Shown here piece after piece: positions 1 to 64,000 of a stretch of 64,000 nt of DNA. The notes under the pieces are model-generated. The model was not told the DNA's origin and did no database searches. It was given only the letters and a program-made list of their open reading frames with translations. Source of the DNA: an uncultured Flavobacteriaceae bacterium (GTDB lineage Bacteria > Bacteroidota > Bacteroidia > Flavobacteriales > Flavobacteriaceae); the NCBI GenBank assembly GCA_947494695.1, contig CANLWB010000006.1:186001-250000 (forward strand), read 5' to 3'. Numbering within the stretch: the stretch's first letter is position 1; each line of letters opens with the position of its first letter. Position numbers and translations under genes: made by a program.

Positions 1-123
1 TTCGTAGTCATTCAGAATCACAAAAGGATTCCAGCCTTTATCTATAAAATTGTTTATCAAGTACCTTAATAATGTTGTTTTCCCTGCCCCTAAAAAGCCA
101 ACAACCGTAATAATTGCTTCCAT
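1..123 (-). CDS. CobW/G3E-family GTPase, N-terminal part only
   Basis: The reading frame starts with ATG at 123 and runs off the window edge after 41 codons. It begins MEAIITVVGFLGAGKTTLL, with a Walker A motif (GFLGAGKTT) at residues 9-17, exactly placed for the SIMIBI G3E GTPases (CobW, YeiR, ZNG1, HypB/UreG relatives). Members act in the cytoplasm as metal-delivery GTPases, most often for zinc or cobalt. The start lies 32 bases after the stop of the MogA-like gene on the same strand, so the two are probably co-transcribed. Only the P-loop is visible, so which G3E subfamily it belongs to cannot be decided. The metal-linked neighbourhood favours a zinc chaperone; this is inference. Confidence 0.75.
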   Translation of the reverse strand, partial: MEAIITVVGFLGAGKTTLLRYLINNFIDKGWNPFVILNDYE

Positions 124-155
124 ATTTTCTCACCTTTTATAGGGTGTTTTGGCTT

Positions 156-689
156 TTATTTTTTCTTAGGCCTAAATGGTTTAATAACAGCCTGATTACA
201 TACCAAATATGGCCCATCCATAAGGTCTATACAATAGGGTACAGCCGGAAAAACGGCATCTAAACATTCTCTTATTGACTTTGGTTTTCCTGGAAGATTA
301 ATAATTAAACTGCTTCCTCTGAGACCTGCAGTTTGTCTTGACAATATCGCTGTAGGTACAAACTTCAAAGATTCGGTTCTCATAAGCTCTCCAAACCCTG
401 GCATCATTCGGTCACATACCGCTTCGGTGGCCTCGGGTGTAACATCTCTTTTAGCGGGACCAGTACCTCCAGTTGTAACTATTAAACAACAATTTTGGTT
501 ATCTACCATATCAATGATTGTATTCTCAATACGCTTTTGTTCATCTGGAACTATTTTGTATACCGCTTTCCAATCTGAAGTCAAATATTCATCGAGTGTA
601 TCTATAATTGCTTTTCCACTTAGGTCTTCATAAATCCCTGCACTTGCTCTATCACTAACCGTTATGATTCCTATTTTTATTATTGACAT
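156..689 (-). CDS. mog: Molybdopterin adenylyltransferase (MogA/MoaB-like)
   Basis: The 177-residue product starts IKIGIITVSDRASAG and carries the MoaB/MogA signature: TTGGTGPAKRDVTPEAT near residues 72-88, a GFGE motif at about 98-101 and a late INLPGKPKS loop. Family members adenylate molybdopterin before molybdenum insertion, in the cytoplasm. Length matches MogA-type proteins of 160-195 residues. It precedes the CobW-type GTPase by 32 bases on the same strand. No other molybdenum-cofactor gene is in the window, so the pathway context is incomplete. MoaB and MogA share this fold; the length and the DVTPEAT motif favour MogA. Confidence 0.85.
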   Translation of the reverse strand: MSIIKIGIITVSDRASAGIYEDLSGKAIIDTLDEYLTSDWKAVYKIVPDEQKRIENTIIDMVDNQNCCLIVTTGGTGPAKRDVTPEATEAVCDRMMPGFGELMRTESLKFVPTAILSRQTAGLRGSSLIINLPGKPKSIRECLDAVFPAVPYCIDLMDGPYLVCNQAVIKPFRPKKK

Positions 690-823
690 ATTACTTGTTA
701 CTTCTTTTTAAAATTCGCTTATCGTTATTTCAAGCTTAAACTAACTTTTGTTTGCCGCTTTGTTGAACCATACTAAACTAACTGTTTTTTGTTGCTTACA
801 ACAGAATTGCATTGAAAATATCT

Positions 824-1057
824 TTAGTTCTTAAACCGTCCTTTACATCCGGTAAGGATATAGTTAAAATGTGATACGTCCTCAGCGTTTAGCTTTAAGG
901 TCCCGGTAATGGTCACCAAATTATTGGTTTTAAAGGCTGGCTTAGAGCTAAATACTAGCTCTATAGCCGTTTCAGGACCTCCCGCACCACAAAAAAAACA
1001 GGAGGACATAGGTCCTTTTGTTTGTAATAAAATACAAGGTTTTCTATTTGAATCATT
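824..1057 (-). pseudogene. DUF3299-like CxxC protein, C-terminal fragment
   Basis: An open frame without a good start ends at 824 and is closed upstream by a stop at 1058-1060. It reads CILLQTKGP, then SSCFFCGAGGPETAIELVF and ITGTLKLNAEDVSHFNYILTG. The SCFFCGAGGPE block is the hallmark of a family of small periplasmic DUF3299-like proteins found beside ABC export/import permeases in Bacteroidota. The signal peptide and the first half of the domain are missing, so this is probably a remnant. An ATG at 1009 exists but would give only 61 residues starting inside the motif. Family assignment is from memory of the motif. Confidence 0.5.
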
Positions 1058-1155
1058 TTAAAACGTATTGAACTCTATACATGTTGATTACTAAGGCTTT
1101 ACGCTTAATCTTTTTTGTATTACTTACAAGGTATTTGTTTTATAAATTCTCTGTG

Positions 1156-2295
1156 TTAAAAATATTTAATCAGTTTCGATGAACTTCGTCGTTTATAATT
1201 AGAGAATCTTTTTGTTGGAAAATACAGCAAAACAGACAACACAATTGAAATTAGCCAAAGTTGATAAACATTTTCTACTTTAATAACTTCACCATTGTTT
1301 ATTGTAAAAATTAGAATAGCATGAATTATTAGAATAACATAAAGATGAACAATATAAAAGAACATAGGAGCAGAACCATATACTTTTAAAACTTTTGAAA
1401 ATCGATTATCCATGCTTTCAAAAGAGGAAAGCAGCAAAAAACCAACTCCTAAAGTAAGTAACAAATAATCCAAGGATGGAGGATATTTTGTATAATTTAA
1501 AAAGGACATGATTGATTTTAATGCGGTGCTTTGTGTCTCCCAAGGCATAGTTTCTCCATAGATATTCCACCCCCTAAGTATCGAAAGAATAGTAAGAGCG
1601 CAAAGGCCAAGAACGATTAGTATGCTTTGCCTTCTTGCGGGTAATATACGACGATGATACAACGGCCCCATAACGTATCCCAATAAAATGACACCTATCC
1701 AAGGTAATATAGGATAAGAAATTCTAATGTCTATAAAACCATTAGTAGTTAAATAACCTCTATCGTGAAGAATGGTCCAAAGGTTATAGCCCAGTTCTAT
1801 CTTTTCAAATGTAATTGGTGTTAATAGGTTATGTCCGAAAACAATTGCAAATCCTAATATTCCAATCCATACTCTTGGTATTCTACTTAAGAAAGCCAAA
1901 CAAATCATACTTAACCCAATTGCCCATATAACTTGCAAATACAACGTATTATAAGATGCAGACCAGGAAAAATTAACAAGAGTTAGCTCTAAAAAAATTA
2001 AAAAAAGACCTCTTTTTAGTAAAAATGATGTTGCCGACCTCGGTGGCTTATCCTTGGGATTAGAATATAACCAAGCTGATAAACCTGTTAAAAAAACAAA
2101 AACAGGTGCACAAAAATGAGCTAACAATCTGGTAAAAAATAAACTGCTACTAGTATCTTGTATACTCATTGGATCTGCAACAGAATGGTGAGAAAAAAAA
2201 TGTTCTCGTACATGATCTACCAACATGATTAACATTACCAAACCTCTTAATATATCTATGGATGCTATCCTAGTTGCTTTTTTTATATTTTTCAT
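1156..2295 (-). CDS. HGSNAT-like multi-pass membrane acyltransferase (DUF1624/DUF5009 type)
   Basis: The 379-residue product is almost wholly hydrophobic, with about ten membrane segments. It opens with the family motif SIDILRGLVMLIMLVDHVRE (residues 13-32), where the His of the DHVRE block corresponds to a conserved position of heparan-alpha-glucosaminide N-acetyltransferase-like proteins. Family members sit in the inner membrane and are thought to move acetyl groups from cytoplasmic acetyl-CoA onto sugars or other acceptors outside; the bacterial substrate is unknown. The gene lies between a TonB receptor and a decayed DUF3299-like gene on the same strand, without obvious functional coupling. 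A simple membrane protein of another DUF within the acyltransferase-3-like group is the main alternative. Confidence 0.7.
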   Translation of the reverse strand: MKNIKKATRIASIDILRGLVMLIMLVDHVREHFFSHHSVADPMSIQDTSSSLFFTRLLAHFCAPVFVFLTGLSAWLYSNPKDKPPRSATSFLLKRGLFLIFLELTLVNFSWSASYNTLYLQVIWAIGLSMICLAFLSRIPRVWIGILGFAIVFGHNLLTPITFEKIELGYNLWTILHDRGYLTTNGFIDIRISYPILPWIGVILLGYVMGPLYHRRILPARRQSILIVLGLCALTILSILRGWNIYGETMPWETQSTALKSIMSFLNYTKYPPSLDYLLLTLGVGFLLLSSFESMDNRFSKVLKVYGSAPMFFYIVHLYVILIIHAILIFTINNGEVIKVENVYQLWLISIVLSVLLYFPTKRFSNYKRRSSSKLIKYF

Positions 2296-2399
2296 CTTAT
2301 TATTATTTCTAAATAGATACAGCGTAATCTATACTTTTACTGATTTCATTTAATTGAAGTGTTTCCTTAATACCACAACCAAATTATTCTGCACGAAAA

Positions 2400-4886
2400 C
2401 TAAAAATTATAGGTAGCGTTTAGCAAGATATTTCTTGGAGCTCCTGGGGCTAACCTGTAAGCATTTAAAGCACCTAACCAATACGTTTTATCAAATAAAT
2501 TATTCACTTTTAAAGTGAGTTGCATATTTGCGTTTGCGGGTTTATAATACAGTGCAGCATCAAAAACAGTATATTCTGGTAACAATAAACGGTCTGAATA
2601 CCATGAATATTTATCTCCACTATATTGTGCCCCTAAACCAACACCTAGACCTTTAAGTATCTTGTTTCCAAAATCATACCTACCCCAGAAGTTAGCACTG
2701 TGTTTTGGTGCACCACCAATGCGCTCACCTACTAAAGTTTCATCATCATCTTCTGTAATTTCCGCATCGGTAAACGCATAAGATACAACCAACTGAAGAT
2801 TACGTATTACATAACCTGAAAAGTCAGTTTCAAAACCTCTACTACGTTGTTCGCCTCTTGCTACAAGATTTTCTAAATCGTATGGATCTCCGAATAAAAG
2901 ATTCTTTTGGGTAATGTCGAAAATGGCAAAATTTGCAAAGATTCTTCCCTTTAAAAATTCTCCTTTAGCTCCTATTTCTTTTAAACTACTTTCCAATGGA
3001 TCAAAACGGGCTGGAGACCCCGACCAAAAGAATCCCTCGGCAGTTGGCGATAACGATACTGTATTCGTATGTGGCTGAAATCCTTCTAAATACGTAGCAT
3101 AAGCACTAATATGGTCTGTCACTTCATAAGTTAAACCAAGTCTTGGTATAAAGGCGTTCGTTTTAAATTCTTGTTCATCACCTTTATAATCAAAGATATC
3201 GGAAAACCATTCATATCTCAAATTGACCAATGCAGAAAACTTCCCGAATTTAAATTGATTTTGAATATAAACACCACTTGAAGTGGTTAAGTTAGCAGGA
3301 ATTTCAAACTCAGAAATCGTGTAATCTTTAGTTTCCCTAATGCCATTAGAAGGGTTTTCCAAATTGAAATGCGGCACGTTTGGCTTTGGCATTACAATAC
3401 CGTTTATTTCGATAGTTTGGAATTCAGCTGCATTTGCCGGATCAAACCTGGAAGCAGAACCGTCTAATTTTAGATAACGACGCGCTCCATTTTGTCCACC
3501 CCCAATAGTGCGTTCCCATCGACTACCGTCGAAACCAACCAACAGCTTATTAGTTATTTTTTCACCTTCAAAATCAACATTGAAGAATGCACTAATGTTA
3601 TCGGTATCCCAAAATTGCTCGCGCTCCACGTAGCGCATGGCCGCTAATGTTGGAATTGGGTTTCCATCAATATCAACAGCTGCCGTATTTACCGTTCTAT
3701 GCTCTGCTAAATCTTCTTCCCAAGTTTGTTTCATATATTGGGCGGTGAAACCAAAATTATCAGTAAATTTCTTAGTAAAATTTGTCATCACCATTAATTC
3801 TTTTGACTCAAAAAAGTCATTGGAAGCCCCAACATTTAAAGAAATTGGTGTACTATTTAAGTCAAATTCACCATTAATTCTACCAAAAACAGGCTGCCCT
3901 CTATCTAAATTTCCAACGCCATTACTATAAATCATTTCAACATTAAGAGCAGTAGTTTCATTCGGAATATAACTTACCGAAGGTGTAATTAAAAACGCGT
4001 TGTTTTTCACCAAATCCCTAAACGAGTTCGCTTCTTGAAACGCAGCGTTAAAACGGTATAACAAGGTTTTAGATTCGTTTAATGGTCCCGTGAAATCAGC
4101 TGTAGCCCTCATCGTACCGAAACTTCCTGTAGATGCAGAAATTTCACTTCGTTTTTCAAGTAATGGTTTTTTAGTTACCATGTTTACAGTACCTCCAGGA
4201 TCTGCACTGGAAAACGTAACAGAGGAAGGTCCTTTAATGACTTCTACACGTTCCAAATGCGCCGTTATAGGTTGTAAAAAATAATATTGACGTGTACGCA
4301 TACCATTAACTACCTGTCCATCGTCTGCTTGGGTAATACCACGAATATTATAGTGATTATACAATCCTGTAACCGTTACACTACTCACCGTTTTTACGGC
4401 ATCGGTTAATTGAAATGCCTGACGATCAAGCAACAACTCTTTGGTTACAGTGGCTACTGCTTGCGGTAGCTCTTTATTTTTAATGGCTACTTTAGTTGCA
4501 GAAAACGAGTAATCGCTGTTGTAATCTTTTCGCTTTCTTCCAATAATTTCCACAGATTGCAAAGACTCAAGTGACTCCATAAGCCTAATATCACCTAAGT
4601 TAATATCCTGATTTGTATGGACAGCGATTGATGATTTATAAGTTTCAAAACCAATGAAAGTTACTTGTAAATTGTACGTACCACTGTCATCCAATTGAAG
4701 ACTAAAGTTTCCGTCAATATTAGTGGATGCGCCCTTTTGTTGTGAAGATTCACTTGTGATAATTACATTAGCTCCGGGTATTGGTGCATTGTTTTCATCT
4801 AAAATCTTTCCACTGACCTTAGATTGTGAAAAACCTAATTGTATTGCCAAAATAATAATTGCAAATACGATGTTTTTAAAGTTCAT
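2400..4886 (-). CDS. TonB-dependent siderophore-type outer-membrane receptor
   Basis: The 828-residue product has a signal peptide ending LGFSQ (about residue 20), a carboxypeptidase-regulatory-like β-domain (SGKILDENNAPIPGANV, residues 25-110), a plug (about 130-245, with LYNHYNIRGITQADDGQVVNG and RVEVIKGPSSVTFSSADPGG) and a 22-strand barrel ending in Phe (LLNATYNF). The plug style and length match the FhuA/FoxA/FhuE siderophore receptor group, which imports ferric siderophores with TonB energy. Its neighbours on the same strand are a broken ABC ATPase upstream and a small His/Cys membrane protein, which suggests a wider metal-uptake locus that has decayed. The substrate (iron chelate, zinc or other) cannot be read from sequence. 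Confidence 0.85.
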   Translation of the reverse strand: MNFKNIVFAIIILAIQLGFSQSKVSGKILDENNAPIPGANVIITSESSQQKGASTNIDGNFSLQLDDSGTYNLQVTFIGFETYKSSIAVHTNQDINLGDIRLMESLESLQSVEIIGRKRKDYNSDYSFSATKVAIKNKELPQAVATVTKELLLDRQAFQLTDAVKTVSSVTVTGLYNHYNIRGITQADDGQVVNGMRTRQYYFLQPITAHLERVEVIKGPSSVTFSSADPGGTVNMVTKKPLLEKRSEISASTGSFGTMRATADFTGPLNESKTLLYRFNAAFQEANSFRDLVKNNAFLITPSVSYIPNETTALNVEMIYSNGVGNLDRGQPVFGRINGEFDLNSTPISLNVGASNDFFESKELMVMTNFTKKFTDNFGFTAQYMKQTWEEDLAEHRTVNTAAVDIDGNPIPTLAAMRYVEREQFWDTDNISAFFNVDFEGEKITNKLLVGFDGSRWERTIGGGQNGARRYLKLDGSASRFDPANAAEFQTIEINGIVMPKPNVPHFNLENPSNGIRETKDYTISEFEIPANLTTSSGVYIQNQFKFGKFSALVNLRYEWFSDIFDYKGDEQEFKTNAFIPRLGLTYEVTDHISAYATYLEGFQPHTNTVSLSPTAEGFFWSGSPARFDPLESSLKEIGAKGEFLKGRIFANFAIFDITQKNLLFGDPYDLENLVARGEQRSRGFETDFSGYVIRNLQLVVSYAFTDAEITEDDDETLVGERIGGAPKHSANFWGRYDFGNKILKGLGVGLGAQYSGDKYSWYSDRLLLPEYTVFDAALYYKPANANMQLTLKVNNLFDKTYWLGALNAYRLAPGAPRNILLNATYNF

Positions 4887-4921
4887 TTTTAGTTCTTTAT
4901 TTAAGCTTGATTAAATTGTTT

Positions 4922-5162
4922 TTATATATAAATTTTGAAGTTCTTGGGCAGATATTTGTTTTTCCTTACGGAAGAATTATCTATTGAAACCTCACCCGAA
5001 GTTGGTTCTACCAATCCTAAGAAAATATTAATTGTGGTGTTTTTTACCTGTTTCGTTTTGTCCTAATAGATAAAAGATTTCTCCAGAAGCTACTGTAAAA
5101 CTCAGGTCTTTTAACGCTAATGTATCTTCATAGCGCATACCAAGGTTTTTTACTTGTAGCAT
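4922..5162 (-). pseudogene. ABC transporter ATP-binding protein, frameshifted N-terminal fragment
   Basis: From ATG at 5162 the frame reads LQVKNLGMRYEDTLALKDLS, then LLGQNETGKK and stops. Shifting by one base at the run of A's in the Walker A restores NTTINIFLGLVEPTSGEVSID, the normal continuation of a CcmA-like ATPase. The second frame ends at 4922 after about 80 residues in total, far short of the usual 220-300. There is therefore a one-base frameshift inside the P-loop and a loss of the rest of the gene (Q-loop, signature motif, Walker B). It lies just upstream of the TonB receptor on the same strand, so it was probably once part of one operon with it. Confidence 0.7.
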
Positions 5163-5328
5163 GACGATATTTTAAATGAAAATGTTAGACTTTAGACATC
5201 TAAATCACTCCTAACCAGACAAGTAATGTGAGTTAAAATGTGATTGTATAGTATTAAACATTACAAAAGCGACAACAGTTTCGCGTGGTGTACTTTGCCT
5301 AAAGGTTATGCCAAAGTATGTTTAATTT

Positions 5329-5658
5329 TTAAGCCAAAAAGAAAGGTGGCGATCTTGATTTTTTTCTATACAGAACAACCGCTACAAACCGTTTTTCTAT
5401 ATCTAAAATATAATCTAAAATGTGCGTAGGACTAACTAACGAATACGATAAAGGCCGAAACTGAGAATAGTCCAAGTTAAAATAAATATCACAAAAGCAG
5501 CAATATTCGTTGATATCAGAATTTTGGTCAAACTTTAGTTCGTTAGATGACATCGTATCGACATCATCATGTTCAAATGAATGTACAAATAGAATGAGGT
5601 GATTCATAAAAATGATCACCATCAAAAGAAAACTAATAACTCCTTTATTTTTTCCCAT
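5329..5658 (-). CDS. Small membrane-anchored His/Cys protein
   Basis: The 109-residue product has one N-terminal hydrophobic segment (ISFLLMVIIFMNHLILFVHS, about residues 8-27), followed at once by HSFEHDD and later CCFCDIYFNLDY. The His/Asp and Cys clusters look like metal ligands on the periplasmic side. Proteins of this pattern are common upstream of TonB receptors in Flavobacteriia, but I do not recognise a named family. It lies upstream of the broken ABC ATPase and the receptor on the same strand and would be the first gene of that unit. Fur-type palindromes lie about 270-330 bases upstream. The function is unknown; a metal-related role is inference. Confidence 0.5.
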   Translation of the reverse strand: MGKNKGVISFLLMVIIFMNHLILFVHSFEHDDVDTMSSNELKFDQNSDINEYCCFCDIYFNLDYSQFRPLSYSLVSPTHILDYILDIEKRFVAVVLYRKKSRSPPFFLA

Positions 5659-5925
5659 TATTCTTTACTTCATTAATACAGCATCCTTTACTTGTGCATT
5701 GACCATACTTACTGTAATAAATATAAACACATATTAAACCTAATGACGGTATGTAAATCATACATTCCGGTAAATCACAAAACGCCACACTCTTAATAAT
5801 TTATAACATAAGTTTGTACAGCAAACAACAAGGATGTCGTAAAATAATGTAATAGACATAAACAGCTAGAACTTATACCAATTCAATCTGCTTTTTTAAG
5901 GCTATATTCATCCGGTGATATTTAA

Positions 5926-5979
5926 TGCAATTCCGTTGCAATATTACTTCAGATTTTTTTAAAATGCAACTGAGTTGCT
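5926..5979. promoter_or_regulatory. Two Fur/Zur-like palindromes
   Basis: TGCAATTCCGTTGCA (5926-5940) and TGCAACTGAGTTGCT (5965-5979) are two related 15-base palindromes with centres 39 bases apart and 11 of 15 positions in common. GCAAC-n3-GTTGC half-sites at such spacing are typical of Fur-superfamily operators. They precede the small His/Cys gene and the metal-related genes on the minus strand. The rest of 5659-6212 holds no gene that I can support. Confidence 0.45.
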
Positions 5980-6212
5980 ATTATATTTTTATTGTGAGAA
6001 TTACAAGACATTCCAAGTAAGCTAAAACGCTGATTGTTATTTTTGACACTGAAAAAGGTAATTTTCAGTTGCGGATTTCATGCAAATATTAGAATCCAAA
6101 ATGAATGACGTATTCATTGAATTTCCGTTAAAAGGAGCATAGCAACTCCTAAGGCCTTCCGGATATCATCGATTTACTTTCGATTTTGTTAAAAAAATAC
6201 ATAAAAACAAAA

Positions 6213-6246
6213 AAAACACTGAAAATCATACGATTAACAGTGTTTT
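6213..6246 (-). terminator. Terminator after tRNA-Pro(GGG)
   Basis: AAAACACTG (6213-6221) pairs with CAGTGTTTT (6238-6246), and on the minus strand the stem is followed by a T-rich run. It lies 24 bases past the tRNA 3' end. Confidence 0.7.
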
Positions 6247-6269
6247 GGTTTTACCTATTACTAGGATTG

Positions 6270-6344
6270 TCGGGATGACAGGATTTGAACCTGCGACCAC
6301 ACGGCCCCCAGCCGTGTACGCTAACCGGACTGCGCCACATCCCG
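6270..6344 (-). tRNA. tRNA-Pro (anticodon GGG)
   Basis: Read on the minus strand, the seven-base acceptor stem CGGGATG pairs with CATCCCG at 6271-6277, with A as discriminator at 6270. The anticodon stem CACGG/CCGTG encloses the loop CTGGGGG, giving anticodon GGG (proline, codons CCC/CCU). The T-arm GCAGGTTCAAATCCTGT is intact. No CCA is encoded. The first 27 bases (6318-6344) are repeated three more times upstream, each copy truncated at the same base, so this is the only complete copy. Confidence 0.95.
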
Positions 6345-6492
6345 AAAGATAGTATCCAAGGAATACCCCTTAGACGTATATTTCTTTCCGCCACTATTAC
6401 GTGTCTTCAAACGTTTTTCTAAACTTATTTGTCTAACCAACATAATAACGGCCTAAACCTTTACTATACAAAATATAAACTACATATTTCAA
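6345..6492 (-). pseudogene. GIY-YIG nuclease remnant, copy 1 (nearest the tRNA)
   Basis: The minus-strand frame from TTG at 6492 reads KYVVYILYSKGLGRYYVG, then a TAG in the position of the Gln that follows the YIG motif, then TNK. Further frame breaks follow in the RNSGGKKYTSKG region. After GIPW the gene is cut and joined directly to the tRNA 5' end, so the C-terminal third is missing. It is too damaged to be expressed. It is nearly identical to copy 2, which shows recent tandem duplication. Confidence 0.75.
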
Positions 6493-6517
6493 TAGTTTCT
6501 TTTTCTATTCAACGACC

Positions 6518-6535
6518 ATTACGCCATGGCGTAAT
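6518..6535. repeat. 18-base perfect palindrome, copy 1
   Basis: ATTACGCCATGGCGTAAT is a perfect palindrome that ends one base before the truncated tRNA segment at 6536. It lies between the GIY-YIG 5' end and that segment. Confidence 0.9.
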
Positions 6536-6562
6536 ACGCTAACCGGACTGCGCCACATCCCG
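6536..6562 (-). repeat. Truncated tRNA-Pro 5' segment, copy 1
   Basis: The 27 bases are identical to the first 27 bases of tRNA-Pro(GGG): acceptor 5' strand, D-arm and D-loop, ending at the D-stem/anticodon-stem border. No anticodon or T-arm follows, so it cannot form a tRNA. Confidence 0.9.
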
Positions 6563-6710
6563 AAAGATAGTATCTAAGGAATACCCTTAAGACGTATATT
6601 TCTTTCCGCCACTATTACGTGTCTTCAAACGTTTTTCTAAACTTATTTGTCTAACCAACATAATAATGGCCTAAACCTTTACTATACAAAATATAAACTA
6701 CATATTTCAA
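6563..6710 (-). pseudogene. GIY-YIG nuclease remnant, copy 2
   Basis: This is almost the same sequence as copy 1: a TTG start at 6710, YVVYILYSKGLG, YYVG, TAG at the Gln codon, then TNK, frame breaks and a cut after GIPW where the tRNA segment begins. One extra or missing base in the GIPW region distinguishes it from copy 1. It is not expressible. Confidence 0.75.
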
Positions 6711-6735
6711 TAGTTTCTTTTTCTATTCAACGACC

Positions 6736-6753
6736 ATTACGCCATAGCGTAAT
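6736..6753. repeat. 18-base palindrome, copy 2
   Basis: ATTACGCCATAGCGTAAT has 7-base arms and a CATA centre. It abuts the tRNA segment that starts at 6754. One base differs from copies 1 and 3. Confidence 0.9.
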
Positions 6754-6780
6754 ACGCTAACCGGACTGCGCCACATCCCG
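6754..6780 (-). repeat. Truncated tRNA-Pro 5' segment, copy 2
   Basis: These 27 bases are identical to those at 6318-6344 and 6536-6562. The last seven codons of GIY-YIG copy 3 (RDVAQSG) are read from this segment. Confidence 0.9.
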
Positions 6781-7020
6781 AAAACTATCATCATCAAGGT
6801 ATCTTTTAATACCTCGTTTTTTTATTTTTCGCTCCATTTGTAAGGCTTCCTTTCGAGACTCACAACTATAGCTTGATATTAAAACCCAAGGAATACCCTT
6901 AGATGTATATTTTCTTCCTTCGCTGTTATGGGTTCTTAAACGCTTTTCCAAATTGTTTGTCTAACCTACATAATAGCGATCTAAACGCTCACTAAATATA
7001 ATATAAACTACATATTTCAA
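6757..7020 (-). pseudogene. GIY-YIG nuclease gene, copy 3, in-frame TAG
   Basis: From TTG at 7020 the frame reads KYVVYIIFSERLDRYYVG, TAG (6961-6963), then TNNLEKRLRTHNSEG, RKYTSKGIPWVLISSYSCES and RKEALQMERKIKKRGIKRYL. This is a complete single-domain GIY-YIG protein of the UPF0213/YhbQ size class (about 87 codons). The only lesion is CAG to TAG at the Gln after the YIG motif. The GIY (VYI), YIG (YVG), catalytic Arg (KRL), His-Asn and Glu (MERKI) regions are all present. The reading frame runs into the following tRNA segment and stops at TAG inside its D-loop. Confidence 0.8.
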
Positions 7021-7045
7021 TAGTTTCTTTTTCTATTCAACGACC

Positions 7046-7063
7046 ATTACGCCATGGCGTAAT
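7046..7063. repeat. 18-base perfect palindrome, copy 3
   Basis: The sequence is identical to copy 1 (ATTACGCCATGGCGTAAT) and abuts the outermost truncated tRNA segment at 7064. Confidence 0.9.
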
Positions 7064-7090
7064 ACGTTAACCGGACTGCGCCACATCCCG
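7064..7090 (-). repeat. Truncated tRNA-Pro 5' segment, outermost copy
   Basis: This copy matches the tRNA 5' part with one change (GTTAACGT for GTTAGCGT). It is the copy nearest the likely original promoter, so it is probably the 5' part of the tRNA gene that was first interrupted. Confidence 0.9.
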
Positions 7091-7106
7091 TTTAAATTTT
7101 GGTTCG

Positions 7107-7136
7107 CAAAGAAAGCATTTTTTAGTAAGAATACAA
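7107..7136 (-). promoter_or_regulatory. Likely original promoter of the tRNA-Pro(GGG) gene
   Basis: On the minus strand TTG (7134-7136), 19 bases, then TTTCTTTG (7107-7114) fits the Bacteroidota promoter (TTG, 19, TAnnTTTG) with one mismatch. It lies 16 bases before the outermost truncated tRNA segment and over 750 bases before the complete tRNA. Confidence 0.5.
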
Positions 7137-7140
7137 AACA

Positions 7141-7170
7141 AAAAAGTCAAAGCATAGACCTTGACTTTTT
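7141..7170 (-). terminator. Terminator after trxB
   Basis: AAAAAGTCAA (7141-7150) pairs with TTGACTTTTT (7161-7170) around a 10-base loop, just after the trxB stop. The sequence is symmetrical enough to work in both directions. Confidence 0.65.
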
Positions 7171-7184
7171 GTGTTATTTAATTT

Positions 7185-8156
7185 TTAATTATAGGCAGAT
7201 TCAACCGTGGCTTCTTTCGCAGCTAAATAGCGCTCTGCATCTAATGCCGCCATACAACCCGTTCCGGCTGCTGTTACTGCTTGCCTGTATACGTGATCGG
7301 CTGCATCACCAGATACAAAAACACCTTCTACGTTGGTTTTAGAAGTTCCGGGTTTATTAATAATATATCCGGTTTCGTCCAATTCTAAGAAGTCTTTAAA
7401 AATATCGGTGTTAGGTTTGTGTCCAATGGCTACGAAAAAACCGGTAACAGGAATGTCATGTTTTTCATTCGTTTTATTATTAAAAACCTTGACTCCGGTT
7501 ACTACCTGTTCGTCACCCAAAACCTCTTCTGTTTCTGTATTAAACAGAATTTCAATGTTTTCGGTATTCTTAACACGGGCAGCCATAATTTTAGATGCTC
7601 TAAACTCATCACGTCTCACCAACATGGTAACTTTCGAACATAACTTTGATAAATAATGGGCTTCTTCACAAGCTGAATCTCCTGCACCTACAATAACAAC
7701 CTCCTGATTTCTATAAAAGAATCCGTCGCATACGGCACAGGCAGACACTCCACCTCCAAGTTTTAAATATTTTTGTTCAGATTCTAAGCCTAAATATTTC
7801 GCCGATGCTCCCGTAGAAATTATCACGGTATCACAATGAATTTCCTTGGTATCATTTACCCATACCTTATGAACATCTCCAGAGAAATCTACTTTGGTTA
7901 TCCAACCATCTCTCACATCGGCATCAAAACGTTCTGCTTGTTTCTGTAATTGAATCATCATTTCCGGCCCTGTTACCCCTTCCGGATAACCTGGAAAGTT
8001 CTCAACCTCATTTGTTGTGGTTAATTGACCTCCCGGCTGGGTTCCCTGATATAGGACTGGTGCCATATTAGCTCTGGCAGCGTATATTGCCGCAGTATAG
8101 CCTGCTGGCCCCGAACCTATAATTAGGCACTTAACTTTTTCTATTGTGTCGGACAT
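7185..8156 (-). CDS. trxB: Thioredoxin-disulfide reductase
   Basis: The 323-residue flavoprotein has an FAD-binding GSGPAG at residues 14-19, the redox pair CAVC at 140-143 followed by DGFF, an NADPH-binding GAGDSA at 157-162 and a C-terminal GVFVSGDAAD FAD motif. It passes electrons from NADPH to thioredoxin in the cytoplasm. Length and motif order are standard. It is a single gene with its own terminator, and the region upstream (8157-8877) is empty. The CxxC pair and lack of an extra domain separate it from ferredoxin-NADP reductases of the same fold. Confidence 0.95.
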   Translation of the reverse strand: MSDTIEKVKCLIIGSGPAGYTAAIYAARANMAPVLYQGTQPGGQLTTTNEVENFPGYPEGVTGPEMMIQLQKQAERFDADVRDGWITKVDFSGDVHKVWVNDTKEIHCDTVIISTGASAKYLGLESEQKYLKLGGGVSACAVCDGFFYRNQEVVIVGAGDSACEEAHYLSKLCSKVTMLVRRDEFRASKIMAARVKNTENIEILFNTETEEVLGDEQVVTGVKVFNNKTNEKHDIPVTGFFVAIGHKPNTDIFKDFLELDETGYIINKPGTSKTNVEGVFVSGDAADHVYRQAVTAAGTGCMAALDAERYLAAKEATVESAYN

Positions 8157-8877
8157 AACGTTTGTTAAAATTTAATTGAAACAAAAGTAGAATTTTTGGT
8201 TCAAAACTTACATAGAAGTTATTAACAGTTTTTATAATTCCATACTTAAAATCTATGGCTTTTATAATCTGATATAAAGTTAAGTAAATCTTCAAAAAAA
8301 GACGTTGTTTTTTGTAAGAGATCCTGAACTCTTCTCAACGTTTTATTTTTAACCAAAAATGAGTTGAAATTTGACCTGATAAGACGCTTTAAATCCGACC
8401 CGATATTATTTTAAAAGTTTAAGAGTTACAATATAGACATTCATGCTATTTTAACACGCTATTTCGACCAGATTCCGTCTTCCACCAGTTTAGCTGTATT
8501 TATATGTTTTAATGTTCCCGGATACCCACTAGATAACATATACATTTCATAGAAAATCACTCCTATAAATCTAAAATTCAAAATTTTAAATGATACACTA
8601 AAAATTCTGTTTGGTGAAACCAATTCATAAGACTCCCCTGGACAACAGACCATATATTAGTGTATTTGAAGCTAATGTATAAAGTTACTTTAAAGAAAGT
8701 ATAAGGTTTTAACTAAATAATAAAAGCAAATACCATAGTGAGTTTATACAACTAAATGCAATGACGACATACAACTTGTTGATTTACTTCATATCAAAGT
8801 TTGAGTTCGTTTGAAAAGATGCATTACAAGTTCATGTGTTTTTTTGCCTTATTATTTGCTCCCTATAAATGGAACCT
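8157..8877. other. Gene-free stretch between trxB and the TPR lipoprotein gene
   Basis: No recognisable gene, RNA or repeat is seen. A 64-codon minus frame (8459-8653) has no ribosome-binding site or family resemblance. Confidence 0.5.
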
Positions 8878-9957
8878 CTATTCAGGAAAGTTCATCCCTT
8901 CTAAAATATTTTCAAACCTTTGATGGTTTCTAACGGGATCAAAACCATGTTCTACTTGCATAAAAGTAAGAAACCAGGATTTTTCTTCATAGGCTCTTTC
9001 TAATAAGTTTAGAGCTTCTTCATATTCTCCTAGACCTATATGAATATAAGCGCGTTGTACTGGTGGTAGGTAATGGTTTTTATCTGCGAACTTATAGTAG
9101 TCTGCTATTTCTTTGGCAAGATCCATCCTTCCCGACAGTGCCAAGGATCTCCCTAAACCGGCGGTAACTTCTACACTTCCTCTAGAAAGCTCGAAGGCCT
9201 TAAAATAATTTCTCTGAGCTGCTTCATAGTCATTCAATTTATCGTAAGCCAGTGCTAACCAATCATAACACCAAGGAATTCTTTCATGTATTTCGACCGC
9301 CCTTTCCATGAGTTCCTTCATATCTTCAAAACGGCCATCAAAATACAATAAGGATGCCCTGGCAATGAAAAATTCACCGTTTACATCTAAAAGTCTTATA
9401 ATTTCAGATTGAGCAAATGCCTCTTCTGTGCGTCTGGTCGCTATTAAAAATAGGGAATACCAATGTCGTGTATCTAAATCTTCGGGGTTTGAAATAATTG
9501 ATTTTAAAAATAAATTCTCAGATTCGACCCAATCTCTATTAATAAAACTAAGTTTTGCTGCTAGTTTTTGAACCCGGGCATCTGTATGATCTATAACATA
9601 AGCTTTGTTGTAAGCTTCTTGAGCTACTGATATAGTTTTATCTCTAGACTCCAACCCGAGGGTGTAAAGCAAGATATTGATTTCTGCAACGCCTAAATAG
9701 GCATTTATATTTGTGGAGTCTACTCCTATTTGCTTTTTAAATGTTTTCAGGTTTTTTGAATAATCTTGTTTCGCCCTGGAACCCAATGAAACTAAAATAT
9801 TCTTATTTATTTTTCTAATTAGAGGTTCCTTTTTATCTGTAGATTGGCATGAAAAAAACAAGACCATAAACAAGGTGGCACATATTAATATCGACAGGAT
9901 ATAATGTTTTATAATCCAATCGCAGCAACTCTTAAATAAGTTATTTTTCCTAATCAT
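8878..9957 (-). CDS. TPR-repeat lipoprotein
   Basis: The 359-residue product has a hydrophobic N-terminus (ILSILICATLFMVLFFSC) ending in a lipobox, so it is probably a lipoprotein, unusually preceded by about 18 cytoplasmic residues. The rest is helical with tetratricopeptide-like repeats (for example AYNKAYVIDHTDARV, ALAYDKLNDYEAAQRNYFKAF, YIHIGLGEYEEALNLLERA). TPR proteins act as binding scaffolds; no catalytic motif is present. It lies 37 bases after the ROK-isomerase gene on the same strand and is probably the last gene of the mannose-related operon. Its specific role is unknown. Confidence 0.65.
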   Translation of the reverse strand: MIRKNNLFKSCCDWIIKHYILSILICATLFMVLFFSCQSTDKKEPLIRKINKNILVSLGSRAKQDYSKNLKTFKKQIGVDSTNINAYLGVAEINILLYTLGLESRDKTISVAQEAYNKAYVIDHTDARVQKLAAKLSFINRDWVESENLFLKSIISNPEDLDTRHWYSLFLIATRRTEEAFAQSEIIRLLDVNGEFFIARASLLYFDGRFEDMKELMERAVEIHERIPWCYDWLALAYDKLNDYEAAQRNYFKAFELSRGSVEVTAGLGRSLALSGRMDLAKEIADYYKFADKNHYLPPVQRAYIHIGLGEYEEALNLLERAYEEKSWFLTFMQVEHGFDPVRNHQRFENILEGMNFPE

Positions 9958-9994
9958 CTCGCTATCTTATTAGTTCTATCGGGGGCTATTAACA

Positions 9995-12685
9995 CTAAAA
10001 CATAGTACTACAAAATTCAGGTTTCACATTAGACTTAATCACTTTTGCTTCTAAAGTTCCCAGGTTTCTCAGCTTATATTTTTTGGCATCAGAGGGTATA
10101 ATAAAAGTTTCGGCATAATGAATAATCATACTTCGATTTCCCGTAATGACTTCAATCTTTGAGCCTTCTACCAAATTCAAAATATGACATTGATTATTAG
10201 TGTTAACTTCTATGGATTCATAAAATTCGTAACGAAACACCTCATAAAAATGATCAGGGTGTGTGCTTAACCTTTTTATTTTACCATGATGACTTGATTC
10301 TAGAATAGTTTCAGTGGAAATATATGCCTCTTTCACTCTAGGTCCCTGAACTTCAAAATCTAAATTCTCCATACCTCGTTCAATATGTATTGGCCTGGGT
10401 TGGCCATCTAAATCCAATCGCATCCAGTCGTACATTTTAAAGGTATATATGTATGGTGTACTACTAATTTCTAAAACAACATTATTTCGTCCAGAGCAAT
10501 GAATGGTTTCGTGTGGGATTAAAAACAAATCATGCTTTTTTGCTGTGTGCTTTTGAATATATTTATCTACATCCAGAACGGTTTCATTGGAATGACTTTC
10601 TACCAAGGCCTGGTAAAAGTCTTGTTTTTCCACACCTTTTTTAAACCCTAGGTATACCTCTGCTTCTGGTTTGGCATCCAGAATATAATAGGTTTCGTCT
10701 TGTGTGAATCGCTCTCCAAAATGTGTCTTCATATAATCTGGCCCCGGATGACATTGCAAGGATAGATTTTCTCCGTCGAACGTGTCCAAATAATCAAAAC
10801 GAATTGGAAAATCATATCCAAAAGTTTCTGCCGCATCTCCTAAAACCGCCTTATTGTTGTTATACATTATAAAATCGAAGGATACCTCTAAACGCAATCC
10901 TTCATTAGAAAAAACAATACCATTTTCGGGGGATATAAATTCAAAAGACCAGGCATAATTTATAACATCCTGAGGCAGATCCTGGATTTTATTTTTTATC
11001 CAATGGCCTCCCCAAACTCCCGTTTCAAACCAGGGTCTAACTCTAAATCCGGATTTAGACATATCTTCTAAGCCATGGCGTAAAGTGTCTCCTGTTGTCC
11101 AGGAAATATCATCCAAATACTGGGTATCCACCATGTAATCAATTCTGTTGAGTATTGCCGACTTATGCTTATTTAGCACAATCCAATCAATAAAAAACAT
11201 GCGTTTGTATTGTTCTTTAGGAGGGTAAATCTCTTCGACTCCTAAATTGAATATAGAACCGGATCGAGACCTGTACTGTATCTCATTTTTAGGGATATCT
11301 AAATACATTATACGCTCATAAGATTTCTGCATAGCAGCACCTGGCCCGTATAAAATGCGTAGTACGTTTTCATTTGTTTGAAGGCGGCCAAGTTTTTCCT
11401 GATCATAAAAATCGATTAGGTTGCCCGCAAATCGCTTTCCAAAAACGGGATCATCTTCCCCCAAAAAAGGAGCTATCATATGATCTATATCCATTTGATC
11501 CTTCAGGGCGGCTTGAGTTGCGAAAGCGATACTGTCGACTCCCAATAATTTTAACTCTTTGGTTAATTGACCTATAAAATCATCCCAATACACCCCCAGA
11601 TACCCATCTATAGCAATAGATTTATAAGCCGAAATTTCTTTAGCCAGGCTCTTATAACCACGCTCAATGGAACCTTTGTTAATTTCATAAGACGGGTAAA
11701 TTCGATAGCCTTCTTTTATTGCTTCCTTTTCCTCACTTATAGGCATGACATACTGGCTAGAACACCTCTTATTTTTGTTGGATTTACCACGTTCACTAAT
11801 GAGATATTTTACAGCTCCTAAAATAGCAGACTCTTCGGTATTTTGAGAGATTGAAATCTTAGGAGATTCTCCACTATTAAAAGATGCCCTGAAAGCCGTT
11901 TTAAAAAGTTTGTAGCTTTTAGATATATTACCTCCCAATATGATGTACTCGGCTTCAAAATTAGCGAGAAGTGGCGATAGAAAGCTTCCCAAATTAGCTC
12001 CGAACGTATTGAATATCTCCTTCGATTTTCCAGAAATTTCAGCTTTCGAGGCGATATATTTAACATTTTCGGCTTCGGCCAAAAGTTCACTTTTGTAAGC
12101 TTTTAAAAACCACTCTGAACCCAACCAATCTTCTGCCCTTTTGTCTTTAAACGGCAAACAAAATATGTCTCCGTTGGGAGGTACATTACTCGCACTGGAT
12201 ACGATTTCTCCTTTTAGCATAAAACTCGATCCTATACCCGTTCCCAAAGTAATACCTACAACATTATTTTCTGTTAAATCACTCTTCCATGTTTCCCCTA
12301 ACAAAAACGCATTGGCATCATTAATAAATACAATATCTGCTGGTGTTGTGATAACATCGCTTAAGTGACTGTACAAATATGATTTTATGTCTACCCCAAA
12401 GAGGTTTTCATATTTGTTACAATTAAACATTTTCGAAATACCATTTTTGTAGTCCAAAGGTCCCGGAATTGAAACACCTATTCTACAAACCTGATAATCA
12501 AAGGTTTTAATGGAAGTTTTAATATGTTCAACAATTGTAGTCAATATTGGTAAAGCTTGTTCTCTGCTATCTACGTAAATATGCAGTTTTGAGTTTTCTA
12601 CAATACACTTTTTTTCAATATCTACCATTGCCATAGTTAAATGACTTCCCCCTATGTCAATTCCTAATGCAAACTTGTTGCTCAT
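9995..12685 (-). CDS. ROK sugar kinase fused to class I mannose-6-phosphate isomerase
   Basis: The 896-residue protein begins as a ROK kinase: phosphate-binding DIGGSHL (residues 9-15), IPGPLDY, INDANAF and GITLGTGIGSS, to about residue 300. A middle part of about 230 residues (GYLGVYWDDFIGQLTKELKL, RILYGPGAA) resembles a nucleoside-kinase-like fold without a clear P-loop. The last 320 residues are a ManA-type isomerase: VWGGHWIK, LSLQCHPGPDYM, ETYYILDAKPEAEVYLGFK, LIPHETIHCSG and TFKMYDWMRLDLDGQPR. Together this would turn mannose into mannose-6-phosphate and then fructose-6-phosphate in the cytoplasm. The SusCD pair lies upstream and a GH92 mannosidase nearby. ROK specificity (mannose, fructose or glucose) is inferred from the fusion. 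Confidence 0.8.
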   Translation of the reverse strand: MSNKFALGIDIGGSHLTMAMVDIEKKCIVENSKLHIYVDSREQALPILTTIVEHIKTSIKTFDYQVCRIGVSIPGPLDYKNGISKMFNCNKYENLFGVDIKSYLYSHLSDVITTPADIVFINDANAFLLGETWKSDLTENNVVGITLGTGIGSSFMLKGEIVSSASNVPPNGDIFCLPFKDKRAEDWLGSEWFLKAYKSELLAEAENVKYIASKAEISGKSKEIFNTFGANLGSFLSPLLANFEAEYIILGGNISKSYKLFKTAFRASFNSGESPKISISQNTEESAILGAVKYLISERGKSNKNKRCSSQYVMPISEEKEAIKEGYRIYPSYEINKGSIERGYKSLAKEISAYKSIAIDGYLGVYWDDFIGQLTKELKLLGVDSIAFATQAALKDQMDIDHMIAPFLGEDDPVFGKRFAGNLIDFYDQEKLGRLQTNENVLRILYGPGAAMQKSYERIMYLDIPKNEIQYRSRSGSIFNLGVEEIYPPKEQYKRMFFIDWIVLNKHKSAILNRIDYMVDTQYLDDISWTTGDTLRHGLEDMSKSGFRVRPWFETGVWGGHWIKNKIQDLPQDVINYAWSFEFISPENGIVFSNEGLRLEVSFDFIMYNNNKAVLGDAAETFGYDFPIRFDYLDTFDGENLSLQCHPGPDYMKTHFGERFTQDETYYILDAKPEAEVYLGFKKGVEKQDFYQALVESHSNETVLDVDKYIQKHTAKKHDLFLIPHETIHCSGRNNVVLEISSTPYIYTFKMYDWMRLDLDGQPRPIHIERGMENLDFEVQGPRVKEAYISTETILESSHHGKIKRLSTHPDHFYEVFRYEFYESIEVNTNNQCHILNLVEGSKIEVITGNRSMIIHYAETFIIPSDAKKYKLRNLGTLEAKVIKSNVKPEFCSTMF

Positions 12686-12847
12686 TTATAAGCTATTCTT
12701 ATAGATTAATATTTAATTACTTGCCTGTCCCGCAATTCATATGGATTAGTTAATTTTTCTCTATAAATTGTTAATTCATTCGCTTAGAGCTACTTTTAAA
12801 TATCGGTGATAAAGGTCACCTGCCAACATTATCATCCAGAATACCGT

Positions 12848-13054
12848 TTAAGATTTAAACATTCTACAACAATCCCCATAACCGGAGGAAAATGCATGAG
12901 CAGGTAACCCAATCCTATCATAATTTATAGCATCCGGAGTTTCCGAATGTATATTATCCAATAATAGCGGTGCACCGAAAACAAAAGACCAAATCGAATC
13001 GGCACACCAAGCTATTATTTTCAATTTACTCTCTTCTTCTGTGCTATTAATTAA
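12848..13054 (-). pseudogene. Coding remnant without a start
   Basis: A 68-codon open frame, with no start and a stop at both ends, lies in the gap between susD and the ROK-isomerase gene. It reads KLKIIAWCADSIWSFVFG and later GLPAHAFSSGYGDCCRM. The SSGYGD motif recalls the end of DUF4241-like proteins, but the match is from memory and weak. Codon pattern and position suggest a decayed gene. The rest of 12686-13097 shows nothing else. Confidence 0.3.
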
Positions 13055-13097
13055 TTATTAGAGCAAATTAAATATCATTATTTCAAGTTAAACCAAA

Positions 13098-14618
13098 CTA
13101 ATAGCCATCATTTTGAGTTAATTTGGTATTTGTATCTCTTTCTCTTTGAGGGATAGGAAAGAACATGTTTTGAGGTCTAACGGCAGATCCTGGTTTGGCT
13201 TCATTTATCTTTTCGACAAACTTGTTAAATCTTTTTAAATCGAACCAGCGATGACCCTCCCAAACAAATTCTTTAAAACGTTCTAATAAGATGGCTTCTT
13301 TAAACGCCTCATATGTTAAGGTTGCCTCCAAATCGGGCAATACATTTTCTATAATTCCAGCATTATTCCTTGCTCTTGCTCGTACCTGGTTTATGGCGTT
13401 CAATGCCATTGCTGTTGGTCCGGTATTAATCTCGTTTAAAGCTTCGGCATGCATTAATAAAATATCTGAATACCGTATTAATTGTAAATCGTTAATGGTA
13501 TTTGGTGTTCCATTGGGTTCTGCCTCTCTGTCCCAGTACTTATGAATATGGGGGCCACTTAGTACCACATTTTCCCCATTAATAACATCTTCAGACACAA
13601 ACGTGACACTTTTTCTTCTGTCCAGATCGTCAAACAGGTTGTAAAGTCTTTCGGTTGGTATTTCGAGATCGGCTCCACCAGCTCCGGGAATGGCTCTGTA
13701 TTCTTGAGCCATGGTTCTAAAATTTAAGTGAGAGCCTTCCCATATTTCTTCGAAAGACGTTCCTTTATCAAAATTAATTGCAAACACAGATTCCTTACCG
13801 TTATTATTAGCTATTAAAAAAGCTTCTTTGTAATCTGCCCAAAGGCCAAAAGGTCCGGACATGACTTCTTCTGTCTTATTAACTGCCGTTTGCCAATCTC
13901 CATTGGTCAAAGCTACTTTGGCTAAATACGCCTTCGCAGACCATAATGTGGGTCGTCCTTTGTCGGCTCCCGTAAACTCACCTGGTAAGTTGTCTTCGGC
14001 GAATGTAAAATCTGTAATAATTTGTGTATAGACCTTTGGGGAGGGTGTTCTCGCCAAATAAGACTCTGAGGTAAAACTGGTGGTAGCATGTAACTCTAAA
14101 GGCACATCATCAAACATTCTAACCAATTCGAAATAAAACAGACCTCTTAAAAAATGGGCTTCCCCCAGTAATCTGTTCTTTAATTCGTTATCCATTTGAA
14201 TATTAGGAATATTGTCTATAGCCAGATTTGCTGCATTAATGGCTACATAAAAATCGCTCCATACATTCTCGATTACCGTATTGGTCGCCCCTAGCGAATA
14301 ATTTGCAAGCTGCTTGTAGTTATCATCAAAAGCAAGCGGCCCTGGAATACCTTCATCTGATGCCAGGGCCACAATGGTCCAGTAATTATTAAAATATACG
14401 CCTTCAAAACTTCTGTTTACAGAACCTCCTCCTAACGTTTCATAAATTCCATTTACCGCTAACCTCGCATCTTTAGCGGTTTTGTAAAAAGAGTCTTCTG
14501 TGATGAAGTTAGGGTCTTCATCTAAAAAATCACTACAATGCCATAGTGTTAATGCTAGTACCATCAACAAAAACAGTTTATATATATGGTATAATCTCAT
14601 TATAAATTGATTTCGCAT
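13098..14618 (-). CDS. susD: SusD/RagB-family glycan-binding lipoprotein
   Basis: The 506-residue product has a lipobox (LTLWHCSDFLDEDP, Cys at about residue 28) and the SusD pattern: FYKTAKDARLAVNGIYE, LLGEAHFLRGLFYFELVR, an LIRYSDILLMHAEALNE block and the C-terminal LLERFKEFVWEGHRWFDLKRF. It sits on the outer-membrane surface as the lid of the SusC transporter. Its ATG overlaps the stop of susC (TAATG), a sign of translational coupling; a second ATG at 14600 would give a shorter and more usual signal peptide. The ligand is probably a mannose-rich glycan, judged from the neighbouring enzymes. Confidence 0.93.
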   Translation of the reverse strand: MRNQFIMRLYHIYKLFLLMVLALTLWHCSDFLDEDPNFITEDSFYKTAKDARLAVNGIYETLGGGSVNRSFEGVYFNNYWTIVALASDEGIPGPLAFDDNYKQLANYSLGATNTVIENVWSDFYVAINAANLAIDNIPNIQMDNELKNRLLGEAHFLRGLFYFELVRMFDDVPLELHATTSFTSESYLARTPSPKVYTQIITDFTFAEDNLPGEFTGADKGRPTLWSAKAYLAKVALTNGDWQTAVNKTEEVMSGPFGLWADYKEAFLIANNNGKESVFAINFDKGTSFEEIWEGSHLNFRTMAQEYRAIPGAGGADLEIPTERLYNLFDDLDRRKSVTFVSEDVINGENVVLSGPHIHKYWDREAEPNGTPNTINDLQLIRYSDILLMHAEALNEINTGPTAMALNAINQVRARARNNAGIIENVLPDLEATLTYEAFKEAILLERFKEFVWEGHRWFDLKRFNKFVEKINEAKPGSAVRPQNMFFPIPQRERDTNTKLTQNDGY

Positions 14619-17600
14619 TAAAAATTAAAGTTTAGTCCAAACAGCAAGGTTTGCGTTGATGGGTAACTCCCAAAATCTCCTCCGGCACTTAAGTTATTAT
14701 CTTGTCCTCCAACACTAACTTCTGGATCGACACCACTATAACTGCTTAAGGTGTATAGGTTTTTACCGGTCATGTAAAAGCGTATTTTGTTAATTCCTGC
14801 TTTCTTTGTGTAAGTTGATGGGAACGTATATCCCAGTGTAACAGACTTTAATCTTATGTACGATCCGTCTTCAACATAATGGTCTGAAAACCTTGCCACA
14901 CGCTGTCCCGTTACTGCTCTTGTAAATTCATTAGATGGATTGTTTGGTGTCCATCTATTACTAAATGCTTCTAATGTCACATTCGACCGTCCATCTAATG
15001 CTTCTGTAAAATATCTATTAAAATTCACAATCTCATTTCCGTAAACACCTTGCATAAAAACATTTAAATCGAACCCTTTATAGTTAAAGGTATTGTTTAT
15101 ACCAAAACTATACTCTGGAACTGGATTTCCTATAAATTTTCGGTCTTTATCATCGATGACATTATCCCCATTTAAGTCTTTAAATTTGCGCTCTCCCGGC
15201 ACTAATGCTTCTGTTGGAAAATGTGGTATACTCCCCATATCGTCATCTAATTGTGCGATACCATCGGATACAAACCCATAAAAGGCACCTATTTCTCCGC
15301 CTTCAACTAACCGTTGCCAATTATCGATACCACCAATACCAAATCCGGTTGAAATTTGATCCAAGCCAGCCAGGTTTGTAATGTCGTTTTTATTGTGTGA
15401 CACCACGATATTTGTAGACCAGTTAAAGTTTCCTCCCGAGAAATTTCTAGTATTAATGGTTACTTCAATTCCTTTGTTTTCAACATTTCCAGCGTTCACA
15501 GTTGCGACTCCGTAACCTGTTTGCAACGGTGTTGGTAAATTCAATAATAAATCGGCTGTCTTTTTATTATATAAATCCAGAGATATTCCTAGCTTACTAT
15601 TGAAGAAGCTCATATCAATACCCACATTATATTGTTTTGATACCTCCCATTTAAGATCTGCATTTGCAGGTGATATGGGTACAAACCCAAGAGCTGGTTG
15701 CCCTCCAAAAAAATGAATGGATTTTCTATAACCTGAAAGCGATGCATATGCTCCCAGAGCTGAATTACCAACTTCACCATACCCTCCTCTAAGTTTTAAA
15801 TGCGAAAACACATCTAAATCTGCAATAAACGCTTCATCTGATACATTCCATGCCAGTGCTGCCGATGGAAAAAATTCGTATTTGTTGTTTGCCCCGAATC
15901 CTGAAAAACCATCATACCGACCTGTTAGTGTTACAATATACTTACCCGAAAATGTGTAGCTGGCTCGGCCAAAATAAGACAGTAAGGCCGATTTTGTTAA
16001 ATTGGAACCTATCGTTTGTTGTTCCCCAAGTCCTAAATTATTCGATCCGAAATTCTCCACCGGAAACCCTAAAGCGATCCCCAATAAATTCTCGGTTTCA
16101 AACTCCTGAGCCGAAAACCCTAAGAAAGCATTTAAATTATGCTTTTCTCCAAGGATATTAGAATATCCTAGTGTTGTTTCACTCACCCAATTGGAGTTTA
16201 ATTGTTTAGATCTTAAGGCATTGGTGTACTTTGTAGGTGAAAAATCAAGATCAATGGTTCTAAAAGCTTTCTCATCATTAAATAATAAATCGATGCCAAT
16301 TGTCGATTTAAGATTTAAGTTTGGAATCATCTCCCACTTAAAGGTTAAATTATTGATGACTCTCGTATTTTTGCCTCTACTTTCATTTAAAGCGGCTTCC
16401 GCTAACGGACTTACCGTAGCCACACCTCCAAGAAAATTTGTATTATCCTGAGCATTCAAAAACGATCCGTCGTCCGCGACATTAAAATTGGCTCTTGTAT
16501 AATTACCATGTTCGTCTTTAACAGGAAGTAATGGGTTGAAGGCATAGGCTCTGACAACCGAACTACCTCTGCCAAAGCCTGTATTGCCTTCTGTATTTAC
16601 CGTATTAAAATTAGTTCTACTGATGTTAGTTGTGTTTTCAATAGTTGCCTTTTCGCTAACCCTAAAATCCAGGTTCGCTCGGAAATTCATACGGTTAAAA
16701 TCTGATCCCATTACAATACCCTCTTGATCTAAGTAAGATGCACTTACCGAGTATTTTATATTTTCGTTTCCTCCCCTAACAGAGAAGTCATAATTCTGAA
16801 CAAGCGCGTCTCTAAACAATTCATCCTGCCAATCGGTACCTTTTCCAAAAGCTGTGGGACTGGTATAAGTTCTTGGAAACCCAGCGTTATAATTTGCTTC
16901 ATTGATGTAATGTGCGAATTGAGCGCCATTTAACAGCTTAAGTTTTTTATTAACGGTTTGAATGCCAAAATAAGAGTCAAAATTCACTTTTACTTCGCCG
17001 TTATGTCCTCTTTTTGTTTTTATAATAATAACGCCATTTGCACCACGCGATCCATATATGGCCGTTGCCGAAGCGTCTTTTAACACGTCGATAGATTTAA
17101 TATCGGCTGGGTTAATTGAGGACATAGCATTAACAGAAGGGCCTTCGATAACACCGGAAGATAACCGAGAGCTATTACTTTCAACAATAACGCCATCTAT
17201 AACATATAGCGGCTCATTTCCCGCTAAAATAGAACTGGTTCCCCGAATCCTAATCGATGAAGCTCCCCCTGGTTGCCCGGAAGTTTGTGTTAAAACCAAT
17301 CCCGAAACTCTGCCCTGTACCAGCTCGTCAGCCGAGGTCACTCTAGTGGTCTCTAAGTCCTGTGATTTAAGAGAAGCTATGGATCCTGTTAAGTCCTTTC
17401 TCGAAGAACTCCCATAACCAATAAGCACGACCTCATCTAACTTGGTCATATCTTCTTCCAATTCAACATCAACTTTAGAATGGGTTACTGTAACTTCCTT
17501 GGTTTTATATCCCTGATAACTAAACACCAGTATTGTTTCCTGGTCTGTAACATCTATCTTAAAGCTTCCGTCAAAGTCCGTAGTTACACCTTGAGATGAC

Positions 17601-17749
17601 CATTTAATAGATACATTCGCGAATGCCAAAGGAAATTTATCGGACTTTGATGTCACCTCCCCTCTTATGGTTCTCATTTGGGAATACCCCATAAAGCCAC
17701 CAAATACCATAAAAAATAAGATTGTGAGGCGTGATAAATTTGGGTTCAT
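14618..17749 (-). CDS. susC: SusC/RagA-family TonB-linked outer-membrane transporter
   Basis: The 1043-residue product has a signal peptide, a carboxypeptidase-regulatory-like domain (IRGEVTSKSDKFPLAFANV, residues 28-100), a TonB-box region and the SusC plug (ELVQGRVSGLVLTQTSGQPG, IRIRGTSSILAGNEPLYVID and DVLKDASATAIYGSRGANGV). The barrel ends in LLFGLNFNF. It imports oligosaccharides across the outer membrane with its SusD partner, to which it is translationally coupled. A DUF4961 and a DUF5004 gene lie upstream on the same strand with short gaps, so all four are likely one operon. Confidence 0.95.
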   Translation of the reverse strand: MNPNLSRLTILFFMVFGGFMGYSQMRTIRGEVTSKSDKFPLAFANVSIKWSSQGVTTDFDGSFKIDVTDQETILVFSYQGYKTKEVTVTHSKVDVELEEDMTKLDEVVLIGYGSSSRKDLTGSIASLKSQDLETTRVTSADELVQGRVSGLVLTQTSGQPGGASSIRIRGTSSILAGNEPLYVIDGVIVESNSSRLSSGVIEGPSVNAMSSINPADIKSIDVLKDASATAIYGSRGANGVIIIKTKRGHNGEVKVNFDSYFGIQTVNKKLKLLNGAQFAHYINEANYNAGFPRTYTSPTAFGKGTDWQDELFRDALVQNYDFSVRGGNENIKYSVSASYLDQEGIVMGSDFNRMNFRANLDFRVSEKATIENTTNISRTNFNTVNTEGNTGFGRGSSVVRAYAFNPLLPVKDEHGNYTRANFNVADDGSFLNAQDNTNFLGGVATVSPLAEAALNESRGKNTRVINNLTFKWEMIPNLNLKSTIGIDLLFNDEKAFRTIDLDFSPTKYTNALRSKQLNSNWVSETTLGYSNILGEKHNLNAFLGFSAQEFETENLLGIALGFPVENFGSNNLGLGEQQTIGSNLTKSALLSYFGRASYTFSGKYIVTLTGRYDGFSGFGANNKYEFFPSAALAWNVSDEAFIADLDVFSHLKLRGGYGEVGNSALGAYASLSGYRKSIHFFGGQPALGFVPISPANADLKWEVSKQYNVGIDMSFFNSKLGISLDLYNKKTADLLLNLPTPLQTGYGVATVNAGNVENKGIEVTINTRNFSGGNFNWSTNIVVSHNKNDITNLAGLDQISTGFGIGGIDNWQRLVEGGEIGAFYGFVSDGIAQLDDDMGSIPHFPTEALVPGERKFKDLNGDNVIDDKDRKFIGNPVPEYSFGINNTFNYKGFDLNVFMQGVYGNEIVNFNRYFTEALDGRSNVTLEAFSNRWTPNNPSNEFTRAVTGQRVARFSDHYVEDGSYIRLKSVTLGYTFPSTYTKKAGINKIRFYMTGKNLYTLSSYSGVDPEVSVGGQDNNLSAGGDFGSYPSTQTLLFGLNFNF

Positions 17750-17762
17750 GGCTTATCTTTAA

Positions 17763-18740
17763 TTAATTACAGTTTTGTTCGAGTAAAAAGTCACTACCCG
17801 AATTAGGGTCCTTTACCATAATATCTCCGGCTTCATTTTGAAACGAAAACGATACATCGGACATGTCACCAACATTAGAGACATTAAACAAACCTTTAGG
17901 CCATATGGTAATACTCCATAAGTTCGCTTCCATCTTATTCATTTTAAGGTTTTCATTACTCGTATCACACATATTTACGGTACGTCCTTCTATATTGGCA
18001 GAAAGACACAAATACACCTGATCTACACCTACTAAGGATGTATCACTTCCATCTGCATTAAAATTGATCTTTATAATATCTTCTAAGGCGAACGTTTCCG
18101 GTTGGAAGATTACCGAGGACGGGGCAGAACCACATAGATCGTCCATACTGTTTGTTCCACCAGTAATCTCCATACAATCTGTAAATTGAGCGTCGTGGTA
18201 GGTATCTCTTACACCATATCCGGTGTTGGCGAGAACATATCCAAGTTGTGTTTTAAGATTTCGGGATCCTACAGTAACTTCTAACTGTACGTGTCCGGTT
18301 ATCTCTACGTCTTTAGTAGCAGTTAGTTTTGTATCGGACTTAAAGGCTATCCATTTCACTTTTCCATAATTCTCTCCCAAACCAAATACCGCAGTCATTT
18401 CATCTTTCCAATTAAGCATTTCGGTTGTATTTGTTGCCTGTTCATCATCTGGGGCTAAACTCATGGTTCCATTACCCGCACTTGATGTGTAAGTTACTGT
18501 GGCGTTGTCTGCTACACTCCAGGAAACTGGCGCTAAAAAACCCAAAATGAGGTGTTGCTCATCATCTGTTGAGGGCGCTACCTTAAGATCTAATGTTATT
18601 GTTATTCGCTCACCAACCTCGGCCGATGTTGGTTGATTAATTTCCAGGATGGTGATACACATAGTGAACAAAAAAAATGCAAAAAACAGCAGTGCCATTG
18701 CTATTTTCCGTCTTTTAATTTGTCTGAATATCTTTTTCAT
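17763..18740 (-). CDS. DUF4961-like surface protein of the SusCD operon
   Basis: The 325-residue product has a positively charged start and one hydrophobic segment (IAMALLFFAFFLFTMCITIL), either a signal anchor or a lipid-attachment site at the Cys. A β-rich region follows (TSAEVGERITITLDLKVAP, LNWKDEMTAVFGLGENYGKVK). The GLGENYGKVKW block and the spaced cysteines (DLCGSAP, MCDTSNENL) fit DUF4961, a family found beside SusC/SusD in Bacteroidota. It is probably an accessory surface glycan-binding protein. It ends 13 bases before susC. No catalytic residues are recognisable; family assignment is from pattern and context. Confidence 0.6.
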   Translation of the reverse strand: MKKIFRQIKRRKIAMALLFFAFFLFTMCITILEINQPTSAEVGERITITLDLKVAPSTDDEQHLILGFLAPVSWSVADNATVTYTSSAGNGTMSLAPDDEQATNTTEMLNWKDEMTAVFGLGENYGKVKWIAFKSDTKLTATKDVEITGHVQLEVTVGSRNLKTQLGYVLANTGYGVRDTYHDAQFTDCMEITGGTNSMDDLCGSAPSSVIFQPETFALEDIIKINFNADGSDTSLVGVDQVYLCLSANIEGRTVNMCDTSNENLKMNKMEANLWSITIWPKGLFNVSNVGDMSDVSFSFQNEAGDIMVKDPNSGSDFLLEQNCN

Positions 18741-18789
18741 AAATTAAGTAGGTCTTTTTCGGTATGTATTAATTTGCTTGCTTTGTCGT

Positions 18790-19236
18790 TTAGGTCTTTT
18801 TAAACCAATAGACATAGGTGTTATTCGAGCACCCAAGGGACATTTCGAGCTTCAGGTCATTGCCGTTTGAAACTAATGGAAGCCCAAGTTTTACTGAAAC
18901 ATCTTGAGATCCGGAGAATATAAGTTTGGTTGGGTATTTTAAATCGTCGAAGGTAAATGCTCCATCTACCATTGAAAACGCAAAAGGAATCGAATTAGAT
19001 CCGGTCTTATTAAACGTTGCGGGTTTATCACTACTATAGGTAAAACTCAAACTCAACGATTTAAAATCGAATTGATCTGTTATATCAACATTATTTTGAG
19101 TAACATTAGCCAAGCGCCAATCGCCGCTTATATCTGCATTTTGTTCTACTAATCCGGACGGATTAATGTTCTCATCGTCGGCACAATTAGTCAAGCTAAG
19201 TACCAGTATTAAAACTACCAAGTAAATGTTTTTCAT
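18790..19236 (-). CDS. DUF5004-like lipoprotein, first gene of the SusCD operon
   Basis: I chose the ATG at 19236 over the one at 19263, because it gives a clean lipoprotein signal (KNIYLVVLILVLSLTNC). The mature part is a lipocalin-like β-barrel (DISGDWRLANVTQNNVDIT, YPTKLIFSGSQD, SNNTYVYWFKKT) of about 125 residues, as in DUF5004. Such proteins occur with DUF4961 and SusCD and are likely exposed at the cell surface. A palindrome resembling the GntR operator lies just upstream at 19252-19267. Role in glycan binding is inferred. Confidence 0.6.
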   Translation of the reverse strand: MKNIYLVVLILVLSLTNCADDENINPSGLVEQNADISGDWRLANVTQNNVDITDQFDFKSLSLSFTYSSDKPATFNKTGSNSIPFAFSMVDGAFTFDDLKYPTKLIFSGSQDVSVKLGLPLVSNGNDLKLEMSLGCSNNTYVYWFKKT

Positions 19237-19251
19237 ACCCTCAAAATGTCT

Positions 19252-19267
19252 ATATGTTTGCACATAT
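19252..19267. promoter_or_regulatory. Candidate GntR operator upstream of the SusCD operon
   Basis: ATATGT-TTGC-ACATAT is a 6+6 inverted repeat 15 bases before the operon start. It shares TATGT...ACATA with the stronger palindrome at 21453-21470, and the GntR gene lies next to it. Confidence 0.35.
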
Positions 19268-19318
19268 TAGCGTATGCTATTATAGGTTAAATTCACTCTT
19301 TTATAAACCTTTTTAAAC

Positions 19319-20074
19319 TTATCTTCTCAGTTCCACTGAGTATTTAAAATTCTCGGCTTTATAATAACCAATATTATATTCGAGTGCAGATTGTCCTCTA
19401 TCCAGGACTAGTCGCTCTCTTTTCAATATTGGGGCTCCTATTACGACATTAAGCTTTTCTGCTAAGTCTTCATCAGCCACAATGGCTGAAATTTCCTCTT
19501 TTGAAATCTCTGCATAGTACCCACATTCCTGTTCTATGATGTTGTAAAGTGGTTTTGTGTAATCGTAGCTATCTTTTAACTCCACCTTGGGGTGAAAATA
19601 GGAAATAAAGTAGACTTTAGATTCTTTCTTAACACCTCTAACTCTAGATAATTTATAAACCTTGGCGCCTTGTTCTATACCCAGCTTTAAGCTCACCTGT
19701 TTTGAAGACTTGACACGTTTTAACTGAAAATGAGAATTAACAATTTTCTTGCCTTTTTCAAGCATTTCCTTACTAAAACTTGACCAACTATCTAAACTCG
19801 TTGTAATCATCTCTTTGTTTACACGAGTTCCTATACCTTTTTTTCTAATAATAAGGTTTTTTTCAGACAGCCTGTTGCTCGCTTGTCGTACAGTACTTCT
19901 AGAGACCCCTAAATTCCTGGCCAGATCGACCTCTTTAGGCAACAATTTACCATTAGCATAATCCGGGAGCTTAATAATGCTCAGGAGTAACTCCTCTACC
20001 TGAATGTGTAAAGGCACCGCACTACCGTGATCTACTTTTTTTAATAAATCATCTATGATGTCATGTTCGTACAT
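19319..20074 (-). CDS. GntR/HutC-family transcriptional regulator with UTRA domain
   Basis: The 251-residue protein has a winged helix-turn-helix in residues 17-85 (VPLHIQVEELLLSIIK, LLPKEVDLARNLGVSRSTVRQA and LIIRKKGIGTRV) and a UTRA ligand-binding domain in 95-250 (KVYKLSRVRGVKKESKVYFIS, ILKRERLVLDRGQSALEYNIGYY). UTRA regulators sense small sugar phosphates or similar effectors. It lies between the SusCD operon (same strand, downstream) and the DUF5005-like gene. Two palindromes, at 19252 and 21453, are candidate targets. Most flavobacterial glycan loci use hybrid two-component or SusR regulators, so GntR control is less usual. Confidence 0.88.
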   Translation of the reverse strand: MYEHDIIDDLLKKVDHGSAVPLHIQVEELLLSIIKLPDYANGKLLPKEVDLARNLGVSRSTVRQASNRLSEKNLIIRKKGIGTRVNKEMITTSLDSWSSFSKEMLEKGKKIVNSHFQLKRVKSSKQVSLKLGIEQGAKVYKLSRVRGVKKESKVYFISYFHPKVELKDSYDYTKPLYNIIEQECGYYAEISKEEISAIVADEDLAEKLNVVIGAPILKRERLVLDRGQSALEYNIGYYKAENFKYSVELRR

Positions 20075-20213
20075 ATAAACAAATATAGTAAATGATATTA
20101 ATTTTTGGCAAATCTATAATTATTTTTTCTAACTTTCAATTATTTACTCCGGTTTTCAAACCACACATAAAAACATCATTTTCAGACAGTAACACTATAT
20201 CCTGGCTTACATT

Positions 20214-21371
20214 TCACTTGAGTATCATTTCCATTGGAACCCATAAAAATCGGGGTCTATAATAATTTACATTTTCAAATATTTTAGTTAATTCCAAGCT
20301 GTTTACACAATACGATATTAATAATTTATTATTCTTAATATGTTGTGAATGCGCCATAGCATTATAGGTAAAAACCTTATCCTTCTTATATAGTTCCTGC
20401 TCTAATGAATGGTACACTAGCTTCTCATTGGTCCATGGTCCTACCGGCGAATTGGAAACATAAGAAAATATATTGCCTGACTTTAAATCCCTGTCTTGAA
20501 ACAACAAAACATAGGTCTCCTTATACTTGAAAACAGAAAATTGCTCTGGAACCTGCCTGATAATTCCCTTTAGGGGCTTAGAATCTTTAGAATGCTTTAC
20601 CCAGTCTTGGGTATTATAAAATGTAAAGTTCGTGAGCCTTTTAGAAACAGGGTCCAATCTCCCCCTTGTAACATGTAATGTAGATTTCCCATCAACAACT
20701 TGACTTCCATACACATAAATATAATTATTGTCATGTAGTAAGGCATGTCCATAATGCACTCCATTTTCAACAGAATAAGGGAAATCATCCTGTGACATGA
20801 CATGACACGTTTCTTTTTCTAGTCTTAAATAGTCCGTCCCGATATAAGCAAACCCCCAAATACCTTCCTTTTCTTTTTTGAATTTTGACATGAAAACATG
20901 ATAGGCGTCATCAAGCTCAAGTCCATGACCAGGCCAATAGTATTCTTTAGTGCTTTCATGATGAGCAGGCCATAGTAATGCTTTAGGATTCTCTTTTGTT
21001 CCGCCTATAATATAAGCTGATTTATTATGCTTTGCGTCTACAACTATAAATGTGTTATTCAGCATGGCACTTTTAGGATCTCTTTTACCATTTTTAACTG
21101 GACTTATAAAGGAATCTCCCATCATAAACAGATCGGTACCATTCGATAATGGAAATGAGATAACACCATCTGCTCCGGTTACTCCTAAACTATCAACAAT
21201 AACTAAATTATTAAAAGACTCTGCTTCTGTGACTTCTGGCTTTTCTAATTTAGTTTTTTGATGAAACGATGTGTCTTTCTTAGTTTCAACACAATTATAT
21301 GAGCATATTCCAACCATAAAAACGCAAAGTTTTGTAATGTCACTAAGACAAAACTGGCTGGAAAAGCTCAT
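20214..21371 (-). CDS. DUF5005/DUF4185-like secreted β-propeller protein
   Basis: The 385-residue product has a hydrophobic N-terminus with a possible lipobox (VFMVGICSYNC), followed by repeated β-strands: GADGVISFPLSNGTDLFMMGDSF, WGFAYIGTD, YIYVYGSQVVDGKSTLHVTRG and IFSYVSNSPVGPWTNEKLVYH. The GDSF block and the SPVGPWT blade recall five-bladed propellers of GH43/GH32-like and DUF4185/DUF5005 proteins. No glycosidase residues can be assigned. It is divergent from the GH92 gene and shares its regulatory region, so it is probably part of the same glycan locus, acting at the cell surface. Confidence 0.6.
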   Translation of the reverse strand: MSFSSQFCLSDITKLCVFMVGICSYNCVETKKDTSFHQKTKLEKPEVTEAESFNNLVIVDSLGVTGADGVISFPLSNGTDLFMMGDSFISPVKNGKRDPKSAMLNNTFIVVDAKHNKSAYIIGGTKENPKALLWPAHHESTKEYYWPGHGLELDDAYHVFMSKFKKEKEGIWGFAYIGTDYLRLEKETCHVMSQDDFPYSVENGVHYGHALLHDNNYIYVYGSQVVDGKSTLHVTRGRLDPVSKRLTNFTFYNTQDWVKHSKDSKPLKGIIRQVPEQFSVFKYKETYVLLFQDRDLKSGNIFSYVSNSPVGPWTNEKLVYHSLEQELYKKDKVFTYNAMAHSQHIKNNKLLISYCVNSLELTKIFENVNYYRPRFLWVPMEMILK

Positions 21372-21452
21372 ATATTTTCTAATTTAAACTAACGGATTTA
21401 GATCAAACTAAAACCTAAATATCTATATTATTTCACAAATATAATTTAATTG

Positions 21453-21470
21453 TATGTATGTTCATACATA
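21453..21470. promoter_or_regulatory. Palindromic operator in the GH92 promoter region
   Basis: TATGTATG-TT-CATACATA has perfect 8-base arms and lies between the divergent DUF5005-like and GH92 genes. It is suited to a dimeric GntR regulator, whose gene is nearby. Confidence 0.55.
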
Positions 21471-21573
21471 TTAAAAATAATTTTTATTTATATTTGTGTG
21501 AAAATCAATCCAAACTCCGAATGATTGAAGAAGTTTCATACGAATCTACTTTTGTCAAAAAATTGACATCTTC

Positions 21574-24558
21574 ATGAAAAACCTACTCTTTTGTTTTATT
21601 GCTATCCTTGCATTACAAACTTTAAAAGGACAGGAAAAACCGGTAGATTTTGTAGATCCTATGATGGGTACCCATAATTCACGGTGGATTTTATTCCCCG
21701 GCCCTACGCGTCCGTTTGGAATGGTTAAATTGAGTCCCGATAACCAGGAATTAGGCTGGAAAGCCGGGTACGAATATAACATCGATAACATTTCCGGTTT
21801 CAGTCATATCCACTCCTGGACCATGGCCGGACTTAAAACCATGCCCACGACGGGTGATCTCAAAATACAGGAGGGAACAGAAAAAGATCCGGACCGAGGG
21901 TATCGTTCCAGGTTCTCACATGAAAATGAGCATGCCGAAGCGGGTTATTATGCCGTTATGCTCGATGATTATAAGGTAAAGGCAGAACTCACCACAACCA
22001 CAAGAACAGGTTTTCAACGATATACCTTTCCACAATCGAATACTGCCAGAGTTTTAATTGACCTCTTAATTCCATCTGAATATGGCTATGAAATTTTTTA
22101 TACCCAAATTACAAAAGTTAGTGACTATGAAATTCAAGGTGTAAGTTATCAGCAAAGTCTGAGAAAAGCGCAATTCAATGATTATACACTCAATTTTGTG
22201 ATGCGTTTTAATAAACCCTTCAAAAGTTTTAACGGTTGGGTAAAGGAAGAAGTCTATAGAAATACCTCTAGTATATCATCGGGTTTCGGCCATAAGGATG
22301 TTGGTGCTTTTGTGGAGTTTGATACCAAGGAAGGGGAGCAAATCATGGTTCAAACGGGTATTTCTCTGGTAAGCATCCCACAAGCACGACTGAATTTAGA
22401 AACTGAATTGAACACATTTAACTGGGACTTTGAAGCCGTAAAAAGAGATTCTCAAAACCAATGGAACACTTTACTAAGTCGTCTTACTGTTGAAGATTCA
22501 AGAAACGCATTAAAAAAGAAATTCTACACCAACATGTATAGGGCTTATGCCGGACGTAGTACCTGGAGCGATGTTAATGGTAAATACATGGATATGAACG
22601 AAAAGGTTCAGCAACTAAAAGATCCGTCCCAACCCTTATATACCAGTGATGCTTTTTGGGGTTCGTTCTGGAATTTAACACAGCTATGGACTCTGGTTAC
22701 CCCAGATATTGCAAATAATTGGGTATGTAGCATGTTAGAAATATACGATAAAGGAGGTTGGCTACCTAAAGGTGCTACGGGTGTTGAATATTCAGGGATC
22801 ATGGTCGGTTCAGATCAAATTTCTTTAATAACGAGTGCTTATAACAAAGGAATTAGAAATTATGATGTTGAAACCGCCTATAAGGCGGTTGTTAAATTAC
22901 AAAAAGAACCTGGACATTATCATAAAAGTGGCGGTTATGTAGGCAATAGAAATCTTAAAACTTATATGGAAAAAGGTTATGTACCAGATGAGGAAGGCCC
23001 GGTTTCCAATACTCTGGCCTATGCTTATAATGATTATACGGTAGCACAGTTTTCCAAAGCTTTGAAAAAAGAAAAGGATTATAAAACATTTACTAAAAGA
23101 GCCTACAACTACAGGAATGTGTTCGATAAAAATGTAGGCTATACAAGAAGAAAACATGCCGATGGTAGCTGGGTTCCAAATTTTAAACCTTTTGGTGATG
23201 TATCATGGTTGGGTTCTGGGTTTGTTGAAGGGAATGCATGGCAATACACGTATTACGTGCCTCATGATGTTAACGGACTTGTAGAATTACTGGGAAAAGA
23301 TCTATTTAATGACCGTTTGGAGGACGGGTTTGAAACTTCTGCCAAGCACCATTTTAACTCCGAGAACCTGGGTACAAATTCTTTGGACGGTATGGGGGTA
23401 TTACCTGTTAATCACGGTAACCAGCCGAATATGCAAGCGGCTTACCTGTTTAATTACTCAGGAAAACCCTGGCTAACTCAAAAATGGGTTCATGAAATCA
23501 AGACCAATTACTACGGTGAAGGCCCTTATAAAGCGTGGTTAGGCGACGAAGACCAGGGGCAAATGGGTTCGTGGTATGTTATGAGTGCTTTAGGCCTATT
23601 TCAAATGGATGGTGGTACTTCTGTAGATCCCATTTATGAACTAGGAAGCCCACAATTTGAAAAAGTAACCATAACATTAGATCCTAAATATTATCGCGGA
23701 GGAACCTTTGTTATTGAAGCAAAAAATGCGTCGTCCGAAAACATATATATTCAATCTGCTAAGCTTAATGGTCAACCCTTGCACAAACCTTGGTTCTATC
23801 ATCATGATCTTGTAAATGGAGGGCGTCTGATTCTAAAAATGGGCCCCAAACCCAATAAGAAATGGGGTGTGAAGGTTCAAGATGCACCACCATCATTAAG
23901 CACCATAATTTCAAAGGAAGCACAGGATTCTATATTGGCTTATGATCGATTTGCTGAAGAACTAGCCGAATGGAACCGCGCCATAAAGTCCTATTATTAT
24001 CACAGAAAAGCGCATTTTGAATCGCTTCCAGATACAGACCAGGAAATTATCTTTCTGGGAAACAGCATTACCGATGGTGCCGAGTGGGCTGAGTTGTTTC
24101 AAAATCCGAATATTAAAAACCGTGGTATTGGTGGAGACGATACAGATGGTATTCTCGACCGCTTAGGTGAGGTCACCTCATCTAAACCCAAGAAGCTTTT
24201 TATTATGATTGGCACTAATGATTTGGCTTATGGTAAAACAACCAATTACATCACTAAAAATTATGTAAAAATTATAGATACGATTAAATCACAATCACCT
24301 AGTACTAAAATTTATGTCCAAAGCATCCTACCGGTTGATGATAAAAAACATCCAACTCGGCCTAATATGAGTATCCTTGAAATTAATACATTCTTACGGA
24401 ACATGTGTTCTGAAAAAGATCTAAAGTATATTAACCTAACACCGGTTTTTAAAAACGAGCGAGGTAAACTTAATGAAATCTATAGTATAGACGGTTTGCA
24501 TTTAAATGGCAAAGGATATATGGCCTGGAAAAAAGAAATTGAACAATTTTTAAACTAA
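21574..24558 (+). CDS. GH92 α-mannosidase fused to an SGNH/GDSL esterase
   Basis: The 994-residue protein has a signal peptide ending at about LKGQ (residue 20). Residues 22-770 are a GH92 exo-α-mannosidase: DFVDPMMGTHNSRW, FPGPTRPFGMVKLSPDN, GFSHIHSWTM, LYTSDAFWGSFWNLTQLWTL and WLGDEDQGQMGSWY, the acidic GDEDQGQ loop being the family's hallmark. GH92 enzymes are calcium-dependent and invert. A C-terminal SGNH hydrolase follows (about 805-994), with GNSITDG, GIGG, MIGTND and DGLHLN supplying the Ser, Gly, Asn and Asp-His blocks. The protein is periplasmic or surface-located. It may remove acyl groups and mannose from the same glycan. Confidence 0.92.
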   Translation: MKNLLFCFIAILALQTLKGQEKPVDFVDPMMGTHNSRWILFPGPTRPFGMVKLSPDNQELGWKAGYEYNIDNISGFSHIHSWTMAGLKTMPTTGDLKIQEGTEKDPDRGYRSRFSHENEHAEAGYYAVMLDDYKVKAELTTTTRTGFQRYTFPQSNTARVLIDLLIPSEYGYEIFYTQITKVSDYEIQGVSYQQSLRKAQFNDYTLNFVMRFNKPFKSFNGWVKEEVYRNTSSISSGFGHKDVGAFVEFDTKEGEQIMVQTGISLVSIPQARLNLETELNTFNWDFEAVKRDSQNQWNTLLSRLTVEDSRNALKKKFYTNMYRAYAGRSTWSDVNGKYMDMNEKVQQLKDPSQPLYTSDAFWGSFWNLTQLWTLVTPDIANNWVCSMLEIYDKGGWLPKGATGVEYSGIMVGSDQISLITSAYNKGIRNYDVETAYKAVVKLQKEPGHYHKSGGYVGNRNLKTYMEKGYVPDEEGPVSNTLAYAYNDYTVAQFSKALKKEKDYKTFTKRAYNYRNVFDKNVGYTRRKHADGSWVPNFKPFGDVSWLGSGFVEGNAWQYTYYVPHDVNGLVELLGKDLFNDRLEDGFETSAKHHFNSENLGTNSLDGMGVLPVNHGNQPNMQAAYLFNYSGKPWLTQKWVHEIKTNYYGEGPYKAWLGDEDQGQMGSWYVMSALGLFQMDGGTSVDPIYELGSPQFEKVTITLDPKYYRGGTFVIEAKNASSENIYIQSAKLNGQPLHKPWFYHHDLVNGGRLILKMGPKPNKKWGVKVQDAPPSLSTIISKEAQDSILAYDRFAEELAEWNRAIKSYYYHRKAHFESLPDTDQEIIFLGNSITDGAEWAELFQNPNIKNRGIGGDDTDGILDRLGEVTSSKPKKLFIMIGTNDLAYGKTTNYITKNYVKIIDTIKSQSPSTKIYVQSILPVDDKKHPTRPNMSILEINTFLRNMCSEKDLKYINLTPVFKNERGKLNEIYSIDGLHLNGKGYMAWKKEIEQFLN

Positions 24559-24626
24559 TATTCGATTAATTCATTGAATGAGCAATCGGTAACTATTTTC
24601 TCAAAACCTCCGATTCTAGAAAGCTA

Positions 24627-24676
24627 ATTGCCACATCGGGACCAGATCATCCCGATTGGCAATTAGTCTTTTTATT
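24627..24676 (+). terminator. Terminator after the GH92 gene
   Basis: ATTGCCACATCGGGA pairs with TCCCGATTGGCAAT (one bulged base), followed by TAGTCTTTTTATTTT. The rest of 24677-24939 holds nothing recognised. Confidence 0.75.
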
Positions 24677-24939
24677 TTGTGGTGAATCTTGGATAAGAAC
24701 ATTTAAGTTAACGTGAGTTTTGTATATTGAGTTAGCTAGAGCTTACAGACAAGAATTTTGTCAAACATGTAAAATGACGAAGTAAACTTGATAAGCATTC
24801 AGGTTTTTGGGAAAATAGACATTACAGATTAACAAAGATAATGGTGCTCCTTATGCATCTGGGCTCTGCATTGTTTTAGATTCTATCCAGTATAACAGGA
24901 ACGTTCTATACCAACAAAGGTCAAAAAGCTCTAACAAAA

Positions 24940-24971
24940 GAAACCTGCTCATCTAAAGACTAACAGGTTTC
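24940..24971 (-). terminator. Hairpin after the GNAT gene
   Basis: GAAACCTG (24940-24947) pairs with CAGGTTTC (24964-24971) around a 16-base loop, with TTTTG following on the minus strand. Confidence 0.45.
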
Positions 24972-25012
24972 CGACTAATTATAAATATGTCTTACCAAAT
25001 GGTAAGGACCTC

Positions 25013-25456
25013 TTAAACGCACCATCTAAATCGTTCTTTTGTTTTGGCTTCTGCTCCGATTTTTTTATAAAAATTAATTCCTTTTTCATTAAAAATCGGT
25101 GTCTGCCATTGAACAATCGAACAATATTCTGATTTGGCGTATGCTTTTATATGCTCCATGATTTGTTTCCCTACTCCACCACCTCTAACCTCTTCTTTTA
25201 AAAATAAGCAGTCTAGATAGACATAGTAGTCGGCATCCCAGGTAGAAAACTGTTTGCTAAATGTAGCATAACCAACAATCTGCGCTTCGACCTCAACGAC
25301 CAGGCATTTTACAGGGCTCAATTTTTTAAAAAAGTGTTTCGTTAGTAAGGCTTCCTTATGCTCTGCTTTAAATATGCCTTTTTCATATTGCGCGTGTCTT
25401 TTAATCAGTTCAACAATCGTCCGTACGTCTTTTTTTTGAACAGCTCTCACTTTCAT
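25013..25456 (-). CDS. GNAT-family N-acetyltransferase
   Basis: The 147-residue protein has the GNAT fold: VRAVQKKDVRTIVELIKRHA at the start, the acetyl-CoA loop EEVRGGGVGKQIMEHIKAYA at about residues 88-107 and the terminal strand INFYKKIGAEAKTKERFRW. The group resembles diamine/spermidine N-acetyltransferases (a FLKEEVRGGGVG P-loop), but the acceptor cannot be assigned. It overlaps nothing and starts 12 bases after the stop of the rhodanese gene on the same strand, so the two are probably one transcript with opposite order of function unknown. Confidence 0.85.
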   Translation of the reverse strand: MKVRAVQKKDVRTIVELIKRHAQYEKGIFKAEHKEALLTKHFFKKLSPVKCLVVEVEAQIVGYATFSKQFSTWDADYYVYLDCLFLKEEVRGGGVGKQIMEHIKAYAKSEYCSIVQWQTPIFNEKGINFYKKIGAEAKTKERFRWCV

Positions 25457-25468
25457 AATACATGATTA

Positions 25469-25861
25469 TTAACATGCGCATTCGAACATCGAACCTTCAG
25501 CTGGTTGAGTTCCTTCTGTAGCGTAACCATCAATCTTCCACCAAGCCATACCTCCTATGAGTTCTTTTACCTGAAACCCTAACTCTGTCATTTTCAAAGC
25601 TCCTTTCGTGGAGCCATTACAGCCAATTCCATCGCAATAACAGATGTATATTTTCGATCTATCTAAATGATTTGTAGTTTCTTTTGTCATTTCCTTATGC
25701 GGAATATTGATTGCCGTCGGAATATGTTCCTTCTCGTAACCAAAAGCTTGTCTGGTATCTAAGGCAATATATTTTGTACTGGTTTCGAAGGCTGTATATA
25801 GGTCTGACGGATCCATTTCGTACATCAATTTTCTTTTGTAAAATTCGATTTGTTCTTGCAT
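25469..25861 (-). CDS. Rhodanese-domain protein
   Basis: The 130-residue protein is a single rhodanese domain: YIALDTRQAFGYEKEHIPTA (the D-x-R and GHIPGA-like motif), an active-site loop YICYCDGIGCNGSTKGALKM at about residues 72-91 and GGMAWWKIDG near the end. The loop is longer than the canonical CxxxxR, with several cysteines (CYCDGIGC), so the catalytic residue is not certain. The product ends in CAC. A LysR gene is divergent, with a 137-base gap, and may control this pair. A role in sulfur transfer is inferred from the fold only. Confidence 0.8.
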   Translation of the reverse strand: MQEQIEFYKRKLMYEMDPSDLYTAFETSTKYIALDTRQAFGYEKEHIPTAINIPHKEMTKETTNHLDRSKIYICYCDGIGCNGSTKGALKMTELGFQVKELIGGMAWWKIDGYATEGTQPAEGSMFECAC

Positions 25862-25998
25862 AATTTCAAAAGTTTAAATTTCGATGTCAAAATTAAATGC
25901 AACCCTTAACTATTTCAAAAACTGGATTTGAACAATATTCATCTTTAGCTGAAATTTTTTCATAAACAGAAGCGCTTCAAAATTGTAAATTTGTAATC

Positions 25999-26895
25999 AT
26001 GGAAATAAAGTTTTTTAGACTTGTAAAAACGATTGCCGAGGAAGGGAGCATCGCAAACTCTTCGGAAAAGTTATTTTTAACACAATCTGCATTGAGTCAT
26101 CAATTAAGAGAATTAGAAAATCAATTGGGTTTTAAGGTTTTTCACAGAACCAGAAATAAATGGGAACTAACCGACGAGGGGCAAGAAATATATAAAATAG
26201 GTTGTGAGATTATTAACAGTATAGAACGTGGTTTTGAAACCATAGAAAAGGTTAGAAAAGGTTCTAAGGGAACGATTAAATTAAGCACCGAATGTTATTC
26301 ATTTTATTTGGGTTTGCCCAGGTTTATTCAAAAATTAGGTATACTATATCCGAAGATAAACGTAGATTTGATCCTTGATGCCACGCACCAACCTATTCCC
26401 AAAGTACGCTCTGGAGATATTGATATTGCCGTTGTGACTTCTAAACCTTTAAGTGACGATTTATTAACCAAAGCTATTTTCGATGATGAAATTTTTGCTG
26501 TATGCCACAAAGAAAACCCTTTAAATGACTTAGATTATTTGGATTCCGGTCATTTCTCGGATTTACATTTAATCATTCATTCGTTCCCTTTAGAAACCGT
26601 GTCTGTTTACGAGTACTTTTTAAAACCAAATCATATAACACCCGCAAAAATTTCGGCTATTCCTCTTACTGAAGTCGCTTTAGAAATGGTACAGGCAAAC
26701 ATGGGGGTTATGTGTATTCCAAAATGGGTACTCCGTTCTTTTAAGTTATCTGATGACATCGTTTTTAAACGTATTGGAAAGCATGGTTTAAAACGGACTC
26801 ATTATTTAGTGGCCGGAACCTCTAGTTGTGATAAAAAATGTATGAACGATTTTATTTTAAATTTTGAGGAGCACTTTCAAAAGGATTACCATTAA
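25999..26895 (+). CDS. LysR-family transcriptional regulator
   Basis: The 298-residue protein has an N-terminal winged helix (EEGSIANSSEKLFLTQSALSHQLRELENQL, residues 14-43) and a periplasmic-binding-like effector domain from about residue 90 (GTIKLSTECY, IDIAVVTSKPL, LHLIIHSFP). The end has a Cys pair (SSCDKKC). It has the MetR-like HRTRNKWELTDEGQ block after the helix. It is divergent from the rhodanese-GNAT pair, the usual layout for LysR control of the divergent unit. The effector is unknown. Confidence 0.9.
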   Translation: MEIKFFRLVKTIAEEGSIANSSEKLFLTQSALSHQLRELENQLGFKVFHRTRNKWELTDEGQEIYKIGCEIINSIERGFETIEKVRKGSKGTIKLSTECYSFYLGLPRFIQKLGILYPKINVDLILDATHQPIPKVRSGDIDIAVVTSKPLSDDLLTKAIFDDEIFAVCHKENPLNDLDYLDSGHFSDLHLIIHSFPLETVSVYEYFLKPNHITPAKISAIPLTEVALEMVQANMGVMCIPKWVLRSFKLSDDIVFKRIGKHGLKRTHYLVAGTSSCDKKCMNDFILNFEEHFQKDYH

Positions 26896-26900
26896 AACAT

Positions 26901-27422
26901 TTAGATTAAATCCAGACACATGACATCCATACCTCTTAATTCTTCTTTAAAGGAGGGGGCTTCCAGTCGTGTTTTTCCATGGTACTGAAATCCTAGTTTT
27001 TTGTAAAAGGCTATGGCACTTAAATTAGTATCCAAAACAGATAAATACATTTTCTTTTTACCACAATCTCTAACCACTTTTATAATGTCCTTCATTACTG
27101 TTTTACCTACTCCCGAACCACTATAATTGGGAAGGATGTATATTTTTTCCAATTCGCAGTTGTCTAAATCTGAAACTTGTTCAGCCATAGCGTATTTCAC
27201 CTTTAAGAAACCAATATTCTGGTCTTCTTTGCGAATAAAAAAATAATGGTAATCATCACTAATGAGTTCATGACTTAGTCGGTTTTCATTAAATTGCTCT
27301 TCCAAAAACAGCTCTAAACCATTGTCTATCCAATGACTAGCAAACACTTCAGTATACGAGTATTTACAGATTTTTTGAAGTGCTTCAACGTCAAAAATTT
27401 TTGCTTTAATTACCGATACCAC
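26901..27422 (-). CDS. GNAT-family N-acetyltransferase
   Basis: The 173-residue protein starts with GTG at 27422 and has the GNAT core: IGFLKVKYA, CELEKIYILPNYSGSGVGKTV (acetyl-CoA loop at about 91-111) and LSAIAFYKKLGFQYHGKTR. It resembles PaiA-type spermidine/spermine acetyltransferases (EKIYILPxxSGxGVG). It converges on the LysR gene with a 5-base gap. The region between it and the methyltransferase stop at 27617 holds no gene. The substrate is not assigned. Confidence 0.82.
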   Translation of the reverse strand: MVSVIKAKIFDVEALQKICKYSYTEVFASHWIDNGLELFLEEQFNENRLSHELISDDYHYFFIRKEDQNIGFLKVKYAMAEQVSDLDNCELEKIYILPNYSGSGVGKTVMKDIIKVVRDCGKKKMYLSVLDTNLSAIAFYKKLGFQYHGKTRLEAPSFKEELRGMDVMCLDLI

Positions 27423-27616
27423 GCTTTTAATTTAATTGCCAAACTGGTTTAAACTTCATATACAAATCTAACAGTTTTTTGCTTTCATAAAAAGTTTTTA
27501 AATCATCAGATTCACTTGCAACAGATCTAAAAAACAAAAACCAGACCACCGAATGGCTACCAGGTTTCACTCCTAAATAAACAACGATTTCAATCCAGTT
27601 TATGTATTATAATGAG

Positions 27617-28273
27617 TTATTTTTGAAGCAAGTAATACTCTGATACGAGGTTGTGAATTTGGCCCTTAAATGCAACAGGAGGCTCAGTATACCTTTTAAC
27701 ATCTATGATATTAAAGTTCGTTTTTTGAACTAACGATGTTACGTCCTCTGTTTTATACTCTTTAAATCCGTATTGAGAAAAATCCAATGATTGCCCTTCA
27801 ATATATGGTCTATAAGACAAGATGAACCGTCCATCTTTAGCCAGTACTCTATAAACTTCTTTCAATGCATCATATGGGTTGTTCCAAAAATAGATGGTAT
27901 TAACTGTGCAGATTTTGTTAAAGGTTTCTTCCCAAAATGGCATGTTCTCAATGCTTGCAAGAATTAAATCGACAAATCCAGCTTTTATAAATTCGTCATT
28001 CTTCTGTTTTGCTTCCCTTATCATTGTGCCCGAAATATCAATCCCAGTAAAGAAAATATCATGTCCATAATTGAGAATATTTTTTATGTATTCTCCATTT
28101 CCTAATCCAATTTCTAAAACCTTATCGGAATCGCTTACTTCCAGTAAATCGTATGTCGTTTCATTTATAAATTTATTTAATCGGTTCATTCCTAAGGCCA
28201 CTTCAACACCAAGGGACCCTGTGGGGAGAGCTAGCTGTCTGGCGATTTTTTCAAAATCCATAGTATTATTCAC
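27617..28273 (-). CDS. SAM-dependent class I methyltransferase
   Basis: The 218-residue protein has the Rossmann methyltransferase motifs: motif I VLEIGLGNGEY (about 49-59), FTGIDISGTMI (motif post-I), FNKICTVNTIYFW and LAKDGRFILSYRP. The GTG start at 28273 overlaps the end of the VOC gene (GGTGAATAA), suggesting coupled translation; an ATG at 28261 is an alternative. The substrate is unknown; the motif set is like the UbiE/COQ5 and Methyltransf_11 groups. Confidence 0.85.
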   Translation of the reverse strand: MNNTMDFEKIARQLALPTGSLGVEVALGMNRLNKFINETTYDLLEVSDSDKVLEIGLGNGEYIKNILNYGHDIFFTGIDISGTMIREAKQKNDEFIKAGFVDLILASIENMPFWEETFNKICTVNTIYFWNNPYDALKEVYRVLAKDGRFILSYRPYIEGQSLDFSQYGFKEYKTEDVTSLVQKTNFNIIDVKRYTEPPVAFKGQIHNLVSEYYLLQK

Positions 28274-28739
28274 CCTGTGTTTCAGAAAATGTTAAGATAA
28301 ACCCGTTAACATCAGCTATTGCGAATTCATTCATTCCATAGAAGGTGGTATTCATAGGTTTGATGATAGTTACTTTATCTTGTATTTTTTCATAAAATTC
28401 ATTAATGTTTTTAATTCGAATGTAAAGGGTTAATGCGCCTCCTACTTCCAATGCCTTCAGTGTTTTATATTCATTTTTTAACGATTTTTCTTCCTGAAGC
28501 ATCAATCCAACGCCATCTAGCATGACATACCCCCATTCGAATACTCCAGATTCTGGATTTGTATCAATTAGATCAAAACCCAACGTTTTAATATAATACT
28601 CAAGTGTTTCATTAACATTTTTCACCATAATATTTGGTGTAAGTGATTCTAATTTCATAATGTTTGTATCTTTTTTCGGTTGAGACCTTACGACAGATGA
28701 AATCGCAGCAAATATTAAAACCAAAACGCGTATTTTCAT
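28266..28739 (-). CDS. VOC (glyoxalase/bleomycin-resistance) protein with signal-like N-terminus
   Basis: The 157-residue protein has a hydrophobic start (IRVLVLIFAAISSVVRSQ), then a vicinal-oxygen-chelate domain: LTPNIMVKNVNETLEYYIKTLGF, GYVMLDGVGLMLQE and NEFAIADVNGFILTFSE. The βαβββ pattern is complete. The hydrophobic lead may be a signal peptide, unusual for this family; an internal ATG at residue 27 (MKLESL) would remove it. It overlaps the methyltransferase by eight bases and follows an AraC gene on the same strand. Substrate unknown. Confidence 0.75.
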   Translation of the reverse strand: MKIRVLVLIFAAISSVVRSQPKKDTNIMKLESLTPNIMVKNVNETLEYYIKTLGFDLIDTNPESGVFEWGYVMLDGVGLMLQEEKSLKNEYKTLKALEVGGALTLYIRIKNINEFYEKIQDKVTIIKPMNTTFYGMNEFAIADVNGFILTFSETQGE

Positions 28740-28807
28740 CTGTTATCATTTTATTCGACAAAAATAACGGTGTCTTGTTGTATTGGTTTTGTAAAAAAAC
28801 GACAAGA

Positions 28808-29554
28808 TTACATTTGGGATGGGTTTAATCCAGACATTTTATTAATGACTTTAGTAAGATGCGCATGGTCGAAATATCCATGATCAAAGGCTGTATGAAG
28901 TAAACTTTTGTTAGGATGCTTTGAGATGCTTTCAATCGTTTTTTTAAACCGAACTATGGCATGGTATTCTTTCATAGTAACGCCTACGGCAGCCTTAAAA
29001 CGTCGTTCTAGCTGTCTCAAACTAATATGGTGCTGATTGGCTATTTTCACCAAATCAATGGCTTTGTAATCATTTTCAATGGTATCACAAACCGAAGGTA
29101 TCAAATGATGCTGCTCTATGTTTGCTGCTTCCAAAAGACGTATTAAAACCGTTTCAATATGATTAATTCTAACAAATTGATTCTTCATATCGATCAACAC
29201 TTCAAGTAAGGAGGTATTTAAATTTGAAAGTATTTCTGAAGCATTAATCGTGTCATTTTTTATCTCCGAAAAAGGAAAATTTGATAGCATGCTTAGTTTT
29301 CCAGGTTTAAAACGGATGCCGAAAGTTTCTGAATGTTGTTCTGATATAATGTTTCTGTAAGACGTCATCATACCTGAAACTCTAATACGATTCCATAAAA
29401 ACGTATCTAAATCTCTATTAAGATCAAAAACGATATCTATAAATCCATCTGGGAGAATTCTGGATTCAACCTTACTGCCATGGTTCTTTGCCACCCAATA
29501 TGTATCGATATAAGGCAGCAAAGGCTTTGATGGTATGTATTCCTGATACAACAT
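28808..29554 (-). CDS. AraC-family transcriptional regulator (DUF6597 N-terminal domain)
   Basis: The 248-residue protein has an N-terminal DUF6597-like domain (YIPSKPLLPYIDTYW, LPDGFIDIVFDLN, SETFGIRFKPGKL) and a C-terminal AraC DNA-binding domain (ISLRQLERRFKAAVGVTMKEYHAI, DHGYFDHAHLTKVINKMSGLNPSQ). It lies upstream of the VOC and methyltransferase genes on the same strand, with a 68-base gap, and likely controls them. A second AraC gene of the same type precedes another VOC gene at 31.0 kb. Confidence 0.88.
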   Translation of the reverse strand: MLYQEYIPSKPLLPYIDTYWVAKNHGSKVESRILPDGFIDIVFDLNRDLDTFLWNRIRVSGMMTSYRNIISEQHSETFGIRFKPGKLSMLSNFPFSEIKNDTINASEILSNLNTSLLEVLIDMKNQFVRINHIETVLIRLLEAANIEQHHLIPSVCDTIENDYKAIDLVKIANQHHISLRQLERRFKAAVGVTMKEYHAIVRFKKTIESISKHPNKSLLHTAFDHGYFDHAHLTKVINKMSGLNPSQM

Positions 29555-29585
29555 TTTTTATTGTTTATCTTATACGCTTTCTAAG

Positions 29586-29949
29586 TTAATATATTGAATT
29601 GAAAAGCCCATGAGAAGACGTGAATAAATAATTATCTTCATCAGTTCCAATCCATATTTTCCCATTGATATCTTCAAATAAAGTCCGTGCCCTATTGCTC
29701 ACTAATGGGGTTTCTCCAACTCTATTTATATATATAACCAATTCATATCCATTATAAATGCTAATGCCTTCATAAGTCCCGAACCATAAATAACCACGAG
29801 AATCTTCTAACATCGAGGTTACGTGATTATGAGATAAACCATCTGAAATGGTTAAATTTTTTAAATATTCGAGAGTATTTTTTTGCGACCATAAATTGAA
29901 GATAATCAGGGCAAAAATTAAAAAAATACTATAAAATTTTATTTTTCAT
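29586..29949 (-). pseudogene. Hybrid two-component sensor, N-terminal fragment
   Basis: The minus frame reads SIFLIFALIIFNLWSQKNTLEYLKNLTISDGLSHNHVTSM, then LEDSRGYLWFGTYEGISIYNG and FEDINGKIWIGTDEDN, and stops at 29586. This is the start of a hybrid two-component system (signal peptide plus first β-propeller repeats); the full protein would have about 1300 residues. The ATG at 29949 is one base out of frame, so there is a 5' frameshift as well as the 3' loss. It is dead. The gap 29950-30280 upstream holds nothing recognised. Confidence 0.7.
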
Positions 29950-30280
29950 AAAACCATTCTTAAATCAATTTTCAATAAAGTTTAACATGCCCTTGAAAAA
30001 AGTTTATGCTTTGCTCTGTTCATAAAACAACTAGTACTTGTTAAGACACTAACAACTGATTTGAAGCGTGTTTTTTCATCAAGAATCATTTATAGAAGTA
30101 ATACATCGATCGAAAGTTAAGTTGAAAATAAAATATAGTCATACCATATTCTAAAACAATTACCTAGTTCTAATGACGTCGAAAACCCAACATATGTCTT
30201 CTGGTTTTCCTATTTTTAGTAAGTTAGTAGCTCAATCACATTTCTATTCATACACCAGGTATTAATTATAAACAGGAAAA

Positions 30281-30898
30281 ATGAGAACGATACTAATCAT
30301 ATTTACATTTTTAACTTTAACTAGCTGTAGAGATAGCCATCAAAAGCCTGTTTCTAAAAACGATAGATTTGAACTTATTCCCGAACCTGACAAGGACCTA
30401 AGAGAAGCATATGAACAGCAACAAAAGAGTAAATTGGCTGCTGACACAACTTACCAAGAGTTTATGGGAGAAACACTAATACCGATAAGGAAAAAACTTA
30501 AGCGACTTTCAAACAAGCCTGGGTGGACAGTCATTAATAAAATAAAAACTGAACGCAATAATGGAATAGCCGAGTACTACTATCTAAAAGATGAATTAAA
30601 AAAAGTGAGGTTTCTTCAAAATACTGACTCCACGGATAAGTTTGCTGAATACTACATAGACAATGATTCCCTATTTTTTGTATTCGAACGGCAAACGGAT
30701 AAGAACGCACTAAAAAATGACCATGAACATTACAAACCTTCTGAAGATAGCCTATTTTTTAACGGTGGAACATTAATAAGAATAAAAAGTAATATCGACC
30801 GTGAAGGGCTATTTACGGAAGCGTATAGAAAGGAAAAACAAACTCGACTAATAGCTGAATTTGAGAGTCTTAAAGAACAACTAAAAAACCAGAAGTAA
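30281..30898 (+). CDS. Lipoprotein of unknown function
   Basis: The 205-residue product starts with a short lipoprotein signal (RTILIIFTFLTLTSC, Cys at 16). It is then charged and helical, with Lys/Glu-rich stretches (LREAYEQQQKSKLAAD, TLIPIRKKLKRLS, EKQTRLIAEFESLKEQLKN). The centre has short β-segments (GIAEYYYLKDELKKVRFL, EYYIDNDSLFFVFERQ). I do not recognise a family. It stands alone between an empty gap and the second AraC gene. The C-terminal helix may form a coiled coil. Confidence 0.6.
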   Translation: MRTILIIFTFLTLTSCRDSHQKPVSKNDRFELIPEPDKDLREAYEQQQKSKLAADTTYQEFMGETLIPIRKKLKRLSNKPGWTVINKIKTERNNGIAEYYYLKDELKKVRFLQNTDSTDKFAEYYIDNDSLFFVFERQTDKNALKNDHEHYKPSEDSLFFNGGTLIRIKSNIDREGLFTEAYRKEKQTRLIAEFESLKEQLKNQK

Positions 30899-31040
30899 AT
30901 GTAAACTCTTAGCCTCTTACAGTTTAGAGGGCTAAACATTTACAAACTGCACAAAGCATTGTAAGAAAGAGGACAAACTATTAACAGAACCTCAGACTTT
31001 ACAGAGCTGTGATATATGTCATCAACCCATTCTAAATGAA

Positions 31041-31853
31041 GTGAAAACACTTGAAATTATAAAACACCATTACAAACCAATTCAGCCAACCGTAAATGCT
31101 GATCATGGACAAATAGTCTACCAAGAAATTGGTCCGGATAAGAAAATAGAAAATTTTGTGTACTGTTTTTGGCAACTAAAAACACCAAAGCTATTAAACC
31201 AACCTTATGTTTACCGGGTTGTTTCAGACGGTTGCATCGACATATTTTTTGAACACAATCGACTATCAGAAAATTTTGTAATGGGGTTTTGCAAAAAATA
31301 TACAGAGTTTTCCATTGGCAAAACTTTTGACTATATCGGTATTCGATTTTTACCTTCTGCCTTTCCTCTTTTATTTGGAGTGGATGCTCAAATATTGAGT
31401 AATCAATCACAAGAATTGGAACATATTCTGCCCGACTTTTCTAAGTGGATAACGTCCAGAATCAAACCATCAGATTCGTTTGAAAGCATTACAAAACAAT
31501 TGAACGAAAAATTAATTGATGTAATAGCAAAACAGAGTTTTTATTATGATCAGCGCTTTTTCAACGCTTTAAATCTCATTTTTCAGAGGAATGGATTCTT
31601 AGACACCGAAAAAGAACTAAATACGGGTTTGAGTTCACGACAACTTCGCCGGATTTTTAATTTCTATATTGGAACAACCGCAAAAAGGTTTAGCAATGTT
31701 GTACGGTTTCAACACATTCTAAGTGCGAAACCTTCAAAACAGAGCCTTAAAGAGAATAAGCTATACTTTGACGTTGGATTTTATGACCAGGCACATTTCA
31801 TAAAAAACTTTAAAACATTTTATGGCATAACACCTTCTGAAGCTTTTCAATAA
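31041..31853 (+). CDS. AraC-family transcriptional regulator (DUF6597 N-terminal domain)
   Basis: The 270-residue protein starts with GTG at 31041; no in-frame ATG lies nearby. The N-terminal domain (NFVYCFWQLKTPK, VVSDGCIDIFFEHN, FDYIGIRFLPSAFP) matches DUF6597 and the C-terminus is an AraC helix-turn-helix (LSSRQLRRIFNFYIGTTAKRF, YFDVGFYDQAHFIKNFKTFYG). It precedes a VOC gene on the same strand by 70 bases, mirroring the AraC-VOC pair at 28.3-29.6 kb. It likely controls that gene. Confidence 0.85.
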   Translation: MKTLEIIKHHYKPIQPTVNADHGQIVYQEIGPDKKIENFVYCFWQLKTPKLLNQPYVYRVVSDGCIDIFFEHNRLSENFVMGFCKKYTEFSIGKTFDYIGIRFLPSAFPLLFGVDAQILSNQSQELEHILPDFSKWITSRIKPSDSFESITKQLNEKLIDVIAKQSFYYDQRFFNALNLIFQRNGFLDTEKELNTGLSSRQLRRIFNFYIGTTAKRFSNVVRFQHILSAKPSKQSLKENKLYFDVGFYDQAHFIKNFKTFYGITPSEAFQ

Positions 31854-31923
31854 ACGTTGTCCGATTTTTACAATTTCTGCAAAACACCTCACACTAAATT
31901 TGTTCTAACAAAATTATTTAGAA

Positions 31924-32373
31924 ATGAGAACATTAGTATTAACCACATTTGTCTTAATTATAAGTTGGACAAATGCACAAACACAAAATAAAATGCAACT
32001 AAACGCAGGAATAATTACAGAAAAGCTAGCTGAGACCAAAGAATTTTACACCAATATATTGGGCTTTGGAGTAAGCTTTGAAAATGACTTTTATCTTTTA
32101 ATGCACACACCCGACAAGTCTTCGGAAATTAGCTTTTTACAACCAAATCACCCAAGTCAGAAACCAATATTCCAATCACCTTTCAATGGAAAAGGCGTTT
32201 ATTTGACCATAGAAGTTGAAGATGTAGATAAAGTTTATGAACATCTTAAAAACAAAGGAGTGGTCATGGAAATTGAAATAAGAGACGAATCTTGGGGTGA
32301 CAGACACTTTGCCATTGTTGATCCAAATGGCATTGGAATTGATATTGTGACCTATACGAAACCCGAAGAATAA
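31924..32373 (+). CDS. VOC-family protein with signal-like N-terminus
   Basis: The 149-residue protein starts with a hydrophobic segment ending ISWTNAQTQ (signal peptide likely, cut after Ala-18 or Gln-19), then a VOC domain: LNAGIITEKLAETKEFYTNI, GKGVYLTIEVEDVDKVYEHL and DRHFAIVDPNGIGIDIVTY. It has the glyoxalase/bleomycin-resistance layout, with a Glu (EVED) and His (RHFA) in metal-ligand positions. Exported VOC proteins are uncommon. The AraC gene upstream may be its regulator. Confidence 0.75.
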   Translation: MRTLVLTTFVLIISWTNAQTQNKMQLNAGIITEKLAETKEFYTNILGFGVSFENDFYLLMHTPDKSSEISFLQPNHPSQKPIFQSPFNGKGVYLTIEVEDVDKVYEHLKNKGVVMEIEIRDESWGDRHFAIVDPNGIGIDIVTYTKPEE

Positions 32374-32571
32374 GTACTATAATCAAGGCTTAGTTAACAT
32401 TGAAATTGTAGATCACCTAGCATATAGATATTTTGAAGAAATCATCAATTACAAAATATAGTCAATATTGATAATGAAAATTTTATATGAGTGTTTTTTA
32501 ATAATGCCCTCAACGTCGGGAGACTTTGTAGAATGGATTTCATTGATAAAGAACAAGACTCTCAACCCTCA

Positions 32572-32931
32572 TTATTTACCATCTTTAACCCTATTTTGAT
32601 TTCCCCATGCCGACATGGCCAATATAATTGGCTCTAACGTTTTTCCTTTTAATGTAAGCTCATATTCTACTTTAGGTGGTACCTCTGGATATTGAATCCT
32701 ATTAAGAAGTCCATCTTTTTTAAGCTCCTTAAGCTTATAAATAAGTGTTTTTTCTGATATTCCCATTAATCTTCTTTTTAGTTCACTAAACCTCAGTTTT
32801 TCATCATCAAGAAGATGTGCCAATATACTGGGTTTCCATCTACTTCCTATAAGTGACAATGTATAGGCCATATCGCATTCCTTATTAAGCCATGATTCAT
32901 TTTCTAGGTTTGTAGAAGTTTGTTTTCTCAT
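32572..32931 (-). CDS. HxlR-family transcriptional regulator
   Basis: The 119-residue protein is a single winged helix of the HxlR type: CDMAYTLSLIGSRWKPSIL (residues 19-37), LRFSELKRRLMGISEKTLIYKLKELKKDGLL and VPPKVEYELTLKGKTLEPII. The Cys-19 beside the helix is at the redox-sensing position of HypR/YodB relatives. It is divergent from the DoxX gene across an 85-base gap, the usual arrangement of a repressor and its target. Confidence 0.9.
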   Translation of the reverse strand: MRKQTSTNLENESWLNKECDMAYTLSLIGSRWKPSILAHLLDDEKLRFSELKRRLMGISEKTLIYKLKELKKDGLLNRIQYPEVPPKVEYELTLKGKTLEPIILAMSAWGNQNRVKDGK

Positions 32932-33016
32932 AATACATACTTTTTTGTTGGTACCTTACAATTTAGTAGGTTCTTGTTTTATCGAAACTATGAAAATAAA
33001 TTTGTGAAAAAAAACA

Positions 33017-33424
33017 ATGACAACTACAAACACAGAAAAACAAACAAAAGCTGATAAAATCAAAAAGATCGTGCATTGGATTTTCATGCCTTATTATATT
33101 TATGAATTTGGTTATGCTTTACTTGCTAAGGTCTTTCAATATCCTTATATGATGAAAGGCATGCAATTCTATGGCTTTAATAAAATATGGACATTAAGTA
33201 TTGGGTACGCCGAATTAATTGGATGGGGCATGATTTTAATTGGATTATTTAGACCGAAAATAAGAATTATAGGTATTATCTTTCTTTTTCCATTTGCTAT
33301 TGGAGCTCTCACAGCCCATATGTCTCATCAAGAATATGTTCATTTCTATCCTTCCCTTATCATGTGTATCTCCTCGGCAGTACTTCTGTGGTCTTCTAAA
33401 AATTTAAAAATGGAAATCATTTAA
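33017..33424 (+). CDS. DoxX-like membrane protein
   Basis: The 135-residue product has four membrane segments and the DoxX pattern: IVHWIFMPYYIYEFGYALLAK, FGFNK-like GFNKIWTLSIGYAELIGWGMIL, IIGIIFLFPFAIGALTAHM and YPSLIMCISSAVLLW. DoxX proteins are small inner-membrane proteins linked to thiol or quinone redox stress. It is divergent from an HxlR regulator, which supports redox or electrophile-induced expression. The exact role is unknown. Confidence 0.75.
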   Translation: MTTTNTEKQTKADKIKKIVHWIFMPYYIYEFGYALLAKVFQYPYMMKGMQFYGFNKIWTLSIGYAELIGWGMILIGLFRPKIRIIGIIFLFPFAIGALTAHMSHQEYVHFYPSLIMCISSAVLLWSSKNLKMEII

Positions 33425-33499
33425 AGTAAACATTTAGACCAATCAATCTTAAGTTTTAATTCTAGTTTCTTCGCTAAAAACCCGAAGAATAAATATCAT

Positions 33500-33874
33500 G
33501 TGCCATGTAGGTCATTGTTGCGGCAGAACACTATAAAAAATTTTAGTCCAAAAGTTCCATTCCGCAAAGTCGGGAGACTTTGCGGAGCAGGGTATTTTTC
33601 AGTTAAACTATTTTTTGAAGAAACCATTAGGCAAAATGAAATCGAAAATGAGAGCCCAAAATATTTCAAAATGAGCATGGACGGTGAAATGTCGATGGTT
33701 TCCATTACCGTAAATCCAAATTTAGAAGCTATAAGTCGTGAAAACAGTATAACGGTAATTTCAGATAAGGGAAATATATATTCTTTCGTTCTTAGAGTAG
33801 TGAAAATCCCTTCACTATTATGTATTAAGGTAAAGAAAGAAGATGCGGTTTTTAAGTTTAAAAATACAAACTAA
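33500..33874 (+). CDS. Small β-rich protein of uncertain reality
   Basis: The 124-codon frame contains a plausible β-rich part from about residue 32 (YFSVKLFFEETIRQNEIENES, MSMVSITVNPNLEAISRENS, ITVISDKGNIYSFVLRV). That part vaguely recalls the C-terminal β-domain of TraN/DUF4138 conjugation proteins. The first 30 codons lie over a 10+10 inverted repeat (33562-33585) and look non-coding, so either the start is wrong or a palindrome has replaced the 5' end of a larger gene. It lies after the DoxX gene without its own promoter that I can see. I do not assign a function. Confidence 0.3.
   Translation: MPCRSLLRQNTIKNFSPKVPFRKVGRLCGAGYFSVKLFFEETIRQNEIENESPKYFKMSMDGEMSMVSITVNPNLEAISRENSITVISDKGNIYSFVLRVVKIPSLLCIKVKKEDAVFKFKNTN
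33562..33585. repeat. Perfect 10+10 inverted repeat
   Basis: CCGCAAAGTC-GGGA-GACTTTGCGG is a perfect hairpin. Fourteen of its bases (GTCGGGAGACTTTG) recur at 32515-32528, about 1.05 kb upstream, so it may belong to a REP-like dispersed family. The gap 33875-34143 holds nothing else. Confidence 0.6.
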
Positions 33875-34143
33875 CTACAGGGTAAAGCTGTCCATGGAAA
33901 ATGGAGAATCATCCATGGTTTAGCATGCACAATAAAAATATCTTTGTGAATTAACAATTTGACCACCTGATCTATTGGATTCATATAACGGAAATCAATT
34001 TTTCTTAGGATTAAATCGAATTGAAAATGATATGGCATTTCGATAATAACAGATGACTATTTCCGTTACACTTTCAATAAACAAATATATTATGATGCTT
34101 TTTTTACAAGGCATGGAACACTTTAAAAAAACAATTCAAGAAA

Positions 34144-35109
34144 ATGAAAAAAGCCCCAAAAAGAAAACATTGGACGATTCTACTACTGAGCATTTTATTA
34201 ACCTCTATGATCTCTTGCGGAAGTGATGATGGACCTGATGACAATGGTGAAACAGCCGAGCATGCCGAAACCAAACAAAAGTTAATCGGGGAATGGCGGC
34301 TTGTAAGCAGTACGGTTGACGGGGAGGCTGTAGGATCTGAAGATTTTTCATATCTAAAAGAATCTAAGGCTACTTTTAATGAAGATAATAGTTATGAGCT
34401 TGCTTACATCAAACGTAGTGGTAATTCATCGGCAACATCGATTTTGGCCGGAACATATACAGTCGATGGCATCAATAGCGTTACTTTTTTGAATTCCACC
34501 TCTAAAATTGAGTTAATGGATGATGCCCTGCGGATTACCTCCACTACTGATGATAATAAAACACAGGTAGATATTTTTATCAGAAGTGATAGTGAGCTTT
34601 TTAATGATGATCAAGGCAATGGAGATATTATAGGAGATGATGAAGATGACAATTCAAACCCGCCCGACCCTTCTTTTGACGGTTCAGCAATCATTTCACA
34701 AATACAGGGTGTTTGGGAAATAACGAATGTAACGGATGAATGCCAAGTAAAGAACACACTGGAATTTGTAGATTCGGAAAAAGTTATTTTCACACAACAT
34801 AAAAAATCCTTCAATAGAAATGATCTGCTGAATTACAATGTGAGCGTAAGTTTCCCTCTACAATCAGATTTTTCAGGTGTCGTTACAAAAGGGTTCAATA
34901 CGGTTACCTTTGACAGTACTGCGAATTGCCAGTTTATAAAAGAAAGCAATTTAAGTTATCTGGTTCAGGATGCCGAAACCATAATAATCAAAGAATCTTC
35001 AAAACTTACTTTTAAGTTAGTGGACGATAATACCATAAACTTGATATTTGAATATGAGGATGAAGATTCCAACGAGCAGGTGCTTCAATTTGTTTATACA
35101 AAAGCTTAA
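34144..35109 (+). CDS. Lipoprotein with two lipocalin-like domains
   Basis: The 321-residue product has a lipobox (LTSMISCGSDDG, Cys at 25), an acidic linker and two lipocalin-like repeats: KLIGEWRLVSSTVDGEAVG (about 45-150) and QGVWEITNVTDECQVKNTLEF (about 190-320). They are joined by an acidic Asp/Gly/Asn-rich stretch (NGDIIGDDEDDNSNPPDP). Such proteins are common at the flavobacterial outer membrane; they bind small molecules or serve the cell surface. The GSDDGPDDN after the Cys is the usual acidic signal for surface-exposed lipoproteins. It stands alone, followed by a strong hairpin. Function unknown. Confidence 0.7.
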   Translation: MKKAPKRKHWTILLLSILLTSMISCGSDDGPDDNGETAEHAETKQKLIGEWRLVSSTVDGEAVGSEDFSYLKESKATFNEDNSYELAYIKRSGNSSATSILAGTYTVDGINSVTFLNSTSKIELMDDALRITSTTDDNKTQVDIFIRSDSELFNDDQGNGDIIGDDEDDNSNPPDPSFDGSAIISQIQGVWEITNVTDECQVKNTLEFVDSEKVIFTQHKKSFNRNDLLNYNVSVSFPLQSDFSGVVTKGFNTVTFDSTANCQFIKESNLSYLVQDAETIIIKESSKLTFKLVDDNTINLIFEYEDEDSNEQVLQFVYTKA

Positions 35110-35125
35110 GCAGATAAAGTAAAGC

Positions 35126-35157
35126 GTGAATAGTGCCCTTCATAGGGCATTATTCAC
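35126..35157 (+). terminator. Strong hairpin after the two-domain lipoprotein gene
   Basis: GTGAATAGTGCCCT pairs with AGGGCATTATTCAC (14-base stem, one G-T) around a 4-base loop. It lacks a clear T-run. Confidence 0.5.
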
Positions 35158-35454
35158 TTGATTGCAAACAGCCGTAGGCATCGTGAACTTCAGCAAAGTA
35201 AAGTAACAGTCCTTTTGGCCTGTCATTTGCTCCCAAAAGCTCAGAACCAGAACAATACAAGCGCATAGTTCTTCGAGATTGAAATCTAATCTAAAGTTGT
35301 TGTACGGTAAGGCTCCGATCGTGCGCCGGGTGCGACCCACTTTTTTCGATGTTCCTTTTTGCCTTTTGGAGTTTTAACGATCCCAATTGTCCAAGGACTT
35401 GAATAGGAGATTAGAGTACTTTAGAGCAACAAAAAACCCAAATTACTATACCCC
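35158..35454. other. Unexplained, locally GC-richer intergenic stretch
   Basis: A 66-codon minus frame (35140-35340) reads TRRTIGALPYNNFRLDF and LVLSFWEQMTGQKDCYF. I recognise no family, and the hairpin at 35126 covers its end. A repeat-family or mobile-element remnant is possible. Confidence 0.3.
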
Positions 35455-36198
35455 ATGTCACAAGTCGTTCAAAGAAAACCGGATGAACTTTCCAACAAAG
35501 AAAAAAGCCAATTAAAGAACCTGCTAAAACGATACTATCCCACTGCTGATGAAGAATACATAAATGCCAGATTATCAAATAAATATGGATTTGACGTTGT
35601 TCTTTTAAAAACTCATGGCATTGTACTTGGAGCCAGTTATTTAAAACTGGACATGCTAAAAACCCCTTTTTATAACAAAGAAATTCCAGTTGTATATTTT
35701 GGCCAGGCACTAAAAAATGAATATTACGGGGGCAGTGTCATTTGGCGTACTGGGCACTGGTATGCCAAAAAGAATATTTCTCATCTTTATCCCATAAAAA
35801 GAACCGTTGGCTTATCTGTGATAAGTACCCCGAAAGTCTTCGAGCACTTTACCAAACTTTTTAAGAACCATTGCCCCAATTTAGAACCTTATGGAACTGG
35901 AAAAAGTATTTCCATTACCAACTTCTTACGAAATACATATGGAGAACGAGGTGTGCCACTCAAATTTGGCAGCAACTATTGTTTCGCCATACTAGATTTT
36001 GACCCCATTGATATCACTGATGATTGGGAAAAGCATTATAAGGCCAAAAATGAAGCTATCAATGAGTTTTTCATTACACATGACATTATCAAATTTGAAG
36101 GCGACAGAATATATGATAATAATATTGGACTTATTGCATGTGGCTATCGAAACCCTTGGAATTTTAGTGCAAAGAGACAGGTACGGATTCAAATATGA
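35455..36198 (+). CDS. GNAT-like protein of unknown function
   Basis: The 247-residue protein has β-strand/helix alternation that resembles an acyltransferase: VVLLKTHGIVLGASYLKLD, WRTGHWYAKKNISHLYPIKRTVGL and SVISTPKVFEHFTKLFK. The second part (NYCFAILDFDPIDITDDW, ACGYRNPWNF) is not like a standard GNAT. I do not recognise a family and no catalytic residues stand out. It stands alone, just before a convergent pair of lipoproteins. Base composition matches the neighbours, so no clear sign of recent transfer. Confidence 0.5.
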   Translation: MSQVVQRKPDELSNKEKSQLKNLLKRYYPTADEEYINARLSNKYGFDVVLLKTHGIVLGASYLKLDMLKTPFYNKEIPVVYFGQALKNEYYGGSVIWRTGHWYAKKNISHLYPIKRTVGLSVISTPKVFEHFTKLFKNHCPNLEPYGTGKSISITNFLRNTYGERGVPLKFGSNYCFAILDFDPIDITDDWEKHYKAKNEAINEFFITHDIIKFEGDRIYDNNIGLIACGYRNPWNFSAKRQVRIQI

Positions 36199-36273
36199 TT
36201 ATTAAACCATGGGAGTGTTCCATACACGTATAAACTTAACAAGGGTAAAGATTATACTATGTATGAGCTGACT

Positions 36274-36744
36274 TTATTTAGCTCTTTTTAATTGTCCAAT
36301 TTTTTCAGAATTCGGGTCAACGTTCATACTTATCTCAATAAACAATTTCCCATTTTCCATAGTATTATAAGTGGTTCCTCTTTTTGGGCTCCCATTAATT
36401 TCCTCAGGTTTAAGTTTGTGTATGGCTCCAGTTATTGGGTCAATTATAATTCCAATTAATCCACCGAGTGCAATATTTCCAATAAACCAAGAATTAAATT
36501 TTTTCTCCAACTTTGTTTGGTAGGTTTCGTATCCGTCTAATTTTAATATGATGCTATAATCTTGATTTCTTTTAAGTTTTCTTTGGATAGGTGTATTCCC
36601 TACTTCAATTTCGTTAATATAGACTCTCGCAGCACTAGGTTTAGAGAATATTTCGACGTTTTGTCGTGACCCTGAAATAATTGTGGCACAGCTTGAAAGT
36701 AAAAGCATACAAGAAAATAAAATTGATTTCAGCATTGTTCTCAT
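36274..36744 (-). CDS. PEGA-domain lipoprotein
   Basis: The 156-residue product has a lipobox (MLLLSSCATIISGSR, Cys at 19) and a PEGA-like β-domain (VEIFSKPSAARVYINEIEVGNTPIQRKL, residues 30-57; IILKLDGYETYQTKL), then a hydrophobic stretch (WFIGNIALGGLIGIIIDPITGAIHKLKP). The ATIISGSRQNV start and the GIIIDPITGAIHKL segment are typical of small surface or envelope lipoproteins. A second lipoprotein gene lies 17 bases upstream on the same strand. Role unknown. Confidence 0.7.
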   Translation of the reverse strand: MRTMLKSILFSCMLLLSSCATIISGSRQNVEIFSKPSAARVYINEIEVGNTPIQRKLKRNQDYSIILKLDGYETYQTKLEKKFNSWFIGNIALGGLIGIIIDPITGAIHKLKPEEINGSPKRGTTYNTMENGKLFIEISMNVDPNSEKIGQLKRAK

Positions 36745-36761
36745 GGTTTTGTTTTTAAAGA

Positions 36762-37154
36762 TTAGTCAAGTTTTAATTCGTATTGTGGTATAGATGAAAC
36801 ATCTCCATCGTATTTGTAAAGTTCAATTTTCAATCGGTAGCAACTGCTCCATAGGCCGGGCTTTTTTTTGTCTATAACTTTTACAATATTCGCTCCGTTT
36901 TTCCGTGCTTCAATTCTCGCTTGATTCATTAAACTGTTAAAGCTACAGTCCGTAGAAAACCCGGAGTCTTGAAATCGTATAGTACCTACTTTTGAAATGT
37001 TCTTTGGTAATTTATGCCCTATGTCCAAAAGAGCTACTTTTTCATCTATTGAGAGCTTAGGTTGTGCATTAGTGAAATTTGATGTGATTTTTGGACTACA
37101 GCTCGTAAGTCCAACTACTGTTATTAAGAACAGTACCTTAGTCATTTGATTCAT
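36762..37154 (-). CDS. Small lipoprotein of unknown function
   Basis: The 130-residue product starts MNQMTKVLFLITVVGLTSCSP (lipobox Cys at 19; ATG at 37145 is an alternative start). The mature part is mixed, with ARIEARKNGANIVKVI and GLWSSCYRLKIELYKYDGD. It has a pattern like small envelope lipoproteins, with no named domain I can recognise. It is co-directional with the PEGA lipoprotein, 17 bases apart, so they are probably one operon. Confidence 0.6.
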   Translation of the reverse strand: MNQMTKVLFLITVVGLTSCSPKITSNFTNAQPKLSIDEKVALLDIGHKLPKNISKVGTIRFQDSGFSTDCSFNSLMNQARIEARKNGANIVKVIDKKKPGLWSSCYRLKIELYKYDGDVSSIPQYELKLD

Positions 37155-37491
37155 TATTTATCGATTATTTTGTTTGGTTTGTACGTAACCACTATTCTAA
37201 GCTCTTTACAGCCACGGTACAGCTATCAAATTATTTTCTCACTTAACTGTCCTTAATCAAGGAGTGTGCATAATTCCAACCATGATTTATTTAACGTACA
37301 GTACTTTAGAAGTAATATTGAATATTTTCACAACGTATGCTACCAAAAAGTGTTAAACTCGAATAAACATGGGACTAATGAGATTAAAAATGTGACTGTG
37401 AAAATTTGAAATGTGTAAAATTTTATTCAACTAGAGGGCGTTACCTTTCTTTGAACACATTATCCGGATACACTAGAAAAGCGTAAAGAAA
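37155..37491. other. Gene-free stretch at the likely left end of the mobile island
   Basis: No gene is seen. The island boundary and attachment site probably lie here, but I found no direct repeat shared with 47342-47570. AAAGCGT/ACGCTTT at about 37479-37501 may terminate the coupling-protein gene. Confidence 0.4.
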
Positions 37492-39078
37492 TCACGCTTT
37501 GAACATCGATCTTATATCATTATGGATACGTTTGTAATTGGCTTCCATTTCCCCTGCACTGATTACTTTATGTTCGGGCAGGTCACGGTGTATTTCAGCT
37601 TTGCGAAACCGGACCTTTTTGTCCCTGCCATCCGCAAATACAATAAATTCTCCCTGTTTCAGCCTAAAAAAAATCTCGGCCCTTCGTTTGGGCACTTCCC
37701 GCTCCCCTTTGGTAACCCTGGCTTCCCATGAAAGGCCCGTTGCCTTACTTATGCTGTGGGTGGGGTTTTTGACGATCTCAAAAAACCGTTCGTAGTATTT
37801 TGCGGTTTCCGGATCGTTCGCCTTTCCAAAGAATTGATAGGATAGGTTACTCAATATGGCTTTACTGGCTTTTTCCCCATACATCATGTCGTTCTGTATC
37901 TTATCTTGGAGCACATAGACACACACGATATTATAGCTTCTCAACGTGGCCGGGATGCGGTGCATATTGGGCAATCGAATTGTTGATGCCTCCTCTAGAA
38001 GCAAAAATGAGGGCAATTTGTTCCGTTCGCTCATCTGTTTGGTGATGGTATGTAAAATGGTGGCTATAACCGGGGACAAGGACGCATCTTTTTTAGGATT
38101 GTTGACCACACAGATGACCGATGGGTTTTCGGGGTTGTTGATATCCAATGGGATGTCATCTGAAGAAAGCGCCATGAATATTTTTTCGGTACTTATTTTT
38201 TTAAAGGCGTTGGCCAGTGTACTTTTCACCCCGGCGGTCTGTCGTTCCGATCCCGCTCCACTAATAAAGGCATCCGCCATGGCTCTGGAGGTCAGGTTCC
38301 CTTTAAGAAACTTTAAAAGCCCTTTGGTGTTTACTTGCTGATAGAGTGCTATCACATGGGGTATGGTACAGTAATGCGGATAATCCGCTTTTAAGCGCCA
38401 GATCAGTCCGCTGATAAGTCCTTCGACCGCATCCTTAAAAAAGCGGGAGGTGCTGTTGCCTTCATCTTCCCTTACCTCCAATAAGTTTTCCAAAAGTACC
38501 CTAGAGATTTCATAAACGCTTTCCTCGTCCGGTAGGTATCTAGGGGCGATGGGGTTCACACGGGAATGGATGGGGTCAAAGGAAACAATATGGAACTTGA
38601 CACCATCGTCCTTGAACAATGGATAAGCCATTTCGGTAATCTCAAAATCCTTATAATCATGGATCACCCCACTAAATGCATGTGCCCTGAAATGGTCCAA
38701 AAGGTTATAGATCACACTTTCGGTCTTTCCACTTCCCGCTGCGGCTATCACGGAAACTCCCCTGCGTATATTCTCTAAAACCAGATTGGGGCCCCTGGTC
38801 CCCATGACCACTTTATATTGCTTTGCCATGGATGGGTCTCCACTCTTTCCATCGGTGTATACATAACATAGGATATTGGTAAACTGCAAGGGCAAGACCA
38901 TCAGCAGCAATCCTTTGAGCAAGGTTTGAATATCGACGCCGGTTCCTATTATTCCCAATGCCATTAGCAGACAAAGAAGTGTGGTCACAAAACCTTGGCG
39001 AACATATTTGTTGACCGTATAAATGGTCAATGCCCCAAGGATCAGGGCAGGAATCAATAGTTGTAGTTTAGTATCCAT
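37492..39078 (-). CDS. TraG/VirD4-family conjugal coupling protein
   Basis: I chose ATG at 39078 (MDTKLQLLIP) over an upstream TTG. The 528-residue product has three or so N-terminal membrane segments, a Walker A AAGSGKTES at about residue 113-121, a Walker B-like FLLLEEAS at about 360 and the VirD4-type TLRSYNIVCVYVLQDKIQ block. It pumps relaxase-bound DNA into the mating channel at the inner membrane. The relaxase gene ends 13 bases upstream. The Walker B has LLLEEA rather than the usual LDEFP, as in Bacteroidota mobilizable elements. Confidence 0.88.
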   Translation of the reverse strand: MDTKLQLLIPALILGALTIYTVNKYVRQGFVTTLLCLLMALGIIGTGVDIQTLLKGLLLMVLPLQFTNILCYVYTDGKSGDPSMAKQYKVVMGTRGPNLVLENIRRGVSVIAAAGSGKTESVIYNLLDHFRAHAFSGVIHDYKDFEITEMAYPLFKDDGVKFHIVSFDPIHSRVNPIAPRYLPDEESVYEISRVLLENLLEVREDEGNSTSRFFKDAVEGLISGLIWRLKADYPHYCTIPHVIALYQQVNTKGLLKFLKGNLTSRAMADAFISGAGSERQTAGVKSTLANAFKKISTEKIFMALSSDDIPLDINNPENPSVICVVNNPKKDASLSPVIATILHTITKQMSERNKLPSFLLLEEASTIRLPNMHRIPATLRSYNIVCVYVLQDKIQNDMMYGEKASKAILSNLSYQFFGKANDPETAKYYERFFEIVKNPTHSISKATGLSWEARVTKGEREVPKRRAEIFFRLKQGEFIVFADGRDKKVRFRKAEIHRDLPEHKVISAGEMEANYKRIHNDIRSMFKA

Positions 39079-39091
39079 TGTATTTATAATT

Positions 39092-40111
39092 TTATACCCC
39101 AATCGAACCTGAGCTCATGGCCGTTTCCACTCCTCGTTTGAACTTCATAAGTGCTTTATAGGCGAGCTGTACCTTATTGGTAGGGATCGTAGGCACATTT
39201 ATCCCGGCTTTAAATAGCATCTTAAAGGCCATCTGCTTCTCCGTAGTTGGAAGTCCGGCAAGCATGGCAAGAAAGCGCTTGGGGTCTTTATCGAGCATGT
39301 TCCTTGCCTTATAAGTTTCTACAAAGTTGCGTTTGTAACCGAACTTTTTATCAAAGGTTTTTTCGGCTGCCCCATAGAACTTATCCCTATGGAACCCTTG
39401 TTTTTGCGGAACTCCATTGAGTACTGTAGTGGACTCCTTAAATTTGGCTCCCGGTGAGAGGCTGTAGCTATTGGTTGCGTCGGTACGGCTCACGATAATA
39501 TGAACATGGGTCTGCATGCCCTCTTTTTTCATGCCTCGGACGACTCGTTTTCCGTCGATCTTATGTGGGGCATCTTTTTCCAGGCGGTCGATTTCTTTTT
39601 TGATCGATTTTATGTTTCCTTTTGATGCTCCCCTTTCTATCCTGGCAACTTCTTTTTTAAGTTCCAGTATTTTAGTGGCATAGGGTTGATTTTCACGAAT
39701 CTCCTTATCAGTGCCCTTAAAGGTTCGTTCCCGTTCTATCTTGGCATAGTATTTAATATCGTCCACACTTACCTTTCGGTCTCTATAAAAGGAGGCGGCA
39801 TAATCTTTCATAATCTCTCGGGTATATTCACGTAGTTTTTCGGGGTCATTGCCAATCGCCTTTAATTCTCTTTGGGATGGGCTGACAACTATGGAATAGA
39901 ATTTGGGGTCTTTCTTCCCTAGTCGGGCCGTATTGTTATCGATTTCCGAAATAACCTCTTCCCCGCTTATCCCATCGTTATATTGGTCAAAGAACTGTTC
40001 CTGTAGCTCCGGACTTTTACCCTCGTTCTCTTTTTCTAGGTACTTGACAAAATCCCGGACGCTCCCATTGAAATTTTCACCTTGGTGTTGTTTGGTAATT
40101 GTGGTATACAT
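39092..40111 (-). CDS. mobB: MobB-like relaxase/mobilization protein (DUF5712)
   Basis: The 339-residue protein shows the DUF5712/MobB layout: VRDFVKYLEKENEGKSPELQ near the start, KFYSIVVSPSQRELKAIGND (residues 70-89) and MQTHVHIIVSRTDATNSYSLSP, whose HVHIIVSR supplies the metal-binding His pair of relaxases. Such proteins nick oriT and lead the strand into the recipient. It lies between the BfmA gene (2 bases) and the coupling protein (13 bases) as a mobilization operon. The catalytic Tyr is not identified by eye. Confidence 0.85.
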   Translation of the reverse strand: MYTTITKQHQGENFNGSVRDFVKYLEKENEGKSPELQEQFFDQYNDGISGEEVISEIDNNTARLGKKDPKFYSIVVSPSQRELKAIGNDPEKLREYTREIMKDYAASFYRDRKVSVDDIKYYAKIERERTFKGTDKEIRENQPYATKILELKKEVARIERGASKGNIKSIKKEIDRLEKDAPHKIDGKRVVRGMKKEGMQTHVHIIVSRTDATNSYSLSPGAKFKESTTVLNGVPQKQGFHRDKFYGAAEKTFDKKFGYKRNFVETYKARNMLDKDPKRFLAMLAGLPTTEKQMAFKMLFKAGINVPTIPTNKVQLAYKALMKFKRGVETAMSSGSIGV

Positions 40112-40113
40112 AT

Positions 40114-40692
40114 CTAAGTGTTTTTTATAGTTCTCTTATATTTTTCCACAGCTTCCATGGGTAGTTCCAATTTCAGGTAGTCCTTTGAGAAATTGCTCTT
40201 GACTTCTTTCACGTGATCCAGGACATACCGGAAATCGGATTTGAGCATTTCCATTTTGTCCTCCAGCCTGTCATATAGAATTTTGGGGACGGTGGTCTCT
40301 TCCATCCACTCTTCCTCTTCATGACCATTTTCAAATTTCTTTTCTATAAAATCAAAGTCATCCTCAAGATCACTGCCTTCTTCTTTAGGTTCGAATTGTT
40401 CTTGAAATAGGGATTGCAACATGGCAACTGTGGGCAGGGTCTGGCTCTTTTCTATATCCTTGATAATGGCAATGGCATTGCTTATTCTTCTTTTGATCCG
40501 AATCTCCACTGCGCTGAGACTTCCATCAATGGAATCCAATGGGGAGATTTCATGCACCTCAAAAAAGTCCAACATGGTACTCAAAGCTTCCGTATTGGAC
40601 ATGCTGAGTGTTTTGGCAAGTGTCCTGAACCTAAGCGCTGTTACCTTCTTAATATTGATACCAGAAAATTGATATTTTGAGAATTTTTCCAT
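40114..40692 (-). CDS. BfmA/BtgA-family mobilization accessory protein
   Basis: I chose the ATG at 40692 (MEKFSKYQFSGINI) over a TTG at 40704. The 192-residue product has the BfmA/BtgA start (KKVTALRFRTLAKTLSMSNTEAL STMLDF-like) and an acidic middle (EPKEEGSDLEDDFDFIEKK). In related elements the protein binds oriT DNA to help the relaxase. It precedes mobB by 2 bases. A gene-poor region with inverted repeats follows upstream, where oriT is expected. The C-terminal part is coiled-coil-like (LKSDFRYVLDHVKEVKSNF). Confidence 0.8.
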   Translation of the reverse strand: MEKFSKYQFSGINIKKVTALRFRTLAKTLSMSNTEALSTMLDFFEVHEISPLDSIDGSLSAVEIRIKRRISNAIAIIKDIEKSQTLPTVAMLQSLFQEQFEPKEEGSDLEDDFDFIEKKFENGHEEEEWMEETTVPKILYDRLEDKMEMLKSDFRYVLDHVKEVKSNFSKDYLKLELPMEAVEKYKRTIKNT

Positions 40693-40748
40693 TTTTTGCT
40701 GCAAATAATTACCTGTTTACTGGGGGTTTGAGCGTTTTTGCTGCAAAT
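40692..40748. repeat. Direct repeats at the BfmA promoter
   Basis: TTTTTGCTGCAAAT occurs at about 40693-40706 and again at about 40735-40748, 42 bases apart. They flank the likely promoter of the mobilization operon and may be binding sites. The rest of 40693-41179 is covered by the next two entries. Confidence 0.4.
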
Positions 40749-40891
40749 CACCATATTTCATATTTTCGACCAATCCTTGAAAACCCTTATAAACAAAGGC
40801 TTTACGTAGTAAATGAGATATGTAGCGCTGCGCCCGCACGCTACCCTCTTGCTTCTCCTTTTCGTTCGCCCTGGCGAACAAAAATCCGAGC

Positions 40892-40914
40892 CACCTGATT
40901 GTTCCAATCAGGTG
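40892..40914 (+). terminator. Strong intrinsic terminator with no gene before it
   Basis: CACCTGATTG-TTC-CAATCAGGTG is a perfect 10-base stem followed by CTTTTTTT. No plus-strand gene precedes it. A small RNA from about 40710-40920 is possible. Confidence 0.7.
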
Positions 40915-40938
40915 CTTTTTTTAAAATTGGTAATCGAT

Positions 40939-40987
40939 ACGTATGGTCAATGGGAAAGTCAAATCGCAACAAAAAATGACCATACGT
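40939..40987. other. Candidate oriT inverted repeat
   Basis: ACGTATGGTCA (40939-40949) and TGACCATACGT (40977-40987) are perfect 11-base arms around a 27-base spacer. They lie just upstream of the mobilization operon, where a relaxase would nick. The spacer is A-rich. Confidence 0.4.
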
Positions 40988-41179
40988 CGCCCCTTTGATG
41001 TGGCTTATCTAAATATAGATTCAATTCTACTATAATAAAAATGTGTTTTGTTGCCAATTGAATCCAATTGGGTCTAAATAAAATGAATTTGGGGAAATGT
41101 GGTTTTTGAAACGTCAGTTTCTAAAAAAACAATGGAAAAAAACCCTCATTTTGAGGTTTTTTAAAATTGAAAGCACAAT

Positions 41180-41347
41180 CTAAGATCGTGCTTCCTTTGG
41201 GTGTGTTTTCTTGGAATATTCAAACCGAAAAATCCAAAAGTTGATAACCAGCAAAAAGGACTTATTTGCCTTGTTATTTTCATCTGCAACGACCTTTTCC
41301 CTTTTTCTTGCAGGGATTTCCAGTATGCTCCTTACTTTGGTTTCCAT
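41180..41347 (-). CDS. Small basic protein of the island regulon
   Basis: A 55-codon frame from ATG at 41347 reads ETKVRSILEIPARKREKVVA, then NKSFLLVINFWIFRFEYSKK. It directly follows a copy of the 132-base upstream repeat (41365-41496), as do two other small genes of the island. A hairpin overlapping its stop codon (GCACAATCT/AGATCGTGC, one mismatch) may be its terminator. No family is recognised; a DNA-binding or regulatory role is only a guess from its small basic nature. Confidence 0.55.
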   Translation of the reverse strand: METKVRSILEIPARKREKVVADENNKANKSFLLVINFWIFRFEYSKKTHPKEARS

Positions 41348-41364
41348 AAGATGTGATTTTAATT

Positions 41365-41496
41365 AAACAATATTTGTGCAGGTTCCAAACGGTAGCAAAA
41401 TTTTATCTCAAATTTTCAAGCGAAAAATTGGAGGTGACTCTGGAGGTGCCGATTTTTTGTGCAGACAAATTTGAAGGAAATATTTTGCGGGTTTAC
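41365..41496 (-). promoter_or_regulatory. Island upstream repeat, copy A
   Basis: One of three ~132-base copies (41365, 43841 and 45479). It carries GGAGGTGAC TCT GGAGGTGCC on the plus strand, then (minus strand) TTTGAGATAAAATTTTG, a conserved CCGTTTG as probable -7 box, and CAAATATTGTTT before the gene. It precedes the 55-codon gene at 41180. Confidence 0.75.
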
Positions 41497-41566
41497 CTTA
41501 GTGCCAATGTTATTTTATTATTTCTTTTAGGCTGGCTTAATCCTTGGTAAGAAGTCAAGTCCCTTA

Positions 41567-41601
41567 TTGATTGTTAAGTGTTCGATCCACTTAACAATCA
41601 A
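41567..41601. repeat. Perfect 14+14 inverted repeat
   Basis: TTGATTGTTAAGTG (41567-41580) and CACTTAACAATCAA (41588-41601) surround a 7-base loop. It has no T-run. Apart from this and the neighbouring repeat and terminator, 41497-41665 holds no gene. Confidence 0.55.
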
Positions 41602-41619
41602 AATCCATAGTAAATAAAA

Positions 41620-41648
41620 AACAGCCCTTTGGTTTGTTAAGGGCTGTT
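41620..41648 (-). terminator. Terminator of the 65-codon gene
   Basis: AACAGCCCTT pairs with AAGGGCTGTT, followed on the minus strand by TTTTTTATTTAC. Confidence 0.75.
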
Positions 41649-41665
41649 GGGTGTACTGCGTTTAT

Positions 41666-41863
41666 TCAAATATTAAACGCATACTCATAATTGTAAAGGT
41701 TTTTGATTGCTTCTTCTTCCAATACGATGTTATAATCTAAATAATGTTCTTTGGCGTAAGCTTTCAAATCCTCTCCAAATTTGCTTTCCATCTCTTCTTT
41801 TGACATCGAAAGTAAACGTTGCTGTGTCTCATCATCGAGATTCGTATAATTTATATAAATCAT
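41666..41863 (-). CDS. Small acidic protein of unknown function
   Basis: The 65-residue product (MIYINYTNLDDETQQRLLSM, then KEEMESKFGEDLKAYAKEHY) is acidic and helical. It has its own terminator and follows the RadC-like gene on the same strand by about 97 bases. I do not recognise the family, but small genes of this kind are common beside RadC-like genes in flavobacterial mobile elements. An antirestriction or regulatory role would be a guess. Confidence 0.55.
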   Translation of the reverse strand: MIYINYTNLDDETQQRLLSMSKEEMESKFGEDLKAYAKEHYLDYNIVLEEEAIKNLYNYEYAFNI

Positions 41864-41959
41864 TATTTTAATTTTAAAGTTGTTTACAGGTCGTATAAAC
41901 CTGGATAGAAACCTTCAGGATAATTTCCATTTTCTTAATCAGTTCCATTGTATCGAGGT

Positions 41960-42409
41960 TTATAAAATTCCATTATCCGCAAAGCTGTAGTAGTCTCCAT
42001 TAGGAACGATAATCAGATGGTCAAGGACTTTAACATCAAATAATTTGGCAGCTTCGTTGATTTTTGCAGTTAAATTTTTATCAGCCTCACTAGGGACTAA
42101 CTTACCCGACGGATGGTTGTGGGTTAATATTATCCCTACCGAAAGTGTTTTCAACACGACTGCAAACAATATCCGTAAATCGACCAACGTACCTGTAATG
42201 CCCCCTTGCGATAATTGGTAGATGCCTTTTACTTTATTGGAATTGTTCAACAGGACTATTTTAAAGGATTCGTGTACCTCTATGGTGTTTTTGTTCCAAT
42301 GTTCGTACAACATTTGTGCTGCATCTTCTGAAGCTCTTATTTTTTCCCAAAAAGGTGCTGGGATGCGTTCTTTGTAGCTTATCTGTATTTCGTTAACTTT
42401 GTTTTTCAT
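41960..42409 (-). CDS. RadC-like JAB/MPN-domain protein
   Basis: The 149-residue protein is a JAB-domain protein of the RadC group, with the metal-binding motif ILTHNHPSGKLVPSEADKNLT (H-x-H then S-x-x-D, residues 95-115). It lacks the N-terminal helix-hairpin-helix of chromosomal RadC (which is about 225 residues), as do the short versions on mobile elements. A deubiquitinase-like metalloprotease fold is known, though the substrate is not. A terminator lies between it and the upstream ssb, so it has its own promoter or reads through. Confidence 0.85.
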   Translation of the reverse strand: MKNKVNEIQISYKERIPAPFWEKIRASEDAAQMLYEHWNKNTIEVHESFKIVLLNNSNKVKGIYQLSQGGITGTLVDLRILFAVVLKTLSVGIILTHNHPSGKLVPSEADKNLTAKINEAAKLFDVKVLDHLIIVPNGDYYSFADNGIL

Positions 42410-42436
42410 TATTCTTCTTTTTAAGATTGATACTGA

Positions 42437-42472
42437 AAAGAGGGTGCATCTTTCGACGGTTACACCCTCTTT
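42437..42472 (-). terminator. Terminator after ssb
   Basis: AAAGAGGGTG (42437-42446) pairs with CACCCTCTTT (42463-42472) around a 16-base loop; it lies 10 bases past the ssb stop. Confidence 0.6.
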
Positions 42473-42481
42473 AATTAAGAT

Positions 42482-42820
42482 TTAATCTTTGCTACCTAAT
42501 AGTAAAACTTCGGATACCACCACTTCGGTCACATATCTTTTGTTCCCCTCTTTATCGTCATAAGAACGTGAGGTCAATTTGCCCTCGATGGCAATCTCAT
42601 TGCCCTTGTCCACATACTTTTCGATTATTTCGGCGGTCTTGCCCCAAGCAACAAGCGCATGCCATTGGGTATCGGTTACTTTTTCACCTTTGGTATTTTT
42701 GTAGTTCTCATTGGTTGCCAATGATACACGGGCTACTTTTTTACCACTTTCAAGGTCTGTAATTGTTGGTTCTTGCCCAACGTTTCCGATTAACTGTACT
42801 TTGTTTCTTAATTTACTCAT
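42482..42820 (-). CDS. ssb: Single-stranded DNA-binding protein (plasmid/ICE type)
   Basis: The 112-residue protein is an OB-fold SSB: KLRNKVQLIGNVGQEPTITD, VSLATNENYKNTKGEKVTDTQWHALVAWGKTAEI and EGKLTSRSYDDKEGNKRYVTEVV. It lacks the acidic C-terminal tip (DDDIPF) of chromosomal SSB, as is usual for short copies on mobile elements. It protects single-stranded DNA during transfer and replication. The gene is followed by a terminator and preceded by a 73-codon frame that I do not accept as coding. Confidence 0.92.
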   Translation of the reverse strand: MSKLRNKVQLIGNVGQEPTITDLESGKKVARVSLATNENYKNTKGEKVTDTQWHALVAWGKTAEIIEKYVDKGNEIAIEGKLTSRSYDDKEGNKRYVTEVVVSEVLLLGSKD

Positions 42821-43038
42821 GATTTAAAAAATTTAAGATTAATAATTCCCCATGTCGTTTTAAATTTTAGGGGTGTTTGTTTGATTTCTTGCGTGCGTAG
42901 CACAATAAACGAAGTGGGTTTTGTCAAGACTTTCGGGGAAAAATCAGGAGTGTATGCGACGTAGAAAATCCTGGGATTTTCAAGGAAGTAGAAACCTTCT
43001 TTTTCTCCGAAACTTGTTACAGTCTTGACAAGTTCCAT

Positions 43039-43654
43039 GATGCTATTACCAATTCTTTCACACTGCCCCCCAAGGGAGCGTACGGGAAGTTAAGCGAGTG
43101 CAGGGGGGCTGTGCTGATTAGAAGTGGTTATTGCATGCCTGTTTTTCGATGCCCCGAAAAACTTCTATGGCTTCTTTTATTATAAACCCCTAAAATTTTT
43201 TGAGGTGGAAGTTTGATTTTTTGAGAATTATCGAGCAAAGGCTCAAGAAGCTTTTGCCGTTAATTCGGTTAAAAAAAATCAGGCTTTTACCGTTCCGATT
43301 ACATGCATAGCTATTTTGTTTTGCCTATGGTCATCTTATTCTGATTACCCAATTTAATTTTGAAATACGGGGTTAGGCGGACTTGATTTGCAATTTTTGG
43401 CTATAAATGAGGGGTTCCGTTCCAGTGCAACGGATCGGTACCCGATATGAAAGGCGGAAATTGTGAATTGTGTCCAAGAAGCATTGAATGAAGCTCTTTT
43501 ACCAGAATGGAGTAAAACGAAATGAAGCGTGAATGTGCTGAATGGGTTACGAAAATCGTATTCAATAAAAATCCGATATTACTTTTATGAATAGTTAGCC
43601 TATGCTGAAAGAAACCAATTTATACGACATCAAAACTTTCCATAATATGAGATA
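43039..43654. other. Gene-free stretch upstream of ssb
   Basis: No gene is supported. It holds G/C blocks (CCCCCC at 43067 and GGGGGG at 43104) and a CCGTT/AACGG repeat near 43422. It may hold a replication or transfer origin, but nothing decisive is seen. Confidence 0.4.
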
Positions 43655-43822
43655 CTAGTTTGAATAATGGTTTAATAGTATTTGATATTTCAGAGGATGC
43701 TTGTCTCTGTAGTAGGCTAAGTGACTTTCTGCACCTTCAACCCTGTAATTTTCACTACTTAATTGATAATGTTTCTCTGCTTCTTGAAGGGTAATGTTTG
43801 AGGTTTGAGATACTTGTTTCAT
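43655..43822 (-). CDS. Small protein of the island regulon
   Basis: I chose ATG at 43822 (MKQVSQTSNITLQEAEKHYQ), giving 55 residues ending in YPLKYQ-like LKYQILLNHYSN. The upstream frame start at 43846 is in the repeated promoter region. The gene follows a copy of the 132-base upstream repeat (43841-43974), as two other island genes do. It is polar and helical. No family is recognised. The shared upstream element suggests a common regulator. Confidence 0.55.
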   Translation of the reverse strand: MKQVSQTSNITLQEAEKHYQLSSENYRVEGAESHLAYYRDKHPLKYQILLNHYSN

Positions 43823-43840
43823 AATGTCAAAATTTATGTT

Positions 43841-43974
43841 AAACAATATTTAGGCAGTGAGCAAACGGAAAACAAAATTTTGTCTCAAATTTTTAGGGTG
43901 AAAAATTGGAGGTGCCTTTGGAGGTGCCGATTTTTTAGGCAGGAAATTTGAACGCAAATATTTTGCGGGTTTAC
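43841..43974 (-). promoter_or_regulatory. Island upstream repeat, copy B
   Basis: This copy (134 bases) has GGAGGTGCC TTT GGAGGTGCC and the AAACAATATT, CAAACGGAA and TGCGGGTTTAC blocks shared with copies A and C. It differs at scattered positions and precedes the 55-codon gene at 43655. Bases 43975-44137 hold no gene. Confidence 0.75.
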
Positions 43975-44137
43975 TTTGCTAAAATATTTTTTGATAGTAC
44001 TATCCCTGCGCTAATCTTAATTATCCAAAAGAGTGTTTTGTTTTGGGGCAACGATATTAGGTCTCGTTTTTTTAATGTTCAGCTATATGAAAAAACTCCA
44101 GTTTAAAAGGTACTGGAGCAACCTTTGGAAAGGTTGT

Positions 44138-44974
44138 TTAAGCCATTTGATAGATTTCATTAAAGAGTGCTTTATCGCACTGTTCTTGTTTTGAAAAACT
44201 CTTTTTTAATGTATTATGAAGAACTGCATTAAAGGCATTGTAGCCTAACCATAAATTAGGTGCCTCGTTTAGCATTATGGCTTCATGGTCGAGTATTTCC
44301 AAAACTTCACGGGATTTCTTCGAAGGGTCATGGTTTTTATCGCTGCATTCATAACGGAACAGTTTTGTTTTTTCAAGAATTTCTTGCACAAACTTTTTTG
44401 TATCCATTATTTTAACCTCTTTTAGTTTATCGAACTTCTTGGTTATGGTATAGAATTCATTTTCCAAAAATTTATCAAACAGACCATTTAATTTGGGCAT
44501 TAACAGATGAATCCCATTTTTGGTACGTTTAAGGGAAAAATCCAATTGTGATTCTGAGACATGCAGGCCATTGGAACATACTAACCTATAGAACCCAAAA
44601 TGTCCAGATGTTTTTTCCCTTCCATCATAAGAGTTTGTGAAGCGTAGCATGGGCAAAATGGGGTCATTGTCATTTTTTATCTTGAATTGGGATTTATCCT
44701 CGATGATGAAGTCCATGCTAAAGGTTCTATCCGACCTGTTGATGGTCTGTCTGTGATAATTCAAATCGGCATCAATGAGCATTTGCTCTGCTTTTTTGAA
44801 GAACAGTTCATTTGGAATATGTCCGTAGCTATTGGATACGACATTCACAATTTTACGATTGGAGATAATGACATTTTCCAATCCTCTTCGGGATTCCATT
44901 GCTGTAAGTTCTCTTAGAGGTCTCATTTCTGAAGAAACGAAAACTTCATCTTGTTGTAAATTATTTAAATACAT
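44138..44974 (-). CDS. DUF932-domain protein
   Basis: The 278-residue protein has the DUF932 pattern: IISNRKIVNVVSNSYGHIPN, DGREKTSGHFGFYRLVCSNGL, HLLMPKLNGLFDKFLENEFYT and LLWLGYNAFNAVLHN-like NLWLGYNAFNAVLHN. DUF932 proteins are carried by phages, plasmids and integrative elements; their role is unclear, although some relatives resemble DNA-modifying or replication accessory proteins. The 45053 gene lies upstream on the same strand, with a terminator between. It has no copy of the 132-base upstream repeat. Confidence 0.82.
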   Translation of the reverse strand: MYLNNLQQDEVFVSSEMRPLRELTAMESRRGLENVIISNRKIVNVVSNSYGHIPNELFFKKAEQMLIDADLNYHRQTINRSDRTFSMDFIIEDKSQFKIKNDNDPILPMLRFTNSYDGREKTSGHFGFYRLVCSNGLHVSESQLDFSLKRTKNGIHLLMPKLNGLFDKFLENEFYTITKKFDKLKEVKIMDTKKFVQEILEKTKLFRYECSDKNHDPSKKSREVLEILDHEAIMLNEAPNLWLGYNAFNAVLHNTLKKSFSKQEQCDKALFNEIYQMA

Positions 44975-45005
44975 AATATTTGATTTTTAGATTAAAAAAA
45001 GAAAA

Positions 45006-45023
45006 CCTACTCTTTCGAGTAGG
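45006..45023 (-). terminator. Terminator between the 45053 gene and the DUF932 gene
   Basis: CCTACTC-TTTC-GAGTAGG is followed on the minus strand by TTTTCTTTTTTT. Confidence 0.8.
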
Positions 45024-45052
45024 CTTTCACATTTGAATACATTTAAATTACA

Positions 45053-45460
45053 TTAGAGTTTGAACTCTAGAATCTGTTCCTCTATCTCCGATTTACGTTG
45101 TTCCAAAGTGACTTGTAAATGCGAAGTAACCAACTTGATTAGATTTGTATTGGTGGTCTTGAATTCCAGGTTACTAGAATCTCGAAGATGGAAGGAACTG
45201 GAATCATCCTGATTGTAATTGAACTTGGTCAGCTCACTTAATGTTTCTGTCAACCGTTCTCTATGATTGGCCAAGCCTCTTAGTTTTTCAAAATTTTGGA
45301 TTCTGTCATCCAAATTAATAATAGCTTTTTCGGCTATTACCGGCTTTTCAGTAACAACAGTTTTTCCGGTTGCTTGTTCAGTTAACTTTTTTTGAACTTC
45401 CTTTTTAACGGTTGCATTTTCTTTTTTTGCTACTCCGTTTTGTTTCACTACTTTTTGCAT
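45053..45460 (-). CDS. Lysine-rich protein of the island regulon
   Basis: I chose the ATG at 45460 (MQKVVKQNGVAKKENATVKK), giving 135 residues. The first 40 residues are rich in Lys and Val (KKEVQKKLTEQATGKTVV), as in a low-complexity DNA- or RNA-binding tail. The rest is helical, with LRGLANHRERLTETLSELTK and a C-terminal LEQRKSEIEEQILEFKL coiled coil. It follows the third copy of the 132-base upstream repeat (45479-45610). I do not recognise the family. Confidence 0.55.
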   Translation of the reverse strand: MQKVVKQNGVAKKENATVKKEVQKKLTEQATGKTVVTEKPVIAEKAIINLDDRIQNFEKLRGLANHRERLTETLSELTKFNYNQDDSSSFHLRDSSNLEFKTTNTNLIKLVTSHLQVTLEQRKSEIEEQILEFKL

Positions 45461-45478
45461 AATTAAAAATTTTAGATT

Positions 45479-45610
45479 AAACAATATTTGAGCATGAATC
45501 AAACGGAAGACAAAATTTTATCTCAAATTTTCAAGCGAAAAATTGGAGGTGCCTCTGGAGGTGCCGATTTTTTGTGCAGATAAATTTGAAGGAAACATTT
45601 TGCGAGTTTA
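45479..45610 (-). promoter_or_regulatory. Island upstream repeat, copy C
   Basis: This copy (132 bases) has GGAGGTGCC TCT GGAGGTGCC, TTTGAGATAAAATTTTG and CCGTTTG (minus strand), matching copies A and B. It precedes the lysine-rich gene at 45053. The rest of 45611-45905 holds no gene. Confidence 0.75.
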
Positions 45611-45905
45611 AATTGCACCTATATTGTGTAGATACAACTACCTCCCTGATTTTAATCAAAGCGATATAAGAAAGCCTACGGTGGTGGATGGGCTTTCAAG
45701 ACATTGTTCCATAAGATAAAAGATAGGATGAGTTTATGGCTTTCGCAGAAGGAAAAGACAAAACACCTTATAAAATCAGTTGAACTGTCTAACTGGTTCT
45801 TAAGGCATTTTTTTTAAGTACGGTCAATTCCTTTCTTTGATTTGACTTTCCCAATAACAGTACCCAATTGCAGCAATGCATATACCAAGGAACTAAAAGA
45901 AAAAA

Positions 45906-46079
45906 ATGACATTAACGATTCAAGAAAACAATTGCTGCAAAAACACTCTTGTAGAGCGAGTCAACACTATCTTGAAAAATGAATTTTATCTTGACTATAC
46001 CTTTACTAGTACGGTACAAGCTAAAAACACAATCAAATTGTTTTTTCTATGCCCTATTTATACTATTTTCAAATGATTA
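45906..46079 (+). pseudogene. IS3-family transposase (OrfB/InsF-like) fragment
   Basis: A 57-codon frame reads MTLTIQENNCCKNTLVERVN then TILKNEFYLDYTFTSTVQAK. This matches the last part of an IS3/IS150 OrfB, where a Lys/Asn-rich pattern of this type (usual form ENAIAERVNGILK-EFF) precedes the final Glu of the DDE catalytic core. Only the last third of the transposase is present, and the frame ends over the integrase stop region. It is a dead remnant. Confidence 0.55.
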
Positions 46080-47341
46080 TATTCTGTTTCCTTATAATCC
46101 ATGTTTTTTCTGGAATTGGATTTTAGCTTTACTTTTAATTGCTCCATATCCTTGCTGATTTTCTTTTCGATAACCCTGGCATATCTCTGTGTCGTTGATA
46201 ATTTTGTATGGCCCAAGAGTTTTGAAACGGTTTCAATAGGAACACCATTTAACAGCGCAACTGTAGTAGCGAAAGTATGACGAGCGACATGAAAGGTAAG
46301 GTTCTTATCAATTTTACATAGTTTGGCTATTTCCTTAAGATATTTATTGATCTTTTGATCGCTAAATACCCGTAGAAGTGAATAGTTGTTTTCAGCACAT
46401 GGATAATCGGAATATTTTCCTAGGATCTCTTTAGCTTCATCCAACAGGGGTAACTTTACGGACGTTTTTGATTTCTGACGTCTGACCATAATCCACTGCT
46501 CACCATCTATTCCATTGGCAATGCTTTTTCTATTCAAATTCTTTACTTCGATATAACTCAGACCAGTGTAGCAAGAGAAGACAAATATATCCCTTACTAA
46601 ACGCATGCTCTTTTTTGATATATAGAGTACCATCATAGCTTCAAGTTCTGATTGCTCCAAAAAAGGACAGTCGAATTCTTCATATTTCAATTCATATAGC
46701 GCAAACGGGTCTATCTTAATCCAACCATGCTTAAAGGCTAGGGTCGTAAATTTTTGCAAACGCTCCAAATGCTTCATTACGCCATTGTTATTCAGTGGTT
46801 GGGATTTCCGCAAAGGAGGACAAGTGCGAAGATAATTTTCAAATTTGACAATAAATGAATAGTCTAGTTGTGTCAAATGGACATCATTCGATTTAAATTC
46901 CTTTTTGATAAAACGGTCGATGTATTTTTCAGTGGCGCCATAATTCTTTATGGTTCCTTGGGCAAGTTTCTTCAATTCGTTGTCCCTATGGTATTCTATA
47001 AGATCCTTATAGGTTAAAACAGCTTTATCCTTGCCCAAATATCGGAGCTTAATGGCTTGCGCCGTAATTACCCTACCTTCATCTTTAAGTTGTTTGTAGG
47101 CTGTTTTGATGTTGGAGTATACATCATCCAGAATATCATTGATGTATTTTGCATTTTTTGTCCTTGCCTTTACTCGGCCTGCCATAGCAGACCAATGCTC
47201 TTCCAAGAGGGCCTCTTTGGTACTTACGTCCACAGGGATGCTATCTATCCAAATACGTGCATAGATAGGAATGGTCTCGTCCTTTCGGATTGAAGATTTT
47301 TTCAACCAAAAATGGACATTGAATGTTTGTGTAATTGTCAT
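46058..47341 (-). CDS. Tyrosine site-specific integrase (IntDOT/CTn type)
   Basis: The 427-residue protein has an Arm-DNA-binding N-terminus (TFNVHFWLKKSSIRKDETIPIYARI), a phage-SAM-like core-binding domain (YKDLIEYHRDNELKK to about residue 210) and a catalytic domain. It has H351-x2-R354 (HVARH), H378 (GHT) and Y387 (RYARV). The position of the first catalytic Arg (CYTGLSYIE) holds Ser-262, as in IntDOT of the CTnDOT elements, where Ser replaces that Arg. It integrates the island. The gene starts 230 bases from the 3' end of tRNA-Pro(UGG). This fits insertion at the tRNA 3' end. Confidence 0.92.
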   Translation of the reverse strand: MTITQTFNVHFWLKKSSIRKDETIPIYARIWIDSIPVDVSTKEALLEEHWSAMAGRVKARTKNAKYINDILDDVYSNIKTAYKQLKDEGRVITAQAIKLRYLGKDKAVLTYKDLIEYHRDNELKKLAQGTIKNYGATEKYIDRFIKKEFKSNDVHLTQLDYSFIVKFENYLRTCPPLRKSQPLNNNGVMKHLERLQKFTTLAFKHGWIKIDPFALYELKYEEFDCPFLEQSELEAMMVLYISKKSMRLVRDIFVFSCYTGLSYIEVKNLNRKSIANGIDGEQWIMVRRQKSKTSVKLPLLDEAKEILGKYSDYPCAENNYSLLRVFSDQKINKYLKEIAKLCKIDKNLTFHVARHTFATTVALLNGVPIETVSKLLGHTKLSTTQRYARVIEKKISKDMEQLKVKLKSNSRKNMDYKETEYNHLKIV

Positions 47342-47495
47342 TTCTTTCGTTTTAGATTATAAAATCAGTTAAACGAAAGCCAAATCGCCACGAAAGTCAA
47401 ATACGGGCTGTGAACTACAAATCTAGGAATTTTTTTCCTAAGAAACAGGACACGAAATAGGACACTAAGAGATATGCTCTCAAATGGAAACAAAA

Positions 47496-47526
47496 AAAAC
47501 CAGTAAACATTTAATTTACTGGTTTT
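47496..47526 (-). terminator. Terminator after tRNA-Pro(UGG)
   Basis: AAAACCAGTAAA pairs with TTTACTGGTTTT around a 7-base loop; the minus strand follows with a T-rich run. Confidence 0.8.
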
Positions 47527-47569
47527 CATTAAATTACGTATTAAATGTTTTTATTTAATACCCTATTTG

Positions 47570-47644
47570 TCGGGGTGGCAGGATTCGAACCTGCGACCTC
47601 CGCGTCCCAAACGCGGCGCGATAACCGGGCTACGCTACACCCCG
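47570..47644 (-). tRNA. tRNA-Pro (anticodon UGG)
   Basis: The minus-strand acceptor stem CGGGGTG pairs with CACCCCG and A (47570) is the discriminator. The anticodon stem CCGCG/CGCGG surrounds TTTGGGA, giving anticodon TGG (proline, codon CCA). The T-arm GCAGGTTCGAATCCTGC is standard. No CCA is encoded. An IntDOT-like island lies beyond its 3' end and a GIY-YIG element plus a broken tRNA copy lies before its 5' end. Confidence 0.95.
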
Positions 47645-47882
47645 AATTGGTTATCTTCTATAAATCGCTTAGCTCCTCTTTTCTTTATCTTCTTCTCCAA
47701 TTTCAATGCTTCTAACCGATTGGCTACTTCTATAATCTTTATAAGTTGCCATGGTGATCCGCCCTTTGTTGAAGGAACTAAACCCTTATTGTGTCTTTCT
47801 AATCTCTTTTTGATATCGCTGGTCTACCAACATAATATCGTGAACGTCTTTGACTATATAATATGTAAACTACATAATTCAT
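47635..47882 (-). pseudogene. GIY-YIG nuclease gene at tRNA-Pro(UGG), one-base deletion
   Basis: From ATG at 47882 the frame reads NYVVYILYSQRRSRYYVG and breaks one base later. Restoring one C gives QTSDIKKRLERHNKGLVPST, KGGSPWQLIKIIEVANRLEA and LKLEKKIKKRGAKRFIEDNQ, ending FGV-stop. That is a complete 82-residue GIY-YIG protein of the same family as at 6.3-7.0 kb. The lesion sits in the same Gln codon after the YIG motif as the TAG in the other locus. The last four codons and the stop (TAG at bases 8-10 of the tRNA) are read from the tRNA gene. Confidence 0.85.
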
Positions 47883-47897
47883 AATCCATTTTGGGTG

Positions 47898-47916
47898 GTC
47901 ACGCCTCTAGCGTGAC
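47898..47916. repeat. Palindrome abutting the broken tRNA copy
   Basis: GTCACGC-CTCTA-GCGTGAC has perfect 7-base arms and ends at 47916, directly before the tRNA-derived segment at 47917. On the minus strand its core ACGCTA..GGCGT matches the palindromes of the tRNA-Pro(GGG) locus. Confidence 0.85.
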
Positions 47917-48006
47917 GACCTCCGCGTCCCAAACGCGGCGCGATAACCATGCCTTCGGCTTGGCTAGCCGGGGTAGACCTGTCACGCCTTAGCGTGATAC
48001 ACCCCG
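47917..48006 (-). repeat. Broken tRNA-Pro(UGG) 5' copy with insert
   Basis: GGGGTGTA at the 5' end (47998-48006) and bases 47917-47948 (D-stem end, whole anticodon arm, variable loop start) match the real tRNA. The 9 bases of the D-arm between them are replaced by 49 bases (47949-47997). The copy stops in the variable loop, so it is not functional. Confidence 0.85.
47949..47997. repeat. Palindrome-rich insert in the tRNA D-arm
   Basis: The 49 bases contain TCACGC-CTTA-GCGTGA (47982-47997) of the same family as 47898-47916, plus GCC-TTC-GGC and GGCTAGCC palindromes. Confidence 0.75.
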
Positions 48007-48036
48007 AATTGGTTATCTTCTATAAATCGTTTAGCT
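48007..48036 (-). pseudogene. GIY-YIG 3' end remnant
   Basis: Thirty bases match the last codons of the GIY-YIG gene at 47645-47674 with one change (frame KAKRFIEDNQF), followed at once by the broken tRNA copy. This shows a second, mostly deleted unit of the same element. Confidence 0.65.
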
Positions 48037-48085
48037 TTCGTTATTTCCTAACGCTAACGCTTAAGATTTACCATTTTAAGGACTG

Positions 48086-48114
48086 CAAAGATAACTTTTT
48101 TATCCATTGTACAA
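48086..48114 (-). promoter_or_regulatory. Likely original promoter of tRNA-Pro(UGG)
   Basis: On the minus strand TTG (48112-48114), 18 bases, TATCTTTG (48086-48093): a perfect TAnnTTTG. It lies about 80 bases before the broken tRNA copy and about 440 bases before the complete tRNA. Confidence 0.6.
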
Positions 48115-48209
48115 TTTTTTTTAGACAAAAAAATTAAGCTTCTTTAAAATTAAAAATACATTTTCAAAAAAACAATAACTTAGCGCCTACAAACACTTAT
48201 ATTTTCACA

Positions 48210-50510
48210 GTGAGCCTCATAAAAAAAAGACTTTCTATTTTACTACTTATTAGCTGTATTTCGCACACATTCGGACAAACAAAAAATACAGGTAAGGTTA
48301 TTGAAAACGATAACGGACATCCGCTTTCAGATGTGCAAATAATACATCAGGATTCTAAGGACACTCTAATTTCAAACGCAAACGGAACATTCAAGTTTTC
48401 TAAAGCCGGTCTATACCAGTTCAATAAAAAAGGATACTACAGCAAAGTTTTCGAACTGGAACATGGTTCAAACTATATCGTTCAATTGCGTATTAATCCA
48501 TCCGAATTAAATGAGGTTGTTATCACTGCCAATCACATTCCTAAAAAACTCAAAAAAGCAACGGCGACCATTACAATTATTCCATTGAAGGACTTAGAAC
48601 GGGGTAATGATATAAATATAGCATCTGTTCTAAACCGAACCCCGGGAGTATTCATGCAAAGTGGTGCACTTAATACCAACCGAATTACCATAAGAGGTAT
48701 TGGTTCCAGAAACTTGTTTGGAACAGCAAAAATAAGAGCCTATTTTAAAGATATCCCATTAACCACGGGTAGTGGAGAAACCACAATCGAAGATTTCGAA
48801 CTCAATACCATCTCTCGATTAGAAATTGTTAAAGGCGCTACATCCAGCATTTATGGAGCTGGTCTTGGAGGCACCATTCATTTAACTCCAAAAGGTGCTG
48901 CTTTTAATCAGTCTCAGGTAAACAGTAACATAGCTATTGGCTCCTTCGGATTGTTAAAAAGTACTGTAAGTGTAGATCACGGTTCTTCATCAAACAGTTT
49001 TAAGGTCGTATATAGTAACACCCATAGCGACGGATATAGAGAAAACAATACGTACGATCGAAAAACAGTTACTGTCCATACAAACCACTATTTAAACGCG
49101 AAGAATGACTTATCATTTTTAGCCGGTTATGTGGATTTAAAAGCATTTATTCCCAGTTCGATTAACGAAGACACCTATTTAAATACCCCTAAATCGGCTG
49201 CATTTACATGGAAACAGGCTCAGGGCTTCGAGGATTCCAAACGTGGAATCTTTGGGTTATCATGGGATCACCAGTATTCTAGTAAGACAAGACATATCAC
49301 CAGCATTTTTAGTTCTTTTTATAATGCTTACGAACCCAGGCCCTTTAATATTCTAAAAGAAAACATTTGGGCCATTGGTATTAGAAGTCGAGTTTTAGGA
49401 CATTCAAAGCTCTTTAATGAGACATTTAAATGGACGTTTGGAGGTGAGTTTTTTAGAGACATCTATACCTACAAAACTTTCGGTAACCTGTACCGAGATT
49501 TCCCTAGTGGAACTGGCAGTGTTAAAGGCGATCAACTTTCAGATTTTAAAGAACGAAGACAATACTACAACCTCTTTTTTGAAACCACCTACGAGGCATC
49601 AAAAAACATAATCCTTACGGCAGGCATAAACTTAAACCAGACCTCCTATCGTTTAAATGACAGGTTTCCCGTTTCTCTAACCAACCCCGATCAATCTGGA
49701 ACGTTTAAATTTAAAACGATCCCATCTCCCAAACTGGGCGTGTCCTACCTCATTTCAGAAAACATTGGCCTCTATTCAAATGTTAGTCATGGATTTTCCC
49801 CGCTTGCCTTAAACGAGGTTTTATTACCCGACGGACAAATAAACACCAATCTCAAGCCTGAAACAGGCTGGAATTTCGAAATTGGCACAAGAGGCTCCCT
49901 GGTAAAAAATCGTTTGCAGTATAACTTCTCTGTTTATCGTTTAGACATTAAAAACCTTCTGGTATCCAGAAGAACAGCACAAGATCAGTTTATTGGAATC
50001 AACGCCGGAAGCACGCAGCATGATGGTTTGGAAGCATCTGTAAACTACAAATGGTTACAAAAAGAATCTATAACCTTGGTTTCGTTCGTAAATTATACAC
50101 GTAACGACTTTAAATTTAAGACGTTTGTTGATGGAGATAACGATTTTTCGGGTAACGCCCTAACAGGAGTCCCCTCAGATGTGTTTAATACAGGAATTGA
50201 TATACAATCGTCTTTCGGAATTTATGGTCATATAAATTTTCAACATGTAAGCGACATGCCTATTACAGATAGTAATAGCCTATATTCAGACAGTTACAAT
50301 GTAACAAATCTTAAAATGGGCTATAAAACATATCTAAATAAAAAGCTAAATATGAACTTTTTTTTAGGTATAAATAATATCTTTGATAAATCTTATGCAT
50401 CACAAATTTTAATAAATGCATCTGGTTTTAATGGCAATGCACCAAGGTATTATTACCCGGGAAATCCTGTGAATTATTACACAGGAATTAATATAAATTA
50501 CAAGCTTTAA
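48210..50510 (+). CDS. TonB-dependent outer-membrane receptor beside a PQQ dehydrogenase
   Basis: The 766-residue protein starts with GTG at 48210. It has a signal peptide ending HTFGQ (residue 22), a short carboxypeptidase-regulatory-like domain (KVIENDNGHPLSDVQIIHQD, residues 28-90), a plug (NIASVLNRTPGVFMQSGALN, NRITIRGIGSRN, RLEIVKGATSSIYGAGLGG) and a barrel ending NINYKL. It imports a substrate across the outer membrane. PQQ-dependent sugar dehydrogenase and cytochrome c genes follow in the same direction after 9 and 24 bases, so its substrate may be PQQ. The residue-level features fit the YncD/PqqU-like group only in style. Confidence 0.85.
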   Translation: MSLIKKRLSILLLISCISHTFGQTKNTGKVIENDNGHPLSDVQIIHQDSKDTLISNANGTFKFSKAGLYQFNKKGYYSKVFELEHGSNYIVQLRINPSELNEVVITANHIPKKLKKATATITIIPLKDLERGNDINIASVLNRTPGVFMQSGALNTNRITIRGIGSRNLFGTAKIRAYFKDIPLTTGSGETTIEDFELNTISRLEIVKGATSSIYGAGLGGTIHLTPKGAAFNQSQVNSNIAIGSFGLLKSTVSVDHGSSSNSFKVVYSNTHSDGYRENNTYDRKTVTVHTNHYLNAKNDLSFLAGYVDLKAFIPSSINEDTYLNTPKSAAFTWKQAQGFEDSKRGIFGLSWDHQYSSKTRHITSIFSSFYNAYEPRPFNILKENIWAIGIRSRVLGHSKLFNETFKWTFGGEFFRDIYTYKTFGNLYRDFPSGTGSVKGDQLSDFKERRQYYNLFFETTYEASKNIILTAGINLNQTSYRLNDRFPVSLTNPDQSGTFKFKTIPSPKLGVSYLISENIGLYSNVSHGFSPLALNEVLLPDGQINTNLKPETGWNFEIGTRGSLVKNRLQYNFSVYRLDIKNLLVSRRTAQDQFIGINAGSTQHDGLEASVNYKWLQKESITLVSFVNYTRNDFKFKTFVDGDNDFSGNALTGVPSDVFNTGIDIQSSFGIYGHINFQHVSDMPITDSNSLYSDSYNVTNLKMGYKTYLNKKLNMNFFLGINNIFDKSYASQILINASGFNGNAPRYYYPGNPVNYYTGININYKL

Positions 50511-50519
50511 AATAAAACC

Positions 50520-51644
50520 ATGAAACCCATTCATTCATTTTTATCAATTGTCCTCATTACATTCGCGTCCTGTGCTCAACAAACGGAATCTGAAATTAAA
50601 GCCGAAACTCCAACAAAAATAAATTATACCAGTGAAGTTGTGGTATCAGATTTAGATATCCCCTGGGGCATGGTTTTTTTACCAGATGGAAGCATGCTTA
50701 TTACCGAGAAAACCGGAGAACTTATCCATTATAAGGATGGGAGCAAGACGAACATTGAAGGATTACCAGAAATATATGTTCGCGGCCAGGGCGGATTAAT
50801 GGATTTAGAATTACATCCAGATTATAAAAATAACGGATGGATTTACATATCGTATGGATCACCTGAAGGAGAAGGTACCGGAGGTAATACCGCTATCATG
50901 AGAGCTAAATTAAATAATAACACACTAACCGAAAAGCAAGTCCTTTACAAAGCAGAATTGAATACCAAAAAAGGCCAACATTGGGGATCACGAATAGAGT
51001 TCGATAATGATGGTTACTTATATTTTTCGGTAGGAGATCGTGGTAATCGCGATGTAAACCCGCAAGATATTACCAGAGATGCTGGTAAAATCTATAGATT
51101 AAATGATGATGGAAGCATTCCTCAGGACAACCCTTTTGTTGGTACTAGTGGTGCTAAAACGGCGATTTTTAGTTACGGACACCGAAACCCTCAGGGTATG
51201 GCAAAACATCCGGTGACAGGTGCTATATGGGTTAACGAACATGGCCCAAGAGGTGGTGATGAAATTAATATTATCCAAAAGGGTAAAAACTTTGGATGGC
51301 CTGTGATTTCTTATGGTATTAACTATGATGGAACTACCTTCACCGATATCACCGAGAAAGAAGGTATGGAACAACCCTTATTTTATTGGGTACCTTCTAT
51401 TGCTCCCAGTGGGATGGCCTTCGTATCATCGAGCAAATATCCAGACTGGCAAGGTAATGTCCTGGTAGGCTCATTAAAATTTGAATACCTAGAAAGACTT
51501 GTTATAGAAAATAACGAAGTTGTAAGACGAGAAAAATTGTTTGAAGGCTTAGGACGGGTTAGAAATGTTATACAAGCACCAGATGATTATATTTATGCAG
51601 CTATAGAAGGCCTGGGTATTATAAAAATTGTTCCTGAAAACTAA
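50520..51644 (+). CDS. PQQ-dependent soluble sugar dehydrogenase
   Basis: The 374-residue product has a lipobox (LITFASCAQQTE, Cys at 19) and the GSDH-type six-bladed propeller: DLDIPWGMVFLPDGSMLITEK, GQGGLMDLELHPDY, HWGSRIEFDNDGYLYFSVGDRG, FSYGHRNPQGMAKHP and WVNEHGPRGGDEINII. This matches the aldose sugar dehydrogenase Pfam group, which oxidises sugars in the periplasm with PQQ and calcium. Electrons probably go to the next gene's cytochrome c. No PQQ biosynthesis genes are in the window, so the cofactor may be taken up. Confidence 0.92.
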   Translation: MKPIHSFLSIVLITFASCAQQTESEIKAETPTKINYTSEVVVSDLDIPWGMVFLPDGSMLITEKTGELIHYKDGSKTNIEGLPEIYVRGQGGLMDLELHPDYKNNGWIYISYGSPEGEGTGGNTAIMRAKLNNNTLTEKQVLYKAELNTKKGQHWGSRIEFDNDGYLYFSVGDRGNRDVNPQDITRDAGKIYRLNDDGSIPQDNPFVGTSGAKTAIFSYGHRNPQGMAKHPVTGAIWVNEHGPRGGDEINIIQKGKNFGWPVISYGINYDGTTFTDITEKEGMEQPLFYWVPSIAPSGMAFVSSSKYPDWQGNVLVGSLKFEYLERLVIENNEVVRREKLFEGLGRVRNVIQAPDDYIYAAIEGLGIIKIVPEN

Positions 51645-51668
51645 AGCGTTTCTAAAAAACTTAACTAC

Positions 51669-52085
51669 ATGAAATTAATATTATTAGGGTTGATAGCACT
51701 TACTACCGTTATTACCAGTTCTCTAAATCATAACGACAATCTACAAACCGATCCATTAAAAGAAAGCATAAAAAGAGGACAGGAACTCTACACCGATTTT
51801 TGTGTAACCTGTCACCTCCCCAATGGTGAAGGCCTTAAAGGCACGTACCCTCCTCTGGCCAATTCAGATTACCTAAGAGACAATCGTGAAGCCAGTATAA
51901 AAGGCATAAAATACGGTCAGAAAGGAAAAATCGTGGTGAACGGAACGACTTACAATAGTTACATGGCTCGACTGGGGTTGAGTGATGACGAAGTTGCCGA
52001 TGTTATGAATTACATTACCAATAGCTGGGGTAATAAAAATGAGACTATGGTGACGGAAGAAGAGGTGGCAAACATCAAAAAGTAA
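51669..52085 (+). CDS. Class I cytochrome c
   Basis: The 138-residue product has a signal peptide (ILLGLIALTTVITSS) and a single heme-binding CVTCH at about residues 46-50 (DFCVTCHLPNGEGLKGTYPPLANSDYL). The later MARLGLSDDEVADVMNYITN supplies the axial Met. It is a periplasmic electron carrier, 24 bases after the PQQ dehydrogenase gene. Together they form a sugar-oxidation electron chain. The C-terminus (TVTEEEVANIKK) is charged and may be exposed. Confidence 0.92.
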   Translation: MKLILLGLIALTTVITSSLNHNDNLQTDPLKESIKRGQELYTDFCVTCHLPNGEGLKGTYPPLANSDYLRDNREASIKGIKYGQKGKIVVNGTTYNSYMARLGLSDDEVADVMNYITNSWGNKNETMVTEEEVANIKK

Positions 52086-52402
52086 AACGTTTTGATACCC
52101 GTTTAAACCAATCCCTTCATCATTCAAATATGTAATAGCACGAATAAAAAGACATGATTTGACAATAACCGCATAAAATGATCTTTTCCCCCAGGCTATT
52201 TTTAAATAAACATCCATAGAAATGTCTCTTGATGCATCAGGTGTGCTTACTTATTTTTTATTAGGATATTATGATGCAAAAGGTACATTTTATTAAGTGA
52301 GTTTAGGACATAATCGGTATAATCCGAACAATAAAAACCGTAGTTTTTAGAATAAAATGCACGAAATACCCTCTAACGTATTAAATGCTCAAAAACTATA
52401 AT
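52086..52402. other. Gene-free stretch after the cytochrome gene
   Basis: No gene, RNA or strong repeat is recognised. A 114-codon minus frame overlaps the cytochrome gene and has no family resemblance. Confidence 0.5.
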
Positions 52403-52410
52403 TAAATTTG
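52403..52410 (+). promoter_or_regulatory. udk promoter -7 box
   Basis: TAAATTTG fits the Bacteroidota -7 consensus TAnnTTTG, 13 bases before the ATG at 52423. This argues against the TTG at 52408 as start. A clear TTG at -33 is not seen. Confidence 0.45.
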
Positions 52411-52422
52411 CAAAAAATCAAT

Positions 52423-53028
52423 ATGCTAATCATTGGAATTGGAGGTGGTACAGGTTGCGGTAAAACCACTGTGGTAAATCAAATCTTAAGAGAACTTCCC
52501 GAGGGTGAAGTTGGTGTTATTTCGCAAGATTCCTATTATCAGGACACCTCTCATCTTTCCTATGAAGAACGGGTAAATATAAATTTTGACCACCCAAGAT
52601 CCATTGATTTTAAACTGTTAACAGATCACTTAAAAGAGCTTAAAAAAAATAAGCCCATACACCAGCCTGTATATTCTTTCGTTAAACATAATAGAACCGG
52701 AGACACCATTTTAACCCATCCAAGGAAGGTTATGATTGTTGAGGGGATCCTAATTTTAACCAATAAAGAGTTACGAGACATGTGCGATATTAAAATGTTT
52801 GTTCATGCCGATACCGATGAACGCCTCATTAGACGTCTAAAACGTGATATATCTGAACGTGGAAGGGACTTAGATGAAGTTTTAATAAGGTACCAATCCA
52901 CATTAAAGCCCATGCACGATCAATTTATAGAACCCACAAAGGAATATGCAGATATTATTATTCCGAATAATAGATACAACACCGTAGCTATAGACATTGT
53001 TAAGACTATAATAAACGAAAAACTATAA
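52423..53028 (+). CDS. udk: Uridine kinase
   Basis: I chose ATG at 52423 over a TTG at 52408. The 201-residue protein has the P-loop GIGGGTGCGKTTV (residues 4-16), GVISQDSYYQDTSHLSYEER and YSFVKHNRTGDTILTHPRKVMIVEGILIL, with RRLKRDISERGRDLDEVLIRY at the lid region. It phosphorylates uridine and cytidine with ATP or GTP in the cytoplasm. It leads a five-gene run (udk, divIC-like, mutA, lipoprotein, mutB) without long gaps, a conserved flavobacterial layout. Confidence 0.92.
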   Translation: MLIIGIGGGTGCGKTTVVNQILRELPEGEVGVISQDSYYQDTSHLSYEERVNINFDHPRSIDFKLLTDHLKELKKNKPIHQPVYSFVKHNRTGDTILTHPRKVMIVEGILILTNKELRDMCDIKMFVHADTDERLIRRLKRDISERGRDLDEVLIRYQSTLKPMHDQFIEPTKEYADIIIPNNRYNTVAIDIVKTIINEKL

Positions 53029-53352
53029 ATGGGACTTTTAAATCATAAATTTTTTAAGCCATTTAAAAATTGGTTTACCTTAATTCTAATTACATTTGTG
53101 GTCTGGATGTTATTTTTTGATGCCAACTCATGGCTTATTCATAATGAATTGAATACCGACATAGAGGCTCTTGAAGATGAAAAGGAATATTATAAAAAGG
53201 AAATAGAAAAAGATAACAAAGGCATAAAAAAACTAAGTACCCCAGCTGGTTTAGAAAAATTTGCTCGCGAAGCCTACTATATGAAACGCGAAAACGAAGA
53301 AATTTATATTATTGAATACGAAGATAGCTTAAAAACAAAAGAAAATGACTAA
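53029..53352 (+). CDS. FtsB/DivIC-like cell-division protein
   Basis: The 107-residue product has one membrane segment (FTLILITFVVWMLFFDAN, about 18-35) followed by a coiled coil (ALEDEKEYYKKEIEKDNKGIKKLS) and the conserved LEKFAREAYYMKRENEEIYIIE end, the septum-formation initiator signature. It is part of the FtsB-FtsL-FtsQ division complex. The ATG follows the udk stop at once and the end overlaps mutA by eight bases. Confidence 0.85.
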   Translation: MGLLNHKFFKPFKNWFTLILITFVVWMLFFDANSWLIHNELNTDIEALEDEKEYYKKEIEKDNKGIKKLSTPAGLEKFAREAYYMKRENEEIYIIEYEDSLKTKEND

Positions 53353-54718
53353 TAAGTTGTTTAACGAATTTGATGCCATTTCAGCTAAACAATGGAAACA
53401 AAAAATACAATTCGATTTAAAGGGTGCCGACTACAACGACGCACTTATCTGGAATACCAATGAAGGAATTGCTGTAAAACCGTTCTATCATGCAGATGAT
53501 GTCACAGAACACCCTAAAGCTTCAAATGCAAAAGGAACCACCTGGACCATATGTCAATCTATATTTGTGGTCGATGCTAAAAAATCTAATCAAAAAGCAA
53601 TAGATGCTATTAATCGAGGCGCAGAAAGTATTCGGTTTATTATACCTAATAAAGATATTGTCTTAAATGATTTATTAGAACATATTGTTTCCGAATCCAC
53701 ATCTACTCCAATTCATTTTGATTTGCAATTCCTTTCCAGTGACTTTGTAAACCAACTAAAAGAAATGGTACCTCAGGCTGACATTCATATTCATACCGAT
53801 ATTATTGGTAATCTCGCCAAAAGTGGTAACTGGTACAACAATTTATCTGAAGACTTCAAGACATTTGAAAAAATTGTCGAATCTACGCAATCGTTTTCGG
53901 TAGATACTTCTCTGTATCAAAATGCCGGTGCGAACATCATTCAGCAATTAGCATATGCTTTAGCACATACCAATGAATATTTAAGTTATCTTGAAAACCA
54001 TTCGAAAATAGAGCCTAACATGAAAGTCATATTTCATGTTTCGGTTGGAACCAACTATTTCTTTGAAATTGCTAAATTGCGGGCATTAAGACTTCTATGG
54101 GAAACGCTGGCATCAGAATACCATATAACATCTCATTGTTTTATTCTGTCTGCTCCAACAAAACGTAACAAAACCTTATACGACTACAATACGAATATGC
54201 TACGTACGACCACCGAATGTATGAGTGCCATACTTGGAGGCACAGATAGCATCTATAATCTGGCTTACGATACCATTTACCATAAGGATAATGAATTCGG
54301 AGAACGTATTTCCAGAAACCAGTTGCTAGTATTGAAACATGAAAGTTATTTTGATGTTGTTAATAATCCGTCCGATGGTGCCTATTATATAGAATCATTA
54401 ACAGATCAATTCGCAGAAAAAGCTTTAGAGTTGTTTAAAGATATTGAAAAACATGGTGGCTTTTTAAAACAACTTAAAGAAGGGACAATACAGCGCAAAC
54501 TAAAAGAAAGTGCGGCTAAGGAAGAAGCGCAATTTCATGCCGGAGAAGACATCTTATTAGGCACGAATAAGCACCCTAATGCAGAAGATAAAATGAAACA
54601 GGAACTAGAGCTGTACCCCTTTGTAAAAACAAATCAAAGAAAAACATTAATTGAGCCGATTATTGAAAAACGGCTAGCAGAACAAGTAGAACAAGAACGA
54701 TTAAAAAATGAATCTTAA
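53345..54718 (+). CDS. mutA: Methylmalonyl-CoA mutase, small (alpha) subunit
   Basis: The 457-residue product resembles the non-catalytic MCM subunit: LFNEFDAISAKQWKQKIQFDLKGADYND, NAGANIIQQLAYALAHTNEYLSYL, NYFFEIAKLRALRLLWETL and the NMLRTTTECMSAILGGTDSIYNL TIM-barrel block. The last part holds a linker with no full B12-binding DxHxxG motif, as expected for MutA. It pairs with the mutB product to interconvert succinyl-CoA and methylmalonyl-CoA. A lipoprotein gene overlaps its 3' end by 11 bases, and mutB follows. Confidence 0.92.
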   Translation: MTNKLFNEFDAISAKQWKQKIQFDLKGADYNDALIWNTNEGIAVKPFYHADDVTEHPKASNAKGTTWTICQSIFVVDAKKSNQKAIDAINRGAESIRFIIPNKDIVLNDLLEHIVSESTSTPIHFDLQFLSSDFVNQLKEMVPQADIHIHTDIIGNLAKSGNWYNNLSEDFKTFEKIVESTQSFSVDTSLYQNAGANIIQQLAYALAHTNEYLSYLENHSKIEPNMKVIFHVSVGTNYFFEIAKLRALRLLWETLASEYHITSHCFILSAPTKRNKTLYDYNTNMLRTTTECMSAILGGTDSIYNLAYDTIYHKDNEFGERISRNQLLVLKHESYFDVVNNPSDGAYYIESLTDQFAEKALELFKDIEKHGGFLKQLKEGTIQRKLKESAAKEEAQFHAGEDILLGTNKHPNAEDKMKQELELYPFVKTNQRKTLIEPIIEKRLAEQVEQERLKNES

Positions 54719-55355
54719 AATGAAACCTCTTCTTAAAATTATTACAATTGCGCTACCTCTTATTTTGTTTAATTGTAAAAATGAAACTGTTAAAATAGAA
54801 TACAAGTATGGTAATAAATCGGCTGTGATGACCTGCGGTGATGCCAATACCAAACTTTATAACGAAGCTCTGTATTCTTTTGAAGATGATATTTTTAATT
54901 ATTACAAAAAACAAAACTTTAAAAGCAACCCAACTAATGCTTATGCTCAATTTTTAAGAAATGCGTTATATGGTAATTTAAAATATGAAGATATTATTTC
55001 AGAGCACTCTTTAAAAGTTTTTGAAGCCTTAAAGCAAGAAGACGGCTTATGGAGTGCAGAAAACACAAATGGTCACTTAAATTACAACGGCGTATTTCTT
55101 ACATGCATTATTGAAAACATAAAAGATGCCGATTTAAAAACAACCTTTAAATCCCTTATCTCAATTAACGATTTGCGTCCTAAACTCATAGGCCCTCCCC
55201 TCTACTCGGTATATAGAAATGCGCTAAACGACAAATATTTAGCAGCCTACATTGCCTTTGATTTTTATTATTCAAAATTTTTTGATATCGATTTAACCAA
55301 AATTGGTTCAGATAAACCTGAATCTAAAGTAGATTTTAATAAGAAACCAGAATAG
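54708..55355 (+). CDS. Lipoprotein of unknown function between mutA and mutB
   Basis: The 215-residue product (ATG 54708; ATG at 54720 also possible) has a lipobox, [20 protein letters not shown]. It is then helical, with [38 protein letters not shown] and [21 protein letters not shown], and no domain that I recognise. It overlaps mutA by 11 bases and is 7 bases before mutB, so it is co-translated with the mutase. The conserved place between subunits suggests linkage by history; a direct role in the mutase is unlikely because lipoproteins are exported. Confidence 0.65.
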
Positions 55356-55362
55356 TATAGTA

Positions 55363-57516
55363 TTGAGAAAAGATTTCCAACATATCACGCTTAATAAAAC
55401 GCAAAAGGAAGTAAAGCAGGATAAACCTAGCGTTTTTTCAACAGCCGAAGGCATAAACGTTAAATCATCTTATACCAAAGACGATCTTGAAAATCTGGAG
55501 CACCTGGGATTTGTTGCTGGAATGGCTCCAAATTTAAGAGGACCATACAGTACAATGTATGTAAGGCGTCCTTGGACCATCAGACAATACGCAGGGTTTA
55601 GCACAGCAGAAGAAAGTAATGCGTTCTACCGACGTAATTTAGCTGCTGGGCAAAAAGGGCTCTCTGTGGCATTCGATCTAGCAACACATCGGGGTTACGA
55701 TAGTGATCATGAACGTGTGGTAGGTGATGTTGGAAAAGCAGGTGTAGCTATCGATTCGGTGGAGGACATGAAAGTACTATTCGATCAGATTCCGCTAGAT
55801 AAGATGTCCGTGTCCATGACCATGAACGGAGCAGTTCTCCCAATCATGGCATTTTACATCGTAGCGGCCGAAGAACAAGGTGTACCTCCAGAGCAACTCG
55901 CCGGAACGATTCAAAATGATATTTTAAAAGAGTTCATGGTACGTAATACCTATATCTACCCACCTTCACCTTCCATGAAGATTATTTCAGATATATTTAA
56001 ATATACCAGTAAGAATATGCCAAAGTTCAACAGTATAAGCATTTCGGGCTATCATATGCAAGAAGCCGGAGCGACCTGTGATATTGAACTGGCATATACC
56101 CTGGCAGATGGTTTGGAATACATTAGAAAGGGACTCGCAGCGGGTATGGATATTGATACCTTTGCACCAAGACTATCTTTCTTTTGGGCCATAGGCATGA
56201 ATCACTTTATGGAAATTGCCAAAATGCGTGCAGCGCGTATGCTATGGGCTAAACTGGTAAAACAATTCAACCCTAAAAACGCAAAATCCCTGGCCTTACG
56301 AACCCACTGCCAAACCAGTGGTTGGAGTTTAACAGAACAAGACCCATTTAACAATGTAGCAAGAACCACTATAGAAGCTGCTGCTGCTGCTTTTGGTGGC
56401 ACTCAAAGTCTACACACCAATGCACTGGATGAAGCCATTGCCTTGCCCACTGATTTCTCGGCTCGTATTGCCAGAAATACCCAAATATATTTACAGGAAG
56501 AAACAAAAATTACTAAAACGGTAGATCCGTGGGCCGGGAGTTATTATGTAGAAAAACTAACCCACGATATTGCCCATAAAGCATGGTCTTTAATTGAAGA
56601 AGTTGAAAACCTCGGAGGCATGACCAAAGCGATTGAAGCTGGAATCCCTAAAATAAGAATTGAAGAAGCCGCAGCAAAAAAACAAGCTCGAATAGATTCT
56701 GGTCAAGATATTATTGTTGGAGTTAATAAATATAGGCTTGAAGAAGAGGATGCCATAGCGACTCTGGAAGTAGATAACCAGATCGTTCGAAATCAGCAAA
56801 TAGAGCGACTTAATAAAATTAAAACTGAAAGGCATTCAGAACATGTAAAAGCAGCACTACTAAAACTATCTGAAGCTGCTAAATTTTCATTACATTCGGA
56901 AAACGCTAAGGATAGTGAGGATAAAAACTTATTAGCATTAGCCGTAGATGCAGCCCGAAAACGGGCAACTTTAGGAGAAATTAGTGATGCCTTAGAGGCT
57001 GAGTTTGGACGTTATAAAGCACAAATAAAATCATTTTCAGGCGTGTATAGCAAAGAAATTAAAGATGACGAATCCTTTAAGAAAGCACAGCAGCTCGCTG
57101 ATGCTTTTGCCGAACAAGATGGTAGACGGCCTCGTATCATGATTGCCAAAATGGGGCAAGACGGCCACGACCGGGGTGCTAAAGTAGTGGCAACCGGGTA
57201 TGCCGATGTAGGATTCGATGTCGATATTGGTCCGCTATTTCAAACACCTCAGGAAGCTGCAAAACAAGCCGTTGAAAATGATGTACACATACTGGGCGTG
57301 TCATCGTTAGCCGCTGGACATAAAACACTTGTACCACAGGTTATAGAAGCCCTTAAAAGTTATAATCGCGATGATATCATGGTGATTGTTGGAGGTGTTA
57401 TACCAAAACAAGACTATCAGTTCTTATTTGATGCCGGAGCGATAGCCGTTTTCGGTCCGGGAACCAAAATTAGCGATGCCGCGATTAAAATTTTAGAAAT
57501 CTTAATTGACGACTAA
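55363..57516 (+). CDS. mutB: Methylmalonyl-CoA mutase, large (beta) subunit
   Basis: The 717-residue product starts with TTG at 55363 ([11 protein letters not shown]). The TIM-barrel catalytic part has [71 protein letters not shown] and [21 protein letters not shown]. The C-terminal B12-binding domain has [19 protein letters not shown] (DxHxxG, about 603-606) and [13 protein letters not shown]. It forms an αβ heterodimer with mutA and carries the cobalamin. It is the last gene of the run. Confidence 0.95.
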
Positions 57517-57717
57517 GAATTTTCATCAATAAAATCGAGGAAAAACCTTTCTTTATCATGTTTTTTTGAGGTATGATAATACTGACGATTGCTTTCAAAA
57601 AAATCGACAAAAAGATTCTTTTGCAGGTTGACGCGACTATCCCCTTAATTTATCAGTAAATTCGGTAAACCCTACACTAAATAGTTGTATTTTTAGTTCC
57701 CCCTATCCAAAGAACTG

Positions 57718-58803
57718 ATGAACAAAATTATTGCAATCGCAAACCAAAAAGGTGGCGTAGGCAAAACAACAACATCCATTAATCTGGCCGATGCACTGGG
57801 TCTTCTCGAAAAGAAGGTCCTTTTAATAGATCTGGACCCCCAGGCTAATGCCACGTCTGGCGTTGGCCTAGTTCCCTATGATATAAAATACAGTAGTGTA
57901 AGTTTTTTTACGAATACCTTTAAGCCCAAAAACTATATCATAAGGCCAGAGTTATCACATTTCGACTTTATTCCTTCCAATATTCGTCTGGCGTCAATAG
58001 AAATAAACAAAAATAAATCTGTTGACCTGTTTATGCTAAAATCGGCACTTTCGAAAGTTGTCAAAGACTATGAATATATCGTTATTGACTGTTCTCCTTC
58101 CTTTGGATTACTAACCCTTAATGCCTTAACTGCGTGCAATTCGGTCATTATACCAGTGCAATGTGAGTTTTATGCCTTAGAAGGTCTTAGTAAATTACTA
58201 ACAACTATAAAAAGCATTAAGAAGTTATCCAATCCAGATATTGATATTGAAGGACTCCTAATTACTATGTACGACTCAAGAACAAGTTTGTCTAATCAAT
58301 TAAGAGATGAGCTCATTAAACATTTCGATTCTATGGTATTCGATACCGTCATTAGACGAAATGTTAAGTTGAGAGAGGCTCCCAGTTACGGACTAAGTAT
58401 TATTAAATACAGTCCAAACAGCGTTGGTACCGAAAACTATTTGAATTTAGCATCAGAGCTCATCACCAACAATACCGGTGAAAAAGCCGAAATGCCTATA
58501 GGTAAAGATTTGTCTGAAATATTAACGGGTAACACTGAAGATGTCGATTATATTATTAAAGGGCATACCAACGTTAATAGTGATAAAAAAGTCGAAGATT
58601 ATAGCCACCTTATCGGATTTAAAAGAGAAGAAGTAAATAAAGTTTTAGGATTCTCGTATAACGATATTCATTCGAGTGTCTGGATGTACAGAACGAGTTC
58701 CTCCTTCAGTATAATTAAAAAAAACTATTTGTATTTGTACTTCGAAAATGGAAAAGTTACAGACTACAAGCTCACAACCTTCAAATTAAACAAGGTTGAG
58801 TAG
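57718..58803 (+). CDS. ParA-family ATPase with BamE-like C-terminal extension
   Basis: The first 250 residues are a Soj-type ParA: IIAIANQKGGVGKTTTSINLADALG (deviant Walker A, residues 3-27), LLIDLDPQANATSG and VIDCSPSFGLLTLNALTAC. They are very like the next gene. Residues 252-361 form an extra domain (YSHLIGFKREEVNKVLGFSY, WMYRTSSSFSIIKKNYLYLYFENGKVTDYKL) that recalls the SmpA/OmlA-BamE fold. ParA proteins normally end near residue 255. The gene lies 112 bases before the standard ParA, so it is probably a duplication with an added domain. Confidence 0.8.
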   Translation: MNKIIAIANQKGGVGKTTTSINLADALGLLEKKVLLIDLDPQANATSGVGLVPYDIKYSSVSFFTNTFKPKNYIIRPELSHFDFIPSNIRLASIEINKNKSVDLFMLKSALSKVVKDYEYIVIDCSPSFGLLTLNALTACNSVIIPVQCEFYALEGLSKLLTTIKSIKKLSNPDIDIEGLLITMYDSRTSLSNQLRDELIKHFDSMVFDTVIRRNVKLREAPSYGLSIIKYSPNSVGTENYLNLASELITNNTGEKAEMPIGKDLSEILTGNTEDVDYIIKGHTNVNSDKKVEDYSHLIGFKREEVNKVLGFSYNDIHSSVWMYRTSSSFSIIKKNYLYLYFENGKVTDYKLTTFKLNKVE

Positions 58804-58915
58804 TTACGATATATTCATCATTTAATATCGTTTTTTTTATCAAAAATCCTTACCTTTCGCTCACATTTTCTTTAAAAAAAGATGGTACAAAAATATAACA
58901 AAACCAAATCATTTC

Positions 58916-59680
58916 ATGGGTAAAATAATTGCAATTGCTAATCAAAAAGGAGGCGTAGGAAAAACAACGACCTCTATAAACTTAGCTGCCGCTCTTGGCG
59001 TTCTGGAAAAAAAGATATTACTTATAGATGCTGACCCCCAAGCAAATGCAACTTCTGGTATAGGAATAGATATCGAGTCGGTAGAAATTGGAACATATCA
59101 ACTCTTAGAACATTCCAATTCGGTTAGAGAGACTATTATGAAAACAGAATCTCATAACCTTGATATTATCCCTGCCCATATAGACCTGGTTGCTATTGAG
59201 ATTGAACTGGTTGATAAGGATAAACGTGAGTATATGTTAAAGAGTGCTTTAGCAGATATTAGAAATGATTATGATTATATTTTGATTGATTGCGCACCAT
59301 CATTAGGGCTGCTTACATTAAATGCCTTAACGGCAGCGGACTCTGTAGTTATTCCTATTCAGTGTGAATATTTTGCCTTGGAAGGCTTAGGAAAACTATT
59401 AAATACTATAAAAAGTGTGCAAAAAATTCACAATCCCGAATTAGATATTGAAGGCTTACTCTTAACTATGTATGATGCCCGATTAAGATTATCTAATCAG
59501 GTTGTAGAAGAGGTTGAAAAACACTTCAATAACATGGTCTTTCAAACAATCATTCAGCGTAATGTGCGTTTAAGTGAAGCCCCTAGTTATGGAGAAAGTA
59601 TAATTAATTATGATGCCTCTAGTAAAGGTGCAAACAATTACTTAAGTTTGGCAAAAGAAATTATCACTAAAAACACCTAG
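58916..59680 (+). CDS. parA: Chromosome partitioning ATPase ParA/Soj
   Basis: The 254-residue protein is a standard Soj-type ParA: GKIIAIANQKGGVGKTTTSINLAAALG, LLIDADPQANATSGIGI, YILIDCAPSLGLLTLNALTAADSVVIPIQCEYFALEGLGKL and a final FQTIIQRNVRLSEAPSYGESI. It forms ATP-dependent gradients on DNA for chromosome segregation with the parB product, whose ATG follows six bases after the stop. The tandem copy upstream carries an extra domain. Confidence 0.93.
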   Translation: MGKIIAIANQKGGVGKTTTSINLAAALGVLEKKILLIDADPQANATSGIGIDIESVEIGTYQLLEHSNSVRETIMKTESHNLDIIPAHIDLVAIEIELVDKDKREYMLKSALADIRNDYDYILIDCAPSLGLLTLNALTAADSVVIPIQCEYFALEGLGKLLNTIKSVQKIHNPELDIEGLLLTMYDARLRLSNQVVEEVEKHFNNMVFQTIIQRNVRLSEAPSYGESIINYDASSKGANNYLSLAKEIITKNT

Positions 59681-59686
59681 GAATTT

Positions 59687-60595
59687 ATGGCTAAGGCGAC
59701 GAAAAAACAGGCTTTAGGAAGAGGGCTATCCGCTTTATTGAAAGACCCTGATAACGATATACAATCGGTACAAGATAAAAATGCCGATAAAGTTATTGGG
59801 AACATTGTAGAACTAGATGTAACTACCATTGAGGTAAACCCTTTTCAGCCACGTACCAACTTTAGCGAAGAATCCCTGCGCGAACTAGCGTCCTCCATTA
59901 AGGAGTTAGGCATTATTCAACCCATTACGGTAAGAAAATTAGGGTTCGACAAATACCAGTTGGTTTCTGGAGAGCGTCGTTATAGAGCATCAAAGCTCAT
60001 TGGTCTGGACACCATTCCTGCCTATATTAGAATTGCCAACGATCAAGAGTCTTTGGAAATGGCATTGGTTGAAAATATTCAACGTCAGGATCTCGACCCT
60101 ATCGAAATTGCCTTATCATACCAACGTTTAATTGATGAAATTCAATTGACCCAAGAACAAATGAGTGATCGCGTTGGAAAAAAACGTTCTACCATTGCCA
60201 ACTATTTACGTTTGTTAAAACTTGATCCCATTATCCAAACCGGTATGCGAGACGGTTTTATTTCTATGGGACATGGCCGTGCTATCATCAATATTGAAGA
60301 TACAGCCATTCAATTGGACATTTACAAAAAAATATTGGCCAATAAATTATCGGTAAGAGAAACCGAAACTCTGGTTCGTACTTTTAATGACACCAAAGAG
60401 GTCAAAGTCTTGCCTAAATCTGACATCCCGGAAGCGCCAAAATTCATAAAAAAAGGTATTACAACCTTTTCTGAATACTTTGGACACAAAATTGACGTTA
60501 AAGTCTCTAAAAACGGGAAAGGAAAGATTACCATTCCATTTCACTCTGAAGAAGACTTTAATCGCATTAAAAAACTCATTGAAGGTGCCAAGTAA
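59687..60595 (+). CDS. parB: Chromosome partitioning protein ParB/Spo0J
   Basis: The 302-residue protein has the ParB start (KKQALGRGLSALLKD), the CTP-binding ParB/Srx domain (VTTIEVNPFQPRTNFSEESLR, LVSGERRYRASKLIGLDTIP, ALVENIQRQDLDPIE) and a helix-turn-helix (QLTQEQMSDRVGKKRSTIANYLRLL, residues 145-169), which binds parS. The C-terminus (KKGITTFSEYFGHKIDVKVSK) is the dimer domain. A TTG and a GTG just before its stop are the likely starts of the next gene. Confidence 0.95.
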   Translation: MAKATKKQALGRGLSALLKDPDNDIQSVQDKNADKVIGNIVELDVTTIEVNPFQPRTNFSEESLRELASSIKELGIIQPITVRKLGFDKYQLVSGERRYRASKLIGLDTIPAYIRIANDQESLEMALVENIQRQDLDPIEIALSYQRLIDEIQLTQEQMSDRVGKKRSTIANYLRLLKLDPIIQTGMRDGFISMGHGRAIINIEDTAIQLDIYKKILANKLSVRETETLVRTFNDTKEVKVLPKSDIPEAPKFIKKGITTFSEYFGHKIDVKVSKNGKGKITIPFHSEEDFNRIKKLIEGAK

Positions 60596-61202
60596 ATTTC
60601 TAATAGCAAGCCTCCTTGCCTTTTTATTTTGTTTTTCAACAGTAGCACAAGAAAGAAAAAAGAAGAAGAGAAAAGAACTTCCAAAGGAAGTTGTAGTCGA
60701 TTCTATTATAGAAATTAGAGACCCTATAAACCCCTTATCACCTGCTAAAGCTGCATTTTACTCAGCCATCCTACCAGGACTCGGACAAGCTTATAATAAA
60801 AAATACTGGAAAATTCCAATAGTTTATGGAGTTATTGGAACTGGACTTTATTTTTATATAACAAATAATAGAGAATATAACAGATATCGAGATGCTTATA
60901 AAAGACGTATAGCGGGGTTTACCGATGATGAGTTTTATTTAGATTCAAATGGTAATCAGTTACCTACACCAAGAGTAAGCATTGAAGGGTTACAACGCGG
61001 ACAAAAAGTCTTCCGAAAGAATAAAGAAGTTGCGCTTTTGGTTACCATTGGACTTTATGCCTTGAATATCATCGATGCCAACGTGGATGCACACTTATTG
61101 CAGTATAATGTGGACGAGAATTTATCTTTAGCACCACATTTTAGACTTAATGAAATTGATGCAACAAGCAATCTCGGTCTCACTTTAAATTTTAAATTTT
61201 AA
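60585..61202 (+). CDS. DUF5683-family membrane protein
   Basis: I place the start at GTG 60585 (TTG at 60579 is an alternative); both give a signal peptide (PSKFLIASLLAFLFCFSTVAQ) and overlap the parB end slightly. The mature part has PINPLSPAKAAFYSAILPGLGQAYNKKYWKIPIVYGVIG and ALLVTIGLYALNIIDANVDAHL, which fit DUF5683. Two to three hydrophobic segments suggest a membrane or outer-membrane location. It lies between parB and dapB in a run of housekeeping genes. Role unknown. Confidence 0.7.
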   Translation: MPSKFLIASLLAFLFCFSTVAQERKKKKRKELPKEVVVDSIIEIRDPINPLSPAKAAFYSAILPGLGQAYNKKYWKIPIVYGVIGTGLYFYITNNREYNRYRDAYKRRIAGFTDDEFYLDSNGNQLPTPRVSIEGLQRGQKVFRKNKEVALLVTIGLYALNIIDANVDAHLLQYNVDENLSLAPHFRLNEIDATSNLGLTLNFKF

Positions 61203-61910
61203 ATGAATATAGCTTTACTAGGATACGGAAAAATGGGTAAAACCATTGAACAAATTGCGATTAAAAGAGGCCATAATATTGTATTGACTATTGATAAAGA
61301 CGATAACGATTACGATATTACAACAGCAGACGTTGCTATAGACTTTAGCATTCCAAATGTTGCATTCGATAATATATCGAACTGCATAAACAATGGCGTA
61401 CCAGTAATTTCTGGAACAACAGGGTGGTTAGATAAATATGACGAAGCTATAGCACTGTGTAAAGAAAAAAAAGGCGGTTTTATTTACGCCTCCAATTATA
61501 GTTTGGGCGTAAACATCTTTTTCGAGCTTAATAAAACATTAGCTAAAATGATGAGTACTCTGGATCAATACAATGTGAGTATGGAAGAAATTCACCATAC
61601 GCAAAAACTAGATGCGCCTAGCGGAACAGCGATTTCTTTAGCAGATGACGTTATTTCTCAGCACAACGCTTATAGTAACTGGGAACTCGATAAAAAAACA
61701 GCAGACGATGTAATTCCGATTGCAGCCAAACGTATCGAAAACGTTCCAGGCACTCACACTGTGGACTACGACAGTGAAGTGGATTCTATTTCTATAAAAC
61801 ATACTGCACATACAAGACATGGCTTTGCTTTGGGTGCCGTGGTAGCCGCCGAATGGTTAGTCGGAAAAACAGGAGTATTCACAATGAATGATGTGTTAAA
61901 TATTGGTTAA
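61203..61910 (+). CDS. dapB: 4-Hydroxy-tetrahydrodipicolinate reductase
   Basis: The 235-residue protein has the NAD(P)-binding LLGYGKMGKTIEQIA (residues 4-18), VISGTTGWL and the catalytic EIHHTQKLDAPSGTAISLAD (about 131-150), with SIKHTAHTRHGFALGAVVAAEWL near the end. It makes tetrahydrodipicolinate in the lysine and meso-diaminopimelate pathway. The short form is usual in Bacteroidota. The ATG starts right after the DUF5683 stop, so these genes are probably co-transcribed. Confidence 0.95.
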   Translation: MNIALLGYGKMGKTIEQIAIKRGHNIVLTIDKDDNDYDITTADVAIDFSIPNVAFDNISNCINNGVPVISGTTGWLDKYDEAIALCKEKKGGFIYASNYSLGVNIFFELNKTLAKMMSTLDQYNVSMEEIHHTQKLDAPSGTAISLADDVISQHNAYSNWELDKKTADDVIPIAAKRIENVPGTHTVDYDSEVDSISIKHTAHTRHGFALGAVVAAEWLVGKTGVFTMNDVLNIG

Positions 61911-61974
61911 TACCAAATAAACTTGTAACAGTATTAATAGTGTTAACAACTAACAAAAACTAAAATTTAAGACT

Positions 61975-63558
61975 ATGACACTTACACAATGGTTTGTATG
62001 TATATTAATTATTCAAGTCATTCACGGTTTAGGTACCTGGAAACTTTATGTAAAGGCTAACAAACAGGCCTGGGAAGCTTTTGTACCTGTTTACAACGGC
62101 GTTGTTTTAATGAAAATTATAAACCGTCCCTGGTGGTGGGTTATCCTGTTATTTTTACCCATAGTAAACCTTATTATGTTTCCTGTTATCTGGGTTGAAA
62201 CTGCCAGAAGTTTTGGTAAAAACTCTAATTTAGATACGGCTTTGGCCATCTTAACACTAGGCTTTTACAATTACTATTTAAACTATGCCGCAGATGTTAA
62301 CTACATCGAAAACCGCGATTTAAAACCTAAAAGTTCTGGAGGCGATTGGGTGAGCTCTATTCTATTTGCTGTAGTTGCTGCAACCATCGTGCATACCTAT
62401 TTTATACAACCATTTACAATCCCCTCATCGTCTTTAGAAAAGTCTTTGTTAGTTGGAGATTTTCTTTTCGTGAGTAAATTTCATTATGGTGCCAGAATAC
62501 CCATGACAACTGTTGCCGCGCCTATGGTACATGATACCATCCCGAAATTAGGAACCAAGTCTTATTTGTTTAATGATAATTACGACAAACGAAACACCTC
62601 TTGGATTAACAAACTTCAATTACCTTATTTAAGGCTTCCTGGTTTTGAAAACATAGACAGAAATGAGATTGTCGTGTTCAATCAACCGGCAGATACCTTA
62701 CTGGATATGAACGATTTTCATCCAGACCGAAATTATTATAAGCCTATTGACAAGAAAACAAATCTGGTAAAACGTTGTGTAGGCGTTCCAGGAGATTCAT
62801 TGGAAGTCCGCAACGGTTACGTATATATAAATGGAAAAAAGAATGAGCTTCCAGACAGAGCGCATTTACAATTTAGTTATCACGTACAACCAAAAAACAA
62901 TCAGTTTAACCCGAAGTATGTAAAAGATCGTTATGACATTACAGATGGCTTTGGAATCATTAATCAGCAAAACACATACTATTTTTCGGCCATTTCTGAT
63001 GAAGCTGCAGCTAAGTTCAAAAACCATCCTAATGTCGCCAGTATCACTCCTAACAGACAAGAAAAAGGAGTTAGAGACCCAGGTATCTTTCCACATCACC
63101 CTAATTATAACTGGAACGTTGATTTCTTTGGTCCACTTTACATCCCTGAAGAAGGCAAAACGATTGATCTTAATTTAGAAGTCTTACCACTATACAAACG
63201 TGTAATTACTGAATACGAAAGGAATGCTTTAGAGGTTAAAGGAAATCAGATTTATATTAACGGTCAGATTGCCAACACCTATACGTTTAAACAAAATTAT
63301 TACTGGATGATGGGTGATAATCGCCATAATTCCATCGACGCCCGAGCATGGGGATTTGTTCCCTTTGACCACGTTGTTGGTAAACCCGTATTTATCTGGA
63401 TGAGTTGGGACGGACTTAGCAACCCGCGTTGGGAACGTTTCTTTACAACCGTTAGTGGTAGTGGCAAACCGACCTCATTCCTTATTCCGTTCCTTGTTTT
63501 ATTATTGGGATGGCTTGGATATAGCAAATGGAGAAAACGTAAACAAGCGAACGCTTAA
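61975..63558 (+). CDS. lepB: Signal peptidase I with N-terminal DUF5684 membrane domain
   Basis: The 527-residue protein has an N-terminal multi-pass part (WFVCILIIQVIHGLGTWKLY, PWWWVILLFLPIVNLIMFPVIW), then a third membrane segment and the S26 catalytic domain: PFTIPSSSLEKSLLVGDFLFVSKFHYG with the nucleophile Ser in the SSS block, KRCVGVPGDSLEVRNGYVYING with the general-base Lys, and MMGDNRHNSIDARAWGFVP. A C-terminal membrane segment (LIPFLVLLLGWLGYSKW) follows. The N-terminal domain and the long inserts are typical of Flavobacteriia. It cleaves signal peptides at the outer face of the inner membrane. Confidence 0.95.
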   Translation: MTLTQWFVCILIIQVIHGLGTWKLYVKANKQAWEAFVPVYNGVVLMKIINRPWWWVILLFLPIVNLIMFPVIWVETARSFGKNSNLDTALAILTLGFYNYYLNYAADVNYIENRDLKPKSSGGDWVSSILFAVVAATIVHTYFIQPFTIPSSSLEKSLLVGDFLFVSKFHYGARIPMTTVAAPMVHDTIPKLGTKSYLFNDNYDKRNTSWINKLQLPYLRLPGFENIDRNEIVVFNQPADTLLDMNDFHPDRNYYKPIDKKTNLVKRCVGVPGDSLEVRNGYVYINGKKNELPDRAHLQFSYHVQPKNNQFNPKYVKDRYDITDGFGIINQQNTYYFSAISDEAAAKFKNHPNVASITPNRQEKGVRDPGIFPHHPNYNWNVDFFGPLYIPEEGKTIDLNLEVLPLYKRVITEYERNALEVKGNQIYINGQIANTYTFKQNYYWMMGDNRHNSIDARAWGFVPFDHVVGKPVFIWMSWDGLSNPRWERFFTTVSGSGKPTSFLIPFLVLLLGWLGYSKWRKRKQANA

Positions 63559-63676
63559 TTTATAAGGTCATTCCCATGTGATCGTTGAGCGCTCACGAAT
63601 TGAAAACGGGAATCTCTTTTAAAACATTTCGAATTTCAACTTATAAGATTCTCACAAAGTTGCGAATGGTGTAACA

Positions 63677-64000
63677 ATGGACATTATATTACATCCAACA
63701 TACTTCCCTAATATTGCTCATTTTGTCGCTATGGCACAATCTAGTAATGTTATGTTTGAAATCGATGATAATTTTTTAAAACAAACGTATAGAAACCGAA
63801 CGTATATCTACGGCGCTAATGGAAGGTTAAATTTGAACATTCCCGTAATACATTCGCAAAAGAATCGTCAAAAATACCGGGATGTAAAAATATTCAATGA
63901 AGAAAAGTGGCAAAGTCTTCATTGGAAATCCTTAATATCTGCCTATCGTACCTCTCCTTTTTTTGAGTATTATGAAGATGAGCTTCTCCCCTTATTTAAT
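63677..64000 (+). CDS. WbqC-like family protein, N-terminal part
   Basis: From ATG at 63677 the frame reads MDIILHPTYFPNIAHFVAMA, then YRNRTYIYGANGRLNLNIPV, EKWQSLHWKSLISAYRTSPF and FEYYEDELLPLF, and runs off the window. This matches the WbqC-like family (PF08889), in which WHP/HPTYFPN at the start, QxYR(N)R and SAYRxSPFFEYY are conserved. The role is not established; relatives occur near surface-polysaccharide genes. Here it follows lepB by about 120 bases on the same strand. Confidence 0.85.
   Translation, partial: MDIILHPTYFPNIAHFVAMAQSSNVMFEIDDNFLKQTYRNRTYIYGANGRLNLNIPVIHSQKNRQKYRDVKIFNEEKWQSLHWKSLISAYRTSPFFEYYEDELLPLFN

Follow-up and report, generated by a model that had tools for sequence, protein, structure and literature searches.

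GIY-YIG genes between tRNA copies in Flavobacteriaceae and other bacteria look like a little-noticed kind of mobile DNA

Genomic islands that enter tRNA genes by means of tyrosine integrases use the tRNA as their target, restore the end of the gene and leave a truncated copy behind. Mobile palindromic repeats with a mover of the RAYT type form another known group, the mover being a Y1 transposase of a repeat family in the genome. In Neisseria, there are small GIY-YIG enzymes whose substrate is single-stranded DNA, which they cut at a repeat.

Closer parallels come from organelles and phages. In fungal mitochondria, mobile ORFs make gene hybrids, as described for atp6 of Allomyces and for atp6, atp9, cox2 and nad3 of Glomus in the available parts of PMC3630166; in the Glomus atp9 case, the endonuclease gene is of the GIY-YIG type (PMC3630166). 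SegB of phages T4/T6 is a free-standing GIY-YIG homing endonuclease that cuts within tRNA genes, and tandem tRNA-Tyr/segB repeats arise in phage T6 by recombination (PMC13096335, same restriction). Mitochondrial palindromes, including the GC clusters of yeast and hairpin elements, have been discussed as mobile in the parts available of PMC4478555 and PMC2800124, and intron endonucleases have been proposed as palindrome movers in work cited in PMC4478555.

The statement of the original prediction that no such element has been described holds in part only. For bacterial chromosomes, no account of these elements came up among the titles and abstract openings listed, in literature drawn mostly from outside subscription journals. 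Beyond bacterial chromosomes the statement is too broad, as the available parts of two papers describe gene-end-carrying ORFs (PMC3630166) and tRNA-Tyr/segB repeats (PMC13096335).

Arrays at tRNA genes of one Flavobacteriaceae genome

The window, that is, the whole stretch of DNA analysed here, comprises 64,000 nucleotides of an uncultured Flavobacteriaceae bacterium (contig CANLWB010000006.1, positions 186,001 to 250,000). One tRNA-Pro(GGG) is called by ARAGORN, at 6269-6344 on the minus strand. It is preceded, in the direction of transcription, by three units arranged head to tail, and the order within each is tRNA nt 1-28, an 18-base palindrome, GGTCG of the variable loop and a GIY-YIG frame.

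6269..6344, minus strand: whole tRNA-Pro(GGG) (ARAGORN); judging from the flanks, its 5' part is probably the copy from the innermost unit
6345..6562, minus strand: unit 3, 218 bp, with tRNA nt 1-28 at 6535-6562, palindrome at 6518-6535 and a shortened, frameshifted GIY-YIG copy
6563..6780, minus strand: unit 2, 218 bp, with tRNA nt 1-28 at 6753-6780, palindrome at 6736-6753 (one mismatch) and a shortened, frameshifted GIY-YIG copy
6781..7090, minus strand: unit 1, 310 bp, with tRNA nt 1-28 at 7063-7090 and palindrome at 7046-7063
6757..7020, minus strand: GIY-YIG frame of unit 1, with a TTG start, one in-frame TAG at 6961-6963 and a stop within the next tRNA copy

The copies of nt 1-28 are 100% identical to the working gene in units 3 and 2 and 96% identical in unit 1. 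With up to 3 mismatches allowed, the palindrome has 3 matches, against 0.02 expected from shuffles. The tRNA 5' segment copies, the three palindromes and the three GIY-YIG copies noticed earlier from the letters alone are thereby confirmed, as is the statement that only the innermost copy belongs to a full tRNA: the single ARAGORN call is also the sole full tRNA-Pro(GGG) of the genome, where the next best matches are 74% identical.

The palindrome does adjoin the tRNA piece, as had been claimed, and it does more than touch it. In the truncated tRNA-Pro(GGG) it stands in place of the anticodon arm, and the GGTCG of the variable loop comes next, so that the truncated copy ends near nt 50 and not at the border between D stem and anticodon stem, where the break had been placed. 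In the relatives L158 and L193, a script detected the same replacement of nt 29-45. Between units 2 and 3, 213 of 218 positions are identical, and both units lack 83+11 nt present in unit 1. PF01541 matches unit 1 at 57.9 bits (6814-7017), with one TAG inside the match. Because of this TAG, and of stops in every frame of units 2 and 3, the array of the window is without any intact GIY-YIG frame, and the idea of working GIY-YIG genes in the window finds no support.

Upstream of the outermost truncated copy, the sequence is similar to the flank at uninterrupted sites of relatives. This similarity suggests that the truncated copy most likely represents the original start of the gene, and that the working tRNA carries a start borne by the element.

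PF01541 has matches at 12 places in the same genome. A second element of the window lies at tRNA-Pro(TGG):

47569..47644, minus strand: whole tRNA-Pro(TGG) (ARAGORN)
47645..47882, minus strand: decayed GIY-YIG gene (PF01541, 30 bits, 47671-47826, with 1 TAG inside the Pfam match)
47893..48006, minus strand: inactive tRNA-Pro(TGG) copy with two palindromic inserts, 47982-47997 and 47899-47915 (both by eye, the latter also by pattern search)

The insert at 47982-47997 is near the start of the inactive copy, and that at 47899-47915 replaces its T arm; such replacement of the T arm was also detected by script in L199-L201 and L203.

The tRNA-Arg(TCG) gene, which has no second full copy in this genome, is preceded by three intact tandem GIY-YIG units, 310 bp apart. 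Their GIY-YIG copies have open frames and are nearly identical, with a few differences, and the truncated tRNA copies consist of nt 1-22, the palindrome CCTGCCTGCCGGCAGGCAGG and then nt 23-38. On contig C8, a tRNA-Thr is followed ~90 bp on by its own 3' piece with the palindrome CCTGCCTGCCGGCAGGCAGG, and by eye no GIY-YIG gene lies between.

Five of five proteins examined match PF01541, at 57.0 to 63.5 bits (curated cut-off 22.6), and positions of the active site are conserved, with Y5, Y16, G18, R26, H30 and E62 invariant in 19 aligned rows. The protein is a single domain of ~80 residues without a separate DNA-binding part. Its closest solved relatives by profile are in the UPF0213 branch (PDB 1zg2, 4.3e-16; 1ywl, 1.2e-13), followed by SLX1 (7cq2, 2.1e-6). 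In tblastn searches, the Arg-site protein had no match in 50,697 phage records, and plasmids gave no match.

Distribution, targets and unoccupied sites

The observed array of tRNA, palindrome and GIY-YIG gene is real, widespread and not ordinary. A scan of contigs with the Arg-site protein yielded 36 relatives, which according to record titles come from Bacteroidota, Omnitrophota, several Patescibacteria-type phyla, Ignavibacteria and others. A co-directional tRNA is located within 1.2 kb in 26 of the 36, and no tRNA was called in the other 10. Profile A1, built from 19 of the relative proteins, has matches at 1e-12 in 84/120 family genomes, some GIY-YIG genes without an adjoining tRNA among them, and at 1e-17 in 145/395 phylum genomes, with up to 14 in one genome.

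Context was counted in a set of 152 loci with GIY-YIG scores above 40 bits, from which duplicates and palindrome-only loci were left out and in which L169 and L171 are still repeats of two others. Adjacency, defined as a co-directional tRNA at most 130 nt behind the GIY-YIG gene or at most 330 nt before it, was observed in 79 of these loci and not in 73. By score, the adjacent fraction is 38/45 at 90 bits or more (leaving 7 of 45 without adjacency even there), 14/25 at 70-90, 21/37 at 60-70, 4/32 at 50-60 and 2/13 at 40-50. Genus loci taken from the plain Pfam family (L050-L077, n=28) include 5 at tRNA-Leu and 23 without a tRNA within 1.2 kb. The phylum search gave 29 new top loci, 24 of which have a co-directional tRNA within ~450 nt; among the remaining five, tRNA pieces were recognised by eye in L226, L232 and L233, L231 lies at the edge of a contig, and L236 belongs to the epimerase insertions described below. 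In the three locus lists that cover both strands, only L023 and L032 have a tRNA on the opposite strand, and each of these two also has a co-directional tRNA.

Tandem units were found again at several further loci, and G362 has five units spaced 450 bp. Assembly artefact was rejected as a source of the arrays, which lie inside long contigs of 4.7 Mb (G001, L200), 3.1 Mb (G111, L143) and 1.3 Mb (G036, L158) and in the one-contig genome G362.

The units occur in two forms. In form U, the original 5' piece is followed by the GIY-YIG gene and the whole tRNA (e.g., Arg, Leu, Pro, Ser, Gln, Glu, Phe). Form D has the whole tRNA first, then the GIY-YIG gene and a 3' piece (e.g., Val, Asp, Asn, Cys, Arg, Met, Leu), which includes a copy of the terminator in several loci. 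The breakpoints in tRNA-Leu are near the same place, U copies ending near nt 29 and D copies starting at nt 26-35. Form D, which regenerates the 3' end, and the replacement of arms are beyond what the original prediction could see; the spread to other tRNAs that it looked for is evident in many isotypes, and tmRNA and protein genes are targets as well.

In L128, L138 and L146, the GIY-YIG gene is behind the tmRNA gene on the same strand, and in L042 it is within 23S rRNA. In an Rfam scan of 33 loci, with the window array and most tRNA loci outside it, a group I intron match appeared in L034 only, where the GIY-YIG gene precedes the match. At a loose threshold, ten loci without a tRNA call gave three weak Rfam matches, one of which is a tRNA in L113. 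In five loci (L119-L122, L236), the GIY-YIG gene follows the codons GGxGF, at one fixed codon, of a gene that we take to be epimerase-like from the frame of L122. In all five, the start of this gene is given again behind the GIY-YIG gene in letters that differ; the tRNA copies are too alike to reveal a donor. L110 is within another protein gene, and inverted ends ACCTGTGAAATA/TATTTCACAGGT were seen there by eye.

The strain comparison named beforehand as a check for empty sites was carried out in 12 genus genomes. The tRNA-Arg(TCG) site beside yqeY is uninterrupted in 10 of the 12, while the genome of the window has three units there and G010 has one. The tRNA-Pro(GGG) site beside trxB is uninterrupted in 8 of the 12 and occupied in the genome of the window and in G008; the stretches fetched from G001 and G007 contain no tRNA-Pro(GGG). 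Together with the anatomy of the units, these uninterrupted sites support the view of an element that interrupts a tRNA gene and restores the missing 5' part. The outcomes named beforehand as refuting the mobile-element view did not appear: close relatives have uninterrupted sites, and the gene has spread to many targets.

The Arg-site proteins of the two occupied genomes (G000 and G010) are 69% identical, against 91% for the adjoining YqeY, and the protein of G010 is 77% identical to that of G048, which belongs to another genus. On the protein tree, proteins with like targets tend to group together, with switches, and the target labels require 41 changes against a shuffled mean of 77.9 (0/200 shuffles as low) on a tree of 77 columns in which many forks are unresolved and near-copies help the clustering.

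Another origin of such arrays would be plain tandem duplication of a tRNA and its neighbouring gene without mobility, and the units of one array are indeed near copies (213/218 in the window; few differences among the three Arg copies). However, unrelated tRNAs and protein genes each come with their own gene end, orthologous sites are uninterrupted, and protein identities are out of step with the neighbour gene. Duplication of this kind is disfavoured by the uninterrupted sites and the other targets, and its probability is very small.

The Leu-site unit is present in at least 8 of the 12 genus genomes, and four Leu-site genes compared in six pairs have dN/dS values of 0.06-0.37, which indicates purifying selection. 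Both findings would agree with a cassette that is kept because it is useful to the cell, for example through changed tRNA gene dosage or defence. Patchy occupancy of the Arg and Pro(GGG) sites, decayed copies in the same genome and the many unrelated targets speak against such a benefit, which appears quite improbable.

The palindromic block in the second tRNA copy

A palindromic block inside a second copy of the adjacent co-directional tRNA was detected in 59 of 98 loci, some of which go back to one and the same event (eight Leu loci of the genus), and in 0 of 294 control windows. For this count, the two sides of the block together had to contain 14 nt or more of that tRNA, and presumed duplicate fetches were left out beforehand; 39 of the 98 loci failed. 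Flanks of 12 nt gave 62 loci against 2 control windows, and flanks of 10 nt gave 64 against 17, with at least L019, L116, L227 and L239 judged by eye to be wrong picks among the blocks. Of the palindrome tests, the one with this two-sided tRNA requirement is the cleanest. An unanchored test was too noisy, with stems of at least 7 in 53/78 loci and 2173 of 7454 pooled control windows reaching the value of their own locus. In an anchored test, for which 20/76 loci have no remnant of at least 12 nt, stems of at least 7 were found at 22/56 remnants vs 79/2234 control anchors, and stems of at least 6 at 35/56 vs 231/2234. Chance repeats were rejected on the 3 palindromes found vs 0.02 expected and on the 59/98 loci vs 0/294 controls with a block in the second tRNA copy.

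Among the 64 blocks obtained with a 10 nt flank, 34 are inserted and 30 replace at least 8 nt, 21 of the latter at the anticodon arm. In the Pro(CGG) copy, nt 28-44 are replaced by TCCGCCTCAGGCGGA, and in Val copies nt 29-45 are replaced by TCCCGA...TCGGGA. That palindromes take the place of entire tRNA arms is a hint of action on hairpins.

The CCTG-type palindrome CCTGNCTNCCGNCAGNCAGG is a dispersed repeat, present in 11/12 genus genomes and 33/120 family genomes; the reversed pattern has no occurrence in the 120 family genomes. Pattern search of the window gave no place for the CCTG palindrome and one place for the TCACGC palindrome. Among the 99 sites of CCTGNCTNCCGNCAGNCAGG listed, 11 (in 7 loci) have a listed GIY-YIG match no more than 500 bp away, with 0.083 expected. 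Genomes with CCTGNCTNCCGNCAGNCAGG have a GIY-YIG match at 1e-12 in 30 of 33 cases, against 54 of 87 genomes without it, and a strong match (3e-19, a cut-off of our own choice) in 19/33 against 15/87, kinship and genome size being ignored in both comparisons.

These palindromes could be moved by the nuclease itself. It would open the arms of hairpins or cruciforms and swap short palindromes in for tRNA arms or into loops; the tRNA-flanked gene would then represent the autonomous form, and dispersed palindromes without the gene its non-autonomous offspring. Such exchange would be consistent with the block in 59/98 loci and 0/294 controls and the replacement of whole arms (e.g., nt 28-44, 29-45), with the dispersal of the CCTG-type palindrome and the absence of its reversed pattern in the family genomes, with the 11 of 99 listed sites near a GIY-YIG match, and with the more frequent strong match in genomes that have the palindrome (kinship and genome size ignored). 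A further point is the kinship of the profile with SLX1, an endonuclease that is structure-specific. By eye, some further copies of the palindrome seem to be within hairpin loops in L091, L093 and L095. On the opposite side, 88 of the 99 listed sites have no listed GIY-YIG match nearby, 3/33 genomes with the palindrome have no match at 1e-12, and no such block was noticed in the epimerase insertions. Exchange at hairpins, both as the action of the enzyme and as the relation between the two forms, is conceivable and rather unlikely; if true, it would identify what moves one class of orphan palindromic repeats. A literature search on GIY-YIG enzymes that act on single strands led nowhere.

Homing as the best explanation and the comparison with known systems

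The best explanation, to which we assign a probability of about 0.6, is that of a homing-type selfish element, in which a GIY-YIG gene would insert in conserved genes, re-supply the displaced end and grow in tandem. A short GIY-YIG gene would be inserted in a conserved host gene, mostly a tRNA gene, together with a copy of the displaced part. Form U would give back the 5' part and form D the 3' part, so that the host would retain a working tRNA and the re-supplied gene end would keep it alive. The nuclease gene, oriented like the tRNA, could owe its expression to the tRNA promoter or to read-through. Most probably the enzyme would cut or nick the unoccupied allele, and recombinational repair would copy the cassette in, so that cutting would drive the spread. 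Tandem arrays may result from renewed cutting or from unequal recombination between repeats. The displaced tRNA copy is inactive, an arm often being split or replaced by a palindrome.

Homing is favoured by the unoccupied sites, the outer flank, the protein identities out of step with YqeY, the clustering of targets, the dN/dS values, the epimerase starts given again and the recurring tandem units. Analogy with the systems described in the available parts of PMC3630166 and PMC13096335 may add to this. As in homing genes, occupancy is specific to the site and relatives have unoccupied alleles (10/12 and 8/12 genomes; one epimerase codon). As in mobile ORFs that carry gene ends, the nuclease gene is inside a conserved gene, the end is re-supplied and the native end is left.

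Several observations count against homing. The protein is one domain of ~80 residues with no separate DNA-binding part, and the palindromes are not accounted for by the model. Palindrome-bearing tRNA arrays without a GIY-YIG gene between the copies also exist: L154 has three such copies and one chimera, and L127 has three and one cut by Ns. A second tmRNA copy did not come to light at the tmRNA loci, some relatives have no nearby tRNA, and the tree is based on 77 columns. The re-made tRNA-Arg does not differ in sequence from the unoccupied tRNAs of several relatives, with no protective sequence change seen; simple immunity by interruption is therefore not evident. The puzzle posed is that of an ~80-residue nuclease which chooses one tRNA gene yet spares its own.

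If the homing explanation is true, many Bacteroidota and some other phyla carry very small, gene-preserving selfish elements, which would appear in annotations as stray GIY-YIG genes next to tRNAs. They would account for truncated tRNA copies and for tandem arrays of tRNAs, and the gene-end-carrying strategy of fungal mitochondria would extend to bacterial chromosomes and to structural RNA genes. A testable candidate for the mover of short palindromic repeats would also be provided.

Islands at tRNA genes share with the present units the tRNA target, the restored end and the truncated copy. The only gene seen in a unit, however, is that of the GIY-YIG protein, and units of 218-310 bp leave no room for an integrase gene. 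The UPF0213/SLX1 branch is nearest by profile; the context between tRNA copies sets the present genes apart, and the PDB entries are silent on mobility.

Like the units described here, SegB has a GIY-YIG gene beside tRNA genes; it is a phage gene, and a displaced tRNA copy with a palindrome is not mentioned in the available parts of PMC13096335. The mitochondrial palindromes resemble those found here in being short and dispersed and in having a mover that is not established, as far as the available parts of PMC4478555 and PMC2800124 go; unlike them, the present palindromes are inside a displaced tRNA copy that adjoins the nuclease gene.

The fungal mitochondrial ORFs share the endonuclease gene within a conserved gene, the copied displaced end and the native end left behind, according to the available parts of PMC3630166. 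Those ORFs concern protein genes, C-terminal ends and organelles (PMC3630166), whereas the present units are in bacterial chromosomes, mostly in tRNA genes, involve both 5' and 3' ends, form tandem arrays and have palindromes in the displaced copy. The tRNA-flanked GIY-YIG arrangement looks like a little-noticed kind of mobile DNA. Its pattern, the palindrome part aside, would be that of gene-end-carrying homing elements in a new bacterial variant.

tRNA copies that carry a palindrome

In loci L132 and L145, ARAGORN typed palindrome-bearing copies of tRNA-Val as tRNA-Stop(tta) and tRNA-SeC(tca), and copies such as these are one likely cause of odd tRNA annotations. The fourth tRNA-Met copy in the L154 array is a chimera, in which a normal and a palindrome-bearing anticodon region are combined; this points to recombination inside the arm. 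In the genome that holds the window, a further locus (L098, contig C8) contains tRNA-Thr(GGT), behind which lies a 3' piece of tRNA-Thr that bears the CCTG palindrome but lacks a GIY-YIG gene; it may be what remains after a unit was lost.

By eye, the CCTG palindrome is enclosed in a longer shared repeat at five loci (L082, L087, L089, L092 and L094) from three genomes of the genus; at L091, L093 and L095, the loop of another inverted repeat seems to hold it.

The other flank of tRNA-Pro(TGG)

One feature lies behind tRNA-Pro(TGG) (47569-47644, minus strand), which has a decayed GIY-YIG element at its 5' side:

46058-47341, minus strand: 427-aa frame, starting about 230 bp behind the tRNA

Judged by a motif, the C-terminal part of this frame resembles a tyrosine recombinase. 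Two different kinds of mobile DNA, one on each side, may share the same tRNA.

GIY-YIG genes within protein and rRNA genes

The GIY-YIG genes that lie inside protein genes (L110, and L119-L122 in epimerase-like genes) possess inverted ends close to ACCTGTGAAATA/TATTTCACAGGT; of the two, the right end encodes the C-terminus of the protein. A relative was found in an rRNA gene:

L042:2331-2570: GIY-YIG relative within a 23S rRNA gene

It is located near a sequence that is probably the I-CeuI site.
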